Below are positions 1 to 64,000 of a DNA stretch of 64,000 bases, piece after piece. Position numbers and translations under genes: made by a program. The notes beneath the pieces are model-generated. The model was not told the origin of the DNA, did no database searches, and saw only the letters and a program-made list of their open reading frames with translations. This DNA comes from Cellulomonas sp. P24. GTDB taxonomy: Bacteria; Actinomycetota; Actinomycetes; Actinomycetales; Cellulomonadaceae. Location of the stretch: the NCBI RefSeq assembly GCF_024704385.1, contig NZ_JAJDFX010000002.1, positions 558,001 through 622,000 on the forward strand. The letters are read 5' to 3'. Each line of letters opens with the position of its first letter. Positions within the stretch are counted from its first letter, which is position 1.

Positions 1-89
1 TCACGCTTGGTGCGCGAGTCGGCGACGACGACGCGGTAGTACGGCGCCCGGATCTTGCCCAGACGCTTCAGACGAATCTTGGTGGCCAC
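1..89 (-). CDS. rpsP: 30S ribosomal protein S16 (5' part, cut by window edge)
   Basis: The reverse strand reads from a GTG at 89 into a basic N-terminus (MATKIRLKRLGKIRAPYYRV, initiator as Met), which is the typical actinobacterial start of ribosomal protein S16, a component of the 30S subunit body. Only 29 codons are present because the gene leaves the window at base 1. An AGGAGA ribosome-binding site lies at 99-104, ten bases before the GTG, and fixes the start. It sits downstream of ffh on the same strand, the usual rpsP neighbourhood. The longer reading frame across this stretch is a shadow. Confidence 0.93.
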   Translation of the reverse strand, partial: MATKIRLKRLGKIRAPYYRVVVADSRTKR

Positions 90-217
90 TGTGTGGTCTC
101 TCCTGGTTTCTGCTGGTGCGGTCACAGCGACGTGACCCGTGGGGCAGGTCTGCCGGTGTGGCCTGAGGACGCGGTCGCGTGCGGCTAGAGGGTCCGACGC
201 ACCGGGTACAGCGGGCC

Positions 218-247
218 ATTCTGCCAGATCCTCGGCGTGCGACCCAA
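218..247 (-). promoter_or_regulatory. Probable rpsP promoter
   Basis: On the minus strand a TTGGGT hexamer (247-242) and a CAGAAT hexamer (223-218) are separated by 18 bases, resembling a sigma-70-type -35/-10 pair. Transcription would start near 211 and give a leader of about 120 bases before rpsP. The rest of the 90-300 spacer holds no gene that I can see. Assignment is by eye only. Confidence 0.4.
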
Positions 248-300
248 CACCTCGCCCGAGTGCCGCATTCGGCTCGCGCCGGACCCGGCGCCGGACTGTG

Positions 301-1905
301 TCAGCGACCGAGGTACTTCTCGAGGCCGGGCGGCAGGCCGAGGGCGGCGGGGTCGAGGTCGCTCTTCTTCGGTGCCGCTGCCCCGAAGGCCGACCCTGCC
401 GGTGCCTTGGGCGCCTGACCGGCGGCCCGCGCCGCGGCCTCGCGCTCCTGCTGAGCGCGCTTCGCCGGGTTGCCGGACCGCCCCTTGACCTTGGCTCGCG
501 GCTGCGGCGTCATGCGGCCACGCGACTTCTTGCCCCCCATGCCCGGGAGGTTCCCCATCCCCGGCAGCCCCGGAGCACCGCCGCCACGCGCCATCTGCTT
601 CATCATCTTCTGCGCACCGGCGAACCGGTCGAGGAGCTGGTTGACGTCCGTCGTCGTGGTGCCGGAGCCGCGTGCGATGCGGGCGCGCCGCGACCCGTTG
701 ATGATCTTGGGCGATCGTCGCTCCGCCGGTGTCATCGAGCGGATGACCGCCTCGACCTTGTCCACCTCGCGCTCGTCGAAGTTGTCCAGGGCCTCGCGCA
801 TCTGCCCCATCCCCGGCAGCATGCCGAGCATCTTCTTCATCGAGCCCATGTTCCGCATGGCCTGCATCTGCTGCAGGAAGTCCTCGAGGGTGAAGTCCTC
901 GCCCGCGGCGAGCTTGCCCGCCATCGCCTCGGCCTGCTCGGCGTCGAAGGCCTTCTCGGCCTGCTCGATCAGGGTGAGGATGTCGCCCATGTCGAGGATG
1001 CGCGACGCCATCCGGTCCGGGTGGAACACCTCGAAGTCGGTCAGCTTCTCACCGGTCGACGCGAACAGCACCGGTCGCCCGGTCACGGAGGCGACCGACA
1101 GGGCCGCACCACCGCGCGCGTCGCCGTCGAGCTTCGAGAGGACGACCCCCGTGAAGCCGACGCCGTCCGCGAACGCCTGCGCGGTCGTCACCGCGTCCTG
1201 GCCGATCATGGCGTCGATCACGAACAGGATCTCGTCCGGGTCCACCGCGTCGCGGATGTCGGCAGCCTGCTGCATCATGTCGGCGTCGACACCCAGCCGG
1301 CCGGCGGTGTCGACGATGACGACGTCGTGCTGGCGGTCGCGCGCGAGGGCGACCCCGTCTCGCGCGACCGCGACCGGGTCGCCTGTCGGCTCCCCGCCGT
1401 CCTCGCCCTGGACACCGGGGTGCGGTGCGAACACCGGGACGCCCGCGCGCTCCGCCACGACCGTGAGCTGGGTGACGGCGTTCGGCCGCTGCAGGTCGGC
1501 AGCGACGAGGATCGGGGTGTGCCCCTGCTCACGCAGGTGAAGGGCGAGCTTGCCCGCCAGTGTCGTCTTGCCCGCACCCTGGAGGCCTGCCAGCAGGATG
1601 ACCGTCGGAGGGGTCTTCGCGAGCACCAGTGGTCTGTTCTGACCGCCGAGGATCCCGACGAGCTCGTCGTTGACGATCTTGACGACCTGCTGCGCCGGGT
1701 TCAGCGCGCCGGAGACCTCCACCGAGAGCGCGCGCTCGCGCACCCGCCCCGTGAACTCCCGGACCACCGGCACCGCGACGTCGGCGTCGAGGAGCGCACG
1801 CCGGATCTCCCGGACGGTGGCGTCGACGTCGGCCTCGGACAACCGGCCCTTGGTGCGGAGATTCTTGAAGGTGGACGCAAGACGGTCGGACAGGGTCGCG
1901 AACAC
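301..1905 (-). CDS. ffh: Signal recognition particle protein Ffh
   Basis: SRP GTPase that binds signal sequences and 4.5S RNA and delivers ribosomes to FtsY for co-translational membrane insertion. The 534-residue protein shows an N-terminal helical N domain, a GTPase domain with P-loop GLQGAGKTT near residues 107-115, DTAGR and TKLDG-type motifs (SKLDGDARGG), and a C-terminal methionine-rich M domain (MQQMQAMRNMGSMKKMLGM region). The GTG at 1905 is chosen because GAGGAA lies about 7 bases upstream and because family members begin (M)FATLSDRL; the frame stays open upstream without family similarity. Its receptor gene ftsY is also in this window. The tail is basic and rich in Gly and Pro. Confidence 0.95.
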   Translation of the reverse strand: MFATLSDRLASTFKNLRTKGRLSEADVDATVREIRRALLDADVAVPVVREFTGRVRERALSVEVSGALNPAQQVVKIVNDELVGILGGQNRPLVLAKTPPTVILLAGLQGAGKTTLAGKLALHLREQGHTPILVAADLQRPNAVTQLTVVAERAGVPVFAPHPGVQGEDGGEPTGDPVAVARDGVALARDRQHDVVIVDTAGRLGVDADMMQQAADIRDAVDPDEILFVIDAMIGQDAVTTAQAFADGVGFTGVVLSKLDGDARGGAALSVASVTGRPVLFASTGEKLTDFEVFHPDRMASRILDMGDILTLIEQAEKAFDAEQAEAMAGKLAAGEDFTLEDFLQQMQAMRNMGSMKKMLGMLPGMGQMREALDNFDEREVDKVEAVIRSMTPAERRSPKIINGSRRARIARGSGTTTTDVNQLLDRFAGAQKMMKQMARGGGAPGLPGMGNLPGMGGKKSRGRMTPQPRAKVKGRSGNPAKRAQQEREAAARAAGQAPKAPAGSAFGAAAPKKSDLDPAALGLPPGLEKYLGR

Positions 1906-1990
1906 AGATCGTTCCTCACGGGTGGCCGAGCGGTCGGAGGGTTCCCAGGGTACCGCCGACCTCCGCCCTCCCAGGAGCCCGCGCGGCGCG

Positions 1991-3799
1991 TCAGGGGGTG
2001 CCGAGCGCCAGCCGTGCCCGGGCCGTGAGGTCGTCGACCAGCCTGGCACGCCACGAGCTCCAGGCCTGGCTGCCCGCCGCAGAGGCGTCGGCCTCCGTCA
2101 GCGCGCGCAGGAGCTCGAGGAGGTCCGCGCGATGATCGACCGCGTCCAGCAGCGCCTCGACCGTCTCCGGGGCGTCCGGGTCGGCCGTCGTCGCCAGCTC
2201 GGCGAGCGTGAGGTGGTGCCGGACCAGCCGGACGACGTCGTCGACCTCCTGCGGCGCGAGGCCCATCCGCGTCGCGATCGGGCCCGCCAGGCGGGCACCC
2301 TCCTCCGCATGGCCGGCGACGCCGGGGCGTTTGCCGATGTCGTGCAGCAGCGCCGCCACGAGCAGCACCTCGGGCTCGGAGATCCCCCGCTTGAGCTGCG
2401 CGGCCCGCGCGACGGTCTCGATCAGGTGCCGGTCGATGGTGTGCCGATGGATCGGCGACCGTTGCGGCCGGTTGCGCACCGCCGACCACTCGGGGATCCA
2501 GCCCGTCACCACACCGGCGAGATCCAGCGCCTCCCAGACGGGGATCTGCGCCGTCCCGCTGCCGAGGAGCGTCAGCAGGTAGCTCTTCGCGGCCTTCGGC
2601 CACGGGTCGCCGAGCGGTGGCGTGGCGGCGAGGCTCGTCACCATCACCGGGGAGAGCGGCAGGCCGGTCCGTACCGACGTCGCGGCCGCCCGGAGCGACA
2701 GCAGCGGGTCGTGCGAGGGCTGGGCGTCGATCGCCAGCACGATCTCACCGGCATGCTCGACGAGACCGTCGGCGACGGCCCGCAGACGCGGTGCACCGCG
2801 GCGTCCCCGGATCAGCACGGGCCGACGCGACGTCAGCGGCTGCTGGAGCGCCTGCCGGGCGTTGCGGACCGTCACGTCGAGCGCGTAGGAGACGACGCGA
2901 CCCGACTCCGCGAGACTCGCGAGCAGGTCGTCCCGGTCGCCGTACCCGCACAGCGCGGCGACCTCCTCCTGGTCGGCCTGCAGCAGACGGTTCGTGGAGC
3001 GGCGCGTGACGACCTGCAGGGCGTCACGCACGTCGAGCAGATGGCGGTAGGCGTGGTCCACCGCGCCGTGCGGCCGGTCGGTGAGCCACGTGGCCGCCAG
3101 GGCGAACAGCACGATCGCGTCGCGGATCCCGCCACGCGCCTCCTTGAGATCCGGCTCGATCAGGTAGGCGAGCTCGCCCTGACGGTCCGCCCGCTCGCGG
3201 GCCGAGCTCAGGAGCTCGGGGAGACGCCTGCGCGCCGCACCGCGCCAGTCGGTGAGCAGCGCCGTGCTCGCCCGGTTCACGACGCCGATGTCACCGGCGA
3301 CGTGGCGCAGGTCGAGCAGCCCGACCGCAGCCGGAAGGTCCTTCGACGCCACCTGCCGGCACTGCGCCAACGACCGCACCGAGTGGTCGAGGTCGAGGCC
3401 GGCGTCCCAGATCGGGTACCAGAGCCGTTCCGCGAGCTCGGTCACGACCTGGGGCGGGTGCGAACGGCCGTCGTGCACCAGCAGCAGGTCCAGGTCGCTC
3501 ATCGGGCTCGGGTCACCCCGCCCGACGCTCCCGACCGCGGCGAGGGCGATGCCCTCGTCCGCGAGGAGTCCGTCGGTGGCCCGCGACCAGAGATCGCGCA
3601 GCCGGGCGACGACGAGGTCCACCAGAGCCTCGCGCCGCAACCCGCCGTCCTGGATCGCGCCGCCCGCCAGCGGACCGGTCAGGCGGGTCGCGAGGTCGAG
3701 CCGTTCAGCCTTGAGGTCCCGCACCCCGTGGACGGGGAGCGGGACCTCAGAGGCATCGCCGCCGACCGCACCCCCTGCGGGCGGTCGTTGAGTGGTCAT
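1991..3799 (-). CDS. glnD: [Protein-PII] uridylyltransferase GlnD, short form without ACT domains
   Basis: GlnD modifies and demodifies PII proteins in response to glutamine. The 602-residue product has the nucleotidyltransferase signature [15 protein letters not shown] (about residues 90-104) and an HD phosphohydrolase motif ([12 protein letters not shown] at about 486-487). It stops about 115 residues after the HD motif, whereas family members usually continue into one or two ACT domains and exceed 750 residues. There is no room for them because ffh starts at 1905. It lies 4 bases after the PII gene and is the last gene of amtB-PII-glnD. The NTase and HD residues look intact; glutamine sensing is therefore the open question. 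Confidence 0.88.
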
Positions 3800-3803
3800 C
3801 GGA

Positions 3804-5482
<1,679 letters not shown>

Positions 5483-5540
5483 TACCCGTCTCTCCACTCC
5501 CCGACCGGGCGGCCGGACGGCTCAACTGTTGGGGAGACGG

Positions 5541-5609
5541 GTTTCGGGACCGCACCCGCCGCGTTACGTCTGGGTGACATGCGACGACTACGTGTAAACG
5601 TTGTGTTTC
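5541..5609 (-). promoter_or_regulatory. Candidate GlnR-binding boxes upstream of amtB
   Basis: On the minus strand GTCAC (5578-5574), six bases, GTAAC (5567-5563), then GAAAC (5545-5541) occur in an 11-base register in which only the third of four boxes (GGTGC, 5556-5552) is poor. This resembles the actinobacterial GlnR pattern GTnAC-n6-GAAAC repeated twice. A further GAAAC-n6-TTTAC pair lies upstream at 5609-5594. Position 60-130 bases before amtB suits an activator site. The call is inference from the published consensus; no GlnR gene is in the window. Confidence 0.45.
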
Positions 5610-5673
5610 GACTGTGCGGTCGGCCGGTGAGCGACCCGTGAGGGCGGGGCGCGATTCGGACCGCGGGGGTGCG

Positions 5674-6885
5674 TCAGGACTGCAGGAGCCCGTCGACGAA
5701 CGCCTCGGGGTCGAACGGCGCGAGGTCGTCCGGACCCTCGCCCAGGCCGACGAGCTTGACCGGGACGCCCAGCTCGCGCTGCACCGCGACGACGATCCCG
5801 CCCTTCGCGGTGCCGTCCAGCTTGGTGAGGACGATCCCCGTGACCCCGGCGACCTCGGAGAACACGCGCGCCTGGTTCAGCCCGTTCTGCCCGGTCGTCG
5901 CGTCGAGCACCAGGAGGACCTCGGTCAGCGGGGCCTCGCGGGTGATCACCCGCGTGATCTTGCCGAGCTCGTCCATCAACCCGGCCTTGTTCTGCAGGCG
6001 TCCGGCGGTGTCCACGAGCACGACGTCCCGCTTGTCCCGCACCCCTGTCCGGACCGCGTCGAACGCAACCGCCGCAGGGTCGCCGCCGTCCTTCTCCGCA
6101 CGGACCGTGGGCACACCGACCCGCGAGCCCCAGGTCTGGAGCTGGTCCGCCGCGGCCGCACGGAACGTGTCCGCCGCGCCGAGGACGACCGACCGTCCGT
6201 CCGCCACGAGGACCCGCGCGAGCTTGCCGACCGTCGTCGTCTTGCCCGTCCCGTTCACCCCGACGACCAGGACGACCGCCGGGCGGTGCCCGCCGTCCTC
6301 CGACGACGACGGCGCCGTGCCGAGAGACCTGTCCAGCGACGGGTCGACGAGGGCGAGCAACGCGTCCCGGAGCATGGTCCGGACCGCCGCAGGGTCCTTG
6401 ACCCCCTGGACGCGCACGCTCGTGCGCAGGCGATCGATCAGCTCCGCGGACGGACCGGCGCCGACGTCGGCCAGCAGCAGCGTCTCCTCGAGCTCGTCCC
6501 AGTCGTCCTCGGCGAGGTGGTCGCGCGAGAGCACCGCGAGGAGCCGGGCACCGAGCGGTGACCCGGACCGGGCGAGCCGCTCGCGCAGGCGCGACAGCCG
6601 CCCCGTGGTGGGAGCCGGGACCTCGAGCACCGGGGCGGCCTCAACTGGGGCGGGCGCCTCGACCTCCTCCGCACCTGCCGGAGCGCCCGGCAGGCCCACC
6701 TGGACGCCGGTCGGAGGCGTCTCCTCCTCGACGGACGGCGTGGCGCCCTCCGGCACTCCGGGGCGGGCGGTGGTGACCGGCGCGCGCGGGGACCGGCGTC
6801 GCCGGGCGAGGACGCCGATCGTTGCGCCGAGGACGACGAGGGTCGGGAGGCCGATCTCGAGGATGGTCGTGAGGGTCTCGTTCAC
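5674..6885 (-). CDS. ftsY: Signal recognition particle receptor FtsY
   Basis: A 403-residue SRP receptor GTPase. It has a hydrophobic N-terminal segment (residues about 8-27) followed by RRRR, an acidic/proline-rich linker to about residue 95, the NG domain with P-loop GVNGTGKTTT at 209-218, DTAGRLQNK, and TKLDGTAKGG near the end. The family role is to dock Ffh-bound ribosomes at the membrane and hydrolyse GTP jointly with Ffh. The N-terminal membrane helix is common in actinobacterial FtsY. Start ATG 6885 gives the membrane segment at once. Spacing to amtB is 191 bases. Confidence 0.95.
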   Translation of the reverse strand: MNETLTTILEIGLPTLVVLGATIGVLARRRRSPRAPVTTARPGVPEGATPSVEEETPPTGVQVGLPGAPAGAEEVEAPAPVEAAPVLEVPAPTTGRLSRLRERLARSGSPLGARLLAVLSRDHLAEDDWDELEETLLLADVGAGPSAELIDRLRTSVRVQGVKDPAAVRTMLRDALLALVDPSLDRSLGTAPSSSEDGGHRPAVVLVVGVNGTGKTTTVGKLARVLVADGRSVVLGAADTFRAAAADQLQTWGSRVGVPTVRAEKDGGDPAAVAFDAVRTGVRDKRDVVLVDTAGRLQNKAGLMDELGKITRVITREAPLTEVLLVLDATTGQNGLNQARVFSEVAGVTGIVLTKLDGTAKGGIVVAVQRELGVPVKLVGLGEGPDDLAPFDPEAFVDGLLQS

Positions 6886-7000
6886 GACGTCAGTCTGTCA
6901 GGACTTGGCGGTGTTCCCGGCTGGTGCACGTTCCGGTGCGGCGGCACGAGCCGCGGGGAGGCAGTCGCCCGTGGCGGGAAAGTCACCGGTGAGACAGGGG

Positions 7001-7332
7001 TCAGTGGTGGGAGATCCCGTGCAGGCTCTTGACCGCACGCTCCCGAGCGCGTGCGAACGTCTCGGTGATGTCGTCGACGTGGAGGTAGCCGTCGTCGTCC
7101 TCGGCCGCCTCACGGAAGAGCGCCTCGATCGACAGGTCGACCGGCGCGGGTTCGTCGTCGAGGTCGTCGGCCGGAACCCGACCGCGACGGGCGGCGATGC
7201 CGTTGCGCAGGTCGCGGACGAAACCGGCGACGGCCCCCGTTCCCCCGTGTCACCCGACTCGGCCCCCGCCAGGACGAGGACGCCGAGCGCGACGACCAAC
7301 GCGATGAAGCTCAGGACGAGGTACAAGGTCAT
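7001..7332 (-). CDS. Small membrane-anchored protein, frameshifted (unknown function)
   Basis: Not a recognised family. It starts at ATG 7332 with a hydrophobic helix (MTLYLVLSFIALVVALGVL), then the frame breaks at two C5 runs (7234-7238, 7242-7246 on the plus strand). Adding one base restores a coherent hydrophilic domain containing FVRDLRNG and DGYLHVDDITETFARARERA, ending at TGA 7001-7003 with ISHH. Total length is 332 bases, one short of 111 codons. The uncorrected frame runs on as Arg/Thr/Pro-rich nonsense to 6898. The location between ftsY and smc suggests a conserved small actinobacterial protein; the indel is probably a sequence error. Confidence 0.6.
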
Positions 7333-7440
7333 GAGTCGAGTATCCGGCGATCGTGAGAGCGCACCCGACGCCCTCGCGGCACCGGCCACGGATGTGCACA
7401 CAACGTTCACACCGCGACTCCGGCACGCGCTCCTGTGGCG

Positions 7441-10400
7441 TCAGCGGTCCGCCGTGACCGGCTCGTCCTCGCGCATGCGTTGGCTGATCACGGTCGTCAC
7501 ACCGTCGCCGCGCATCGTCACGCCGTACAGCGCGTCGGCGATCTCCATCGTGCGCTTCTGGTGGGTGACGACGATCAGCTGCGAGTCCTCCTGGAGCTCG
7601 CGGAACAGGACCAGCAGCCGCCCGAGGTTCGCGTCGTCGAGCGCCGCCTCGACCTCGTCCATGACGTAGAACGGGCTCGGTCGGGCCTTGAAGATCGCGA
7701 CCAGGATCGCCACGGCGGTCAGGGACCGCTCGCCTCCTGACAGCAGCGAGAGACGCTTGACCTTCTTCCCTGCAGGACGTGCCTCGACCTCGATCCCGGT
7801 GGTGAGCATGTCGGACGGGTCCGTGAGCACGAGTCGCCCCTCGCCGCCCGGGAACAGCCGTGGGAAGACACGGTCGAACTGCTCGGCGGTGTCACGGAAG
7901 GCCTCGGCGAACACCTGCTCGACGCGTTCGTCGATCTCGCGGACGATCTCCAGGAGATCGGTCCGCGACTTCTTGAGGTCCGCGAGCTGGTCGGTGAGGA
8001 AGCGATGACGCTCCTCGAGGGCGGCGAACTCCTCGAGCGCGAGCGGATTGACCCGGCCGAGGAGCGCGAGCGCACGCTCGGCCGCGCGCAGCCGCTTCTC
8101 CTGCTCCTCCCGCACGTAGGGCACCTCGTCGACCGTGGCCTCCTCCGAGCCCTCGGCCGAGGCGACCGCGTCGGGTCCCGGCCGCGGCGCCGCCACGGGG
8201 ACCCCGCGATGGGGGCCGTACTCGTCCAGGAGAGCCTGCGGCTCCATACCGAGCTCCTCGACGCAGCGGGCTTCGAGCTGCTCGATGCGCAGGCGCTGCT
8301 GAGCCCGCGCCACCTCGTCCCGGTGCGCGACGTCGGTGAGCTCGGCGAGCGCCGTCGATCGCGCCTCGACCTCGACGCGCAGCGCGCTCAGGGCCTGGTC
8401 GCGTTCGGCCCGTTCGGCCTCGGCGGCGGCACGCGCCTCCCCGGCCAGCACGAGCGACCGCTCGACGTGGGCCAACGTGGCGGCAGAACCGGCGCGGACG
8501 GCCTCGGCCAGGTGGGCCTGGTGCGCGCGCACCCGTTCGCGCTCGGCCGCGCGCTCCTGCGCCACCCGCTCGGCTCGCGCGGCGCGCTCGAGCGACTCGG
8601 CTCGACCGGCGAGCGCACGGGCACGCTCCTCGCTCGTCCGGAGCGTGAGCCGCGCCTCGGTCTCCCGCGCCCGCGCGGCCGTCGCCACGGCGGCCACCTC
8701 GTCGCGCCGGGTGGTTCCCGCCGCGATCGCGTGCTCGGCCTCCTCAGGCTCTGCCTCGGCCGCGGTGAGACGCTGCGACAGCTCGGCGAGCTCGACCTCG
8801 TCGCCGGCGAGCGAGGCCAGCGCCGCGTCGAGGGAGGTCTGGACGCGCGCCGCCTCCGCGTGTGCGGAACGGGCGACCGCGCCCAGCTGACCGAGCTGTT
8901 CCGCGACGGCGGCGAGCGCGGCGTCCGACTGGTTCAGCCGGTCGAGCGTGTCCTCGTACCGCGCACGCGCCTCGGCAGCCGCCTCGGTAGCCGCGACGAG
9001 CTCGAAGCGGGTGCGTTCCGCCCGCGCCACGGCCTCGGCCGAGCCGGCGCGGGCGGACTCGAGCGCCGCCTGCAGGTGCAGCGCGCTGGGCGCCGTCGCC
9101 GATCCGCCCGAGGCGTGGTGGGCGGAGAGCAGGTCCCCGGCCCGCGTCACGACCACCAGCTCGGGCCGGTCCGCCACCAGGGCGCGCGCCTCGGTGAGGT
9201 CGTCGACCACGACGACCTGCGCGAGCAACGTCGCCACGGGGCCCCGGATGCCTGCCGGGGCCTGGACCAGGTCGGGTGCCCAGCTCGCCGTCGCCGGCAG
9301 CCCCTCCGGCCGGGCGGGCTCCACGAGGCCCGCGCCGTCCGGGCCGCCGACCAGCAGTGCCGCACGCCCGACGTCGTCGGTCCGCATCCACCGGATCGCG
9401 TCCACCGCGGCATCGACGGACTCCATCGCGACCGCGTCCGCGAGCGGCCCGAGCGCCGCCACGATCGCGTCCTCGTTCCCGGGGACCACACCCAGCAGCG
9501 CCGCGACCGACCCGACCGTGCCGACGACCTCGTCGGCCGCGAGCAGAGCACCTGCGCCGTCCTTGCGCGTGAGGCTCAGCTCGAGCGTCTCGATCCGCGA
9601 GTTCAGCGTGTCGCGCTCCCGCTCCGCAGCGGTCAGGGTCTCCCGCAGCTCGGCGAGCCGGGCCGTGGTGCGCTCGACCGCATCGGCGGCCTCCTCGTGC
9701 TCGGCGTCGAGGCCCTCCTCGCCCTGCTCGACACCGGCGACCTGGCCCTCGAGCGCAGCGAACTGCGTCGTCGCCTCGATCCCGCGCCGTTCGGCCTCGG
9801 CGAGCGCGCCCTGCAGCCGGTCGACCTCGTTCTGGGTGGCCTCGAGCCGGCTACGACGCGCCGCGACCTGTCCGGCCAGGCGGGCGAACCCCTCGCGGCG
9901 GTCCGCGGCGCCGCGCAGCAGCGTCGCGAGCTCACGCTCCGCCGCCGCGGCGTCGTCCTCCGCCTGCTGACGGTGGGCGACCGCCGCGTCGAGGGCCGCC
10001 CGCGCCATCTCGACCTCGGCGGCGAGCTCGGCCTCGGCGGCGCGCACCCGCTCCGCCTGGGCGTCGAGGTCACGGGGGTCGCTCGGACGCTCGGGCGCGG
10101 CCGCGGAGCTGCCGAGCAGCCTCAACCGCTCCGACGCGAGTGTCTGGGTGCCGCGCAGCCGTTCTCGCACCGACGACAGCCGGTACCAGACCTCGCTCGC
10201 CTCGCTCGCTGCCGGTGCTGCGGCCGCTGCGGCCTGCTCGAGCTCCGCGAGCCGCTCACGCGCCGCTCCGAGCTCGCGCTCGACCTCCGTCCGACGAGCC
10301 TGGACGGCGGTCTCGTCGGCGATCTCCTGCTCGAGGGTGGCCGTCAGCTGCGCGAGGTCGTCGGCGAGCAGCCGGGCCCGGGCGTCGCGCAGGTCGGTCT

Positions 10401-11056
10401 GCACCTGCTGGGCCTTGCGGGCGACCTCTGCCTGCCGGCCGAGCGGACCGAGCTGGCGCCGGATCTCCGTGGTGAGGTCGCCGAGCCGGGTGAGGTTGGC
10501 CTGCATCGCCTCGAGCTTGCGGAGCGCCTTCTCCTTGCGCTTGCGGTGCTTGAGAACGCCCGCGGCCTCCTCGATGAACCCGCGCCGTTCCTCGGGCGTC
10601 GCTCGGAGCACCGCGTCGAGCTGTCCCTGGCCGACGATCACGTGCATCTCTCGGCCGAGGCCTGAGTCGGACAGCAGGTCCTGGATGTCGAGCAGGCGGC
10701 AGGAGGCGCCGTTGATCGCGTACTCGGATCCCCCGCTCCGGAACAACGTCCGGGAGATCGTCACCTCGGTGTACTCGATCGGCAGGGCACCGTCGGTGTT
10801 GTCGATCGTCAGCGCGACCTCGGCGCGTCCCAGCGGTGGACGCCCCGCGGTCCCCGCGAAGATGACGTCCTCCATCTTGCCGCCGCGGAGCGACTTGGCC
10901 CCCCTGCTCCCCCATCACCCAGGCGAGTGCGTCGACGACGTTCGACTTCCCCGACCCGTTCGGTCCGACGACGCACGTGACACCCGGCTCGAAGTGCAGC
11001 GTCGTCGCCGAGGCGAACGACTTGAACCCGCGCAGGGTGAGCGTCTTGAGGTGCAC
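7441..11056 (-). CDS. smc: Chromosome segregation protein SMC (one-base frameshift)
   Basis: SMC ATPase of the condensin complex with ScpA/ScpB; it organises and segregates the chromosome. The N-terminus (GTG 11056) reads [20 protein letters not shown] with Walker [10 protein letters not shown] at residues 31-39. Long alternating coiled coils flank a glycine-rich hinge (around 9.0-9.5 kb), and the C-terminal part has the signature [15 protein letters not shown] and Walker [14 protein letters not shown]. The frame breaks after VMGEQ: a six-C run at 10899-10904 (plus strand) should be five, giving GEQGAKS and joining to [10 protein letters not shown]. Length 3616 is one base above 1205 codons. 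The rest is intact, so I treat this as a sequencing indel in a functional gene. No strong ribosome-binding site is seen. Confidence 0.9.
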
Positions 11057-11093
11057 GAGGGGAAGCCTAGGAGGTTCTCAGGGGGAACGGGCG

Positions 11094-11134
11094 CACGCGC
11101 GGGGCGGGCGCGCGCGTGGTCGGACCGGCCGACC
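11094..11134 (-). terminator. Tandem hairpins downstream of ndk
   Basis: Two adjacent inverted repeats follow the ndk stop: GGTCGG/CCGACC with a 5-base loop (11118-11134) and CACGCGCG/CGCGCGTG (11094-11118). No T-tract follows, as is common in high-GC genomes. They may end ndk transcription before smc. Confidence 0.4.
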
Positions 11135-11136
11135 GC

Positions 11137-11580
11137 TCAGAGAGCCGGGAACCAGAGCGCGATCTCGCGCTCCGCGGACTCCACGGAGTCGGAGCCGTGC
11201 ACGAGGTTCTGCTGCACCGCAAGACCCCAGTCCCGCCCGAGGTCGCCGCGGATCGTGCCGGGCGCCGCGGACGTCGGGTCGGTCGTGCCCGCGAGCGACC
11301 GGAAGCCCTCGATGACCCGTTCTCCCTCGGCGACCACCGCGAGGACCGGGCCGGACGCCATGAACTCGACGAGCGGGGCGTAGAACGGCTTGCCGACGTG
11401 CTCCGCGTAGTGGGCGGCGAGCAGCGCGTCGTCGGCCGTCCTCAGCTCGACGGCGGTCAGCCGGTAGCCCTTCGCCTCGACGCGTCGAAGGATCTCGCCC
11501 GACACCCCCCGTCGGACACCGTCGGGCTTGACGAGGATGAGGGTGCGTTCGGTCCGCGGTGCGCCGGTCGTGTCGGTCAT
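11137..11580 (-). CDS. ndk: Nucleoside diphosphate kinase
   Basis: Transfers the gamma-phosphate of ATP to NDPs through a phosphohistidine. The 147-residue protein has TLILVKPDGVRRG at the start, the RG(D)LG segment (TIRGDLGRDWG), and the active-site histidine in NLVHGSDSVESAEREI. ATG 11580 is preferred over an in-frame GTG at 11589 because AGGGTG sits about 8 bases before the ATG. An insertion-like stretch (LAGTTDPTSAAPGTI) is the normal family loop. It follows the DUF4233 gene on the same strand, the usual order near folC in actinobacteria. Confidence 0.95.
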   Translation of the reverse strand: MTDTTGAPRTERTLILVKPDGVRRGVSGEILRRVEAKGYRLTAVELRTADDALLAAHYAEHVGKPFYAPLVEFMASGPVLAVVAEGERVIEGFRSLAGTTDPTSAAPGTIRGDLGRDWGLAVQQNLVHGSDSVESAEREIALWFPAL

Positions 11581-11613
11581 GGCGGACACCCTAGCGGTCG
11601 CGGCCGTGGCCCC

Positions 11614-12052
11614 TCACGCGCTCACCTGACCCGGGTGCGCGGCGTCCCACGCGGCCCGCTCGCGGTCGATCCGGCCGCCGAGCCGCAACGCCACGACCCA
11701 CAGCACCACGAACAGACCACCGATCGCGAACATCGCGGTGACAGCGACCCCACCTGCCAGCACGGCGACCTGCACGACGCTCCCTGCGACGTACCCACCA
11801 GGTCGGCCCACGACCCCGGACAGCAGCACGAGCACCACCGTGAGGGTCCCCCCCCACGGTCCACACCGTGGCCGACGGGGCGACCCGCAGGCCGTACGCG
11901 ACCAGGGTCGCGAACAGCACCACGAATGCCTCGAGGATCAGGATCGTCTGCGTGAACTGCACCATCGCGGGTCGCTTGCGGACCACCCGGGTGCCCGCGC
12001 CCGGGTGCACGGACCGGTTGTCGGCCACGTTGTCAGCAGGAGGCGTCGTCAT
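11614..12052 (-). CDS. DUF4233-like membrane protein (one-base frameshift)
   Basis: A small integral membrane protein of unknown function. From ATG 12052 the protein has a hydrophilic head (MTTPPADNVADNRSVHPG), then hydrophobic helices (TILILEAFVVLFATLVAYGL). The frame breaks at an eight-C run at 11848-11855 (plus strand). Removing one base gives TVWTVGGTLTVVLVLLSGVV and continues in the second frame through two further helices to AAHPGQVSA, stop 11614. Length 439 is one base over 146 codons. In related genomes such a gene often lies between folC and ndk; here the dha operon intervenes. Family assignment rests on position and helix pattern. Confidence 0.65.
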
Positions 12053-12114
12053 GGCGCCAGGGTAGTCGGTGACGGCCCACCTCCCGGCGGCACGTCGCGT
12101 CCGTCACCCAGCGC

Positions 12115-12831
12115 TCAGGCCTCGCCGAATCCCCCGTCGACGGCACGGGACACGGCCTCCACAGCGGCGGCGGCCTCGGGTCCCACCGCGTGGACGACGA
12201 GGCGCTGGCCGCCTGTCGCCCCGAGCTTCATGAGCTCGAGCACGCTCACGGCGTTCACCCCGCCGATCGTGACGGTGGCGTCGAAACCACTGACCATCCG
12301 CGCGAGCTCGGCTGCCGGCCGCGCGTGCAGGCCGAGGGGGTTGCGGAGCACGACCTCACGGACGACGCCGTCGGACGCTGCCGCGCTGCCGTCCGCTGCA
12401 CCGCTGCCCTCCGCACCGTGCGTCGCACCGTGGCCGAACGCCGTGCCGGCGTCCTGCGCCGCGGCCACGACCTCGTCGAGACCGGCACCACCGGCGGCGG
12501 CCACCGCAGCCGCCACGGCGCCCTCCACGAACGGTGCATCGGCGAGCCGGACACGTTCGACGACGTCCTCGTCCGCGAAGTCGAGGACGGCCTCGGTGGT
12601 CAGCACCGCCGAGCCGAGGTCCGTCAGCACGACGGCCGCCCTCCCGTCGCCCGTCGCCTCGACCAGCGACTCGGAGACGAGGTCGAAGCTCGTCCCGAGA
12701 CCGTCGGGCGTCCCGCCGGCCGGCACGATCAGGACCCCTGGTGCCATCTGCCCCGCCAGCGCGGCGGTGCCGCGGGCCAGGTCGCGCGAGTGCGAGACGA
12801 GGATCAGCGCGACGGGCACCGGTGCACTCAC
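12115..12831 (-). CDS. dhaM: Dihydroxyacetone kinase phosphoryl-donor subunit DhaM (EIIA-HPr fusion)
   Basis: Carries phosphate from the PTS to DhaL. The 238-residue protein has an N-terminal mannose-type EIIA domain beginning VALILVSHSRDLARG with the phosphorylatable His, an Ala/Gly-rich linker at about residues 120-150, and a C-terminal HPr domain with NPLGLHARPAAEL containing the HPr His and a typical MKLGATGG end region. No enzyme I domain is present, so a separate EI is required. GTG 12831 overlaps the dhaL stop (12828-12831), indicating coupling. Last gene of dhaK-dhaL-dhaM. Confidence 0.9.
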   Translation of the reverse strand: MSAPVPVALILVSHSRDLARGTAALAGQMAPGVLIVPAGGTPDGLGTSFDLVSESLVEATGDGRAAVVLTDLGSAVLTTEAVLDFADEDVVERVRLADAPFVEGAVAAAVAAAGGAGLDEVVAAAQDAGTAFGHGATHGAEGSGAADGSAAASDGVVREVVLRNPLGLHARPAAELARMVSGFDATVTIGGVNAVSVLELMKLGATGGQRLVVHAVGPEAAAAVEAVSRAVDGGFGEA

Positions 12832-13471
12832 CCGGCCACCCTCGCGGCGGTGTCGGCCGCGGCCCGCATCACCAGGGCGCTCGACGTCGCGCCCGGATCG
12901 ATGTGACCGATGCTGCGCTCGCCCAGGTAGCTCGCGCGCCCCTTCGTCGCCAGCAGGTCCTTCGTGTCCTTGGCGCCCTGCTCGGCTGCGGTCGCCGCGG
13001 CTGCGAGGACCCCGGACGGACCGGCACCGTCCGCCGCGGCCGCGACCGCTGCGGCGACGGCCGGCGTCCAGGCGTCCACCATGGTCTTCTCGCCCGGGTT
13101 CGCCTTGCCCCGCACGACGATCCCCTCGAGACCCGCCTCGAGCATCGCGACCAGCCCGGCGCCGTCGAGGTCGTCGACCATGGTCACCTTCGCGGCACGC
13201 AGGTACGCCGTGCCGTAGAGGGCCCGGCGGCGCCGCCGACCGTGGACATGAGGGTGGTCGCGACGAGCTTGAGGACATCGCCGACCGTGGCCGGCGGCTC
13301 CGTCAGGGCGTCGAGCTTGGCGACCACGGCCGAGAACCCGCGGTACATGTTCTCGCCGTGGTCGCCGTCGCCGATCTGCCTGTCGAGCTCGATGAGCTCG
13401 GCCCGATGCTCCGTCATCACCTGCGCGGTCAGGCGGGTCCAGTCAAGAGCCCAGTCGGGTCCTAGCGTCAT
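12828..13471 (-). CDS. dhaL: Dihydroxyacetone kinase ADP-binding subunit DhaL (one-base frameshift)
   Basis: Nucleotide-binding subunit that phosphorylates dihydroxyacetone held by DhaK, with ADP as a bound cofactor recharged by DhaM. The start ATG 13471 follows AGGAGA. The N-terminal part contains the Mg-ADP motif QIGDGDHGENM. The frame breaks at GGGCCC (13220-13225 plus): one additional G/C yields GGAAGPLYGTAYLRA and joins the second frame through GKANPGEKTMVDAW, a standard DhaL motif. Length 644 is one base short of 215 codons. The stop overlaps dhaM. Most likely a sequencing error. Confidence 0.85.
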
Positions 13472-13508
13472 GCGAACTCTCCTTGCTCGGGACTCATGGA
13501 ACTGTCGG

Positions 13509-14504
<996 letters not shown>

Positions 14505-14642
14505 GGAGATTCCCTTCTGCACGACGGTGTGATCAGGGCTGCACCAGGGTGCCGCAGCTCGTCATCCACACTGACCTGGGCATTCGCGCGCGTCAAGGGG
14601 AGAAGGTTCAGCGGCTGTGCACATTTGTGCAGGTCTGTCCGG

Positions 14643-16028
14643 TCACCCGCGCCCGAGCAGGATCCGCGCGTCCGCGACCATCGTGATCGACCCCGTCACG
14701 ATGATCCCCGCCCCGTACTGCTCCTCGCTCTCGGCACGTCCGACCGCGACGTCGATCGCCGCGTCGAGCCGCTCGGCGACGTGCACGCGGTCCTCGCCGA
14801 AGACGTCGTAGGCCACCTCGGCGAGCTCCTCGACCGGCATCGACCGCTCCGAGCTCGACATCGTCACGACGACCTCGGCCACGAGCGGTTCCAGCCCGGC
14901 GAGGATCCCGACGGCATCCTTGTCCGCGAGGACACCGACGACGGCGACGAGCCGGGTGAACTCGAACGCCTCCTCGACCGCGGCGACGAGGGCAGCGACC
15001 CCGGCCGGGTTGTGCGCCGCATCCACGAGGATCGTCGGGCTCGTGCGCACCACCTCGAGCCGACCCGGCGACGTCACGTCGGCGAACGCGGCACCGACCA
15101 CGTCGCCGTCGAGCGCCGCGCCCTGGTTCAGCAGGACCTCGCACGCGACGAGTGCCAGAAGCGCGTTGTGGGCCTGGTGCTCGCCGTACAACGGGACGAA
15201 CACCTCTGTGTACAGACCCCCGAGCCCCTGCAACGAGAGCAGCTGACCACCGACCGCGACGTGCCGCGACGACACCGCGACGTCGACCCCCTCGCGCACG
15301 ACGCGGGCCCCGTGGGTCGCCGCCGCCGCGAGGATGACGCCCTCGACCTCGTGGGTCTGGTCCGCGAGGATGACCGTCGCGCCGTCCTTGATGATCCCGG
15401 CCTTGGTCCCGGCGATCTCGGTCAGCTCGTGACCGAGCCAACGCTCGTGGTCGTACGCGATCTGCGAGATCACGGCGACGTCCCCGTCCGCGACGTTCGT
15501 CGCGTCCCAGTCGCCCCCCATCCCGACCTCGAGGATCGCGACGTCGACCGGCGCGTCCGCGAACGCCGCGAACGCCATCACCGTGAGGACCTCGAAGAAG
15601 CTCATCCGCGGTCCTCCCTCGGCGAGCGACCGCGTGTCGACGAGGTGCACGTACGGTGCGACCTCCTGCCACACCTCGACGAACCGCTCGTCGCTGATCG
15701 GCTCACCGTCGATGGCGATCCGCTCGGTCGGGCTCGTCAGGTGCGGGCTCGTGAACCGGCCGGTGCGCAGCCCGTGCTCACGGATCAGCCGCTCGACCAT
15801 CCGCGAGGTCGAGGTCTTGCCGTTGGTGCCGGTCAGGTGCACGACCCGGAACGCGTGCTGCGGGTCGCCGAGCAGCTCGCACACCGCACGCACCCGGTCG
15901 AGGGTCGGGGCGAAGTCGTGCTCCGGGGCACGGTCGAGGATGCCCGCGTAGACCTCGCGCGCGGCGGATCGTGCGTCGTCCGTGCCGCCGGACGGGCGCG
16001 GGCCGCGACGTCGCTCGTCGGGGCTCAT
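14643..16028 (-). CDS. folC: Bifunctional folylpolyglutamate synthase / dihydrofolate synthase
   Basis: Adds glutamate to dihydropteroate and folates. The 461-residue Mur-ligase-type protein has the ATP loop [17 protein letters not shown], the FTSPHL motif, [19 protein letters not shown] and DAAHNPAG. The start ATG 16028 overlaps the ileS stop codon (ATGA, 16025-16028), so it is translationally coupled to ileS. The N-terminus ([15 protein letters not shown]) is hydrophilic and variable. The ileS-folC order is usual in actinobacteria; normally DUF4233 and ndk follow directly, but here dhaKLM comes between. Confidence 0.94.
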
Positions 16029-19000
16029 GCCTGCACCCGCTCGACCTCGGCGGTCGGTGCGTCGACGTCGGCGCCGACTACCACGACCTCGTCGGCGAGG
16101 GTCTCGCGGGCGATCAGGTCGCGGTGCTCCTCCATCGCCGCGACCCAGTCCCCCGGGACCTCGAGCCGGAGCCGGACCCGGTCGCTGACGTGCAGGTCCG
16201 CAGCCTTGCGGGCGTCCTGCACGACGCGGACGGCGTCCCGCGCGTACCCCTCGGCACGCAGCGCGTCGTCGATCGCGAGGTCGAGCACCACGAAGCCGGA
16301 GTCGGTCAGCACCGCCGCGGCGACGTCCTGCCCCGCGTCGGCACCGGTGTCGATGACCGTCGTGAGCTCGAACTCGCCCTCCTGCAGCGACACCTCGCCG
16401 TCCGCGGTCCGCACGACCACGGCACCCTGCGGGGTCGAGGACCACTCCCCCGCCTTCGCCGCCCGGATGACGTCCTGCACCCGCTTGCCGAGCCGGGGGC
16501 CGACGGCGCGGGCGTTGACCGCGAGCCGCGACGTCACGCCGAACCGTTCGGCCGCCCCGTCGGCGAGCGCCACGAGCTCGACCGTCTTGACGTTGAGCTC
16601 GGCCGCGATCAGCGCGCGGTACGGCTCGATCGCCGCAGGGTCGTCGCTCGCGACCGAGAGCGCACGCAGCGGCTGACGCACGCGCAGCGCGTTCGCCTTG
16701 CGGAGGCCCAGGGCGACCGAGACGATCTCGCGGACCCGGTCCATCGCCACGACGAGGTCGTGGTCGCCCGCGAGCACGACGTCCGGCTCCCCCGCGCCGA
16801 TCGCCGGCCAGTCGGTCAGGTGCACACTGCGGGCTCCCGTCAGCCCCCGCCAGATCTCCTCCGAGATCAGCGGAGCCAGCGGAGCCATCACGCGCGTCAA
16901 CGCCTCGAGGGCGGTCCACAGCGTGTCGAAGGCGTCGTGGTCCTCCGCCCAGAACCGATCGCGCTGCGTGCGCACGTACCAGTTCGTGAGCACATCGAGG
17001 TGCGCACGGACCGTGTCGCACGCGCCGGGCACGTCGTACGTGTCCAGCTGCTCGGTCACCGTGCGGACCAGGTCGCCCGTCCGGGCCAGGAGGTACCTGT
17101 CCATCGGGGCCAGGCCGTCCACGCGGTCGACGGTCATCGGTCGTGCGGTGTACCCGGCGCCACCGTCGGCCGCCCCGGCGTAGAGCGTGAAGAAGTACCA
17201 CGTGCTCCACAGCGGGAGCAGGACCTGGCGCACCTCGGCCCGGATCCCCTCCTCCGTGACGACGAGGTTCCCGCCCCGGAGGATCGGCGACGCCATGAGG
17301 AACCAGCGCATCGCGTCGGAGCCGTCACGGTCGAACACCTCGGTCACCGCCGGGTAGTTGCGCAGCGACTTGCTCATCTTGCGGCCGTCCGAGCCGAGCA
17401 CGATCCCGTGCGACACCGACGTCCGGAACGCGGGCCGGTCGAACAACGCGGTCGCGAGCACGTGCAGCAGGTAGAACCAGCCGCGTGTCTGGCCGATGTA
17501 CTCGGTGATGAAGTCACCCGGGTAGTGGTGCTCGAACCAGTCCGCGTTCTCGAACGGGTAGTGCACCTGCGCGAACGGCATCGAACCGGAGTCGAACCAG
17601 ACGTCGAGGACGTCCGGGATCCGGCGCATCGTCGAGCGGCCCGTCGGGTCGTCCGGGTTCGGCCTCGTCAGGTCGTCGATGAACGGCCGGTGCAGGTCGG
17701 TCACCTCGACGCCGAAGTCGGCCTCGAGCTCGGCGAGCGAGCCGTAGACGTCGACGCGCGGGTATGCGGGATCGTCGCTGCGCCACACCGGGATCGGCGT
17801 CCCCCAGTAGCGGTTGCGCGAGATCGACCAGTCGCGTGCACCGGCGAGCCACTTGCCGAACTGGCCGTCCTTGATGTGCTCGGGCACCCAGGTGATCTCC
17901 TGGTTCAGCTCGACCATCCGGTCGCGGAACGCGGTGACCCGGACGAACCAGCTGGACACGGCCTTGTAGATCAACGGGTTCCGGCACCGCCAGCAGTGCG
18001 GGTAGGAGTGCTGGTAGGTCTCGTGCCGGACGAGGACCGCCCGGTGGGCGACGTCGACGCCCGCCAGGTCGCCCGTGCCCGCCTTGAGGTCGGCGATCAC
18101 CTTCGGGTTCGCGTCGAACACCTGCAGACCGGCGTAGTCCGGGACCTCGGACGTGAAGCGGCCCTTGGAGTCGACCGGGACCACCGGGGTGATCCCGGCG
18201 GCGTCGCACGCGAGCATGTCGTCCTCGCCGAACGCCGGCGCGAGGTGCACGAGCCCGGTGCCGTCCTCCGTGGTCACGTAGTCGGCGGCAAGCACCTGGT
18301 GCACGTGCGGACGGCCGGCGAAGTAGCTGAAGATCGGCGTGTACGACCGACCGACGAGGTCGGCACCCGACAGCCGCGCGACGACCTCCGGGGACTCACC
18401 GAGCTCGCGCGCGTACGACGCGAGCCGGGAGGCGGCGATCAGGACGCGGTCCCCCGCGAGCGCGCCCTCCGCCGGGACGACGACGACGTAGTCGATCTCC
18501 GGGCCCACCGCGACCGCGAGGTTGGACGGCAGGGTCCACGGCGTCGTCGTCCAGACCAGGGCGAGCTCGCCGGTCTCGAGCCGGACGCCGACAGTCACCG
18601 CGGGGTCCTGCCGGGACTGGTAGACGTCGGCGTCCATGCCGAGCTCGTGGTTCGACAGCGGCGTCTCGTCGCGCCAGCAGTACGGCAGGACGCGGTAGCC
18701 CTCGTAGGCGAGCCCCTTGTCGTGGAGCTGCTTGAACGCCCAGATCACCGACTCCATGTAGGTGAGGTCGAGCGTCTTGTAGTCGTGATCGAAGTCCACC
18801 CAGCGGGCCTGGCGGGTGACGTAGTCCTGCCACTCGACCGTGTACTTGAGGACCGAGGTGCGGCACGCGTCGTTGAACGCGGCGATCCCCATCTCGTCGA
18901 TCTGCGACTTGTCGGTGATCCCGAGGATCCGCTCGGCCTCGAGCTCGGCCGGCAGCCCGTGCGTGTCCCAGCCGAAGCGTCGCTCGACGCGCCGGCCCCG

Positions 19001-19255
19001 TTGCGTCCGGTACCGGCCGACGATGTCCTTCGCGTAGCCGGTCAGCAGGTGGCCGTAGTGCGGCAGACCGTTGGCGAACGGCGGGCCGTCGTAGAAGACG
19101 AACTCGTTGTCGCCGTCGGCGCCGGCAGGTCGCAGGTCCACCGAGGCCTGGAACGTCGCGTCCTGCGCCCAGTACGCCAGGACCTCGCGCTCGAGGGCGG
19201 GCAGGTCCGGCGACGGGGTCACGCCGTCGGTGTCGCGGTGCAAGGGATAGGCCAC
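16025..19255 (-). CDS. ileS: Isoleucyl-tRNA synthetase
   Basis: Class I synthetase charging tRNA-Ile. The protein of about 1076 residues shows the HIGH-type signature [23 protein letters not shown], an editing CP1 region, and [11 protein letters not shown]. The long, eukaryote-like type is usual in actinobacteria. The start is a GTG at 19255 ([11 protein letters not shown]) because AGGAG lies about 8 bases upstream; an in-frame ATG at 19288 lacks such a site, and upstream translation up to 19558 crosses the T-box leader and is not coding. The end overlaps folC. Expression is likely controlled by the T-box. Confidence 0.95.
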
Positions 19256-19515
19256 GTCGGGCTCCTGGGGTCGTTCGTACCGTCGCATCTCTGGGCTGCG
19301 AGGACGACGGTCGCCGGACGGCCACCCGGCCGCCACGGTCACCACCGCGGTACCACCCCGCTTGCCGACGCACCCGTGCCCGGATCGGGAACGCGAGGTC
19401 GGCCTCTCGTCGACGGCTGTGACGGGCCTGCCCCGTCCGGTTCTACTGGGGCCGCGCCATGGCTCGGCCTGTTCTTCCGGAGGCTCACCGGTGATGGCCG
19501 GGTCGTCGCCTGTGC
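19256..19515 (-). promoter_or_regulatory. T-box riboswitch leader of ileS
   Basis: On the minus strand the leader carries GGCCATCACCGGTGAGCC followed by TCCGGAAGAAC, matching the stem I pattern of actinobacterial ileS T-boxes, with the isoleucine specifier ATC at 19495-19493. Downstream lies GGGTGGTACCGCG, the T-box sequence that pairs with the tRNA acceptor end (core TGGTACCGCG at 19355-19346). The ileS ribosome-binding site AGGAG lies about 85 bases further on, consistent with the translational mode known for this clade. A TACGAT hexamer (19525-19520) may be the -10. Boundaries are approximate. Confidence 0.85.
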
Positions 19516-19623
19516 GTCCATCGTAGGGGATCACCCGGTGGGGACGACGCACGCGCACGCCTGACGCGCGGCGTCACCGCGCGACCGCGTCGACGGCCAG
19601 CGACACCCGGCTCGTCCGACGTG

Positions 19624-20130
19624 TCAGATCGTGACGGGCGGCTGCGCCGACCAGGGGAACGTGATCCACCGACCGGTGCGACGCCACACGAGATCGGGGT
19701 CGATGATCGACCGGGGCTTGGCGTAGAGCACCGCCGAGCGCGCCTCCGCGCAGTGCGCGGCGACCAGTCGCAGCACGAGGGCGAGGGTCTCACCGGTGTC
19801 CGCGACGTCGTCGACGACCAGCGCCCGCCTGCCCACGAGCGCGTCGGTGTCCAGCAACGGCGGCAGCACGACGGGGTCGGCGAGGCGGCTGTCGATGCCG
19901 GTGTAGAACTCCACGTTCAGCGTGCCCATGACCTTGACGTCGAGCGCGTAGGCGATCGCCGCCGCCGGGAGGAGTCCGCCGCGTGCGACCGCGACGACGA
20001 CGTCGGGCACGAACCCCGACGCCAGGACCGCCCGCGCCAGCTCACGCGTCGCGTCACCGAACTCCTGCCAGCCGAGGATCTCCCGCTCGGTCGGGACGGG
20101 CTGACCCGGCGCGGCCTCACTCGTCGTCAT
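19624..20130 (-). CDS. Phosphoribosyltransferase (xanthine/hypoxanthine-guanine type)
   Basis: A 168-residue type I phosphoribosyltransferase. The PRPP loop is ALVVDDVADTGETL, and the N-terminal VAVARGGLLPAA is the usual flexible-loop partner. It probably converts a purine base with PRPP to a nucleotide; xanthine-guanine type is suggested by short length and the WITFPWS end, but substrate is not proven. ATG 20130 (MTTSEAAPG) is preferred to upstream ATG 20151. It is divergent from the MerR-type regulator gene. Confidence 0.8.
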   Translation of the reverse strand: MTTSEAAPGQPVPTEREILGWQEFGDATRELARAVLASGFVPDVVVAVARGGLLPAAAIAYALDVKVMGTLNVEFYTGIDSRLADPVVLPPLLDTDALVGRRALVVDDVADTGETLALVLRLVAAHCAEARSAVLYAKPRSIIDPDLVWRRTGRWITFPWSAQPPVTI

Positions 20131-20175
20131 GGTTCCAGCGTAGGGGCTCACCAGGCGCGGCCGGCCCGTCCTCTT

Positions 20176-20206
20176 GACCTTGACGCGGCGTCAACCTCTA
20201 GCGTCG
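20176..20206 (+). promoter_or_regulatory. MerR-type promoter/operator
   Basis: A perfect inverted repeat TTGACG-CGG-CGTCAA (20182-20196) lies between a TTGACC hexamer (20176-20181) and a weak TAGCGT (20201-20206), giving a 19-base spacer. This over-long spacer with a central dyad is the hallmark of promoters remodelled by MerR-family activators. It precedes the MerR-type gene by about 95 bases, suggesting autoregulation; it may also act on the divergent phosphoribosyltransferase. Confidence 0.6.
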
Positions 20207-20298
20207 GAGTCGCGTCGCTTCCCGGCGATGTGCGGTCATGGCGCGACGTCCTGCCGTCGCCGTCCTGCGCTGCGCTCAACCCCGATCGGAGGCTCCAG

Positions 20299-21058
20299 GT
20301 GGAACGCACGATCCACGACGTCGCGCGCCTGACCGGGACCACGAGCCGCACGCTCCGGCACTACGACGCGATCGGGCTGGTCCGTCCGAGCCGGGTCGCC
20401 CGAACCGGTTACCGGTACTACGACGACGACGCGCTCGTCCGGCTGCAGCGAGCCCTCCTGCTGCGCGACCTCGGGCTCGGGCTCGCCGACGTGCGACGCG
20501 TGCTCGACAGCGAGCAGGACCCGGTCGCCGCGCTGCGCGAGCACCTGGCACGACTGCGCGACGAGCAACGGCGCCTCGCCCGTCAGGTGGCATCCGTCAC
20601 CTGGACGATCACGACACTGGAGAACGGAGACCCCCTCATGGCCGAGACCATGTTCGACGGGTTCGACCACACGCAGCACCAGGACGAGGTCGAGCGGCGC
20701 TGGGGGCCGGCCGCGTACGCCGCGTCCGACGCCTGGTGGAAGGAGCTGTCGGTGGACGCCCGCGACGACTGGAGGCAGCAGCTCGCCGAGCTCGGGGCGG
20801 GCTGGCTCGCCGCCGCAGAGGCCGGGGTCGCTCCCGACTCGGAGGTCGCCCAGGAGCTCGCGCGGCGGCACTGCGACTGGCTCGCGGGCATCCCGGGCAC
20901 CCCGGGGGACGGCACCGGGCACCCGCTGAAGGAGTACGTCATCGGACTGGGCGAGATGTACGTCGCCGATCCGCGCTTCGCCGCGACCTACGGGGGGCGA
21001 GGCGAATGCCGTGCTCGTGCGGGACGCGCTGCGGGTGTTCGCCGACCGCACCCTGTGA
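20299..21058 (+). CDS. MerR-family regulator with TipA-like C-terminal domain (one-base frameshift)
   Basis: The N-terminal winged HTH (TIHDVARLTGTTSRTLRHYD, about residues 3-22) and dimerisation helix are typical of MerR regulators. The C-terminal region, with FDGFDHTQHQDEVERRWG and HPLKEYVIGLGEMYVADPRF, resembles the TipAS domain that binds thiopeptide-like ligands. A six-G run at 20992-20997 shifts the frame; five G gives YGGEANAVLVRDALRVFA and a stop at 21056-21058. Length 760 is one base over 253 codons. GTG 20299 has GGAGG about 8 bases before. An operator lies upstream. Confidence 0.85.
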
Positions 21059-21066
21059 CGCGCCGC

Positions 21067-21100
21067 GGGCGGGCCGGTGCCCGAGAGCACCTGCCCGCCC
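21067..21100. terminator. Bidirectional terminator hairpin
   Basis: GGGCGGGC (21067-21074) pairs with GCCCGCCC (21093-21100), and inside it GGTGC pairs with GCACC around a six-base loop. It sits between the convergent merR-type gene and mmsA and could end both transcripts. Confidence 0.65.
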
Positions 21101-21131
21101 GTGGAGCGGTCCCGACCCGACGGGCGCCCGG

Positions 21132-22694
21132 TCAGCCGTTCTGCGGGAACCCGAGGTTGATGCCACCGTGGCTCGGGTCGAGCCAGCGCGACGTGACGAC
21201 CTTGCCGCGCGTGAAGAACTGCACGCCCTCGAGGCCGTGCGCGTGCGAGTCGCCGAACAACGACGACTTCCAGCCGCCGAAGGAGTAGTACGCCATCGGC
21301 ACCGGGATCGGCACGTTGACCCCGACCATGCCGACCTGGACCTCGTTCTGGAACCGGCGCGCCGCACCGCCGTCGTTCGTGAAGATCGCCGTCCCGTTGC
21401 CGTACCGGTTCGCGTTGATCAGCGCGAGCCCGTCGTCGTACGACTCGACCCGCACGACCGACAGCACCGGGCCGAAGATCTCCTCGGTGTAGATCGACAT
21501 CTCCGGCGTGACGCGGTCGAACAGGGTCGGGCCGAGCCAGAACCCGCCGGCCTCCCCGTCGACCTCGATGCCGCGGCCGTCCACGACGAGCTCGGCACCC
21601 TCGGCGACGCCGGCCGCGACGAATCCCGCGACCTTGTCGCGATGCGCCTCGGTCACGAGCGGCCCCATGTCGGCGCCCACGCCGTCGCGCAGCACGGCGC
21701 CGTCCCCGGTCCGGAGCCGCGACATCCGGTCGGTGATCTTCGCGACGAGCTCGTCGGCGACGGGCTCGACCGCCACGAGGACGGAGATCGCCATGCACCG
21801 CTCCCCCGCCGAGCCGAAGCCGGCGTTGACGGCGGCGTCGGCGGCCAGGTCGAGATCTGCGTCGGGAAGGACCAGCATGTGGTTCTTCGCGCCGCCGAGG
21901 GCCTGGACGCGCTTGCCGTGGGCCGTGCCGGTCTCGTACACGTAGCGTGCGATCGGCGTCGAGCCGACGAACGAGACCGACGCGACGTCCGGGTGCACCA
22001 GGAGCGCGTCGACCGACTCCTTGGCGCCGTGGACCACGTTGAACACGCCGTCGGGCAGGCCCGCCTCACGCCACAGCTCGGCGAGCCAGATCGCCGTCGA
22101 CGGGTCCTTCTCGCTCGGCTTGAGCACGACCGTGTTGCCCGCCGCGATCGCGACCGGGAAGAACCACATCGGGACCATCGCCGGGAAGTTGAACGGGCTG
22201 ATGATGCCGACGACGCCGAGCGGCTGACGGATCGAGTAGACGTCCACCCGGGTGGACGCGTTCTCCGTGAACCCTCCCTTGAGCAGGTGCGGGATCCCGC
22301 AGGCGAACTCGACCACCTCGAGGCCGCGGCTGACCTCTCCGAGCGCGTCCGAGAGCACCTTGCCGTGCTCGGAGGTGACGATCGCGGCGAGCTCGTCCTT
22401 CCGCGCGTTGAGCAGCTCACGGAACGCGAAGAGGATCGCGGTCCGCCGGCTCAGCGCCAGGTCCCGCCAGGCGGGGAACGCGGCGCGCGCGGCCGCGACG
22501 GCGGCATCGACCTCGTCCGCGCCGCCGAGGGGGACCTCGACGGTCACGCGACCGGTCGCCGGGTTCGTCACCGGCGCCGTGGGGGCACCGTCCGGCGCCG
22601 CGACCGCGCGGCCCCCGATCCAGTGCGGCACGAGCGTCCGGGTGCCGTCCCTGACGGCCGTCGACGTGGTGGTGGAGGTGGTCGGCACACTCAT
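21132..22694 (-). CDS. mmsA: CoA-acylating methylmalonate-semialdehyde dehydrogenase
   Basis: NAD-dependent aldehyde dehydrogenase that oxidises malonate- or methylmalonate-semialdehyde to acetyl- or propionyl-CoA. The 520-residue protein has the MmsA features GIISPFNFPAMVPMWFFP, the LKPSEKDP loop, the glutamate-less GGAKNHMLVLPDAD segment, and the catalytic Cys300 in GSAGERCMAIS. ATG 22694 follows GAAGG. It is the last gene of an aminotransferase-SDR-mmsA operon (49 bases after the SDR), which suggests degradation of beta-alanine or a similar omega-amino acid; valine or inositol catabolism are alternatives. Confidence 0.9.
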   Translation of the reverse strand: MSVPTTSTTTSTAVRDGTRTLVPHWIGGRAVAAPDGAPTAPVTNPATGRVTVEVPLGGADEVDAAVAAARAAFPAWRDLALSRRTAILFAFRELLNARKDELAAIVTSEHGKVLSDALGEVSRGLEVVEFACGIPHLLKGGFTENASTRVDVYSIRQPLGVVGIISPFNFPAMVPMWFFPVAIAAGNTVVLKPSEKDPSTAIWLAELWREAGLPDGVFNVVHGAKESVDALLVHPDVASVSFVGSTPIARYVYETGTAHGKRVQALGGAKNHMLVLPDADLDLAADAAVNAGFGSAGERCMAISVLVAVEPVADELVAKITDRMSRLRTGDGAVLRDGVGADMGPLVTEAHRDKVAGFVAAGVAEGAELVVDGRGIEVDGEAGGFWLGPTLFDRVTPEMSIYTEEIFGPVLSVVRVESYDDGLALINANRYGNGTAIFTNDGGAARRFQNEVQVGMVGVNVPIPVPMAYYSFGGWKSSLFGDSHAHGLEGVQFFTRGKVVTSRWLDPSHGGINLGFPQNG

Positions 22695-22743
22695 GATGGT
22701 CGCCTTCGTCCAGGAGGAATGCGGCAGTGCTGACGACGCGGCC

Positions 22744-23493
22744 CTATTCCCGCGCCGTCTTGGTGTTGCTTGCCTGCGCGCGTGGTCGGACCACGAGCAG
22801 GTCGATGTTGACGTGCGGCGGCCGGCTGAGCGCCCACGCGATCGTGTCGGCGACGTCGTCGGCCACGAGCGGCTGGTAGCCCTCGTAGACCTTGGCCGCC
22901 CGCTCGGCGTCGCCGCCGAACCGGACGAGGGCGAACTCCTCGGTCGCGACGGCGCCGGGAGCGATCTGGATCACCCGGATCGGCTCGCCGACGATCTCCC
23001 AGCGGAGCGTCGTCGCGAGCATCCGCTCGGCGTGCTTCACCCCGGTGTACCCCGCGCCGCCCTCGTAGGCGCCGTCGGCCGCTGTCGACGTGACCACGAG
23101 CACGTCCCCGCCGCCACCCGCCCGCAACGCCGGCAGGAGGGCCTGGGTCACCCGCAGCGTGCCGAGCACGTTGACCTCGTACATGCGGCGCCAGTCGTCG
23201 ATCGAGGACGTCTCGACGGGATCGAGGCCGAACGCCCCGCCGGCGTTGTTGACCAGGGCGGTCAGCCCACCGGTGGCCTCGACGTGCGCCGCGAGCCGGG
23301 CGACGTCCTCGTCGACGGTGAGGTCGGCGGGAAACGCCTCGGCACCGGTCTCGGCCGCGAGCGCGGCGAGTCGGTCGGCCCGGCGCGCCACGGCGACGAC
23401 GTCCCAGCCGTCGTGTCGCAGGCGGCGGACGGTCGCCGCCCCGATCCCGCTCGACGCTCCGGTGACGACGGCGCGCGGCGTGGTGCTGGTCAT
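22744..23493 (-). CDS. Short-chain dehydrogenase/reductase
   Basis: Classical SDR of 249 residues. The cofactor motif is VVTGASSGIGAATV (about residues 9-22), with NNAGG for fold stability and the catalytic YTGVKHAER (Y-x3-K); an arginine pair RRADRL near residue 40 points to NADP(H). Substrate is unknown. ATG 23493 has GGGAG about 7 bases before it; the much longer frame upstream crosses the hairpin repeat and the aminotransferase and is not coding. It lies between the aminotransferase and mmsA, so it may reduce the semialdehyde as a side branch. Confidence 0.85.
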   Translation of the reverse strand: MTSTTPRAVVTGASSGIGAATVRRLRHDGWDVVAVARRADRLAALAAETGAEAFPADLTVDEDVARLAAHVEATGGLTALVNNAGGAFGLDPVETSSIDDWRRMYEVNVLGTLRVTQALLPALRAGGGGDVLVVTSTAADGAYEGGAGYTGVKHAERMLATTLRWEIVGEPIRVIQIAPGAVATEEFALVRFGGDAERAAKVYEGYQPLVADDVADTIAWALSRPPHVNIDLLVVRPRAQASNTKTARE

Positions 23494-23544
23494 GACGGGC
23501 TCCCGTTCAGTTGACATGCTCATGGACTCACGTTCCCCCGCCCC

Positions 23545-23620
23545 CACCCCTTCGTCGAGTGGAGCGTTCTGCACGCGACACGCGGGCGTGTCGCGGCAGA
23601 ACGCTCCACTCGACGGGGTG
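23545..23620. repeat. Long near-perfect palindrome (28-bp stem, 4-base loop)
   Basis: Arms GTCGAGTGGAGCGTTCTGC (23554-23572) plus CGCGACACG (23574-23582) pair with CGTGTCGCG (23587-23595) and GCAGAACGCTCCACTCGAC (23596-23614), interrupted only by one bulged A at 23573, around loop CGGG. Outer CACCCC/GGGGTG extend it with a TTC bulge. It sits 11 bases after the aminotransferase stop and 52 bases before the SDR start. It could be an operon-internal terminator, an mRNA stabiliser or a dispersed palindromic element. Confidence 0.85.
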
Positions 23621-23630
23621 GGGTGGGGGG

Positions 23631-24947
23631 TCAGGTGGCGGACTCGACCGCGGTCAGGGCCGCGTCGTAGATCGCGAGGGCGCGTGCCACCTCGTCGTCG
23701 GTCACGATGCACGGCGGGACCACGTGGATGCGGTTGTCTGCGAGGAAGGGCAGCAGCTCGCGTGCCATCAGCTCGCGCTTCACCGCCCCCATGGTCGCGG
23801 CGCTCACCGGTGTACTCGCCTCCCGGTCGCTCACCAGCTCGAGGGCCCAGAAGACCCCGACACCGCGCACGTCGCCGATCATCGGGTGGCGCACCGCCAG
23901 CTCGGCGAGACCCGGGGCGATCACCTCCGCTCCGATCCGCGCCGCGTTCTCGACGATCCGCTCGTCCTCCATCGCCTCGATCGTCGCGACGATCGAGGCC
24001 ATCGCGAGCGGATGACCCGAGTACGTCAGGCCACCCGGGAAGACCCTGTCGTCGAACGCCGAGGCGATGCGCTCGGAGATGACCACACCGCCCGCCGGGA
24101 CGTAGCCCGAGTTCACGCCCTTGGCGAAGGTGATGAGGTCCGGGACGACGTCGTGGGCGTCGAACGCGAACCACCGGCCGGTCCGGCCGAACCCGGCCAT
24201 CACCTCGTCCAGGATCAGGACGAGGTCGTACCGGTCCGCGAGCGCACGGACCCCCGCGAGGTAGCCGGGCGGCGGCACGAGGATCCCGCCGGTCCCGACG
24301 ATCGTCTCGATGAGGATCGCCGCGATCGACGCCGGCCCCTCGGACTGGATCACCCGCTCGAGGTGCCGGAGCGCGCGCTCGGACTCCTGCTCGGGCGTGC
24401 TCGCCCAGAACTCGCTGCGGTACAGGTACGGGCCGAAGAAGTGCACGTGACCGCGCGCGAACTCGTTGGGGATCCGGCGCCAGTCGCCCGTCGCCACGAC
24501 GGCCGCACCGGTGTTCCCGTGGTACGACCGGTAGAACGAGAGCACCTTGTCGCGTCCCGTCACCTGGCGCGCCATCCGGATCGCGTTCTCGTTGGCGTCC
24601 GCGCCGGCGTTGGTGAAGAAGACCTTCGAGAAGCTCGCCGGCGCGTGCGACAGGATCTTCTCGGCGGCGAGCCCGCGCGGCAGCACCGCGTGCGAGGGCG
24701 CCACGGTCGTCAAGACCTGTGCCTGCTCGACGATCGCCGCGACGACACGCGGGTGCTGGTGGCCGATGTTCGTGTTGACGAGCTGGCTCGAGAAGTCGAG
24801 GTACCGCGAGCCGTCCGCGGTCTCCACCTCGCAGCCGTGCGCCGTCGTGACCACCAGGGGGTCCAGCGTCGCCTGGGCGGACCAGGAGTGGAAGACGTGC
24901 TCGCGGTCGAGCGTGTACGCGAGCTGTCCGTCCGGCTGTGCCGTCAT
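23631..24947 (-). CDS. Class III PLP-dependent aminotransferase (omega-aminotransferase)
   Basis: A 438-residue fold type I aminotransferase. It shows FTNAGADANENAIRMARQ, SYHGNTGAA, the PLP-ring aspartate in LILDEVMAGFGRTG and the Schiff-base lysine in ITFAKGVNSGY. The family transfers omega-amino groups from compounds such as beta-alanine, taurine or gamma-aminobutyrate to pyruvate or 2-oxoglutarate; with mmsA in the same operon beta-alanine is my best guess. The ATG at 24947 (MTAQPDGQLAYTLDREH) starts the family-like sequence. It is divergent from the MocR-type regulator, the classic arrangement for such regulators. Confidence 0.88.
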   Translation of the reverse strand: MTAQPDGQLAYTLDREHVFHSWSAQATLDPLVVTTAHGCEVETADGSRYLDFSSQLVNTNIGHQHPRVVAAIVEQAQVLTTVAPSHAVLPRGLAAEKILSHAPASFSKVFFTNAGADANENAIRMARQVTGRDKVLSFYRSYHGNTGAAVVATGDWRRIPNEFARGHVHFFGPYLYRSEFWASTPEQESERALRHLERVIQSEGPASIAAILIETIVGTGGILVPPPGYLAGVRALADRYDLVLILDEVMAGFGRTGRWFAFDAHDVVPDLITFAKGVNSGYVPAGGVVISERIASAFDDRVFPGGLTYSGHPLAMASIVATIEAMEDERIVENAARIGAEVIAPGLAELAVRHPMIGDVRGVGVFWALELVSDREASTPVSAATMGAVKRELMARELLPFLADNRIHVVPPCIVTDDEVARALAIYDAALTAVESAT

Positions 24948-24989
24948 GTCCTGTGCCTCTCCGAGGTCTGCGGCGCGATGCCTGCTCTT

Positions 24990-25018
24990 GAAATGTCACT
25001 CTGCGTGTTGAACATTTC
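24990..25018. promoter_or_regulatory. Candidate operator between aminotransferase and MocR-type regulator
   Basis: GAAATGT (24990-24996) and ACATTTC (25012-25018) form a perfect 7-bp inverted repeat with a 15-base spacer, about one and a half helical turns. ATGTTTC and AAACAT variants occur further right at 25033-25039 and 25069-25074. The 196-base divergent spacer is otherwise without features. Binding by the adjacent MocR-type protein is inferred from position. Confidence 0.4.
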
Positions 25019-25143
25019 TGTGACGTGTCCCTATGTTTCGTGGCCGAGAACGTCTGTGTCAACGAGGTAAACATCTGCGCCCGACGCGCCGTCCCGAGCC
25101 CCCCGATGCCGGCCGACCGCGCGGGACGCAGCACCATGGGCCG

Positions 25144-26486
25144 ATGGACCTAGCCCTCCACGTCGAGGACCGCAGCCCACGGGGCATCGCGGCGACCGTG
25201 GCGCGCCTCGTGCGGTCCGGCGAGCTGCGACCGGGCGACCGGTTGCCGACCGTGCGTGAGCTCGCCTCCCGGCTCGCTGTGAGCCCGGCGACCGTCAGTG
25301 GCGCCTGGCAGGCCCTCTCGGCCCTCGGTCTCGTCACGTCGCGCGGCCGCGCCGGGACGTTCGTGCTGCCCGAGCCGGCGAGCTGGCTGCCTCCGCGGTA
25401 CCGCGACCTCGCCGGCGGGCCGGGAGCCGCGCGGCTCGACCTCTCCACCGGCACCCCCGACCCCGCGCTCCTCCCGGTGCTCGGCCCCGCCATGGCGCGC
25501 GTGGCCGCGCGCACGCACGCCGCCGACACCGCCACGTACGTGTCGTCCCCGACGATCGAGCCCCTCGAGAGGCTCCTGAGGGAGTCCTGGCCGTTCCAGG
25601 CCCAGCGGATCACCGTCGTCAACGGCGCCATGGACGGGCTGAGCCGCACCCTCGAGCAGGTCGCCGGGTACGGGGACCGGGTGGCCGTCGAGGACCCGGG
25701 CTTCCCCCGCTCTTCGACCTGCTCGACACCCTGGGCCTGGAACGCGTCCCGGTCCCGGTCGACCACCAGGGCATGCGCCCGGATCGCCTGGTCACGGCAT
25801 TGCGCTCCGGCGTCGCTGCGATCGTCCTCCAGCCCCGCGCCCAGAACCCGACCGGGGTCAGCATGTCCTCGACGCGCGCCCGCGAGCTCGCGTCGGCGAT
25901 CCGGACCCGCAGCACCGACGCGTCGCTCCTGGTGATCGAGGACGACCACTCCGGTGCGATCGCCTCGGCGCGACCCGTGAGCCTCGGCAGCTACCTGCCC
26001 GACCGCGTCGTGCACGTCCGCTCGTACTCGAAGTCGCACGGTCCCGACCTGCGCATCGCCGCCGTGGGAGGTCCGGCCACGGTGCTCGACCGGATCGTCG
26101 CACGCCGGATGCTCGGACCCGGGTGGACCAGCAGGATGCTCCAGCAGATCCTGGTGGACCTCCTCACCGACGACGCGGCGCTCGAGACGATCGCCGAGGC
26201 GAGGAGCGCCTACCACGACCGGCAGCGGGCGCTGTCCGCCGCACTCGCGAACCACGGCCTGCGGGTGCCGCCCGGTGACGGGATCAACCTCTGGCTCCCG
26301 GTACGGGACGAGGAGGCCGCCCTGGTGATCCTCGAGGCCGCCGGTGTCCGGGTGGCGCGCGGGGCGCCGTTCCGCTCCGGACCGCTGCCGGCCGGCGCCC
26401 AGGGCCACGTGCGCGTGACCGTGGGGATGCTGAGCGAGGACGCCGACGCCGTCGCCCACCTGCTCGCCGTCGCGGCCGCCGGCTGA
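25144..26486 (+). CDS. MocR/GntR-type regulator with aminotransferase-like domain (one-base frameshift)
   Basis: The N-terminal GntR winged HTH has LRPGDRLPTVRELASRLAVS and ATVSGAWQALSALGLV (about residues 28-65). The C-terminal part is fold-type I aminotransferase-like (RITVVNGAMDGLSRTLEQV, NPTGVSMS, VIEDDHSG, SYSKSHGPDLRI with the PLP lysine). The frame breaks at a five-C run near 25705-25709; one more C gives FPPLFDLLDTLGLERVPVPV and enters the second frame. Length 1343 is one base short of 448 codons. It is divergent from the aminotransferase gene and probably regulates it with PLP or an amino donor as signal. Confidence 0.85.
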
Positions 26487-26574
26487 CGCCCGCCGCCGAG
26501 TCGCGCCGGATGACGCACCCCGGTGGACCAGGCAGACTGAGGCCCCGATCGGTCGACACCCTGGGAGGACCTGC

Positions 26575-27567
26575 GTGAAGGTCACCGTCGTCTCCGGTGG
26601 CGTGGGCGGCGCCCGCTTCACCCGAGGCCTGCTGGCGCTGCTCGCCGAACGCCTTCCCGACGGCCAGGGGGGCACGACGGCCGCGGTCACGGTCGTCGCG
26701 AACACCGGTGACGACATGTGGCTCCATGGCGTGCGCGTGTGCCCCGACCTCGACACGCTGATGTACACCCTCGGCGGGACGGTGCACGAGGACCAGGGCT
26801 GGGGGCGGCGCGACGAGAGCAGCCGGGTGTCGGCGGACCTCGCCGCCTACGACGTCGGGTGGGAGTGGTTCACCCTCGGCGACCTCGACCTCGCGACGCA
26901 CCTGGCCCGCACCCAGCTCCTCCGTGCAGGACTGCCGCTGTCCGCCGTGACGGCCCACCTGTGCCGGCGGTGGCGGCCCGGGGCGACGCTCGTCCCGATG
27001 ACCGACCAGGAGGTCGAGACCCATGTCGCCGTGGACGACGGCGCCGGTGGTGAGCAGCTCCTGCACTTCGAGGAGTGGTGGGTGCGGCATCGCGCGAGCC
27101 TGCCGGCACGGCGGTTCGTCCAGGTCGGCCTCGCGGGCGCGACGGCCGCACCGGGCGTCGTCGAGGCGATCACCGACGCCGACGTGGTCGTCCTCCCCCC
27201 GTCGAACCCGGTGGTGTCGGTCGGCACCGTGCTCGCGATCCCCGGCGTCCGCGACGCGATCACCGCGACGCGCGCGCCGGTCGTCGGTGTGTCACCGGTG
27301 ATCGGCGGCGCTGCCGTGCGCGGGATGGCGGACGCGTGCCTGCAGACGATCGGCGTGGCGACGTCGGCCGAGGCGATCGCGCGGCACTACGGGCTGCGGT
27401 CGCAGGGCGGCGTCCTCGACGCCTGGCTCGTCGACACCGTGGACGCCGGTGCCGCGACGGCCCTGGCCGCCGACGGCTGGTCCGCACGTGCCTTGCCGAC
27501 CCTCATGACCGACGTCCCGGCGACGGCCCGGATCGCCGCGGCGGCTCTCGAGCTCGTCGGCCTCTGA
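26575..27567 (+). CDS. cofD: 2-phospho-L-lactate transferase (F420 biosynthesis, FbiA)
   Basis: Joins the activated phospho-carboxylate to Fo to make F420-0 or dehydro-F420-0. The 330-residue protein begins VTVVSGGVGGARFTRGL and has VVANTGDDMWLHGVRVCPD, TLGGTVHEDQGWG, the NPVVSVGT segment and GVSPVIGGAAVRGMADAC, all CofD hallmarks. GTG 26575 follows GGGAGGA. It converges with cofC; with cofC and cofE within 2.5 kb the F420 pathway after Fo formation is encoded here. Confidence 0.95.
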   Translation: MKVTVVSGGVGGARFTRGLLALLAERLPDGQGGTTAAVTVVANTGDDMWLHGVRVCPDLDTLMYTLGGTVHEDQGWGRRDESSRVSADLAAYDVGWEWFTLGDLDLATHLARTQLLRAGLPLSAVTAHLCRRWRPGATLVPMTDQEVETHVAVDDGAGGEQLLHFEEWWVRHRASLPARRFVQVGLAGATAAPGVVEAITDADVVVLPPSNPVVSVGTVLAIPGVRDAITATRAPVVGVSPVIGGAAVRGMADACLQTIGVATSAEAIARHYGLRSQGGVLDAWLVDTVDAGAATALAADGWSARALPTLMTDVPATARIAAAALELVGL

Positions 27568-27591
27568 CCACACGTCGGCCTCTGACCACAC
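27556..27591. repeat. 18-bp tandem duplication at the cofD/cofC junction
   Basis: GTCGGCCTCTGACCACAC occurs twice in tandem (27556-27573 and 27574-27591). The first copy carries the cofD stop codon (27565-27567); the second ends two bases before the cofC stop. It looks like a local slippage duplication. Confidence 0.8.
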
Positions 27592-27592
27592 G

Positions 27593-28288
27593 TCAGCGGC
27601 CGAGCGGGCCCGGTCGATCGGTGCGCCGCGGCCGTGCGAGCGACCCGACCACACGCAGCACCCTGCGGGTCCGGTCCCCCACGCCGAGGGCGATCACGGC
27701 CGGGAGGTCGTCGGGCACGTCCACGTCGTGACCGAGCCCGGAGCCGGGCGCGAGCGCGATCCGGACGTGCCCGCGGTCGAGGTGCGCCTGCGCCGACCCC
27801 GCGCCGAAGGCCGGGTGCACCGGGACCCCGGGCAGCGCCGTGAGCAGCGTCGTCCCGGCGCCGGTCGCGTCGGTCACGACCCCGAGCGGATGGGCCGCCG
27901 CGGCGGCGAGCGCCTCGTCGACGTCGGTCGCGTGCAGCGCCGGGAGATCGCCGAGAAGCACGCCGACGCCATGGGTCGGGTCGAGGCTGCGCGCATGGTC
28001 GATGCCGGCGCGCACCGCCCGGTTGAGGTCCGGCGGCTGCGGCTCGTGGACCACGTCCATGGCCGCGCCGACGGCAGCCTCGCGGACCCTGCGGACGGTG
28101 TCCGCGTCGCTCGTCACGACGACGATCCGGTCGACGCGCTCCGCTGCTGCGGCCGCCGCGACCGTGTCGGCCGTCATCGCACGCACGAGTGACATGCGTG
28201 GCCCCGGAGCGAGCCACCAGGACAGCCGCGACTTGCCCTCCTGCGGCGGCTTGAGCGGGACGACGAGGGTCCACCGGAGGCCGCTCAC
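27593..28288 (-). CDS. cofC: Phosphoenolpyruvate/2-phospholactate guanylyltransferase (CofC/FbiD)
   Basis: Activates phosphoenolpyruvate or 2-phospho-L-lactate with GTP for CofD. The 231-residue nucleotidyltransferase has VVPLKPPQEGKSRLS at the N-terminus, VVTSDADTVRRV, and LLGDLPAL. The start GTG 28288 lies one base after the cofE stop; the frame is open further up but overlaps cofE. It forms an operon with cofE and the Fgd-like gene and converges with cofD. Confidence 0.9.
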   Translation of the reverse strand: MSGLRWTLVVPLKPPQEGKSRLSWWLAPGPRMSLVRAMTADTVAAAAAAERVDRIVVVTSDADTVRRVREAAVGAAMDVVHEPQPPDLNRAVRAGIDHARSLDPTHGVGVLLGDLPALHATDVDEALAAAAAHPLGVVTDATGAGTTLLTALPGVPVHPAFGAGSAQAHLDRGHVRIALAPGSGLGHDVDVPDDLPAVIALGVGDRTRRVLRVVGSLARPRRTDRPGPLGR

Positions 28289-28289
28289 G

Positions 28290-29063
28290 TCAGCCTTGCC
28301 CGTCCGCGACCGCCGCCTGCGCATCCGCCCACCCCTGCGCGTACGCCTCGGCGCTGCCCTGGGCGAACATGTCGTCCGGACCGAGCCGGACCACCGCGCG
28401 CGCACCCGGGCCGTCCTCGTCGGTCACGAGGTGGCCGAGACCCCGGACGACGGCGATCGGCCGCCCGTCGCTCTTGCCCTTGACGAGCTCCGCGGCCGCG
28501 GCGATCTCGTCCGCGACCGCCGTGACGGTCGCCGTCAGCAGACGCCCGTGGGTGTCCCGCTCGCCGCGCAGGTCGTCGAGGACGACGACACCCGCGGCGC
28601 CGATGGCGAGGTCGGTCACGCCCTGGCGCCACGGCCGGCCTGCGGTGTCGGTCACGACCACGCCGATCCGCACGCCGAGCCGTCGCTGCAGCCCCGCCCG
28701 GATCGTGCGTGCCGAGGCATCGGGGTCCAGCGGGAGCAGGAGGACCGTCCCGTCGGGGGTGTTGCTCGCATCGACACCGGCGGCGGCCATCACCAGCCCG
28801 AGGCGGTTCTCGACGATCCGCGTGGTGCCACCCGGGTGCTCACGCGTGGCCACGACGCGGACCGTCTCGTCCGTGATCGCCTGCTCGCGGTCGTGCGCGG
28901 CGACCACGCGTCCTTCGGACTTGGAGACGATCTTGGAGGTGATGACGACGATGTCGCCGTCCTGCAGGCCGGCGAGGACGGGGGCCGTCAGGGCGACGAG
29001 GTCGTCGCCGGGGTTCACCTCGGGGAGCCCGTCCGGTGCCCAGACGGTGAACGGGCCCGTCAC
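28290..29063 (-). CDS. cofE: Coenzyme F420:L-glutamate ligase (CofE/FbiB ligase part)
   Basis: Adds L-glutamates to F420-0 with GTP. The 257-residue protein contains [18 protein letters not shown], the [24 protein letters not shown] region, and [17 protein letters not shown], all typical of the ligase domain. Unlike mycobacterial FbiB it lacks the C-terminal nitroreductase-like domain. GTG 29063 overlaps the stop of the Fgd-like gene (29060-29063), so both are coupled. Confidence 0.93.
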
Positions 29064-30064
29064 CGCACTAGCGCCGGCAGCACGTCGCGACCGAACGTCT
29101 CGATCCACTCGCGCTGGTTCCGGCCCACGTTGTGCAGGTACACCCGGTCGAAGCCGAGGTCCACGTACTTCTGGATCTCGGCCCGGTGCCGGTCCGGGTC
29201 CGCGGAGATGACCATGCGCCCCTCGAAGTCCTCGGGTCGCACGAGCCGCGCCATCTGCTCGAAGTCGAACGGCGACCGGATGTCGGCCTTCGGGAACTTC
29301 ATGCCGCCGTTCGGCCACTCGGTCATCGCGTTGGCGAGCGCCTGCTCGTCGGTCTCGGCCCAGGACAGGTGGAGCTGGAGCACCTTCGGCATCGTGGCGG
29401 GGTCCTTGCCCGCGTCCCGCGCCCCTTCGTCGAACTTCGCGAAGAGACCCGAGATCTTCTCGAGCGGGGCACCGACCGTGATCAGGCCGTCGGCGTGGCG
29501 GCCCGCGCGCTTGGCGGTCACCGGTCCGGCGGTCGCGACGAGGATCTCGGGCGGCACCTCCGGCATCGTCCACAGCCGCGTGGACTCGAGCTTGTAGAAC
29601 GGGCCCGCGTGCTTGACGTCCTTGCCGGCGAGCGACGCGGAGAACAGCTTCGAGATGATCTCGATCGCCTCGAACATCCGGTTGATCCGCTCGGGCGCCT
29701 CGGGCCAGTAGCCGGCGACGACGTGCTCGTTGAGCGCCTCGCCGGACCCCAGGCCGAGCCAGTGCCGACCGGGGTACATCGCGGCGAGCGTCGCGGACGC
29801 CTGGGCGACCATCGCCGGGTGCCAACGGAACGTCGGTGCCGTCACGCCCGGACCGAGATCGCCGACGGTGCGCTCCCCCAGCGCGGCGAGGACGTTCCAC
29901 ACGAAGGCCGACTGGCCCTGCGCGGGCACCCACGGCTGGAAGTGGTCCGCCGCCATGACCCCGGAGAACCCGTGCTGCTCGGCGAGCACCGAGAGCTCGA
30001 CGACCTCGGTCGGGTGGAACTGCTCGAGCATCGCCGCGTATCCGACTGTCAGACCCTGCGCCAC
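29060..30064 (-). CDS. F420-dependent oxidoreductase, Fgd-like LLM class
   Basis: A 334-residue luciferase-like monooxygenase-fold enzyme close to F420-dependent glucose-6-phosphate dehydrogenase. Visible are [11 protein letters not shown] (Asp and Trp of the F420 site), [19 protein letters not shown] and [19 protein letters not shown]. It probably moves hydride between F420 and a substrate; whether that is glucose-6-phosphate is not certain, so no symbol is given. GTG 30064 follows GAGGAG. First gene of the operon with cofE and cofC, divergent from valS. Confidence 0.85.
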
Positions 30065-30186
30065 AACCCACTCCTCGTCTCGCCGACCTGCTGCAGCGAG
30101 GGTAACCCGCGCAGGTGACGGGCAGATTTCCGGTGGCGCACGATCTGTGCACGGCCGGTCGGCGGCATCTGGGAGAATGCCTGACC

Positions 30187-32844
30187 ATGAGCGACTCCCC
30201 CCGGACCGAGACCACCGCAGCCCTGCCGACGCCGTCCCCGACGACCTCCCGGGTACCGGACAAGGTCTCCCTCGAGGGACTCGAGAGCCGCTGGGACGCG
30301 GCCTGGAGCGCGCAGGGGACGTACGACTTCGACCGCACCGCCGTCCGTTCCGACGTGTACTCGATCGACACCCCGCCGCCCACCGTCTCCGGCTCGTTGC
30401 ACGTGGGCCATGTGTTCTCCTACACGCACACCGACATCGTCGCGCGCTACTGGCGGATGCGCGGGAAGTCGGTCTTCTACCCGATGGGCTGGGACGACAA
30501 CGGCCTCCCGACCGAACGTCGCGTGCAGAACTACTACGGCGTGCGCTGCGACCCGTCGCTGCCGTACGTCGAGGGCTACCAGCCGCCGCTCGAGGGCGCC
30601 GAGGGCAAGAGCGTCCGGGCGGCGGACCAGCAGCCGATCAGCCGGAAGAACTTCGTCGAGCTCTGCGAGCGCCTGACCGCCGAGGACGAGAAGCAGTTCG
30701 AGGCTCTGTGGCGCCACCTGGGGCTCTCGGTCGACTGGCGGCACCACTACCAGACGATCGGTCGCACGGCGCAGGCGACCGCGCAGACGGCGTTCCTGCG
30801 CAACCTCGCGCGGGACGAGGCCTACCAGGCCGAGGCGCCCGGCCTGTGGGACGTCACGTTCCAGACCGCCGTCGCGCAGGCCGAGCTCGAGGCCCGTGAC
30901 TACCCGGGGCACTTCCACAAGGTCGCGTTCCACGCCCCGGAGGGCCCGGTCTTCATCGAGACCACCCGCCCGGAGCTGCTGCCGGCCTGCGTCGCCCTGA
31001 TCGCGCACCCCGACGACGAGCGCTACCAGCACCTGTTCGGCACGACGGTGCGGTCGCCGCTGTTCGACGTCGAGGTGCCCGTACTGGCCCACCCGGCCGC
31101 CGAGCCGGACAAGGGCGCCGGCATCGCGATGTGCTGCACGTTCGGCGACCTGACCGACGTGCAGTGGTGGCGCGAGCTGCAGCTCCCGACGCGCTCGATC
31201 CTCACCCGCGACGGCCGGCTGACCCGCGAGGTGCCCGACTGGATCGCCACCGCGCCCGCGGTCGAGCTGTTCGAGGCGATCGCCGGCAAGACGACCTTCT
31301 CCGCACGCGCGGCGATCGTGGACGCGCTGCGCGACTCCGGCGACCTCGACGGGGAGCCGGTCGCGACGCAGCGCAAGGCCAACTTCTTCGAGAAGGGCGA
31401 CAAGCCCCTCGAGATCGTCACGAGCCGCCAGTGGTACATCCGCAACGGCGGCAGGGACGCCGCTCTCAACACCGCCCTGCTCGCGCGCGGTGCCGAGCTC
31501 GACTTCCACCCCGAGTTCATGCAGGTCCGCTACGAGAACTGGGTCGGCGGCCTGAACGGCGACTGGCTCGTGTCGCGGCAGCGGTTCTTCGGTGTCCCGA
31601 TCCCGGTGTGGTACCCGCTCGACGCGGACGGCGAGCCTCGGTGGGACGCCCCGATCGTCCCGCCGGAGGAGATCCTGCCGATCGACCCGTCGTCGGACGT
31701 CCCGGCCGGCTACACCGCCGACCAGCGCGGTCAGGCCGGTGGCTTCATCGGGGACCCGGACATCATGGACACGTGGGCGACGTCGTCCCTCACGCCGCAG
31801 ATCGCCGGCGGGTGGCTCGCCGACCCGGATCTCTTCGCGCGGGTCTTCCCGATGGACCTCCGTCCTCAGGGCCAGGACATCATCCGGACGTGGCTGTTCT
31901 CGACGGTCGTCCGTTCGCACCTGGAGCACGGGTCGCTGCCGTGGAGCGACGCCGCGATCTCCGGATGGATCCTCGATCCCGACCGCAAGAAGATGAGCAA
32001 GTCCAAGGGCAACGTCGTGACCCCGATGGGTCTCCTGGAGGAGCACGGCTCGGACGCGGTGCGCTACTGGGCGGCGTCGGCCCGCCTCGGCACCGATGCC
32101 GCGTTCGAGGTCGGTCAGATGAAGATCGGCCGCCGCCTCGCGATCAAGGTGCTCAACGCGAGCAAGTTCGCGCTGTCGTTCGCCGGTGACGGCGAGGTGC
32201 CCCTCGACCCGGCCCTGGTCACCGAGGCCCTCGACAAGGCCATGCTCGCGGGTCTTGCGGACGTGGTCGAGAAGGCGACGGCGGCCCTCACGGCGTACGA
32301 CCACACGCGCGCGCTCGAGCTCACCGAGACGTTCTTCTGGACGTTCTGCGACGACTACCTCGAGCTCGTCAAGGACCGTGCGTACGGCGCGGACGCCGCC
32401 GAGGGCGCCGCCCCGTCGGCCGCCACGGTGTCGGCGCGCACGAGCCTCGGCCTGGCGCTCGACACTCTCCTCCGGCTGTTCGCACCGGTGCTCCCGTTCG
32501 CGACCGAGGAGGTCTGGTCGTGGTGGCGCGAGGGGTCGATCCACCGTGCCGCGTGGCCGGTGGCGGAGCCGCTGCGGGCTGCGGCGGGGGACGCCGACCC
32601 GACAGTCCTCGGGGCTGCAGGCACCGCGCTGGCAGCTCTGCGCAAGGTCAAGTCGGAGGCGAAGGTCTCCCAGCGCACGGTCCTCACCGAGGTCGAGCTC
32701 GCGGTGCCCGCCGGTACCCTCGCCGGCGTCCGCCTCGCCTTCGAGGACGTCCGGTCCGCCGGGCGCGTCACGGAGCTCGTCCTCGTGGCCGACGACTCGC
32801 TCGAGGTGCCGGTCGTGCGCACCGTGGAGCTCGCGGCGAGCTGA
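30187..32844 (+). CDS. valS: Valyl-tRNA synthetase
   Basis: Class I synthetase for tRNA-Val, 885 residues. The HIGH motif is [14 protein letters not shown], the KMSKS loop [13 protein letters not shown], and [11 protein letters not shown] is typical of the actinobacterial/archaeal ValS type. The C-terminal part includes the anticodon-binding helices. ATG 30187 is chosen over the in-frame 30115 because [10 protein letters not shown] follows GGGAGA and lies just outside the divergent promoter region. The 122-base spacer is shared with the Fgd-like gene. Confidence 0.95.
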
Positions 32845-32881
32845 TCCGTCCGATCGTCGCCGGGTCCGCGCTCCCCCTGAG

Positions 32882-32899
32882 GGTGCCGGGCCCGGCACC
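32882..32899. terminator. Palindrome after valS, possible terminator
   Basis: GGTGCCGGGCCCGGCACC is a perfect 18-bp palindrome 37 bases after the valS stop. It can fold into a 7-bp stem with GGCC loop. No T-tract follows, so terminator function is an inference. Confidence 0.5.
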
Positions 32900-32920
32900 T
32901 TGCGCTGCACAAAAGAGGAC

Positions 32921-32935
32921 AAACGTCCCACGTTT
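32921..32935. promoter_or_regulatory. Inverted repeat AAACGT-CCC-ACGTTT upstream of ABC operon
   Basis: A perfect 6-bp inverted repeat with a 3-base spacer lies 66 bases before the solute-binding protein start, in an AT-richer stretch than its surroundings. It is a plausible operator for a dimeric repressor. No regulator gene is adjacent, so the binding protein is unknown. Confidence 0.45.
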
Positions 32936-33000
32936 GCCAGATGATGCATATCCATGATGTGCTGTGAATGCTTACTCGTGATCGACGTCCAGGAGTCACC

Positions 33001-33795
33001 ATGCGCACCTCCCTCCGCCTCGCCGCCCCCCTCGTCGCCGGGGCCATGCTCCTGGCCGGGTGCAGCAGCACCAGCACCCCCGCCGCGTCCTCCTCGGCCG
33101 CGGGTGGCGTCACGCTCGTCAAGGCGGGCACGCTGACGGTCTGCACGAACCCGCCGTACGAGCCGTTCGAGTACACCGACGCCTCCGGCAAGGTCGTCGG
33201 CTTCGACATCGACCTCACCAACGAGGTCGCGAAGGACCTCGGAGTGACGCTCACCACGGTCGTCTCACCGTTCGAGTCCATCCAGTCCGGGGTGGCCCTC
33301 GACACCAACACCTGCGACATCGTCGCGTCCGGCATCACGATCACGCCGGAGCGTGAGGCGAAGATCGACTTCTCGGACCCGTACTTCAATGCGGACCAGG
33401 GCCTCCTCGTCAAGGCCGGCTCGAGCCTCAAGACCGCCGCGGACCTCGTGGGCAAGAAGGTCGCCGTCCAGCAGGCCACCACGGGTGAGACCTGGGCGAA
33501 GGACCACAACCTGGACGCAGTCCAGTTCGAGGATCTCGGCCTGCAGGTCCAGGCGCTCCAGACCGGCCAGGTCGACGCCGTGATCAACGACGTCGCCGTC
33601 CTCGGCCCGTTCGTCAAGCAGGGCTACTCGATGAACGCGAACTTCTCCACGGGCGAGAAGTACGGCCTCGGGGTGAAGAAGGGCAACACCGCGCTGCTCG
33701 ACGCCGTCAACAAGACGCTCGCGCGCGTCCAGTCGGACGGCACGTACACGACGCTCTACACGAAGAACATCGGCACCGCGCCCTCGGCGAGCTGA
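33001..33795 (+). CDS. Amino-acid ABC transporter substrate-binding lipoprotein
   Basis: A family 3 solute-binding protein of 264 residues. The signal peptide ends in lipobox LLAGC (Cys21), so it is a lipoprotein anchored outside the membrane. TVCTNPPYEPFEYTD, VGFDIDLTNEVAK and DIVASGITITPEREAKIDFS are typical of polar-amino-acid receptors. ATG 33001 has AGGAG about 7 bases before; the upstream ATG 32968 would bury the signal peptide. It is followed by a permease and an ATPase gene. The ligand is not identifiable by eye. Confidence 0.92.
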   Translation: MRTSLRLAAPLVAGAMLLAGCSSTSTPAASSSAAGGVTLVKAGTLTVCTNPPYEPFEYTDASGKVVGFDIDLTNEVAKDLGVTLTTVVSPFESIQSGVALDTNTCDIVASGITITPEREAKIDFSDPYFNADQGLLVKAGSSLKTAADLVGKKVAVQQATTGETWAKDHNLDAVQFEDLGLQVQALQTGQVDAVINDVAVLGPFVKQGYSMNANFSTGEKYGLGVKKGNTALLDAVNKTLARVQSDGTYTTLYTKNIGTAPSAS

Positions 33796-33796
33796 G

Positions 33797-34639
33797 ATGA
33801 CGACCACGATGACCGGCGCCCCGATCCCGGGGGCGCCGGTCCGCCCACGGATGAGCCCTCGACGTCGGGCCCGGATATCGCGCGGCATCCAGTACACGGT
33901 GCTGCTGATCGCCCTGCTCGTACTCGCCCTCGCCACGGACTGGCACCGCGTCGGGACACAGTTCTTCAACCTCGACGTCGCGCGGGAGCTTCTGCACAGC
34001 ATCCCGAACGCGTTCCGGAACACCGTGGTGTACACCGCGGCGGCCTTCGCCGTCGGGCTCAGCCTCGGCATGCTGCTCGCGCTCATGAAGCTCTCCCCGG
34101 TGCGCCCCTACCGCTGGATCGCGACCGCCTACATCGAGTTCTTCCGCGGCATCCCCGCCCTGCTCGTGGTGATCTCGTTCGGCTTCGCGGTACCGATCGC
34201 CCTCGGTGTCTCGATCGAGTCCCTCACCCTCAAGGCCGCCCTCGCCCTCGGCATGGTCTCCGCCGCCTACATCGCCGAGACGTTGCGGGCCGGGCTGCAG
34301 GCCGTGCCTCGCGGGCAGGTCGAGGCGGCCAGGTCACTGGGGATGTCCCAGGGGCGCACCCTCGCCACCGTGGTGATCCCGCAGGCGTTCCGCATCGTGC
34401 TGCCGCCGATGACCAACGAGTTCATCCTGCTCACCAAGGACACCTCGCTGATCTACCTGATGGGCCTGCAGGTGAGCCAGTACGACCTCACGAAGGTCGG
34501 TCGCGAGGCGCTCAACAGCGCCCACGGCGGCCTGACGGCGCTCTTCGTGATCGGCGCGGCCTACCTCCTCATCACGATCCCGCTCGGCCTGCTCGCGCGG
34601 TGGCTCGAGACCCGCACCGGAAAGGCGCGCCGTTCATGA
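33797..34639 (+). CDS. Amino-acid ABC transporter permease
   Basis: A 280-residue His/Glu/Gln/Arg-type permease. It has a basic N-terminus, one helix ([13 protein letters not shown]), then the conserved core starting [16 protein letters not shown] and the EAA motif [20 protein letters not shown] that docks the ATPase. It starts one base after the binding-protein stop and its own stop overlaps the ATPase start. Substrate follows the binding protein. Confidence 0.92.
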
Positions 34640-35400
34640 GCACTCCCGTCGTCGAGATCACCGGCCTGCACAAGGCCTTCGGGACCCACGAGGTCCTCAA
34701 GGGGATCGACCTCGAGATCGACGCCGGCGACGTCGTCTGCGTGATCGGCCCGTCCGGCTCGGGAAAGTCCACCCTGCTCCGCTGCGTGAACCTGCTCGAG
34801 CAGCCGTCCGCCGGCACGATCACGGTGCTCGGCACCGAGGTCACCGACCCGGATGTCGACATCGACCGTGTCCGGACCCGCGTCGGCATGGTGTTCCAGC
34901 AGTTCAACCTGTTCCCCCACCTCGACGTTCTCGCCAACTGCACCGTCGCGCAGCGCAAGGTGCTGCACCGGTCGGCTGACGAGGCCTCTGCGATCGCGAT
35001 GGCGAACCTCGACCGGGTCGGCCTCGCCGACCGCGCCCACTCGCACCCGACCGAGCTGTCCGGCGGACAGCAGCAGCGCGTCGCGATCGCCCGTTCGTTG
35101 TCGATGGACCCCCAGCTCATGCTCTTCGACGAGCCGACCTCGGCCCTCGACCCCGAGCTCGTCGGGGACGTGCTCACGGTCATGCGCGAGCTCGCCGACT
35201 CCGGCATGACGATGCTCGTCGTGACCCACGAGATGGCCTTCGCGCGTGAGGTCGCCGACCGGGTGGTCTTCATGGACGACGGCGTCGTCGTCGAGCAGGG
35301 CACGCCCGACCTCGTGATCGGCGCCCCGACGCAGCCCCGGACGCGCGACTTCCTGCAGCGGGTCCTCGACCCGACGCACCGCCACCCCTCCGCGACCTGA
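34636..35400 (+). CDS. Amino-acid ABC transporter ATP-binding protein
   Basis: A 254-residue GlnQ-type ATPase. Walker A is [13 protein letters not shown], the Q-loop lies in [11 protein letters not shown], the signature is [12 protein letters not shown] and Walker [15 protein letters not shown]. The ATG 34636 overlaps the permease stop (ATGA), so the three genes form a coupled operon. It powers uptake of the amino acid caught by the lipoprotein. Confidence 0.94.
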
Positions 35401-35494
35401 CCGAGCCTCCCGGGTCGCTCGTCTCACAGGACCGGCACAGCGACTAGTCTCGGTGGGCCACCCGCCCGGGGCGGCGGATCGACGAGGAGACGTC

Positions 35495-37372
35495 GTGGAC
35501 GAGACCATCCCCCCTGCCATCGCCGGCGCCCCGACGGGGTCCGTCCCGCACCGCGACGAGGCGACCACGCCCGGCTTCGTCGAGGTCGACCCGGCGCTGT
35601 CGATCCCCGCGATGCTCGCCGCGCGGGTCTCGCGTTCTCCTGAGGGCACGCTGATCGAACGCAAGACCGGCCTCGGCGGAAGCTGGACGCCGGTCTCCGC
35701 GCGGGCGTTCGCCGCCGAGGTCGCCTCGGTGGCGAAGGGCCTTGTCAGCCACGGCATCGCTCCCGGGGACCGGGTCGGGCTGATGTCCCGCACCCGGTAC
35801 GAGTGGACCGTCCTCGACTTCGCGATCTGGCAGGCCGGGGCCGTCCCCGTGCCGGTGTACGAGACGAGCTCGGCCGACCAGGTCCAGTGGATCCTCTCGG
35901 ACGCCGACGCCCGCCTCGTGGTCGTCGAGACCTCCGCGCACGCCTCGCTCGTCGAGAGCACCCGGCCGGCGCTCCCCCGGCTCGGTGCGATCCTCGTGAT
36001 CGACGAGGGTGCCGTGGCGGACCTCGTCGCCGCCGGGAGCTCCGTCACCGACGCCGAGATCGCACGCCGCGCCGGCCTCGCGGGCTGGGACGACCTCGCG
36101 ACGATCATCTACACGTCCGGCACCACGGGTCGGCCCAAGGGCGTCGAGCTCACCCACGGGAACTTCTGCGCCCTCACCCTCAACGGGGTTCATGGTCTGG
36201 GGCCGGTGTGCGCCCAACCGCACTCGCGCACCTTGCTGTTCATGCCGCTCGCGCACGTCTTCGCGCGCTTCATCGAGGTGCTGTGCATCCCGTCCGGCGC
36301 GGTGCTGGGCCACACCCCGGACACCCGGAACCTGCTCGCCGACCTCGGGAGCTTCCACCCGACGTTCATCCTGTCCGTCCCGCGCGTCTTCGAGAAGGTC
36401 TACAACTCCGCGGAGCAGAAAGCCGGTCACGGCGTGAAGCTCCGGCTCTTCCGGTGGGCCGCCAAGGTCTCGATCACCTACTCGCGTGCGCTCGAGAGCC
36501 CCGGCGGCCCAGGCCTCCTGATCACCGCGCAGCACACCGTCGCCGGCGTGCTGGTCTACCGCAAGCTCCGTGACGCCCTGGGCGGACGCGCGGAGTACGC
36601 CGTCTCGGGCGGGGCGCCGCTCGGCGAGCGCCTCGGTCACTTCTACCGCGGGATCGGGCTGCGCGTGCTGGAAGGCTACGGCCTCACCGAGACGACGTCC
36701 GCGACGACCGTGAACATGCCCGAGATGACGAAGATCGGGACCGTCGGACCGCCCTTCCCCGGTACCTCGGCCCGGATCGCGGACGACGGCGAGGTCGAGG
36801 TGTCCGGTCCTCACGTCTTCCGCGGGTACCACAACAACCCCGCGGCGACCGGCGAGGTCCTGGTCGACGGGTGGTTCCGCACCGGCGACCTCGGCACGCT
36901 CGACGCCGACGGCTACCTGAGGATCACCGGACGCAAGAAGGAGATCATCGTCACCGCCGGCGGCAAGAACGTGGCACCGGCGCTCCTCGAGGACCGCCTG
37001 CGCGGGCACCCGCTGGTGAGCCAGGTCGTCGTCGTCGGTGACCAGCGGCCCTTCATCGGCGCACTCGTCACCCTCGACGCCGAGATGCTGCCCGGCTGGC
37101 TCGCGAACCACGGCATGCCCGCCATGTCGGTCGACGCCGCGGCGAAGGACCACGCGGTCCTCGCCGCCCTGGATCGTGCCGTTCTCCGCGCCAACGAGGC
37201 GGTGTCCCGGGCCGAGTCCATCCGCAAGGTGCGGGTGCTCACGGCGGACTTCAGCGAGGAGAACGGGTACCTGACGCCGTCGCTCAAGGTCAGGCGCGCC
37301 CGGGTGCTGGAGGACTTCGCCCACGAGATCGACGCCCTGTACGTCGACGACCGCCGCTCACCGAGTTCCTGA
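35495..37372 (+). CDS. Long-chain fatty-acid--CoA ligase (AMP-binding)
   Basis: Activates fatty acids to acyl-CoA through an acyl-adenylate. The 625-residue protein has the ATP/AMP signature YTSGTTGRPKGVELTHGN, GYGLTETTSATTVNMPE, the RTGDLG motif and GRKKEIIVTAGGKNVAP near the C-terminus. It resembles the FadD15 group. The start is GTG 35495, preceded by GAGGAG; the in-frame start 35453 lacks a ribosome-binding site. It converges with the next gene over a terminator. Confidence 0.9.
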   Translation: MDETIPPAIAGAPTGSVPHRDEATTPGFVEVDPALSIPAMLAARVSRSPEGTLIERKTGLGGSWTPVSARAFAAEVASVAKGLVSHGIAPGDRVGLMSRTRYEWTVLDFAIWQAGAVPVPVYETSSADQVQWILSDADARLVVVETSAHASLVESTRPALPRLGAILVIDEGAVADLVAAGSSVTDAEIARRAGLAGWDDLATIIYTSGTTGRPKGVELTHGNFCALTLNGVHGLGPVCAQPHSRTLLFMPLAHVFARFIEVLCIPSGAVLGHTPDTRNLLADLGSFHPTFILSVPRVFEKVYNSAEQKAGHGVKLRLFRWAAKVSITYSRALESPGGPGLLITAQHTVAGVLVYRKLRDALGGRAEYAVSGGAPLGERLGHFYRGIGLRVLEGYGLTETTSATTVNMPEMTKIGTVGPPFPGTSARIADDGEVEVSGPHVFRGYHNNPAATGEVLVDGWFRTGDLGTLDADGYLRITGRKKEIIVTAGGKNVAPALLEDRLRGHPLVSQVVVVGDQRPFIGALVTLDAEMLPGWLANHGMPAMSVDAAAKDHAVLAALDRAVLRANEAVSRAESIRKVRVLTADFSEENGYLTPSLKVRRARVLEDFAHEIDALYVDDRRSPSS

Positions 37373-37394
37373 CTCCGCCGGGGCCACACGGCTC

Positions 37395-37426
37395 GGGGCC
37401 GGCCGGGCGACGGCCCGACCGGCCCC
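37395..37426. terminator. Bidirectional terminator hairpin
   Basis: Fourteen-base arms GGGGCCGGCCGGGC (37395-37408) and GCCCGACCGGCCCC (37413-37426) pair with one C-A mismatch around loop GACG, between the convergent acyl-CoA ligase and baeRF genes. Confidence 0.7.
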
Positions 37427-37438
37427 GACCGCCTGCCC

Positions 37439-38638
37439 TCAGACGATCGAGTGCATGCGTTTGCGATCGCTGCTCAGGCTCGGCACCGACTCGCTCGGTG
37501 TGGAGCCGTCCGACCAGCGGAGCAGGACACCGACGCCGTCGACGAGGTCCACCGCACCGTTCGTCGCGAACGTGAGACCCGCATCCTGGCCCACCGCGGC
37601 TCGGACGAGCGCGATGTCCGCCGGGAGCTCACGTGCCCCCTCGGTGACCCCGATCGCCTCGAGCTCCGCCCGGGTGAGCGCGAGCTGCAGCGGGTCCGGC
37701 CCGACCCAGGCCGTCCGCCCGGCGATCGGCGAGGACGCGCCGGCGATCGACTCGTGCAGCACGAGCTCACGCGCCTGCCCCCGTCGCAGCACCGTGATGA
37801 CATCGCTGAGCTCGGTGACCGCACCGGTGCCTCGCCCTTGCTCCTCGCGGAACTGCGCGAGGACCGCACCCGACCGCGCGGCCCGGTGCGCAGCGAGCGC
37901 AGCACGTAGCTGTGCCGCGAACGCGGCCTGGTTCACCCCGTCGCTCCGCGACCCGCCCGGCACCTCGATCCACATCGCACGAGTCCGCTGCCCGACGGAC
38001 TCGTGGACCAGGGCCACCGCGCGGACGTCGCCCGCCACGAGCACCAGCTCCGGCCGCTTCTCGGCGACCACCTTGTCGATGTCGGCTGCGACCGCCTGGG
38101 CATTCCGTTCCCAGGAGTCCTCCGCGCGTGCATGGGTACGGCGATCCGACAGCCCGCTCTCGTTCCCCTTGTGGACCACGTCATGGCCGCCGTCCACGAC
38201 CTCGACCTGCCGGGTCGGGTGAGGTCCCGTCTCGTCGGTGAAGGTGAGGTCCGCACCCTGCCGGTCGACCACGACCAGCAGCGAACGAGTGGACTCGCAT
38301 GCCGCACGCACCACCGGCAGCAGCGCCGGAGCCGGGCCCCGCACCGCCCAGGACCGCACGGGTGGCGTGGCGAGCAGGCGGTCCACCCGCACGCCCTCGG
38401 CATCCGCGACGATCACCCGCCCGTGCGGCTCACGCAGGTGCGTCGGTCGCGCGACGACGTCGCCGATCTCCTCGAGGAGGCCCTCTGGTGCACCCTCGTG
38501 CACGAGGTCACGGCGCAAGGCCCGCCATCGGTCCACTGCCGCCTCCGCACCGGCTGAGTCCGCTCGGGTGGCGTCGAGGCAGACCGTGATGAAAGGAGCA
38601 GGACGTCCGAGCAGCGGCTTGAGCCAGTGAAGTTCCAT
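37439..38638 (-). CDS. Vms1/baeRF-like peptide-release-factor-fold protein
   Basis: A 399-residue soluble protein resembling the bacterial/archaeal eRF1-like (baeRF) group to which mycobacterial Rv2629 belongs. I see HWLKPLLGRPAPFITVCLDAT at the start, GHDVVHKG and AVAADIDKVVAEKRPELVLVAGDVRAV in the middle, and a C-terminal LVDGVGVLLRWSD. The eRF1-like fold suggests ribosome-associated peptidyl-tRNA hydrolysis or hibernation, but this is weak. ATG 38638 has GGAGG upstream and is preferred to the open frame reaching 38734. Confidence 0.65.
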   Translation of the reverse strand: MELHWLKPLLGRPAPFITVCLDATRADSAGAEAAVDRWRALRRDLVHEGAPEGLLEEIGDVVARPTHLREPHGRVIVADAEGVRVDRLLATPPVRSWAVRGPAPALLPVVRAACESTRSLLVVVDRQGADLTFTDETGPHPTRQVEVVDGGHDVVHKGNESGLSDRRTHARAEDSWERNAQAVAADIDKVVAEKRPELVLVAGDVRAVALVHESVGQRTRAMWIEVPGGSRSDGVNQAAFAAQLRAALAAHRAARSGAVLAQFREEQGRGTGAVTELSDVITVLRRGQARELVLHESIAGASSPIAGRTAWVGPDPLQLALTRAELEAIGVTEGARELPADIALVRAAVGQDAGLTFATNGAVDLVDGVGVLLRWSDGSTPSESVPSLSSDRKRMHSIV

Positions 38639-38757
38639 GGGCAGCCTCCGTGTGGGCAGCGGAGCCCGGTTCGCGTCGAGCACCGCACCGGGCCTGACTC
38701 CTCTACCTTCGTCCTCCGTGCGCACCCGCGCCACCCATCGCGCCGGTGCGCTCCGGA

Positions 38758-39105
38758 TCAGGCTCCGGAGCTGCGTTCCGAGGCGATCGCCTCGTGGTGG
38801 CGGATGACCTCGTCGACGATGAACGCCAGGAACTTCTCCGCGAAGACCGGGTCGAGCTCGGCCTCCCGCGCGAGCTCACGCAGCCGTGCGACCTGCTGCA
38901 GCTCGCGCGCCGGGTCCGACGGCGGGAGCCCACGCGCTGCCTTGAGGACCCCGACCTGCTGGGTGGCCTTGAAGCGCTCGGCGAGCAGGAAGACCAGTGC
39001 GGCGTCGATGTTGTCGATCGAGCCTCGCAGGCGGACGAGCTCGGCAGGCAGCTCGATGCTCGGTCGATCGTCGGGGGCCGCGGAGAGGGGGGGCTCGGAG
39101 GTCAC
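38758..39105 (-). CDS. Chorismate mutase (AroQ type)
   Basis: Converts chorismate to prephenate. The 115-residue all-helical protein has LRGSIDNIDAALVFLLAERF, the family's first helix with the catalytic Arg, then KATQQVGVLKA with the Lys/Arg contact, and IVDEVIRHHEAIA at the end. It starts with GTG 39105 after AGGAT. It lies after clpX on the same strand, 30 bases away. Family short forms are about 90-110 residues. Confidence 0.88.
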   Translation of the reverse strand: MTSEPPLSAAPDDRPSIELPAELVRLRGSIDNIDAALVFLLAERFKATQQVGVLKAARGLPPSDPARELQQVARLRELAREAELDPVFAEKFLAFIVDEVIRHHEAIASERSSGA

Positions 39106-39135
39106 GCCGTCGATCCTAGGTGCCGGAGACGGAGA

Positions 39136-40419
<1,284 letters not shown>

Positions 40420-40582
40420 TGCGGTCCCCTTCCGTCCTGTCGCTCCACGCCTCGTGGCGGCAGCGCCCTGCGCGCGCCTGCCTGGCCGCGGTGCTCAGTC
40501 CATTGCACACCACGGACGCCGTGATGTCAGCCGCACCGCATGAGAGTCCCCGACGTGTTGCCGGACCGTGATCTTCACGGCT

Positions 40583-40616
40583 CCGGTCGGGTAGGTCTTC
40601 GGACCTACCCGACCGG
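40583..40616. terminator. Perfect 15-bp hairpin with TTCG loop after clpP2
   Basis: CCGGTCGGGTAGGTC (40583-40597) pairs perfectly with GACCTACCCGACCGG (40602-40616) around TTCG on the plus strand (CGAA on the minus strand). It begins 10 bases after the clpP2 stop on the minus strand, so it probably ends the clpP1-clpP2 transcript before clpX. Confidence 0.8.
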
Positions 40617-40625
40617 GGTGACGCC

Positions 40626-41315
40626 TCACGCCGGGAGGACGGCCGCCTTGCGGCTCGCGAGCACCTGGTCGACGAGGCCGTACTCCAGGGCCTCGGCAGC
40701 CGTGAGGATCTTGTCGCGCTCGATGTCGTTGCGCACCTGGTCGACCTCGCGGCCGGTGTGCTTGGCGAGCGTCTCCTCGAGCCACTCGCGCATGCGGATC
40801 AGCTCGTTGGCGTGGATCTCGATGTCCGACGCCTGGGCGTAGCCGCCACCTTCCATCGCGGGCTGGTGGATCAGCACCCGGGCGTTCGGGAGGGCCAGCC
40901 GCTTCCCGGGCGTCCCGGCACCGAGCAGGACGGCCGCCGCCGACGCGGCCTGCCCGAGGCACACCGTCTGGATCTGCGGCTTGATGTACTGCATGGTGTC
41001 GTAGATCGCCGTCATCGCGGTGAACGAGCCACCCGGTGAGTTGATGTACAGGATGATGTCGCGGTCCGGGTCGGTGCTCTCGAGCACCAGGAGCTGGGCC
41101 ATGACGTCGTCGGCCGACGCGTCGTCGACCTGCACCCCGAGGAAGATGATCCGGTCCTCGAACAGCTTGGTGTACGGGTCCTGGCGCTTGAAGCCGTAGG
41201 CCGTCCGCTCCTCGAACTGCGGCAGCACGTACCGCGCGCCCGGTGCGCCGTACGGCAGCGCACGGCCGCCTGCGAGGCGCTCGGCCCCGGCGTAGAACTG
41301 TGACTCGATGCTCAC
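40626..41315 (-). CDS. clpP2: ATP-dependent Clp protease proteolytic subunit ClpP2
   Basis: Serine protease subunit of 229 residues. The triad is visible: Ser in [14 protein letters not shown], His in [11 protein letters not shown], Asp in [31 protein letters not shown] is the typical oxyanion region. GTG 41315 ([10 protein letters not shown]) follows AGGGAG; the ORF is open to 41429 without family similarity. In actinobacteria ClpP1 and ClpP2 form a mixed tetradecamer. It lies 88 bases after clpP1. Confidence 0.95.
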
Positions 41316-41403
41316 GAGGGACTCCCTGGTGTCATCTGCCGGCACTCTGGCCGGCAGGCTCGATGGTCGACGGGTTCGGCGGCGCCACGGGGCGCCGCTG
41401 CGG

Positions 41404-42027
41404 TCAGGAGGCCGTGGTGCCGCCACCACCGGCGACGGAGCCGGCGTGCGCGACGACGTGGTCCACGAACCCGTACTCGAGCGCCTCAGGCGCCGTGAAC
41501 CACCGGTCGCGGTCGGAGTCGGCGTGGATCTGCTCGACGGTCTTGCCGGTCTGCCCGGCGATGAGCTCGGCGAGGACCGTCTTCATGTGCAGGATCAGCT
41601 GCGCGTTGATGCGCACGTCCGTCGCCGTACCACCGATGCCACCGGAGGGCTGGTGCATCATGACGCGTGCGTGCGGCGTCGCGTAGCGCTTGCCCTTGGT
41701 GCCGGAGGACAGCAGGAACTGGCCCATGGACGCCGCCATGCCCATCGCGATGGTCGCGACGTCCGGCTGGATGAACTGCATCGTGTCGTAGATGGCCATG
41801 CCCGCGGTGATCGATCCACCCGGCGAGTTGATGTAGAGCCAGATGTCCTTGTCGGGGTCCTCCGCTGCGAGCAGCATCATCTGGGCGCAGATCGCGTTCG
41901 CGTTCTCGTCCCGCACCTCGGAACCCAGCCAGATGATCCGCTCGCGCAGCAACCGGTTGTAGATGTGGTCATTGAGGCCGAATCCCGGAGACTCTGCCCG
42001 GGCGATCGCCGGCGTCTGGTCGTTCAC
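41404..42027 (-). CDS. clpP1: ATP-dependent Clp protease proteolytic subunit ClpP1
   Basis: A 207-residue ClpP. It has [20 protein letters not shown], catalytic Ser in [11 protein letters not shown], His in VMMHQPSGG and Asp in [14 protein letters not shown] 42027 starts MNDQTPAIA. It precedes clpP2 on the same strand and both are followed by a strong hairpin. The [19 protein letters not shown] stretch is usual for ClpP1. Confidence 0.95.
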
Positions 42028-42184
42028 GAAGGCTCCCTCGTCTGGCTGCGTGCTTCATGGTCGACCCGGAACGGGTGCGACCCCTGCTTGTGCAGTGACC
42101 CTAACGCGACGGGTGGGACGCGTTCGTCCCGTCCACGGGGGTTTTCGCTGACGGCGCAGCGTCGTCGCCCGGAGCCGCGGGGAC

Positions 42185-42223
42185 GACGACGGCCCCGCGC
42201 GCCAGGCGTGCGGGGCCGTCGTC
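42185..42223. terminator. 14-bp hairpin terminator after tig
   Basis: GACGACGGCCCCGC (42185-42198) and GCGGGGCCGTCGTC (42210-42223) form a perfect 14-bp stem with an 11-base loop, 16 bases after the tig stop on the minus strand. Confidence 0.75.
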
Positions 42224-42238
42224 GAACGAACGAACGGA

Positions 42239-43624
42239 TCAGGCCTCGGTGGTCTCGTCGTCCCAGATGATGTCGCCGGCCACGTCTCCCGCGACGGTCT
42301 CCGCCGAGGTGTCCTCGCTGCCCGCGCCCTCGAGCGCGGCATCGCCCTCGTCCGACCCGATGAACTCCGTCAGGTCGACCGTGGCGCCGTCGGCGGTCAC
42401 GATGCTGACGTGGCGCAGGGCGACGGCCAGGGCCTTGGAGCGGCTGACCTCGCCGACCATCGCGGGGATCTGACCCTGCTGGTCGACGGTCTGGATGAAC
42501 TCGTTCGGGTCCATGCCGTACTGCCGCGAAGCGCTCACGAGGTACTCGAGCAGCTCGTTCTGGCTGATCTTCACCTCGAGCTGCTCGGCGAGCGTGTCGA
42601 GGAGGATCTGGTTCCGGAGCGCCGCAGTGGCCTGCTCGGTCACCTCGGCGCGGTGCACGTCGTCGTTCTCACGGCCCTCGGAGCTCAGGTGACGCTCGAC
42701 CTCGGCCTCGATCACGCCGGCCGGGACCGGGATCTCGATGTCCGCGAGGAGCTTCTCGAGAAGCAGGTCGCGAGCCTGGACCGCCTGGCCGTTCGCCTTC
42801 GAGCGGCCGGCCTGCTCGCGCAGGTCCACGAGGAGCTCCTCGAGCGTGTCGAACTCGCTCGCGAGCTGGGCGAAGTCGTCGTCCGCGGCGGGCAGGTCGC
42901 GCTGCTTGACCGACGTCGCGGTCACCGTGACGAGGGCGTCCTCGCCGGCGTGCTCGCCACCGACCAGGGCCGAGGTGAAGGTCGTCGTCTCGCCGGCCGA
43001 CAGCCCGGTGAGCGCCTCGTCGAGGCCCTCGAGCATGTTGCCCGCGCCGATCTGGTAGCTGATGCCGCTGACCTGGTCGACCTCCTCGTCACCGATCGTC
43101 GCAGCGAGGTCGAGGACGACGAAGTCTCCCTCGGCGGCCGGCCGGTCGACGCCGACCAGCGTGCCGAAGCGCTCGCGCAGGCTGTCGAGGCTCGTGGTGA
43201 CGTCCTCGTCGGTGACCTCGAGCGAGTCGACGGTCAGCGTCACGGCGTCGAGCGGCGGCACGGTGATCTCCGGGCGGACCTCGACCTCGGCCGTGAAGTG
43301 CAGCTCGCCCTCCGTCCCGGCGACGTCGGGGACCTTCGTGACCTCGACGGAGGGCTGACCCAGCGGGCGCACCTTCGCCTCGATCACGGCCTGCCGGTAG
43401 AAGCCGTCCAGCCCCTCGTTGATCGCGTGCTCGAGCACGGCACCGCGCCCGACGCGCTGGTCGATGATCCGCGGGGGAACCTTGCCCTTGCGGAAACCGG
43501 GGACGTTGACCTGCTCCGCGATATGCACGTAGGCGTGGTCGATGCTCGGCTTGAGCTCGTCGTACGGCACCTCGACGGTCAGCTTGACCTTGGTGGCGTC
43601 CACGGTCTCGACAGCGCTCTTCAC
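42239..43624 (-). CDS. tig: Trigger factor
   Basis: Ribosome-bound chaperone with prolyl isomerase activity. The protein of 461 residues has the ribosome-binding signature VPGFRKGKVP in the N-terminal domain, an FKBP-type domain (GDFVVLDLAATIG, GAGNMLEGLDEALTG), and a helical C-terminal domain ending in an acidic tail. GTG 43624 (MKSAVETVDATKVKLT) is chosen because GGAG precedes it and the family starts there; a TTG at 43639 is also open. It lies upstream of clpP1-clpP2, the common order. Confidence 0.95.
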   Translation of the reverse strand: MKSAVETVDATKVKLTVEVPYDELKPSIDHAYVHIAEQVNVPGFRKGKVPPRIIDQRVGRGAVLEHAINEGLDGFYRQAVIEAKVRPLGQPSVEVTKVPDVAGTEGELHFTAEVEVRPEITVPPLDAVTLTVDSLEVTDEDVTTSLDSLRERFGTLVGVDRPAAEGDFVVLDLAATIGDEEVDQVSGISYQIGAGNMLEGLDEALTGLSAGETTTFTSALVGGEHAGEDALVTVTATSVKQRDLPAADDDFAQLASEFDTLEELLVDLREQAGRSKANGQAVQARDLLLEKLLADIEIPVPAGVIEAEVERHLSSEGRENDDVHRAEVTEQATAALRNQILLDTLAEQLEVKISQNELLEYLVSASRQYGMDPNEFIQTVDQQGQIPAMVGEVSRSKALAVALRHVSIVTADGATVDLTEFIGSDEGDAALEGAGSEDTSAETVAGDVAGDIIWDDETTEA

Positions 43625-43871
43625 TTCGATGATCTCCAACTGATCGGGGTGGTGGACACCGGATCCCCGGCGTCAGGTCAGGCGCACACGGGGCGCCGAC
43701 GTGACCATGACTGGGCCGCGATGCTCCGATACGGCACGTGCGGGCGCGAACCCGCACAACCTGACGATCGTACGCCACAGGGCACCGGCGACGCGAAGCG
43801 CGTGCCCGGTCCGCACGGCGGTCACCGAGGCGCCCGCTCCGGTCCGCCTCGTCGCGCAACTCGCGCTCTGG

Positions 43872-43945
43872 TCGGGATGGCGGGATTCGAACCCACGACC
43901 TTCCGCTCCCAAAGCGGACGCGCTACCAACCTGCGCCACATCCCG
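43872..43945 (-). tRNA. tRNA-Pro (TGG)
   Basis: The minus strand folds as a cloverleaf: acceptor CGGGATG/CATCCCG with discriminator A, anticodon stem TCCGC/GCGGA, loop TTTGGGA with anticodon TGG (43911-43909), and T-arm GGTTCGAATCC. CCA is not encoded. The 74-base length is normal. Confidence 0.95.
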
Positions 43946-44045
43946 TGCGTGCGGAGTCTATCGGCTGCCCCGGGCGGTGCGGCCGCGTCGCCACGACGGC
44001 TCGGCGGACCAGGTAGCATTGCCCGCTGTCCGGCTCGCCGGGCAC

Positions 44046-44119
44046 GCGGGTGTAGCTCAATGGTAGAGCCCCAGTCTTCCAAACTGGCTACGGGAGTTCG
44101 ATTCTCCTCACCCGCTCCA
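44046..44119 (+). tRNA. tRNA-Gly (TCC)
   Basis: Acceptor GCGGGTG pairs with CACCCGC, D-loop has AATGGTAGAG, anticodon stem CCAGT/ACTGG holds loop CTTCCAA with anticodon TCC (44078-44080), and the T-arm is GGAGTTCGATTCTCC. The discriminator is T and CCA is encoded at 44117-44119. Confidence 0.96.
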
Positions 44120-44209
44120 TCACCTGGCCGCAGCGCTGCCGCTCAGGCGGTTCAGCCCGCGCCACGTCGCCGGCCGGAACCGACGCCGGCCCCACGCCAC
44201 CGAGGCTCC

Positions 44210-44701
44210 TCAGCCGACCGGCACCCGTCCCCGTGCTGCCTCGGGCACGCGCATCGTGCCGAGGGACACCCCGATCCCGTACGTGAGGAAGTGGTCCTCC
44301 GGCGTGATCTCGATGATCGCGCTCGACGAGCGGCGGTTCGGCGGGAGCAGCCCGGACAACCGGTCCAGCACCACGCCCATCGCCGGGTCGTCCGCGGGGT
44401 GCACACTCGCCGTGCCGTGGAACGAGATGGTCGCCGGCGGGATCGGGAAGAGCAGCGACAGCAGCCCTCCGCGTCGCACCAGGACCGTCATCGAGACGCG
44501 TCCGTCGGCCCGGATGTGCCGGTCCTTCCAGGTGCCCGGCGCGATGGCGACGTACAGGCGTCGGTCGATCGAGCGGTAGACGACGCCGCTCGTGCGGGGC
44601 GCACCGTCCGGGGTGACATGACCCAGCACGGCGTTCGACGCCCTGGCGATCGTGTCCCAGACCTGCTCGGTGCTCACGTTCGGGGTGCTCGCTTCGGTCA
44701 T
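44210..44701 (-). CDS. Pyridoxamine 5'-phosphate oxidase-like (PPOX) flavin/F420 protein
   Basis: A 163-residue split-barrel protein. GHVTPDGAPRTSGVVYRSIDRRLYVAIA followed by TWKDRHIRADGRVSMTV resembles the PPOX family that binds FMN, F420 or haem. It starts MTEASTPNVS at 44701. The cofactor cannot be told by eye; with F420 genes nearby F420 is possible. It is divergent from the cys leader region. Confidence 0.7.
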   Translation of the reverse strand: MTEASTPNVSTEQVWDTIARASNAVLGHVTPDGAPRTSGVVYRSIDRRLYVAIAPGTWKDRHIRADGRVSMTVLVRRGGLLSLLFPIPPATISFHGTASVHPADDPAMGVVLDRLSGLLPPNRRSSSAIIEITPEDHFLTYGIGVSLGTMRVPEAARGRVPVG

Positions 44702-44774
44702 GTCCCAGGATTATTCCGCACGAGCCCGCGGGGCGAGGGACCATGGTCGCCCCAGAGAGGATGTCCACCAGTCG

Positions 44775-44823
44775 GGAGGAATCCTCCACAGCCTTTGCGT
44801 GTTAGGTACACCAGAGCTAGCGT
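44775..44823 (+). promoter_or_regulatory. Probable cysK-cysE promoter with palindrome
   Basis: TTGCGT (44795-44800) and TAGCGT (44818-44823) are spaced by 17 bases, giving a transcript start near 44830. Just upstream GGAGGA-A-TCCTCC (44775-44787) is an inverted repeat that may be an operator. The leader peptide starts about 30 bases after the predicted transcript start. Confidence 0.5.
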
Positions 44824-44860
44824 CATGCCGACGCTGGCCCGATCTGAGGAAGGACGCGCG

Positions 44861-44941
44861 ATGCCCCGCACCTGCTCGCCGTCCGTGCGCAGCGGTTCGT
44901 CGACGGCACACGTCCTGATCTCCACGTGTTGCTGTCGGTAG
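44861..44941 (+). CDS. Poly-cysteine leader peptide (26 aa) of the cys operon
   Basis: A short ORF from ATG 44861 to TAG 44939-44941 encodes 26 residues, MPRTCSPSVRSGSSTAHVLI then STCCCR, with three consecutive Cys codons (TGT TGC TGT, 44927-44935) near the end. GAGGAAGGA at 44846-44854 is a strong ribosome-binding site. It resembles the actinobacterial polycysteine leader ORFs that sense cysteine through ribosome stalling. It precedes cysK by 147 bases. Translation is inferred, not shown. Confidence 0.8.
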   Translation: MPRTCSPSVRSGSSTAHVLISTCCCR

Positions 44942-45034
44942 AGCGCTGACGCGGCCCTGTCGGTCGCCGCAGCGGAGCGCCGCGCGCGCTCTGCCAGCGC
45001 TCGCCCCGGCCCTCGCCGGCCCGACCACGGCGAG
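44941..45034 (+). promoter_or_regulatory. Putative cysteine-responsive attenuator
   Basis: GAGCGCTG (44941-44948), starting at the last base of the leader stop codon, is exactly complementary to CAGCGCTC (44995-45002). The latter overlaps CTCGCC (45000-45005), which can instead pair with GGCGAG (45029-45034), supported by CCGGC/GCCGG inside. The two hairpins are mutually exclusive, and a ribosome stalled at the Cys codons would cover the first arm. Function is inference. Confidence 0.5.
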
Positions 45035-45088
45035 ACCTCCCCGCACACCACAGGGCCCCGATCGGCCCGCTCCCAGACGAGGACTCTC

Positions 45089-46024
45089 ATGGCACGCATC
45101 TACGAGAACGCGACGCAGCTCATCGGCAACACTCCCCTGGTCCGCATCAACAAGCTGACCGCCGGGTCGACCGCGACGGTCGTCGCGAAGCTCGAGTTCT
45201 ACAACCCCGCCAACTCGGTCAAGGACCGCATCGGTGTCGCGATCATCGACGCCGCCGAGGCGTCCGGCGAGCTCACGCCCGGTGGCACCGTCGTCGAGGC
45301 GACCAGCGGCAACACCGGGATCGCACTCGCGTTCGTCGGTGCGGCACGCGGCTACCACGTCGTGCTGACGATGCCCGAGTCGATGTCGAAGGAGCGGCGC
45401 GCCCTGCTCCGCGCATTCGGCGCCGAGCTGATCCTCACCCCGGCGGCACTCGGGATGAAGGGCGCCGTGGACGAGGCCGACCGGATCGCCGCCGAGCGTC
45501 CCGGCTCGGTCCTCGCGCGCCAGTTCGCGAACAAGGCGAACCCGGAGATCCACCGCCGCACCACGGCCGAGGAGATCTGGGCGGACACCGACGGCGAGGT
45601 CGACATCGTCGTCGCCGGCATCGGGACGGGCGGCACGATCACCGGCGTCGGTCAGGTGCTCAAGGAGCGCAAGCCGAGCGTCCAGATCGTCGGCGTGGAG
45701 CCGGCCGAGTCGCCGATCCTCAACGGCGGCGCGCCCGGTCCGCACAAGATCCAGGGCATCGGGGCGAACTTCATCCCGGAGATCCTCGACACGACGATCT
45801 ACGACGAGATCATCGACATCGACGGTGACACGGCCGTCGCTGTCGCCCGGCGGGCCGCCAAGGAGGAGGGCCTGCTGGTCGGCATCTCCTCCGGCGCGGC
45901 GCTCCAGGCCGCGATGCAGCTCGCGGCCCGGCCGGAGAACGCCGGGAAGCTGATCGTCGTGATCATCCCGTCCTTCGGCGAGCGGTACCTGTCCTCCGTC
46001 CTCTACGCCGACCTGATGGACTGA
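45089..46024 (+). CDS. cysK: Cysteine synthase A (O-acetylserine sulfhydrylase)
   Basis: PLP enzyme making cysteine from O-acetylserine and sulfide. The 311-residue protein has the PLP lysine in [11 protein letters not shown] (K45), the substrate loop [12 protein letters not shown], and the phosphate loop [14 protein letters not shown]; it ends [21 protein letters not shown] lies before ATG 45089. It is followed by cysE 7 bases downstream and preceded by the poly-Cys leader. Confidence 0.97.
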
Positions 46025-46031
46025 GCTTCCG

Positions 46032-46616
46032 ATGAGCGGTGTGCGCGCGTTCTGGTCCGTCCTCAAGGACGACCTCGAGGTGGCTCGGCAACGGGACCCT
46101 GCCGCCAGGTCACGGATCGAGGTGGCGCTCGCGTACCCGGGCGTCCACGCGGTGTGGGCCTACCGGCTCGCCCACCGCATGTGGCGCGAACCCGGGCTGC
46201 GGCTGCCCGCCCGCCTGCTCTCGCAGGCGACGCGGGCCGCCACCGGGATCGAGATCCACCCGGGTGCACGGCTCGGCCACCGGCTGTTCATCGACCACGG
46301 CATGGGCGTGGTGATCGGCGAGACCGCCGAGGTCGGCGACGACGTCGTGCTGTTCCACGGCTCGACGCTCGGCGGCCGGTCGATGCGTCACGGGAAGCGG
46401 CACCCCACCCTCGGAGACGGTGTGGTGGTCGGCGCGGGGGCGAAGATCCTGGGGCCCGTGTGGATCGGCTCGAACGCCCAGATCGGCGCGAATGCGGTGG
46501 TCGTCAAGGACGTCCCGGCTGGAGCGGTCGCGGTCGGCGTGCCTGCCCAGATCCGCCTCCGGGCCGAGGTCCGGAACTGGGACGTGGAGATCGACGACCC
46601 GGCCATCTACATCTGA
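46032..46616 (+). CDS. cysE: Serine O-acetyltransferase
   Basis: Makes O-acetylserine for CysK. The 194-residue protein has an N-terminal helical part ([20 protein letters not shown]) and a left-handed beta-helix of hexapeptide repeats ([37 protein letters not shown]), with catalytic His in FIDHG. It is the short form of the enzyme that lacks a long N-terminal extension. It follows cysK in the same operon and ends before a strong terminator. Confidence 0.95.
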
Positions 46617-46621
46617 CCGAG

Positions 46622-46650
46622 GCGGCTCGGTCCCGACGGGACCGAGCCGC
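46622..46650. terminator. 13-bp hairpin terminator after cysE
   Basis: GCGGCTCGGTCCC (46622-46634) pairs perfectly with GGGACCGAGCCGC (46638-46650) around GAC, just 5 bases after the cysE stop. Confidence 0.85.
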
Positions 46651-46725
46651 TCGCGTCTGAGATGAGCCCTCGTCTGAGATGATCACGCGGTGCACGACGA
46701 CGGCGTCGCGCAGCAGGGAGTGACG

Positions 46726-47754
46726 ATGCGCCTCGGCTACCACACGGGCTACTGGTCGGCCGGTCCACCGCCCGGGGCACAGGAGGCCGTCCTGGCCGCC
46801 GAGAGCCTCGGGTTCGACTCGGTGTGGACCGCCGAGGCGTACGGCTCCGATGCGTTGACACCGCTCGCGTGGTGGGGTGCACGGACCACGACGGTGCGGC
46901 TCGGTACGGCGATCGTCCAGATGTCGGCACGCACCCCCACCGCGACGGCCATGGCGGCCCTGACCCTCGACCATCTCTCCGGGGGACGGTTCGTGCTCGG
47001 CCTCGGCGTCTCCGGACCCCAGGTCGTGGAGGGGTGGTACGGGCAGCCCTACCCGCGACCGCTCGCACGCACGCGTGAGTACGTCCAGGTGGTCCGTCAG
47101 GTCCTGGCACGCGACCGTCCGGTCACGATCGACGGCGACTTCTACCAGCTGCCGCTGCGGGGCGGCACGGGACTGGGCAAGGCGCTGCGGTCCACGGTCC
47201 ACCCCCTGCGACCGGACCTGCCGATCCACCTCGCAGCCGAGGGTCCGAAGAACGTCGCGCTGTCCGCCGAGATCGCCGACGGGTGGCTGCCGCTGTTCTA
47301 CTCCCCCCGGATGGACGCGACGTACCGTGAGCTGCTCGCCGACGGGTTCGCCCGCCGCGACCCGGCCCTCGCGCCGCCCGAGGCGTTCGAGGTGAGCGCG
47401 ACGGTCCCCGTCGTGGTCGACGACGACGTCGAGGCAGCCGCCGACGTCGTCCGCCCCTTCATCGCGCTGTACGTCGGCGGGATGGGGGCACGCGAGGCGA
47501 ACTTCCACCGCGACGTCCTCGTCCGGCTCGGGTACGGCGAGGCGTGCGACGAGATCCAGGACCACTACCTGGCGGGGCGGCGAGACCAGGCGGTGCGGGC
47601 CGTCCCGCGGGAACTCGTCGACGACGTCGCTCTCGTCGGACCGGTCGAGAAGATCCGTCGTGAGGCCGCAGTCTGGCGTTCGACGGCGATCACGACTCTC
47701 GTCGTCCAGTGCGACCCGCGCCTGCTCCCTGTGGTCGCGCGCGCACTGTCCTGA
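46726..47754 (+). CDS. LLM class F420-dependent oxidoreductase
   Basis: A 342-residue TIM-barrel protein of the luciferase-like family. LGYHTGYWSAGPPPGAQE at the start, then AAESLGFDSVWTAEAYGSDA, RLGTAIVQMSARTPTATAM and GRFVLGLGVSGPQVVEGWYG are typical of F420-dependent members. The substrate is unknown. ATG 46726 follows AGGGAG at 46715-46720; an earlier in-frame start at 46690 is less likely. It converges with the alkyltransferase-like gene over only five bases. Confidence 0.85.
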   Translation: MRLGYHTGYWSAGPPPGAQEAVLAAESLGFDSVWTAEAYGSDALTPLAWWGARTTTVRLGTAIVQMSARTPTATAMAALTLDHLSGGRFVLGLGVSGPQVVEGWYGQPYPRPLARTREYVQVVRQVLARDRPVTIDGDFYQLPLRGGTGLGKALRSTVHPLRPDLPIHLAAEGPKNVALSAEIADGWLPLFYSPRMDATYRELLADGFARRDPALAPPEAFEVSATVPVVVDDDVEAAADVVRPFIALYVGGMGAREANFHRDVLVRLGYGEACDEIQDHYLAGRRDQAVRAVPRELVDDVALVGPVEKIRREAAVWRSTAITTLVVQCDPRLLPVVARALS

Positions 47755-47759
47755 GCGGG

Positions 47760-48158
47760 TCACGCAGTCGCGGGGTCCCTGCCATCCGTGCCGCCCGGCC
47801 CGGCGCTGCCGACCGCTCCGACGTCCGGGTCGCTGCCGGGCCACCAGATCGCCGCGCGCACCGCGACCCGGTCCCCGGAGGCCCTGACGGTGACCCCTTC
47901 GGCGCGCAGCCGTTCCAGCGCCTCGGCGCGCAGCCACGCGGGCGGGCAACCCGAGGCGTTGACCACCCGCCACCACGGCACGCCGCCCCCGGAGTGCGCC
48001 ATCACCTGACCGACCTGGCGCGGGCCTCCGTGCGGGGTGCGTCCGAGGGCCACGAGACCGTCGGCTACGACCTCCGCGATCAGCCCGTAGGTCATGACCC
48101 GGCCCGCCGGGATCGTGCGCACGACGTCCAGCACTCGTTCCGCGTAGTCGTCGTCCAT
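47760..48158 (-). CDS. Alkyltransferase-like protein (ATL, MGMT fold without active Cys)
   Basis: A 132-residue protein with the O6-methylguanine-DNA methyltransferase DNA-binding domain: VLDVVRTIPAGRVMTYGLIA, GGPRQVGQVM, and PWWRVVNASG where MGMT has PCHRVV. The active cysteine is Trp, so it should bind alkylated guanine and recruit nucleotide excision repair rather than demethylate. ATG 48158 has a GGGAG site. The last 25 residues are Gly/Asp-rich and not conserved. Confidence 0.85.
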   Translation of the reverse strand: MDDDYAERVLDVVRTIPAGRVMTYGLIAEVVADGLVALGRTPHGGPRQVGQVMAHSGGGVPWWRVVNASGCPPAWLRAEALERLRAEGVTVRASGDRVAVRAAIWWPGSDPDVGAVGSAGPGGTDGRDPATA

Positions 48159-48168
48159 CCCGTCTCCC

Positions 48169-49266
48169 TCAGTCGCGGTGCACCAGCACGAGAGCGCGGT
48201 CATCGCTCTCGGCCGCCTGGACACCCGCCATGACGGCCTCGGCGTCGCCGCGCCCGGTGGCCACGACCCGCTCGACCACGCCCATGAGCCGATCGATCCC
48301 CAGGTCGAGGTCGTAGCCGGGGGCCTCGACCAGGCCGTCGGTGTAGAGGACAAGCGTGTCCCCGTGGTCCAGCGACCCGACGTGCGTCAGGAAGGACAGG
48401 CCCCGGATCACCCCGAGTGCCGGTCCCCCGAGCGTGTCGAGGATCTCCTGCGAGCCCGACCCCGCATGGACGTGGATCGCCGGAGGGTGACCGGCGGTCG
48501 AGATCCAGAACTGGCCGGTGTCGAGCCGCACCGCGACGTGCACCGCGGTCGCGAAGCCCTCGTCCCACGCCTGTTCGAGGAGGTACCGGTTCGCGGCGGT
48601 GAGGAACTCCTCTCGCGGCATCGCACCGAGGAGCCCTCCGAACGCCCCCGACAGCAGCAGGGAGCGGACACCGGCCTCCTGTCCCTTCCCGGAGACGTCG
48701 ACCAGGACGATCTCGAGCAGCTGTCCGCGCTCGCCGCGCGCCGCGACCATGAAGTCCCCGGAGAACGCCTCGGCGTGCGCCGACCGGACTGCGGTGTCGA
48801 CCCGCCACCCCGGGGGCAGGGCAGGCACCCTCCCGTACGCCGCCAACCGGTCCCGGAGGTCGACCAGCATCAGCTCCCCCGGCGCGCCCTGGAGCCCGAG
48901 GCCCTCCCGCTGGGCGGCGAACAGGACGAGCGCGACGAGCGAGACCCCGATCACGATGAGGGTGCCGGGCACGATCTGCGTCCAGGTCGTGAGCTGCATG
49001 ACGAGCAGCTCCAGGATGATCGTCATCGCGAGGACCAGGACACCGGCCAGCCGGAGCAGGAACGCACCCAGGAGGCCGATCAGCAGGAACAAGGACGGGG
49101 TGACCCAGGTCGGGTCGAGAATCGTGCCGACCGAGGCGAGAACGGTGAGGACGACGAGGTCGAGCACGATGAGCGGTTGCGACGTCCGACCCCACCGCCG
49201 CGGCAGCAACGACCGCCGCTGCGCGTCGGCGTTCGACCGCGCGCGACCGGTCGCCTGGGTGCTCAC
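48169..49266 (-). CDS. Membrane-associated SpoIIE/RsbU-type PP2C phosphatase
   Basis: A 365-residue protein with about four N-terminal hydrophobic helices (LIVLDLVVLTVLASVG, LFLLIGLLGAFLLRLAGVLVLA, ILELLVMQL, LIVIGVSLVALVLFA) and a C-terminal PP2C-type phosphatase domain: FSGDFMVAARG, VLVDVSGKGQEAGVRS, STAGHPPAI, LVLYTDGLVEA. It probably dephosphorylates an anti-anti-sigma factor. No such partner is in the window. GTG 49266 starts it, divergent from the Eis-like gene. Confidence 0.85.
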   Translation of the reverse strand: MSTQATGRARSNADAQRRSLLPRRWGRTSQPLIVLDLVVLTVLASVGTILDPTWVTPSLFLLIGLLGAFLLRLAGVLVLAMTIILELLVMQLTTWTQIVPGTLIVIGVSLVALVLFAAQREGLGLQGAPGELMLVDLRDRLAAYGRVPALPPGWRVDTAVRSAHAEAFSGDFMVAARGERGQLLEIVLVDVSGKGQEAGVRSLLLSGAFGGLLGAMPREEFLTAANRYLLEQAWDEGFATAVHVAVRLDTGQFWISTAGHPPAIHVHAGSGSQEILDTLGGPALGVIRGLSFLTHVGSLDHGDTLVLYTDGLVEAPGYDLDLGIDRLMGVVERVVATGRGDAEAVMAGVQAAESDDRALVLVHRD

Positions 49267-49389
49267 TTCGCGAGGTTACCGTCCGGGACGGACACCGAGC
49301 CGTCGATTGCGTTCGCACCACCCCGCAGGTCGCCCACATGGCCGTACAAATCGGGTGACGCAGGTCCTGTCGCACGACACCATGACCTC

Positions 49390-50676
49390 ATGAGCAGCGG
49401 CGCACCGCAGTACCGCACGGTCGGCCTCGACGACACGCGCCGGGCGGAGGTGATCGATCTCGACACCTGGGCGTTCCCGTCGTCGGTCCCACCGGATCTC
49501 TCGCTCCCCCTCCCGCTGACCTGGGACCGCACCGTCGGTGTCGAGGACCCGGACGGCAACCTCGTCGCGCTGCACTCGTCGTACCCGTTCTCGCGCTTCC
49601 CCGTCCCCGGGGCGCGGCTGGCGGTCGCCGGTCTCACCTGGGTGGGCGTGCACCCCCAGCACCGTCGCCGGGGGCTCCTGACGTCGATGATCCATCGCCA
49701 CGTCGACGACTGCCGCACCCGCGGGGAGGCGGTCTCTGCGCTCTTCGCCGCCGAGATGCCGATCTACGGCAGGTTCGGGTACGGGCTCGCCGCGCAGGGG
49801 GTCCGGATGACCCTGCCCCGGGGCGCGGCGCTGCGCGACGTCGAGGGCACCGACGCCGTCGAGCTGACGATCGAGCACGCCGTCCACGCCCGGCACGCCG
49901 ATCTCGTTGCGACCGTCCACGACGCGGCCGGCATCCGGCCGGGCTGGGCCACGCGCGAGACCCCCGAGCTCCGGGAGGTCTTCCTGTCGGACCCGCCACA
50001 GGCGCGCGCCGGCGCGGAGTCCGCCAGGATCGTCGTCGCCAGGGTCGCGGGTGAACCCCGCGGCTACGCGCTGTTCCGGCGTGTGGACCAGTGGGAACCC
50101 GGCGGCCCTCGCGGTGTCGTCAAGGTCCGTGAGCTGGTCGCCCTCGACGCCGCGGTCGCCCGCGCACTCTGGGGTGTCCTCGTCGACCTCGACCTCATGG
50201 CCACGATCGAGACCCCGGTCCTCGCTCCCGACGACGCGATCCTGCACCTGCTGGTCGACCCCCGCGCGGGTGTCCCCCGGCTCGTGGACAACGTCTGGGT
50301 CCGGCTCGTCGACGTGCCGACCGCCCTGACGGCCCGCCGGTATGCCGCTCCGGTCGATGTCGTGCTCGAGGTGACCGACACCCTCGTGCCCGAGAACGCC
50401 GGGCGATGGCGGCTCACCGCGGGTCCGTCGGCGGGTGACGGCGGGTCGCCGAACGCCGACGGGCACGGGTCGCACCCCGCGCACGTGAGCCGGACGCTCG
50501 ATGCCGCCGACCTACGCCTCGACGTGCGCGAGCTCGGGGCGGTCTACCTCGGCGGCGTCTCGCTCGCCGCGCTCGCGACCGCCGGGCTGGTCCACGAGCA
50601 CACCCCGGGCGCCCTCGCCCGCACCGCGACGGCGTTCTCGTGGCCGATCGCCCCGGTGTGCAGCTGGGAGTTCTAA
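49390..50676 (+). CDS. GNAT-family N-acetyltransferase, Eis-like
   Basis: A 428-residue protein with a GNAT domain (AGLTWVGVHPQHRRRGLLTSM, the acetyl-CoA loop Q/RxxGxG/A type) followed by a second GNAT-like domain and a SCP2-like C-terminal domain, the three-domain layout of Eis. The end PVCSWEF gives a C-terminal Phe carboxylate used as base in Eis. It may acetylate aminoglycosides or lysines; substrate is not known. ATG 49390 is preferred to the much longer open frame from 48178, which overlaps the phosphatase antisense. Confidence 0.85.
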   Translation: MSSGAPQYRTVGLDDTRRAEVIDLDTWAFPSSVPPDLSLPLPLTWDRTVGVEDPDGNLVALHSSYPFSRFPVPGARLAVAGLTWVGVHPQHRRRGLLTSMIHRHVDDCRTRGEAVSALFAAEMPIYGRFGYGLAAQGVRMTLPRGAALRDVEGTDAVELTIEHAVHARHADLVATVHDAAGIRPGWATRETPELREVFLSDPPQARAGAESARIVVARVAGEPRGYALFRRVDQWEPGGPRGVVKVRELVALDAAVARALWGVLVDLDLMATIETPVLAPDDAILHLLVDPRAGVPRLVDNVWVRLVDVPTALTARRYAAPVDVVLEVTDTLVPENAGRWRLTAGPSAGDGGSPNADGHGSHPAHVSRTLDAADLRLDVRELGAVYLGGVSLAALATAGLVHEHTPGALARTATAFSWPIAPVCSWEF

Positions 50677-50677
50677 G

Positions 50678-50715
50678 GGCACGTGTTCTGACGGCACGTG
50701 TCCTGACGGCACGTC
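50678..50715. repeat. 15-bp tandem repeat after the Eis-like gene
   Basis: GGCACGTGTTCTGAC (50678-50692) and GGCACGTGTCCTGAC (50693-50707) are near-identical copies, followed by a partial third GGCACGTC (50708-50715). They directly follow the stop codon. Function is unknown. Confidence 0.75.
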
Positions 50716-50808
50716 GACGGCGCACGAACAGCAGGACGTCAGCCTGCCGCCGGCAGGTCCAGCAGGTGCGGCGTCACGGGAACGACCGTGGCGCCGCAAC
50801 CTCCCGGT

Positions 50809-51261
50809 TCAGTCGCGATCGGCCTCGTAGGCCGTGAGCAGGTCGATCCGCCGCTGGTGACGCGGGTCCTCGGAGAACGGCTCGGCGAGGAACGCCTCCA
50901 CGAGCTCGATCGCCTCGTCCACGGTGTGCTGGCGGGCGCCGATCGCGACGACGTTCGCGTCGTTGTGCGCGCGCCCGAGCCGCGCGGTGTCCTCGTTCCA
51001 GGCGAGAGCGGCGCGGACGCCGACGACCTTGTTGGCCGCGATCTGCTCGCCGTTGCCGGACCCGCCGATCACGATGCCGAGGCTGCCTGGCTCCGCGACG
51101 ACGGCCTCACCGGCCGCGAAGCACATCGGCGGGTAGTCGTCCTGGGCGTCGTACGAGTCCGCTCCGTGGTCGACGACCTCGTGCCCGGCAGAACGAAGGT
51201 GCACCACCAACGAGCTCTTGAGCTCGAATCCGGCATGGTCCGAGGCGATGTGAATGCGCAT
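50809..51261 (-). CDS. rpiB: Ribose-5-phosphate isomerase B
   Basis: Interconverts ribulose- and ribose-5-phosphate. The 150-residue protein begins MRIHIASDHAGFELKSSLV and has GGSGNGEQIAANKVVGVRAA, the actinobacterial form with Ser where E. coli RpiB has Cys, then RAHNDANVVAIGAR. ATG 51261 is favoured over 51279 because the family starts MRIHIASDH. It is divergent from the peptidase gene. Confidence 0.93.
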   Translation of the reverse strand: MRIHIASDHAGFELKSSLVVHLRSAGHEVVDHGADSYDAQDDYPPMCFAAGEAVVAEPGSLGIVIGGSGNGEQIAANKVVGVRAALAWNEDTARLGRAHNDANVVAIGARQHTVDEAIELVEAFLAEPFSEDPRHQRRIDLLTAYEADRD

Positions 51262-51298
51262 GTCACCATCCTGCCGCACTCTGGCCTAGCCTGACCCG

Positions 51299-53299
51299 AT
51301 GACGAGAAGTGGCATCGACCTCACCGACCTCGACCCCACCGTCCGGCCCCAGGACGACCTGTTCGGACACATGAACGGACGCTGGGTCGCCGCGCACGAG
51401 ATCCCTGCCGACCGTGCCATGGACGGCCAGTTCCGGATCCTGCACGACCAGGCCGAGCGCGACGTCCGCGACATCATCCTCGAGAGCGCCGAGCTCCCGA
51501 CGGCCGATGACGCGGCCGCGAGCGTCGAGTCGAAGATCGGTGCGCTCTACGCGAGCTTCATGGACACGGCCACGATCGCCGGGCTGGGCGGCACCCCTCT
51601 CCGCACGGACCTCGCCCTCGTCGACGACGCGACGGACCGTGCCGCCCTCACCGAGGCGCTCGGCGCGCTCCAGCGGACCGGTGCCGCCTCGGCCGTGAGC
51701 TTCTGGGTGGACAACGACGCCAAGAACCCCGACCGGTACGTCGTCGTCCTGCACCAGTCCGGGTTGGGCCTCCCCGACGAGTCGTACTACCGCGAGGACC
51801 GCTACGCCGACATCCGCACGGCCTACGTCGCCCACGTCGAGCGGATGCTGGGGCTCGCCGGCTACGAGGACGGCGCCAACGAGGCCGCGCGCGTGCTCGC
51901 GCTGGAGACCCGGCTCGCGGCCGCCCACTGGGACGTCGTCAAGGATCGCGACGCGGACCTGACCTACAACCCGACCACGCTGTCGACCCTTGCCGAGACG
52001 GCCGTGGGCTTCGACTGGCACGCCTGGGTGCGCGCGCTCGGTGCCCCGGCGGACGCGCTCGAGTCGCTCGTGGTGCGGGAGCCGTCGTTCGCGGCGGAGT
52101 TCGCCCGTGAGTGGACCGAGTTGGCCCTCGACGACTGGAGGGCCTGGCTGCGTTTCCACGTGGTCAGCTCGCGCGCACCGTACCTGTCGGACGAGTTCGT
52201 GGACGCCAACTTCGACTTCTACGGGCGCACGCTCACCGGCGCCGAGGAGCTCCGCGAGCGGTGGAAGCGGGGCGTGTCCGTGGTGCAGAGCGCTCTCGGC
52301 GAGGCCGTCGGCAAGGTGTACGTCGCCCGCCACTTCCCGCCGGGGCACAAGGCGAAGATGGAGGTCCTCGTCGCGAACCTCATCGAGGCGTACCGCGAGT
52401 CGATCACTGCCCTCGACTGGATGGGCGAGGACACCAAGGTCCGCGCGCTCGCCAAGCTCGACGCCTTCACACCGAAGATCGGTTACCCCGCACGGTGGCG
52501 CGACTACAGCACCCTCGTGGTCGCACCTGACGACCTCGTGGGCAACATCCGCCGCGCGAACGTGTTCGACCAGGACCGTGAGCTCGCGAAGATCGGCCGA
52601 CCGGTCGACCGTGACGAGTGGTTCATGACACCGCAGACCGTCAACGCGTACTACAACCCGGGTCTGAACGAGATCGTGTTCCCGGCGGCGATCCTCCAGC
52701 CGCCGTTCTTCGACCCCGAGGCAGACGACGCCGTGAACTACGGCGGGATCGGCGCGGTGATCGGGCACGAGATCGGGCACGGCTTCGACGACCAGGGCTC
52801 GAAGTACGACGGCACCGGTCGCCTCGAGGACTGGTGGACCGCGGACGACCGCGCCGAGTTCGAGACGCGCACGCGCGCCCTCATCGCGCAGTACGACGGC
52901 TTCCGGCCCCGCCAGCTGACCGACGACGCCACCGCGCACGTCAACGGCGCCTTGACCATCGGCGAGAACATCGGCGACCTCGGCGGCGTGTCGATCGCGC
53001 TCACCGCCTACCGGATCTCCCTCACGCACGCCGCCGGTCACCCGGTGGAGCTGGCCGACGCGCCGGTCGTGGACGGACTCAGCGGCCTCCAGCGGGTGTT
53101 CCTCGGGTGGGCCCGCACGTGGAGGTCGAAGGGGCGTGACGCGGAGATCCTTCGTCGCCTCGCGACCGACCCGCACTCCCCGGACGAGTTCCGCTGCAAC
53201 GGTGTGGTCCGGAACGTCGACGCGTTCTACGACGCCTACGACGTCCGTCCCGGTGACGCGCTCTACCTCGCCCCGGAGGATCGGGTCCGCATCTGGTGA
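51299..53299 (+). CDS. M13-family zinc metallopeptidase (PepO/neprilysin-like)
   Basis: A 666-residue endopeptidase. The zinc site is VIGHEIGHGFDDQGSKYD (HExxH) with the third ligand in ENIGDLGG, and NAYYNPGLNEIVFPAAILQP binds substrate. No signal peptide or membrane helix precedes the domain, so it appears cytosolic, as in many actinobacteria. ATG 51299 is near the divergent rpiB promoter. The C-terminus ends RVRIW, the family's usual end. Confidence 0.93.
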   Translation: MTRSGIDLTDLDPTVRPQDDLFGHMNGRWVAAHEIPADRAMDGQFRILHDQAERDVRDIILESAELPTADDAAASVESKIGALYASFMDTATIAGLGGTPLRTDLALVDDATDRAALTEALGALQRTGAASAVSFWVDNDAKNPDRYVVVLHQSGLGLPDESYYREDRYADIRTAYVAHVERMLGLAGYEDGANEAARVLALETRLAAAHWDVVKDRDADLTYNPTTLSTLAETAVGFDWHAWVRALGAPADALESLVVREPSFAAEFAREWTELALDDWRAWLRFHVVSSRAPYLSDEFVDANFDFYGRTLTGAEELRERWKRGVSVVQSALGEAVGKVYVARHFPPGHKAKMEVLVANLIEAYRESITALDWMGEDTKVRALAKLDAFTPKIGYPARWRDYSTLVVAPDDLVGNIRRANVFDQDRELAKIGRPVDRDEWFMTPQTVNAYYNPGLNEIVFPAAILQPPFFDPEADDAVNYGGIGAVIGHEIGHGFDDQGSKYDGTGRLEDWWTADDRAEFETRTRALIAQYDGFRPRQLTDDATAHVNGALTIGENIGDLGGVSIALTAYRISLTHAAGHPVELADAPVVDGLSGLQRVFLGWARTWRSKGRDAEILRRLATDPHSPDEFRCNGVVRNVDAFYDAYDVRPGDALYLAPEDRVRIW

Positions 53300-53306
53300 G
53301 ACCAGG

Positions 53307-53340
53307 CGCGCGGCCGACCCGGCCCCGGGTCGGCCGCGCG
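53307..53340. terminator. Bidirectional terminator hairpin
   Basis: CGCGCGGCCGACCC (53307-53320) pairs perfectly with GGGTCGGCCGCGCG (53327-53340) around a six-base loop, between the convergent peptidase and the secreted-protein gene. Confidence 0.8.
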
Positions 53341-53348
53341 GTGACAGG

Positions 53349-53870
53349 TCAGTCCTTCGGCGGGTCCTGCAGCGAGTAGGTCTGGCGCGCGATCGAGAAG
53401 CCCTGGCCCGTGGTGTCGTTCCAGCAGGTCATCGCCGCGGTCGAGCTCTCGCACGTGTACCCGTGCACCGAGGTCCTCCGCCCGTAGTCGAGCACCGCGA
53501 CGTCCTGGCCGGCGACCTCCGGTGCCGGGCCGTCGGGGCACGGCATCGCGGAGCCGGTCGCGTCGACCATCACGACGTGCCCGACCGGTCCCGTGCAGCC
53601 GTTGATCGCCGGCGGGGTGAACGTGATGCTCGCGATCGTGCAGGTGGCACCGTCGGCGGTGATCGTGCACGCGATGTTGCGGCTCGGTGAGGCGAACACC
53701 GAGAGCGACTCGTGCGTCGTGGGGCTCGTCGACGGGCTCGCCGAGGTGGTCGGCGACGCCCCGGTCGTCGCCGACGTGCTGCCGGATCCGGTGCCGCGCG
53801 CGAGCGTGACCACGATGAGGACGAGCAGCCCGAGGACGAGGACGGCGTCGATCGCCGCGAACGTCCGCAT
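53349..53870 (-). CDS. Membrane-anchored cysteine-rich protein (DUF6636-like)
   Basis: A 173-residue protein with an N-terminal helix (IDAVLVLGLLVLIVVTLA), a Ser/Thr/Ala-rich linker to about residue 55, and an extracytoplasmic domain with six cysteines (NIACTI, ATCTIA, GCTG, MPCPDG, YTCESS, MTCWND) and GQGFSIARQTYSL. The pattern SPSxNIxC ... YTCxS ... TCWN ... GFxIAR resembles the secreted DUF6636 group of actinobacteria. Function is unknown. Its start at 53870 has no clear ribosome-binding site, so the N-terminus is tentative. Confidence 0.65.
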   Translation of the reverse strand: MRTFAAIDAVLVLGLLVLIVVTLARGTGSGSTSATTGASPTTSASPSTSPTTHESLSVFASPSRNIACTITADGATCTIASITFTPPAINGCTGPVGHVVMVDATGSAMPCPDGPAPEVAGQDVAVLDYGRRTSVHGYTCESSTAAMTCWNDTTGQGFSIARQTYSLQDPPKD

Positions 53871-54033
53871 GCCGGGTGAGAGCGTCCGCCAGGACAGCCC
53901 CGACGTCCACCGCGGCTCCTGCCCCGTCGACTCCCCCTACCATCGATCTCCCTCCGTGCGGCTCGGACGCCGCGCGGACCAGCATCACACGCACACGCGA
54001 TCCGGGCCATCGCGTCACGACCGGTGGACTCCC

Positions 54034-54708
54034 TCAGTCGAAGACGGGCCCCTGCCGCCGGGTGCGCTTGAGCTCGTAGAAGCCCGGAGTCGCCGCGACC
54101 AGGACGACACCGTCCCAGAGTCGTCCGGCGGCCTCCCCTCGAGGTGCCGGTGTCACGACCGGACCGAAGAACGCGGTGCCGTCGAACGCCACGACCGGCG
54201 TGCCGACGTCCTCGCCCACCAGGGAGATGCCCTCCTGGTGCGAGGCCCGCAGCACGGCGTCGTACGCCTCGGACGTCGCCGCGGCGGCGAGCCCGACCGG
54301 GAGCCCGACCTCGGCCAACGCCTCGACCAGCACCGCGTCGTAGTCACTGCGGCCTCCCGGGTGGAGTCGGGTGCCGATGGCGTCGTACAGCGGCTTGACG
54401 TGCTCGTCGCCGTGCTCGACAGCAGCCGCGACAACCACACGCACCGGTCCCCACGCCCGGTCGAGGAACGCACGGTAGTCGGCCGGCAGGTCCCGTCCCT
54501 CGTTGAGGACGGACAGGCTCATCACGTGCCAGCGCACCGAGATGTCCCGGACCTTCTCGACCTCGCCGATCCACCGGGACGTCATCCACGCCCACGGGCA
54601 CACCGGGTCGAACCAGAAGTCCGCGACCGCTCTCGTCGAGCCGGACGGTGCCGCCCCGGAGGCGAACTCGCTGGTGGTGGTCGTGCGGGCGGCGGAGGTG
54701 CCGTTCAT
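54034..54708 (-). CDS. Rv2466c-family mycothiol-dependent nitroreductase-like protein
   Basis: A 224-residue DsbA-fold protein. [20 protein letters not shown] and [12 protein letters not shown] and [11 protein letters not shown] follow mycobacterial Rv2466c closely, as do [13 protein letters not shown] and ELKRTRR near the end. In Rv2466c the active site is CPWC; here the second Cys is Ala (CPWA), so it is a monothiol. It probably reduces substrates with mycothiol. ATG 54708 starts after a Thr-rich leader of 26 residues. Confidence 0.82.
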
Positions 54709-54841
54709 CGAACTCCTCGGTGGCGGACGCGCGAGCGTCGGCCCGCTCGCAGGAGCACCAGGATCACACGGGCGCGAGCGCTCTCGCGCCCGTGGTCGTG
54801 TACATGGGGCTCCCCGCTGACGTCATGCCTAGGGTGGCGGG

Positions 54842-55601
<760 letters not shown>

Positions 55602-55626
55602 GGGACATGCGGGAATTCATCGGGAG

Positions 55627-55648
55627 AACCCTAGGGGAAACCCTAGGG
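55627..55648. repeat. Two CCCTAGGG palindromes 12 bases apart
   Basis: AACCCTAGGG occurs at 55627-55636 and 55639-55648. The pair lies upstream of tRNA-Arg and may overlap its promoter, or mark an island boundary. Confidence 0.5.
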
Positions 55649-55709
55649 AAAACTCCGCTGGTCCGCATGACTCGGGGACCAGGGTACGCGGGTCGGCCGG
55701 ATCCGCCTC

Positions 55710-56231
55710 CTACTGGTCCGCGCTAGTGCGCGGGGTGTGCGCGCTCGCGCACCGACGCCCCCCGTCCGCACCCACGCCAGCCGTCATCGCGTCGACTAGG
55801 CGGCCCAGATGGTCGTGTTCCTCCTTGTCGAGAGCCCCCAGGGTGTGCGCGACGCGCCCGAATCGGCAACCTTCCGAGGAGTCGCTGCCCCACCAGAGCA
55901 CCCAGTCGCGAAGTACAGCGTCGATCACCTTGCGAGGCTGACCCCGAACCGTCGATCGGACAACGTAGATCCGGTCGAACGCCCACGCGAGGCGGAACAA
56001 CGCCTCGGTGAGCTCGTTAGCCGTCGCATCGCCGGGCAGACGCGAAGCTGTATCGCACCGCACCCATGGCTGGCTGCCGAGCAGGTGGCGAGCCAGCGCG
56101 ATCTCCCCAGTAGTGGCGTAGTCGAGCAGACGCTCGGCGCGCTCGAAGTCAGCGCGACGGTGCTGCAGGAAAGCCAGATAGGTTCCGACAGCAGCAACGA
56201 CAACCGAGACGATGGAAGCAAAGACGGTCAT
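55710..56231 (-). CDS. Single-pass membrane protein at end of restriction operon (unknown)
   Basis: Not a recognised family. The 173-residue protein has an N-terminal helix (MTVFASIVSVVVAAVGTYLA) followed by a cytosolic helical region with QHRRADFERAERLLDYATTGEIALARHLLG, AFDRIYVVRSTVRGQ and RDWVLWWGSD. ATG 56231 is chosen over GTG 56240 with GAGG about 10 bases upstream. It follows hsdM by 48 bases on the same strand and may belong to that operon. Its role, if any, in defence is unknown. Confidence 0.7.
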   Translation of the reverse strand: MTVFASIVSVVVAAVGTYLAFLQHRRADFERAERLLDYATTGEIALARHLLGSQPWVRCDTASRLPGDATANELTEALFRLAWAFDRIYVVRSTVRGQPRKVIDAVLRDWVLWWGSDSSEGCRFGRVAHTLGALDKEEHDHLGRLVDAMTAGVGADGGRRCASAHTPRTSADQ

Positions 56232-56279
56232 CGCGCGCACACCTCGAGGCGAGGCATGCCGGCCGGCACCTCGCCTCTC

Positions 56280-57764
56280 TCACCCATTGGTGGCTGCCGC
56301 AGCTTCCAGCGCCGCAGCGACCGCCTCGAACTCCGCAAGTGCCGCCGTGAGGTCCTCGACGATCTCGCGAGCGATGACCTCGGGTGCGGGCAGGTTGTCC
56401 AAGTCTTCGAGGGACTCGTCGCGCAGCCAGGTGATGTCGAGGTTGGCCTTGTCGCGGGCGACGAGCTCGTCGTAGGCGAAGGAGTGGAACCGCTCGGTCT
56501 CCACCCGCTCGGAGTGCGGGCGACCCGGTGCGTAGGAGTCGACGAAGTCATCAAGGTGCGCCCGCGTGAGGGTGTTCTGCTTGAGAGTGAAGTGCTGGTT
56601 GGTGCGCAGGTCGTAGATCCACAACCGCTCGGTCCACGGGCGCTCGGCCGCGGGCTTCTTGTCGAAGAACAGCACGTTGGCCTTGACCCCCTGGGCATAG
56701 AAGATCCCCGTGGGTAGGCGCAGCATCGTGTGCAGGTCAAAGTCGCGCAGCAGTCGGCGCCGCAGGACCTCACCGGCACCGCCCTCGAAGAGCACGTTGT
56801 CCGGGAGTACCACCGCGGCCCGACCGTTGATGTCCAAGATCGTGGCGATGTGCTGCAGGAAGTTCAGCTGCTTGTTGGAGGTCGTGACGACGAAGTCCTG
56901 GCGCTCGATCTCCCGGTCCTCGCGGACCTCGCGCCCGTCGGCACCCACCATCGTCATGGACGACTTGCGACCAAAGGGCGGATTCGACAAGACCACGGAC
57001 CATCGGCGGCCCGGATCAGCGATCAGGGAGTCCTTGACCTCGATGAGCGACTCCCCGGTGGCCTCACCGATGCCGTGCAGCAGAAGGTTCATCGCGGCAA
57101 GCCGCGCCGTGCCGTCCACGAGCTCCACGCCGTGCACGAAGGTGTCGCGCAGATGCACTCGCTCCGGAGGAGTCATGGACTCGGCGCCACGCGAGGCGTA
57201 GGCGTGTGCGGCCAGCATCATGCCGGCCGTTCCGCAGGCGGGGTCGGTGCAGGTGTCGCTGACGGTGGGTTGCAGGCAATCCACCATGGCCTGAATGATC
57301 GAGCGCGGCGTGAAGTACTGGCCCGCGCCGGACTTCACATCCTCGGCCCCCCGCGACAAGAGCGATTCGTAGGCGTCGCCTTTGATGTCCACGCCGGCCT
57401 GGGACCACTGTTCGGCGTCGATCAGATCGTGGATGAGGCGCTTGAGCTTGGCCGGGTCTTGGATCCGGTTCTGCGCCTTGCGGAAGATCGTCCCCAGCGT
57501 CCCAGGCTGCCGGGCGAGCCCCAGCAAGATCCGGGTGTACTCGACCTCGAGCTGGACCCCGTCGGCGTCCAGGAGTCGCTGCCAGGAGAACTCTTCCGGT
57601 ACGACCTGCTCGGGTCGCAGCGGGCGCGTCGCGCGCTCGTGCGCCATCTTGAGAAACAGCAGGTACGTCAGTTGCTCGGTGTACTCCAGCGTGCCGACAC
57701 CGTCGTCGCGCAGCACGTTGCAGTACGACCACAGCTTGTCGACAAGTCGACGGGCGTCAGCCAC
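56280..57764 (-). CDS. hsdM: Type I restriction-modification DNA methyltransferase subunit HsdM
   Basis: N6-adenine methyltransferase. The 494-residue protein has motif I DPACGTAGMMLAA for AdoMet and motif IV NPPFGRKSS for the target base, an N-terminal helical domain (KLWSYCNVLRDDG) and a C-terminal HsdS-binding coiled part. GTG 57764 follows AAGGAGAA. It lies after the mrr-type gene and before the membrane-protein gene. Confidence 0.95.
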   Translation of the reverse strand: MADARRLVDKLWSYCNVLRDDGVGTLEYTEQLTYLLFLKMAHERATRPLRPEQVVPEEFSWQRLLDADGVQLEVEYTRILLGLARQPGTLGTIFRKAQNRIQDPAKLKRLIHDLIDAEQWSQAGVDIKGDAYESLLSRGAEDVKSGAGQYFTPRSIIQAMVDCLQPTVSDTCTDPACGTAGMMLAAHAYASRGAESMTPPERVHLRDTFVHGVELVDGTARLAAMNLLLHGIGEATGESLIEVKDSLIADPGRRWSVVLSNPPFGRKSSMTMVGADGREVREDREIERQDFVVTTSNKQLNFLQHIATILDINGRAAVVLPDNVLFEGGAGEVLRRRLLRDFDLHTMLRLPTGIFYAQGVKANVLFFDKKPAAERPWTERLWIYDLRTNQHFTLKQNTLTRAHLDDFVDSYAPGRPHSERVETERFHSFAYDELVARDKANLDITWLRDESLEDLDNLPAPEVIAREIVEDLTAALAEFEAVAAALEAAAATNG

Positions 57765-57818
57765 TGTTCCGTTCTCCTTCTTCGGTTCGGATGAGGCTCA
57801 TCAGCACGCGTTGCCGGT

Positions 57819-58850
57819 TCATGTGTCCGCTGCATCGTCCACGGCAAGCACCGACGTGAGCGGCATCCGCGCACGCCAGCCAGCCCCCAACGCGTCGTAG
57901 TGCTGAAGCACAAGACCGACGACGTCCTCTCCCGTGAGCAACCGCAGACCGCTGCGCTGACGCTCGATCGCCAACGCCTCCTTGCTGTAGCCGCCAAGAG
58001 TGACGAACAACGACAGCTCGCCTGGGCCCTGCGTGCCGATGAGCTGCTGGACCTCCGGGGCGCCGATGGTCCCCGTCAGGTGCTTGCACTGCACCTTGAT
58101 CAACGGCGGTTCGACACCCAGCAGGTCGCGGTGAGCGATCACGTCCACACCGCCGTCCTGCGAGTACGCCGTCACGCGCGCCTGGTAGCCCAGCGCGCGC
58201 AGCAGATCGGCCGTGAACTCCTCGAACTCCCGGTGACTGAGCCGGTGGTGGAGCGTCTCGAGAACGAAGTCTCGCGTGTGCCTGTCAATACGCGAGGCGC
58301 GCGGCTCATCCGAGACCTCGTCGACCGCCGTCGCCTCGGCGACAGCCTCGACCGTGCGAGTCACGTCCTCCACCGACGCGCCCTCCGCTGCGGAGAGGGC
58401 CGCGCGGAACTCGTCGTCGTGCTTACGGATCCCGAAGACCGTCAGGAACGCGCCGAGCTCGTACAAGGCAGGCTGAGAGAACACCGTCCGCGAGACACCC
58501 ACCCTCTTCCATTCCACGCGGCGGCGGTTCCGGTGGGTCTCGGCGCCCGGCACGAACTCGTAGTCGCCCGAGACGACGCCGAGGCTGATCGTGCTGTCGG
58601 GCTTGTAGGGCGCGACCACGATGTCACCCGGCTGCATCTCGTCCCTGAACCGGATGAGGATCCCGGCCCACCCGGCGATCGCGTTGGGCCTGCGGTCCGG
58701 GAACGTGCGGGACAGGACGGCCTTGATCTCCTCTCGGGTGCCGCCGATCTCCCGGAGGTCGCCCAGTTCGTCCCAGCCGATGCTGACGAACCCTTCGTCG
58801 ACGAGTTCCGTCGTGAGCGTGTCGTTGTGGACGCCCCACACGTTCGTCAT
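57819..58850 (-). CDS. Mrr-type restriction endonuclease with N-terminal recognition domain
   Basis: A 343-residue protein. The C-terminal PD-(D/E)xK nuclease is Mrr-like: EFEEFTADLLRALGYQA, QDGGVDVIAHRD, and KVQCKH. The N-terminal part (NVWGVHNDTLTTELVDEGFV, SIGWDELGDL, GDIVVAPYKPDSTISLGVV) is the domain seen before Mrr nucleases in restriction systems and may read modified DNA. ATG 58850 overlaps the hsdS stop (58847-58850), so it is coupled to hsdS. The longer frame upstream is inside hsdS. Confidence 0.85.
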   Translation of the reverse strand: MTNVWGVHNDTLTTELVDEGFVSIGWDELGDLREIGGTREEIKAVLSRTFPDRRPNAIAGWAGILIRFRDEMQPGDIVVAPYKPDSTISLGVVSGDYEFVPGAETHRNRRRVEWKRVGVSRTVFSQPALYELGAFLTVFGIRKHDDEFRAALSAAEGASVEDVTRTVEAVAEATAVDEVSDEPRASRIDRHTRDFVLETLHHRLSHREFEEFTADLLRALGYQARVTAYSQDGGVDVIAHRDLLGVEPPLIKVQCKHLTGTIGAPEVQQLIGTQGPGELSLFVTLGGYSKEALAIERQRSGLRLLTGEDVVGLVLQHYDALGAGWRARMPLTSVLAVDDAADT

Positions 58851-60118
58851 ACCGAGACCATCTCCTCTGCGCGATCGAGATCGGACGTGCGACCGGTGAG
58901 GCGGCCCGCGAACGCGGCGGCGAGCAATGCGCGCCGGAGGGATGCCCCCCGCTTTGCTGACGTCAAGATGGCCGCTTCGAGGCCTGTCAAGTCGGAGTCC
59001 ACGTCTTCGGCGCGCGAGACGATCTGGCGTTGCGTCGCGAGATCGGGAACTGGCACTCGAAGGCTCGAGATCGCCCCTTGGTCGATCTTCGGCATCGAGC
59101 CTGCAAGGCCCTTTGCCCTCGACCGCAGGGCTCTGTGGGCCCGCTCGCTTTGCATTGCCAGACACAGGTACTCCGGCTCGACGCGCGAGGTGTCCGTGCG
59201 GAGGCGGATCAGGAGATCGGGGAAGATCGCCCAGTTGCGTGGTCCGCGGTAGATGGCCGTCGAACCAACAAGATCTGGGGTGTTTGAGCGTTGGACGAGG
59301 ATGTCGCCCGGCTCCAACCAGAGGTCGCGTACGCGCTCGGGTGACGCACTCGTGATCTTGCTGAACTCGTCGGTGAACGTTCGTCGAGTAACCGCCGTCA
59401 GCGTCAGCGTCCTGATGCCATTGCCGGCAAGCGCTCGCGCGGAGTGGCCGTTTCGCATCACCTCCCGCAGGAGATCGCCCACCGAGGCGAGTCTGGCTTC
59501 GGGCGTCCAGATCGCCTGATCCGTGATCGATCGCGCGAGCGCCGCAGCCCTGGCCTTGCTCGACTCGAGGCTGTCTGCAGCCGCGTCGAGTCGGGAGAGG
59601 TGGTCTTCGAGGATGTCGACGATCCGCCGCTGCTCGTCGAAGGGCGGGAGAGGCACGATGGTGTCCTCGACGACCCGCGCCTTCAAGTTGTTGATGTTAG
59701 TTCCACGGGCCGCGGCACTCCAGGAGTCCCTTACATGCTGAGAGGCTACGAAGTGCGCGAGGTATCTGGGATGCACGCTCTCCCGCGGCCGGATCGCGAG
59801 ACAGAACGCGCCGAAGGTTCCTTCCCACTCCGTCAGGAGCTGTCGACTTTTGCCTACGACCGAGATCGAGCCGCTCGACGAGGCGACCACAATGTCATTG
59901 CGACGCAGGACCTGAAGCGGCTTGACCACCTCGGCAGGCACGTACACCAGATCTGCGACGAGCTCCAGCCGGTCCGTGATGTTGGTCGCCCGAAGGAGCG
60001 GAATCCGACCCGGCGCAGGTTCGCTACTTGCTTGGCGCTTCTCGTACGTCACGCCACGATGCGTTGTCGCGACGTCACGTAGCGGCGCGGCGGTCCATTG
60101 AGCCGGAAGTTCGATCAC
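58847..60118 (-). CDS. hsdS: Type I restriction-modification specificity subunit HsdS
   Basis: The DNA-recognition subunit of 423 residues has two target-recognition domains, about residues 1-160 and 215-385, each followed by a conserved helix: PLPPFDEQRRIVDILEDHLS and VPVPDLATQRQIVSRAEDV. GTG 60118 overlaps the hsdR stop (60115-60118). It sets the recognition sequence for both HsdR and HsdM. Confidence 0.93.
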   Translation of the reverse strand: MIELPAQWTAAPLRDVATTHRGVTYEKRQASSEPAPGRIPLLRATNITDRLELVADLVYVPAEVVKPLQVLRRNDIVVASSSGSISVVGKSRQLLTEWEGTFGAFCLAIRPRESVHPRYLAHFVASQHVRDSWSAAARGTNINNLKARVVEDTIVPLPPFDEQRRIVDILEDHLSRLDAAADSLESSKARAAALARSITDQAIWTPEARLASVGDLLREVMRNGHSARALAGNGIRTLTLTAVTRRTFTDEFSKITSASPERVRDLWLEPGDILVQRSNTPDLVGSTAIYRGPRNWAIFPDLLIRLRTDTSRVEPEYLCLAMQSERAHRALRSRAKGLAGSMPKIDQGAISSLRVPVPDLATQRQIVSRAEDVDSDLTGLEAAILTSAKRGASLRRALLAAAFAGRLTGRTSDLDRAEEMVSV

Positions 60119-62877
60119 GCGGTGAGCTCCGTGTTCAGTTCGTCGATGAGGCCGGCCGCTCGGGTGCCGAGGTCGCGGATGGCGCCGTCGACTCCGCCGC
60201 GTTCAGTGAAGGGTGCGGCGTCGAGGTCGTTGTCGCTGATCCCGGCAGAGGAGGCGATGACGTCGGCCATGTTGTCTAGCCACCATCGTTCGGTCGCTGT
60301 GTACGTCACCCCTGCCTGTGCCTGCTGGGCGAGCCACCCGGCGTAGCGAACATGCACCCGCTGGGCGTAGGGGATGAGCGTGTCGTCCGCCCCAAGGGTG
60401 AACCGCAGGAGGGAGACCATGTCGGTGAGGCGGGCGTGGTCGTTGTGGGTGACGCGTCCGGCTTCGACGGTCTCGTAGGCGGCCCAGACGGTGTCGATGG
60501 TCCAGTTGTGGGGTGGGCGGGCGATGCGGTCGGCGAGTTCCTTGAGGGAGGCGAACGGCACGCGTCGGGCCTTGGCTTCTCCGAGGATCTGGATGGCGGT
60601 GATCTCGTCGCGGTGCTCGTCGAGGTAGGCGCGCCAGGACTCGACGATGCCTCGTGCGCGCTGGGGGTCGATGACCCCGTGGGCGTCGAGGAGGGTGTCG
60701 ACGGTGACCTCGTCGAGGACGCGGTCGTGGGACTGGCGCAGTTCGAGGATGCGGGCGCGCAGTTCGGGGTTGCCGGCCATGGGTTCGACGGCGCGTTCGA
60801 CAAGCTCGGCTATGACGGCGGCGGGTTCGGTGCCTGGGGAGGCAGCGATGGCGTCGGCCTGGCGGTCGGGGTCGACGGCTTCGACCAGTCCGCGGATGAC
60901 GTCGCGCAGGTGCGCACCGGCGACCTGGTCGAGTTCGGCGCGCTCGTCGGGGGTGAGTTGGAGTTCCAGGGCGGAGAGCCGGGAGGCGAGGGTGGCGGTC
61001 TCGGCTTCGGTGATGGTCAGGGTGGCGACCTTGTCGAGGAGCTTCTTCAGGGAGATGCCCTTGTCGCGGTTCAGGGGTGGTTCGACGAAATCGTGCTCGG
61101 TGACGCCGACGGCGTCGACGATGACGAACCGGGTCTTGGTCTGCGCGTCGGGGGTGACGGCTTGGAAGTCGGCTGCGGGGATGGTGCGTGCGCCGCGGCC
61201 CTTCATCTGCTCGAAGTACTGCGCTGAGCGCACGTCACGCATGAAGAACACGCACTCCAACGGTTTCACGTCGGTGCCGGTGGCGATCATGTCAACGGTC
61301 ACCGCGACACGCATGGACGCCGAGGTGCGGAAGGACTGCAGGTGACCCTTGGGGTCCCTGGCGGCGTAGGTGATCTTCGCGGCGAAGTCGTTGCCCTTGC
61401 CGAAGACCTCGCGCACGGTGGTCACGACCTGTTCGGCGTGGGCGTCGTCCTTGCAGAAGATCAGCGTCTTCGGGACGGCGGTGCGGCCGGGGAAGATCTC
61501 GCCCATCCGGTCCCGATAGGTCTCCAGGACCAACCGGATCTGGGACATGGACGTCACCGCGCGGTCCAGCTGCGGGGCGGTGTACTCCAGGTCTTCGTCG
61601 AGTTCCTCGTAGCGCTGGACCCGGGTGCGGCGGTCGACCTTCGGCACGACGGTGCCGGCCTCGATTCGCCCGCCCTGCTCGGTGGTCTGGGTGCGGATGC
61701 GGTAGATGTCGAAGTCGACGTTGACGCCGTCGGCCACCGATTGGGGGTAGGTGTACTCCGAGACGAGGTTCTGCTGGAAGAACCCGAAGGTCTGCTTGCC
61801 CGGTGTGGCGGTCAACCCGACGATGTGGGCGTCGAAATACTCCAGCACCCCGCGCCAAACCCCGTAGATGGACCGGTGGGCCTCGTCGACGATGATCAGG
61901 TCGAACGTCTCGGGCGGCAGGTCGGAGCTGTAGGAGACCTCGACGGAAGCCTCGGGCACGTAGTCGTCCAGGTTCGGGTCATCCTCGCCGGGCACCTCGC
62001 GCCCGGTCAGTGCCCGGTGGACGCGCTGAATGGTGGAGATCACGACGTTGGAGCTCTCCAACATCCCGGCTGAGGAGAGCTTGTCGACGGCGTAGAGCTC
62101 GGTGAAACGGCGACCGTCGTCGGGGGTGCGGTAGTTGCCGAACTCCGCGAGGGTCTGGTCGGCGAGGTTGTTGCGGTCCACCAAGAACAGGACCCTGCGG
62201 AACCCGCCGTGCTTGAGCAGCCGGTAGGACTGCGTCACCGCGGCATACGTCTTGCCGGCGCCGGTGGCCATCTGGATCAAGGACCGGGAGAAGTGCTGCT
62301 CGGCCAGGGCACGTTCGACGCCCATGACGGCATCGATCTGCGCGGGGCGCAGCGGCGCGGTGTCCAGCGACGGCAGGGTGCGGACCTTGGCGCGCCATGT
62401 CGGGTGCTCGGGGTCGGTCTCGGCGTCACGCAGCGCCCGTGCGAGCGTGGCGGGCTTGGGGAAGGAGAAGATGCGCCTGGCCCTGGGATCAGGGTCGTAG
62501 CCGTTGGTGAAGTGGGTCTCGGTGCCTGAGGCCTCGAACACGAACGGCAGGCGCCCGGCAACGGTGGTGGCCTTGACCCGGTGGGTCTCGGGCAGTCCGG
62601 TGGCGTACATCGCTGACTGCCACTCCACACCCGACAGGGTGGTGCCCTGGGGTTTGGCCTCGATGACACCGACGACGCGCCGCTCGACGTAGAGCAGGTA
62701 GTCCACGCGCCCGTGCCCGGGGGCCATGACAACCTCGCGAACCGCGATGCCGGTCCCGGCGAGCAGGTTCAGCTCGTGGCGGTCCTGGACGAGCCAACCT
62801 GCAGCGGTGAGCTGGGCGTCGATGAGGACCCGGGCACGTTGTTCCGCCTGCAGGCGAGACGCGTTTTCCACGGGCAC
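60115..62877 (-). CDS. hsdR: Type I restriction endonuclease subunit HsdR
   Basis: A 920-residue translocase-nuclease. The N-terminal nuclease has GRVDYLLYV and VIEAKPQG; the helicase has QMATGAGKTYAAVTQ (Walker A), DEAHRSIYG, TATPGKQTFG and YFEQMKGRGARTI (motif VI). The C-terminal part binds the HsdM/S core. GTG 62877 starts MPVENASRLQAEQRARV. It heads the operon hsdR-hsdS-mrr-hsdM. Confidence 0.94.
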   Translation of the reverse strand: MPVENASRLQAEQRARVLIDAQLTAAGWLVQDRHELNLLAGTGIAVREVVMAPGHGRVDYLLYVERRVVGVIEAKPQGTTLSGVEWQSAMYATGLPETHRVKATTVAGRLPFVFEASGTETHFTNGYDPDPRARRIFSFPKPATLARALRDAETDPEHPTWRAKVRTLPSLDTAPLRPAQIDAVMGVERALAEQHFSRSLIQMATGAGKTYAAVTQSYRLLKHGGFRRVLFLVDRNNLADQTLAEFGNYRTPDDGRRFTELYAVDKLSSAGMLESSNVVISTIQRVHRALTGREVPGEDDPNLDDYVPEASVEVSYSSDLPPETFDLIIVDEAHRSIYGVWRGVLEYFDAHIVGLTATPGKQTFGFFQQNLVSEYTYPQSVADGVNVDFDIYRIRTQTTEQGGRIEAGTVVPKVDRRTRVQRYEELDEDLEYTAPQLDRAVTSMSQIRLVLETYRDRMGEIFPGRTAVPKTLIFCKDDAHAEQVVTTVREVFGKGNDFAAKITYAARDPKGHLQSFRTSASMRVAVTVDMIATGTDVKPLECVFFMRDVRSAQYFEQMKGRGARTIPAADFQAVTPDAQTKTRFVIVDAVGVTEHDFVEPPLNRDKGISLKKLLDKVATLTITEAETATLASRLSALELQLTPDERAELDQVAGAHLRDVIRGLVEAVDPDRQADAIAASPGTEPAAVIAELVERAVEPMAGNPELRARILELRQSHDRVLDEVTVDTLLDAHGVIDPQRARGIVESWRAYLDEHRDEITAIQILGEAKARRVPFASLKELADRIARPPHNWTIDTVWAAYETVEAGRVTHNDHARLTDMVSLLRFTLGADDTLIPYAQRVHVRYAGWLAQQAQAGVTYTATERWWLDNMADVIASSAGISDNDLDAAPFTERGGVDGAIRDLGTRAAGLIDELNTELTA

Positions 62878-63070
62878 GCCCCCAAGGTAGTCGCCGCCTG
62901 CTGCTCAGGTGGCCATCGAGGTCATCGGCACGTTCGGGCGAGGTCTGTACGACGCGGCGGCGGACGCAGGTGTCGTGTCACCTCCTTGCTGCGTCCGGTG
63001 AGTTGGGGTGGCTGTCGCGCGTGCGGCGTTGTTGGCTCTGCAGTTGTCAAGGTGCATACAGATGAGGGGC
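62878..63070. other. Intergenic stretch upstream of hsdR
   Basis: No gene is seen. A TTGACA hexamer lies on the minus strand at 63050-63045 without a clear -10 at the right spacing. Confidence 0.4.
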
Positions 63071-64000
63071 CTAGAACGCTTCGACCGGGGTGACGTCCTG
63101 GGCGATCTCGCTGCGTATGTCGGCGAGCCGTGCGGTGGCATCCAGGTCACGTCCGGACTTCTCCGTGGCGGCCTCGGGGCCTTCGATGAACCAGGTGTGC
63201 CGGATGCGCCAGGCGCGGGGGCTGGCGGGGGAAACGTCGCCCTCGTTGATCTGCACGGCGTCCATGAACCGGGACATGATGCCGCTTACCGAGGCGGCAG
63301 CGGCAGCCGAGCCGGGCTTGTTGGTGCGCGGGCAGTAGGAGAGCGTGTCGCGCGGACGACGCGCAGGGTCCTGGGACATCCGCTCGGCCAGGATCGCGGT
63401 GTGGAACTCCTCCAGGGGAAGCAGGCGGGCGTTGAGGCCCTGGTGGTGGCCGGCGGCCTGCACGAGCGGGCACTCGGGGCTGTCATCGATGTCCGCGCCG
63501 GTGACTTGGGTGGTCTCCGTGGGTGTCAGGCCGGCGTCGCACAACGCAAACACCGTGGCGCCCTGGCTGGTGGACAAGTCCGCGATACGGATGGCGGCCA
63601 GGACGCGCAGCAGGGTGATCTCGTCGTCGGTCAGGGGCCGGTCACGGGACTGGGAGCGCTGCTTGAGTCTGGGGATGCACGCAAGGACGGGGCGGGTGTC
63701 GACCCCGACCATGGCCGCGGCAGCCAGGATGACGGTGATCGCGGTGTTGCGGTACAGGTGCAGCTGGTCGCGGACCGCCAGGGCGGGGTAGCCGGTCACG
63801 TTCTTCTGCCCTGTCAGGTGGGCCAGCACGGCGGGGAGCTTGGTGAGCAGGGCACCGGTATTGAGGATGCCCAGATCGGTGGCGGCCTGCGTGATCTCGT
63901 TCCAGGTCTGGACCAGGGTCGGGTGGTGATGGTCGAGGGTCACGGCGTGGGCGGCAGCGAAGACCTCGAACTCTCCGAGGAGCTCGCGCAGGGGAATGGC
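63071..64000 (-). CDS. Degenerate tyrosine-integrase-like protein (5' end outside window)
   Basis: The frame is open from the window end (64000) to TGA at 63071. The visible 309 residues resemble the catalytic domain of a phage integrase: RPLTDDEITLLRVLAAIR, GLTPTETTQVTGADIDDS, NARLLPLEEFHTAIL, and RAWRIRHTWF. The usual catalytic Arg of the first box is Thr, the His of HxxR is Ala, and I see no tyrosine near the C-terminus. It may be an inactive or divergent member. A GTG at 63943 is only an internal candidate start. Confidence 0.45.
   Translation of the reverse strand, partial: AIPLRELLGEFEVFAAAHAVTLDHHHPTLVQTWNEITQAATDLGILNTGALLTKLPAVLAHLTGQKNVTGYPALAVRDQLHLYRNTAITVILAAAAMVGVDTRPVLACIPRLKQRSQSRDRPLTDDEITLLRVLAAIRIADLSTSQGATVFALCDAGLTPTETTQVTGADIDDSPECPLVQAAGHHQGLNARLLPLEEFHTAILAERMSQDPARRPRDTLSYCPRTNKPGSAAAAASVSGIMSRFMDAVQINEGDVSPASPRAWRIRHTWFIEGPEAATEKSGRDLDATARLADIRSEIAQDVTPVEAF

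Follow-up and report, generated by a model that had tools for sequence, protein, structure and literature searches.

In mycobacteria, short leaderless open reading frames (ORFs) with runs of cysteine codons reportedly precede cysteine-synthesis genes, and Canestrari and colleagues are said to have proposed in 2020 that they sense by ribosome pausing. As far as the accessible text of two papers goes, such mycobacterial poly-Cys leaders act by translation attenuation (PMC13236596; PMC9031893); leaderless attenuators of mycobacteria are also mentioned in the accessible text of a third (PMC9094748). The available sections of an earlier study list candidate Cys leader peptides for cys operons of Mycobacterium and Propionibacterium acnes and for cbs of Bifidobacterium longum, and cellulomonads are not among the species named there (Seliverstov et al. 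2005; PMC1262725). For Mycobacterium, the same sections report no conserved hairpin able to act as a terminator and describe the polyY motifs as non-conserved; they propose Rho for the mycobacterial cys leaders, on evidence that the authors themselves call weak. Actinobacterial Cys leaders have thus been predicted since 2005, and outside the mycobacterial work the mode of action of those that lack a terminator was left open there.

Rho also takes part in attenuators governed by an upstream ORF (uORF), of which tnaC is one. In the portions of their descriptions at hand, TopAI is another, and the copper leader CruR uses a CXXC motif together with Rho. In Streptomyces lividans, the accessible text of a survey lists eight leader peptides, none of which is named for cysteine (PMC8079986). 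According to Table 4 of that survey, the leaderless metL leader, located before metNIQ, ends in CMCRRMCAF and has three Cys near its end; judging from this entry, metL might be a Cys rather than a Met leader. A literature search, with subscription papers mostly outside its reach, returned no described Cys leader that is led by a Shine-Dalgarno (SD) sequence and carries a hairpin anchored on its stop codon.

The locus described here resembles the mycobacterial leaders in having a short ORF with a terminal Cys run before cysteine-synthesis genes. It differs from them in that the cysK leader is SD-led (its 5' end being predicted), in a hairpin anchored on the stop codon, the foot of which is invariant, and in a fixed TGT codon. 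With the leaders in the available sections of PMC1262725 it shares the Cys run near the stop, the lack of a terminator and Rho as a possibility; unlike the Mycobacterium leaders treated there, it possesses one conserved and covarying hairpin at the stop codon. Like tnaC, CruR and TopAI, it combines a uORF with control before a structural gene, in this case across a C-rich spacer without a U-tract. Unlike in those systems, the signal here would be Cys-tRNA, the hairpin is anchored on the stop codon and the involvement of Rho is inferred.

A cysteine-codon leader ORF upstream of cysK-cysE

The window, that is, the whole stretch of 64,000 nucleotides that was analysed (G000:C2:558001-622000), belongs to a 4.4-Mb actinobacterial genome; positions given below count from its first base, and all features lie on the plus strand unless stated otherwise. 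It carries cysK, encoding cysteine synthase A (45089..46024; TIGR01139, E 1.5e-133), the product of which is closest, among named relatives, to those of Cellulomonas and its kin (best match Cellulomonas hominis, 88%), followed by a gene for a cysE/epsC-type serine O-acetyltransferase (46032..46616; NF041874, E 2.8e-72; TIGR01172, E 1.6e-70). An SD sequence, GAGGA, precedes cysK at 45079..45083. A preliminary description of the locus had placed an SD-led ORF of 26 codons with a Cys-Cys-Cys-Arg-stop end upstream of these genes, and such an ORF is indeed found at 44861..44941. It encodes MPRTCSPSVRSGSSTAHVLISTCCCR*, ends in TGT TGC TGT CGG TAG and is preceded by the SD sequence GAGGAAGGA (44846..44854). 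Its three Cys codons span 44927..44935, and the last of them, TGT 44933-44935, occupies the invariant position two codons before TAG.

A putative promoter was read from the sequence, consisting of a -35 element, TTTGCG (44794..44799), and a -10 element, TAGCGT (44818..44823), separated by an 18-nt spacer; the leader mRNA is predicted to begin at about 44829-44831. Similar TTTG elements are seen by eye in relatives, in which TANN[GT]T boxes are broadly scattered 28-92 nt upstream of the leader starts. A scan with the sigma-70 consensus reported no promoter at the leader locus. An inverted repeat, AGCGTC-N5-GACGCT (44819-44835), overlaps the putative -10 box; it was not seen in the more distant relatives inspected by eye. 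A leaderless start at the in-frame ATG 44825 was considered and set aside, since this codon precedes the predicted 5' end and relatives keep the SD-led start. Within the genus of the window a start of this kind is possible, and a second member of the genus (G002/L084) has the ATG too.

ORFs of this type are rare in the genome. Among 486 SD-led short ORFs (8-45 codons, ATG or GTG, each in-frame start counted separately) in 284 kb of it, both strands included, the leader is the only one with at least three Cys in its last eight codons; without the requirement for an SD and a start, 21 of 5750 stop-delimited frames have them. The pattern TGTCNNTAG[AG]GC occurs within 600 nt upstream of cysK at 33 of 80 named loci; neither the opposite strand nor the reversed sequence has it at any of the 80. 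Together, these counts rule out a chance ORF.

The part that relatives retain is a strict sequence pattern, TGT-CNN-TAG-[AG]GC, after which comes a hairpin that has the final base of the stop codon as its foot. After removal of duplicates and of candidates scoring below 7, 106 distinct candidate leaders were retained, 92 of which end in TAG, 11 in TGA and three in TAA, several of the non-TAG ones probably not being leaders. TGT is the second codon before the stop in 91 of the 92 TAG leaders, and the codon between the two begins with C in all 92. Their other Cys codons, in frame and before the fixed one, number 259 (146 TGC, 113 TGT). The preliminary description had made its reading depend on conservation of the ORF, and by these figures and the motif counts above the ORF is conserved. 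Its claim of an SD-led rather than a leaderless form likewise holds beyond the window: an SD is present in 90 of 92 TAG leaders, a number favoured by the choice of candidate ORFs, in which an SD earned a bonus, and a -10 box at leaderless distance in none of them.

Upstream of the Cys codons, the peptides of relatives vary in length and sequence, as expected if the Cys codons, not the peptide product, are selected. Searches of Pfam (six peptides) and NCBIfam (nine peptides) yielded no leader-peptide family matches. These properties bear on two other readings of the ORF. In the first, the nascent peptide or its thiols would sense metal or redox state, as in CruR, and not Cys-tRNA. Cys-rich ends could bind metal, CruR joins its CXXC motif to Rho, and two Gordonia leaders resemble each other in peptide sequence; however, the number of Cys ranges from one to nine among leaders with variable spacing, and the downstream genes make cysteine. 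Moreover, CruR has a DUF2946 domain and a C-terminal RAPP, whereas the leader here, without a Pfam match, ends in CCCR. We consider this reading very unlikely. Even less probable is the second, in which the ORF goes unused and the conserved entity is an RNA hairpin or a protein site that happens to contain TGTCNNTAG. The invariance around the stop codon is indeed at the nucleotide level, but SD and start are kept in 90 of 92 leaders (chosen with the SD bonus), and the 259 extra in-frame Cys codons of these leaders argue against it as well.

The hairpin at the leader stop codon

The preliminary description had also noted an exact 8-bp hairpin with its first arm starting at the stop codon, and this inverted repeat is present at 44941-44948 / 44995-45002. 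On comparative grounds, namely species-matched pairing and covariation in addition to the repeat itself, the arms extend to 44941..44950 (5' arm), the first base of which is the G of TAG, and 44993..45002 (3' arm), with one mismatch in the window, A44949 x C44994.

Comparison with relatives, which had been called for to look for covariation, gave a clear answer. An alignment (A1) was compiled of 53 rows, comprising mutually different loci with a stem score of at least 8/9 plus four of a divergent-stem class; six further loci meeting this selection were excluded by hand. In A1, 94.9% of the stem cells are paired, a value biased upward because the rows were mostly chosen for their stem, compared with 29-44% in controls slid by one to three columns. 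In the unselected set, 82 of 92 TAG leaders reach at least 8/9 stem pairs. At six of the ten stem pairs both partners have changed in a compensatory manner, with exchanges such as CG to UA and UA to CG. Of 28 region pairs tested, the duplex between the 5' arm and the 3' arm is species-matched (z -10.3), and the strongest pairings among the other 27 (z -2.5 and -2.4) fail correction for 28 tests. Related genomes enter these statistics as independent observations, which inflates the apparent strength of p-values and z-scores; the compensatory changes are less affected. The alignment columns without variation read TGTC..TAG.GC on the 5' side and GCTC on the 3' side.

In the window alone, the hairpin is not significant against shuffles (p 0.077), and the fold of the whole leader has a z of -1.2. 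As the stem of this single locus is not unusual for the window sequence, support for the hairpin is comparative. The hairpin loop is more folded than shuffles (mean z -1.2). In a folding model with ribosome footprints imposed by us, the mean stem probability falls from 0.84 with no ribosome to 0.22 when one occupies the last Cys codon and to 0 when it occupies the stop. Rfam covariance models have no match at 44700-45100.

A covariance model built from the 53 loci of A1 matches 173 of 221 genomes of the family (E <= 0.01, training genomes included), 50 of 297 genomes of the order (E <= 0.001) and three of 394 genomes of the class (E <= 0.001); searches over 40 genomes used filters that lose weak matches. 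The three class matches are in the genome of the window, in one genome of the family and in L217, and the last, the sole match outside the order in this search, was rejected, having neither the motif nor cysK. Just downstream of the match, cysK is found at all 30 model loci returned by the order search (that of the window included) and at 12 of 12 further model-match loci. A possible second copy in the genome of the window (E 0.07) was discarded as well, with neither cysK nor the motif nearby; by eye, it sits in a GGDEF-type gene. The exact pattern occurs once in this genome.

The family genomes without a model match (48 of 221) include, among those listed, a Cellulosimicrobium-like genus (g6), the Cys leaders of which look different. 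In Cellulosimicrobium and g6 (L006, L007, L021, L023, L122-L129), the Cys leaders of cysK end in TGA and show no stop-anchored hairpin; the second half of the switch may be lost or different in these leaders. Both these leaders and the family genomes without a match count against the mechanism proposed below. Two of three Gordonia loci (L047 and L049) carry, at a distance of about 100-210 nt before cysK, an SD-led leader whose only Cys occupies the TGT-CNN-TAG place. The two share a similar peptide, FAH[ST]V..LTDHC[RQ]*, and this similarity may point to a peptide effect. A stop-anchored hairpin is visible by eye in L047, and the third locus (L058) has no such leader. Among 26 wider genomes of the order and class, none has TGTCNNTAG near cysK (one has it at -564), and a few have leaderless-looking Cys leaders of cysK, such as ...DSCCRCCC* in G556. 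Upstream of cysK in L274, L276 and L281 (family f44) and in L271, the peptide L[FL]TR.R..DF recurs ahead of Cys codons, apparently in leaderless form; perhaps these leaders form another actinobacterial class of sulfur leader peptide.

The SD-led, stop-anchored form is thus chiefly, though not exclusively, found among the cellulomonads of the order and in some families close to them. The leader feature is real and under strong selection.

The region between the hairpin and cysK

According to the preliminary description, the 3' arm of the hairpin takes part in a second, mutually exclusive hairpin. An overlap of this kind is present in the window, where CTCGCC 45000-45005 / GGCGAG 45029-45034 shares 3 nt with the first stem; a stronger repeat, CTCGCCG 45012-45018 / CGGCGAG 45028-45034, does not overlap it. 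By eye, the repeats of the second hairpin look preserved in one other genome of the genus. Across the relatives, the exclusive hairpin is not conserved. The 3' arm together with its native downstream sequence folds no better than its shuffled counterparts (mean z -0.15, n=74; -1.71 for the window alone); for this and for the folding of the spacer, 74 of 79 loci were used, five with too short a spacer having been dropped. Because only the pairing between 5' arm and 3' arm is clearly species-matched and the 3' arm has no conserved competing partner, the two-hairpin layout appears not to be kept by selection, and what the hairpin does is not visible from the sequence. The proposed layout of a stalling-based attenuator sensing Cys-tRNA thus stands as far as the conserved Cys codons, the SD-led start and the stop hairpin are concerned, and fails in its exclusive second hairpin. 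Pairing of the leader end with the 5' arm (region 1:2) was likewise rejected (mean z 0.03; window alone -2.6).

These results weigh on the reading of the locus as a classical trp-type attenuator, in which a terminator and an antiterminator hairpin would alternate. As in the trp type, a leader peptide with regulatory codons, here Cys, immediately precedes a hairpin that would be covered by a ribosome standing on the stop codon, the stop-codon hairpin resembles trp region 2, and the window offers a second hairpin nearby and a 3' arm folding at z -1.7 versus shuffles. Unlike the trp type, the locus has no conserved alternative hairpin and no terminator: a terminator-like site was not found at 44600-45120, nor a TTTT run in any of 49 spacers between hairpin and cysK. 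An attenuator of the trp type is therefore unlikely here.

A second reading follows the mechanism described for the mycobacterial poly-Cys leaders, in which only a ribosome waiting in the Cys codons would keep the leader RNA from hiding the ribosome-binding site (RBS) of cysK. Both the run of Cys codons and the gene order cysK-cysE agree with such translational attenuation. Nevertheless, the predicted accessibility of the cysK SD is alike whatever the position of the ribosome (0.445 with no ribosome, 0.460 at the last Cys and 0.459 at the stop; n=49). No species-matched pairing was found between the cysK RBS and the leader SD, the Cys tract, either arm or the loop (z -1.2 to +1.0), and the RBS pairs less than expected by chance with the bases just upstream (z +3.4). 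In addition, the distance between hairpin and cysK varies from 52 to 232 nt (74 loci, all with at least 50 nt there). Judging from the folding model, the RBS-hiding RNA structure of the mycobacterial leaders would be absent here, and we regard the mycobacterial type of control as improbable, if less so than a trp-type attenuator. With no terminator, no TTTT run, a flat SD accessibility and these RBS pairing results, neither a trp-type terminator switch nor RBS sequestration is visible.

Two further candidates were dropped. Pairing of the Cys tract with the cysK start, hinted at by one consensus fold, is not species-matched (R2:R6, z -0.5). A starvation frameshift past the stop into a frame reaching cysK finds no support in the open frames: at 35 of 53 loci the +1 frame is open, where 36.2 would be expected. 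At the same 53 loci, the leader's own frame past the stop is open in 42 (36.1 expected) and the third frame in 20 (35.1 expected); none of the three frames past the leader stop has a codon-position GC bias.

Between hairpin and cysK, the spacer has a rut-like composition, rich in C and poor in G. In the window (45003..45074), its skew, (C-G)/(C+G), is 0.36. Among relatives the mean is 0.33, with positive values at 49 of 49 loci, as opposed to 0.05 upstream of the leader. Ranked among 103 upstream regions of the genome of the window, which rest on rough, self-made gene calls and average 0.008, the spacer comes second. The one region with a stronger C-over-G skew (0.64) lies upstream of a gene at L221 12168-13659 (minus strand) and may be another Rho-type leader. 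Stretches of C over G are typical of Rho loading sites, and for this reason Rho is suggested. The composition fits the expectation for a rut site and is not proof of one, as part of the skew is also seen at cysK without the motif: among named cysK loci, the skew is 0.10 without the motif versus 0.28 with it, the motif-less group including Cellulosimicrobium and Oerskovia loci with a Cys leader of another form. The folding of the spacer does not help the Rho reading either: a rut site ought to be open, yet over its first 70 nt the spacer shows slightly more structure than shuffled sequence (mean z -0.59, n=74).

Proposed Cys-tRNA sensing and a second leader in the genome

Taken together, the ORF, the fixed Cys codon, the covarying hairpin, the odd composition of the spacer and the linkage to cysK, all of them sequence-based, make it highly likely that a leader-peptide attenuator sensing Cys-tRNA lies upstream of cysK-cysE. 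Very probably, the leader would serve as a switch for increasing cysteine synthesis under cysteine shortage. The Cys codons, the downstream genes and the mycobacterial precedent are the grounds on which scarce Cys-tRNA is proposed as the signal.

In the mechanism that we propose, ribosomes would load at the leader SD. With ample Cys-tRNA, the ribosome would reach TAG and, before departing, cover about ten bases beyond it, which correspond to the hairpin's 5' arm; the footprint length is the textbook one. With Cys-tRNA scarce, the ribosome would wait at the Cys codons and, at the last TGT, its leading edge would meet the hairpin foot, since five bases (CNNTA) separate this codon, when in the A site, from the foot of the stem. 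The hairpin's state as RNA polymerase moves into the C-rich, G-poor stretch would thereby depend on where the ribosome stands. This stretch would load Rho, such that fast translation of the leader leads to a stop before cysK and a waiting ribosome to readthrough. Rho-dependent termination before cysK may be the output, although we propose this part tentatively. A ribosome-based Cys-tRNA sensor with a hairpin and a Rho-loading spacer is, as a whole, the best explanation of the locus, and we hold it to be reasonably probable. That the waiting ribosome means ON, and which state of the hairpin is permissive, is a guess, because a ribosome at an earlier Cys codon, like no ribosome at all, leaves the hairpin whole.

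In keeping with such sensing, a second poly-Cys leader is present elsewhere in the same genome, on the plus strand at G000:C2 1467384-1467458 (L231 7384-7458). It is a GTG ORF ending in RACCCR* (TGT TGT TGT CGT TGA), its promoter reads TGGACA-17-TAGCCT, and the GTG follows 6 nt after, an arrangement of the leaderless type. Downstream lies a NirA/sulfite-reductase-like gene (L231 7653-9590), for which the label of sulfite reductase leans on two adjoining PAPS-reductase-family genes because its family matches fall below the curated cut-offs; the gene set is probably a sulfite reductase operon. Hence, in this genome, the Cys leader of leaderless type stands before a probable sulfite reductase operon and not before cysK. 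From 29 sulfite reductase loci, 16 were taken, with starts chosen by eye among those listed; four were left out as doubtful and nine have no Cys-rich ORF. In all 16 leaders (that of the genome of the window included), the start lies 6-8 bases after a -10-like box, and none of the 16 has an SD; the leaders of relatives have a TGA stop.

New in the present locus is its sharp geometry, with a fixed TGT, a stop codon inside the helix and an invariant G-[AG]-GC/GCTC foot, and with matches in 173 genomes of one family. This geometry makes the question of Rho directly testable. More tentatively still than the Rho output, we suggest that the locus may represent a new architecture, in which one stop-footed hairpin and a fixed TGT gate a Rho-loading stretch without a competitor, a terminator or RBS sequestration, next to a leaderless sulfite reductase leader. 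The findings suggest that SD-led and leaderless Cys sensors coexist in one genome, as separate sensors do in mycobacteria, here built from different parts. If the new architecture holds true, one genome would run two mechanically different Cys-tRNA sensors.
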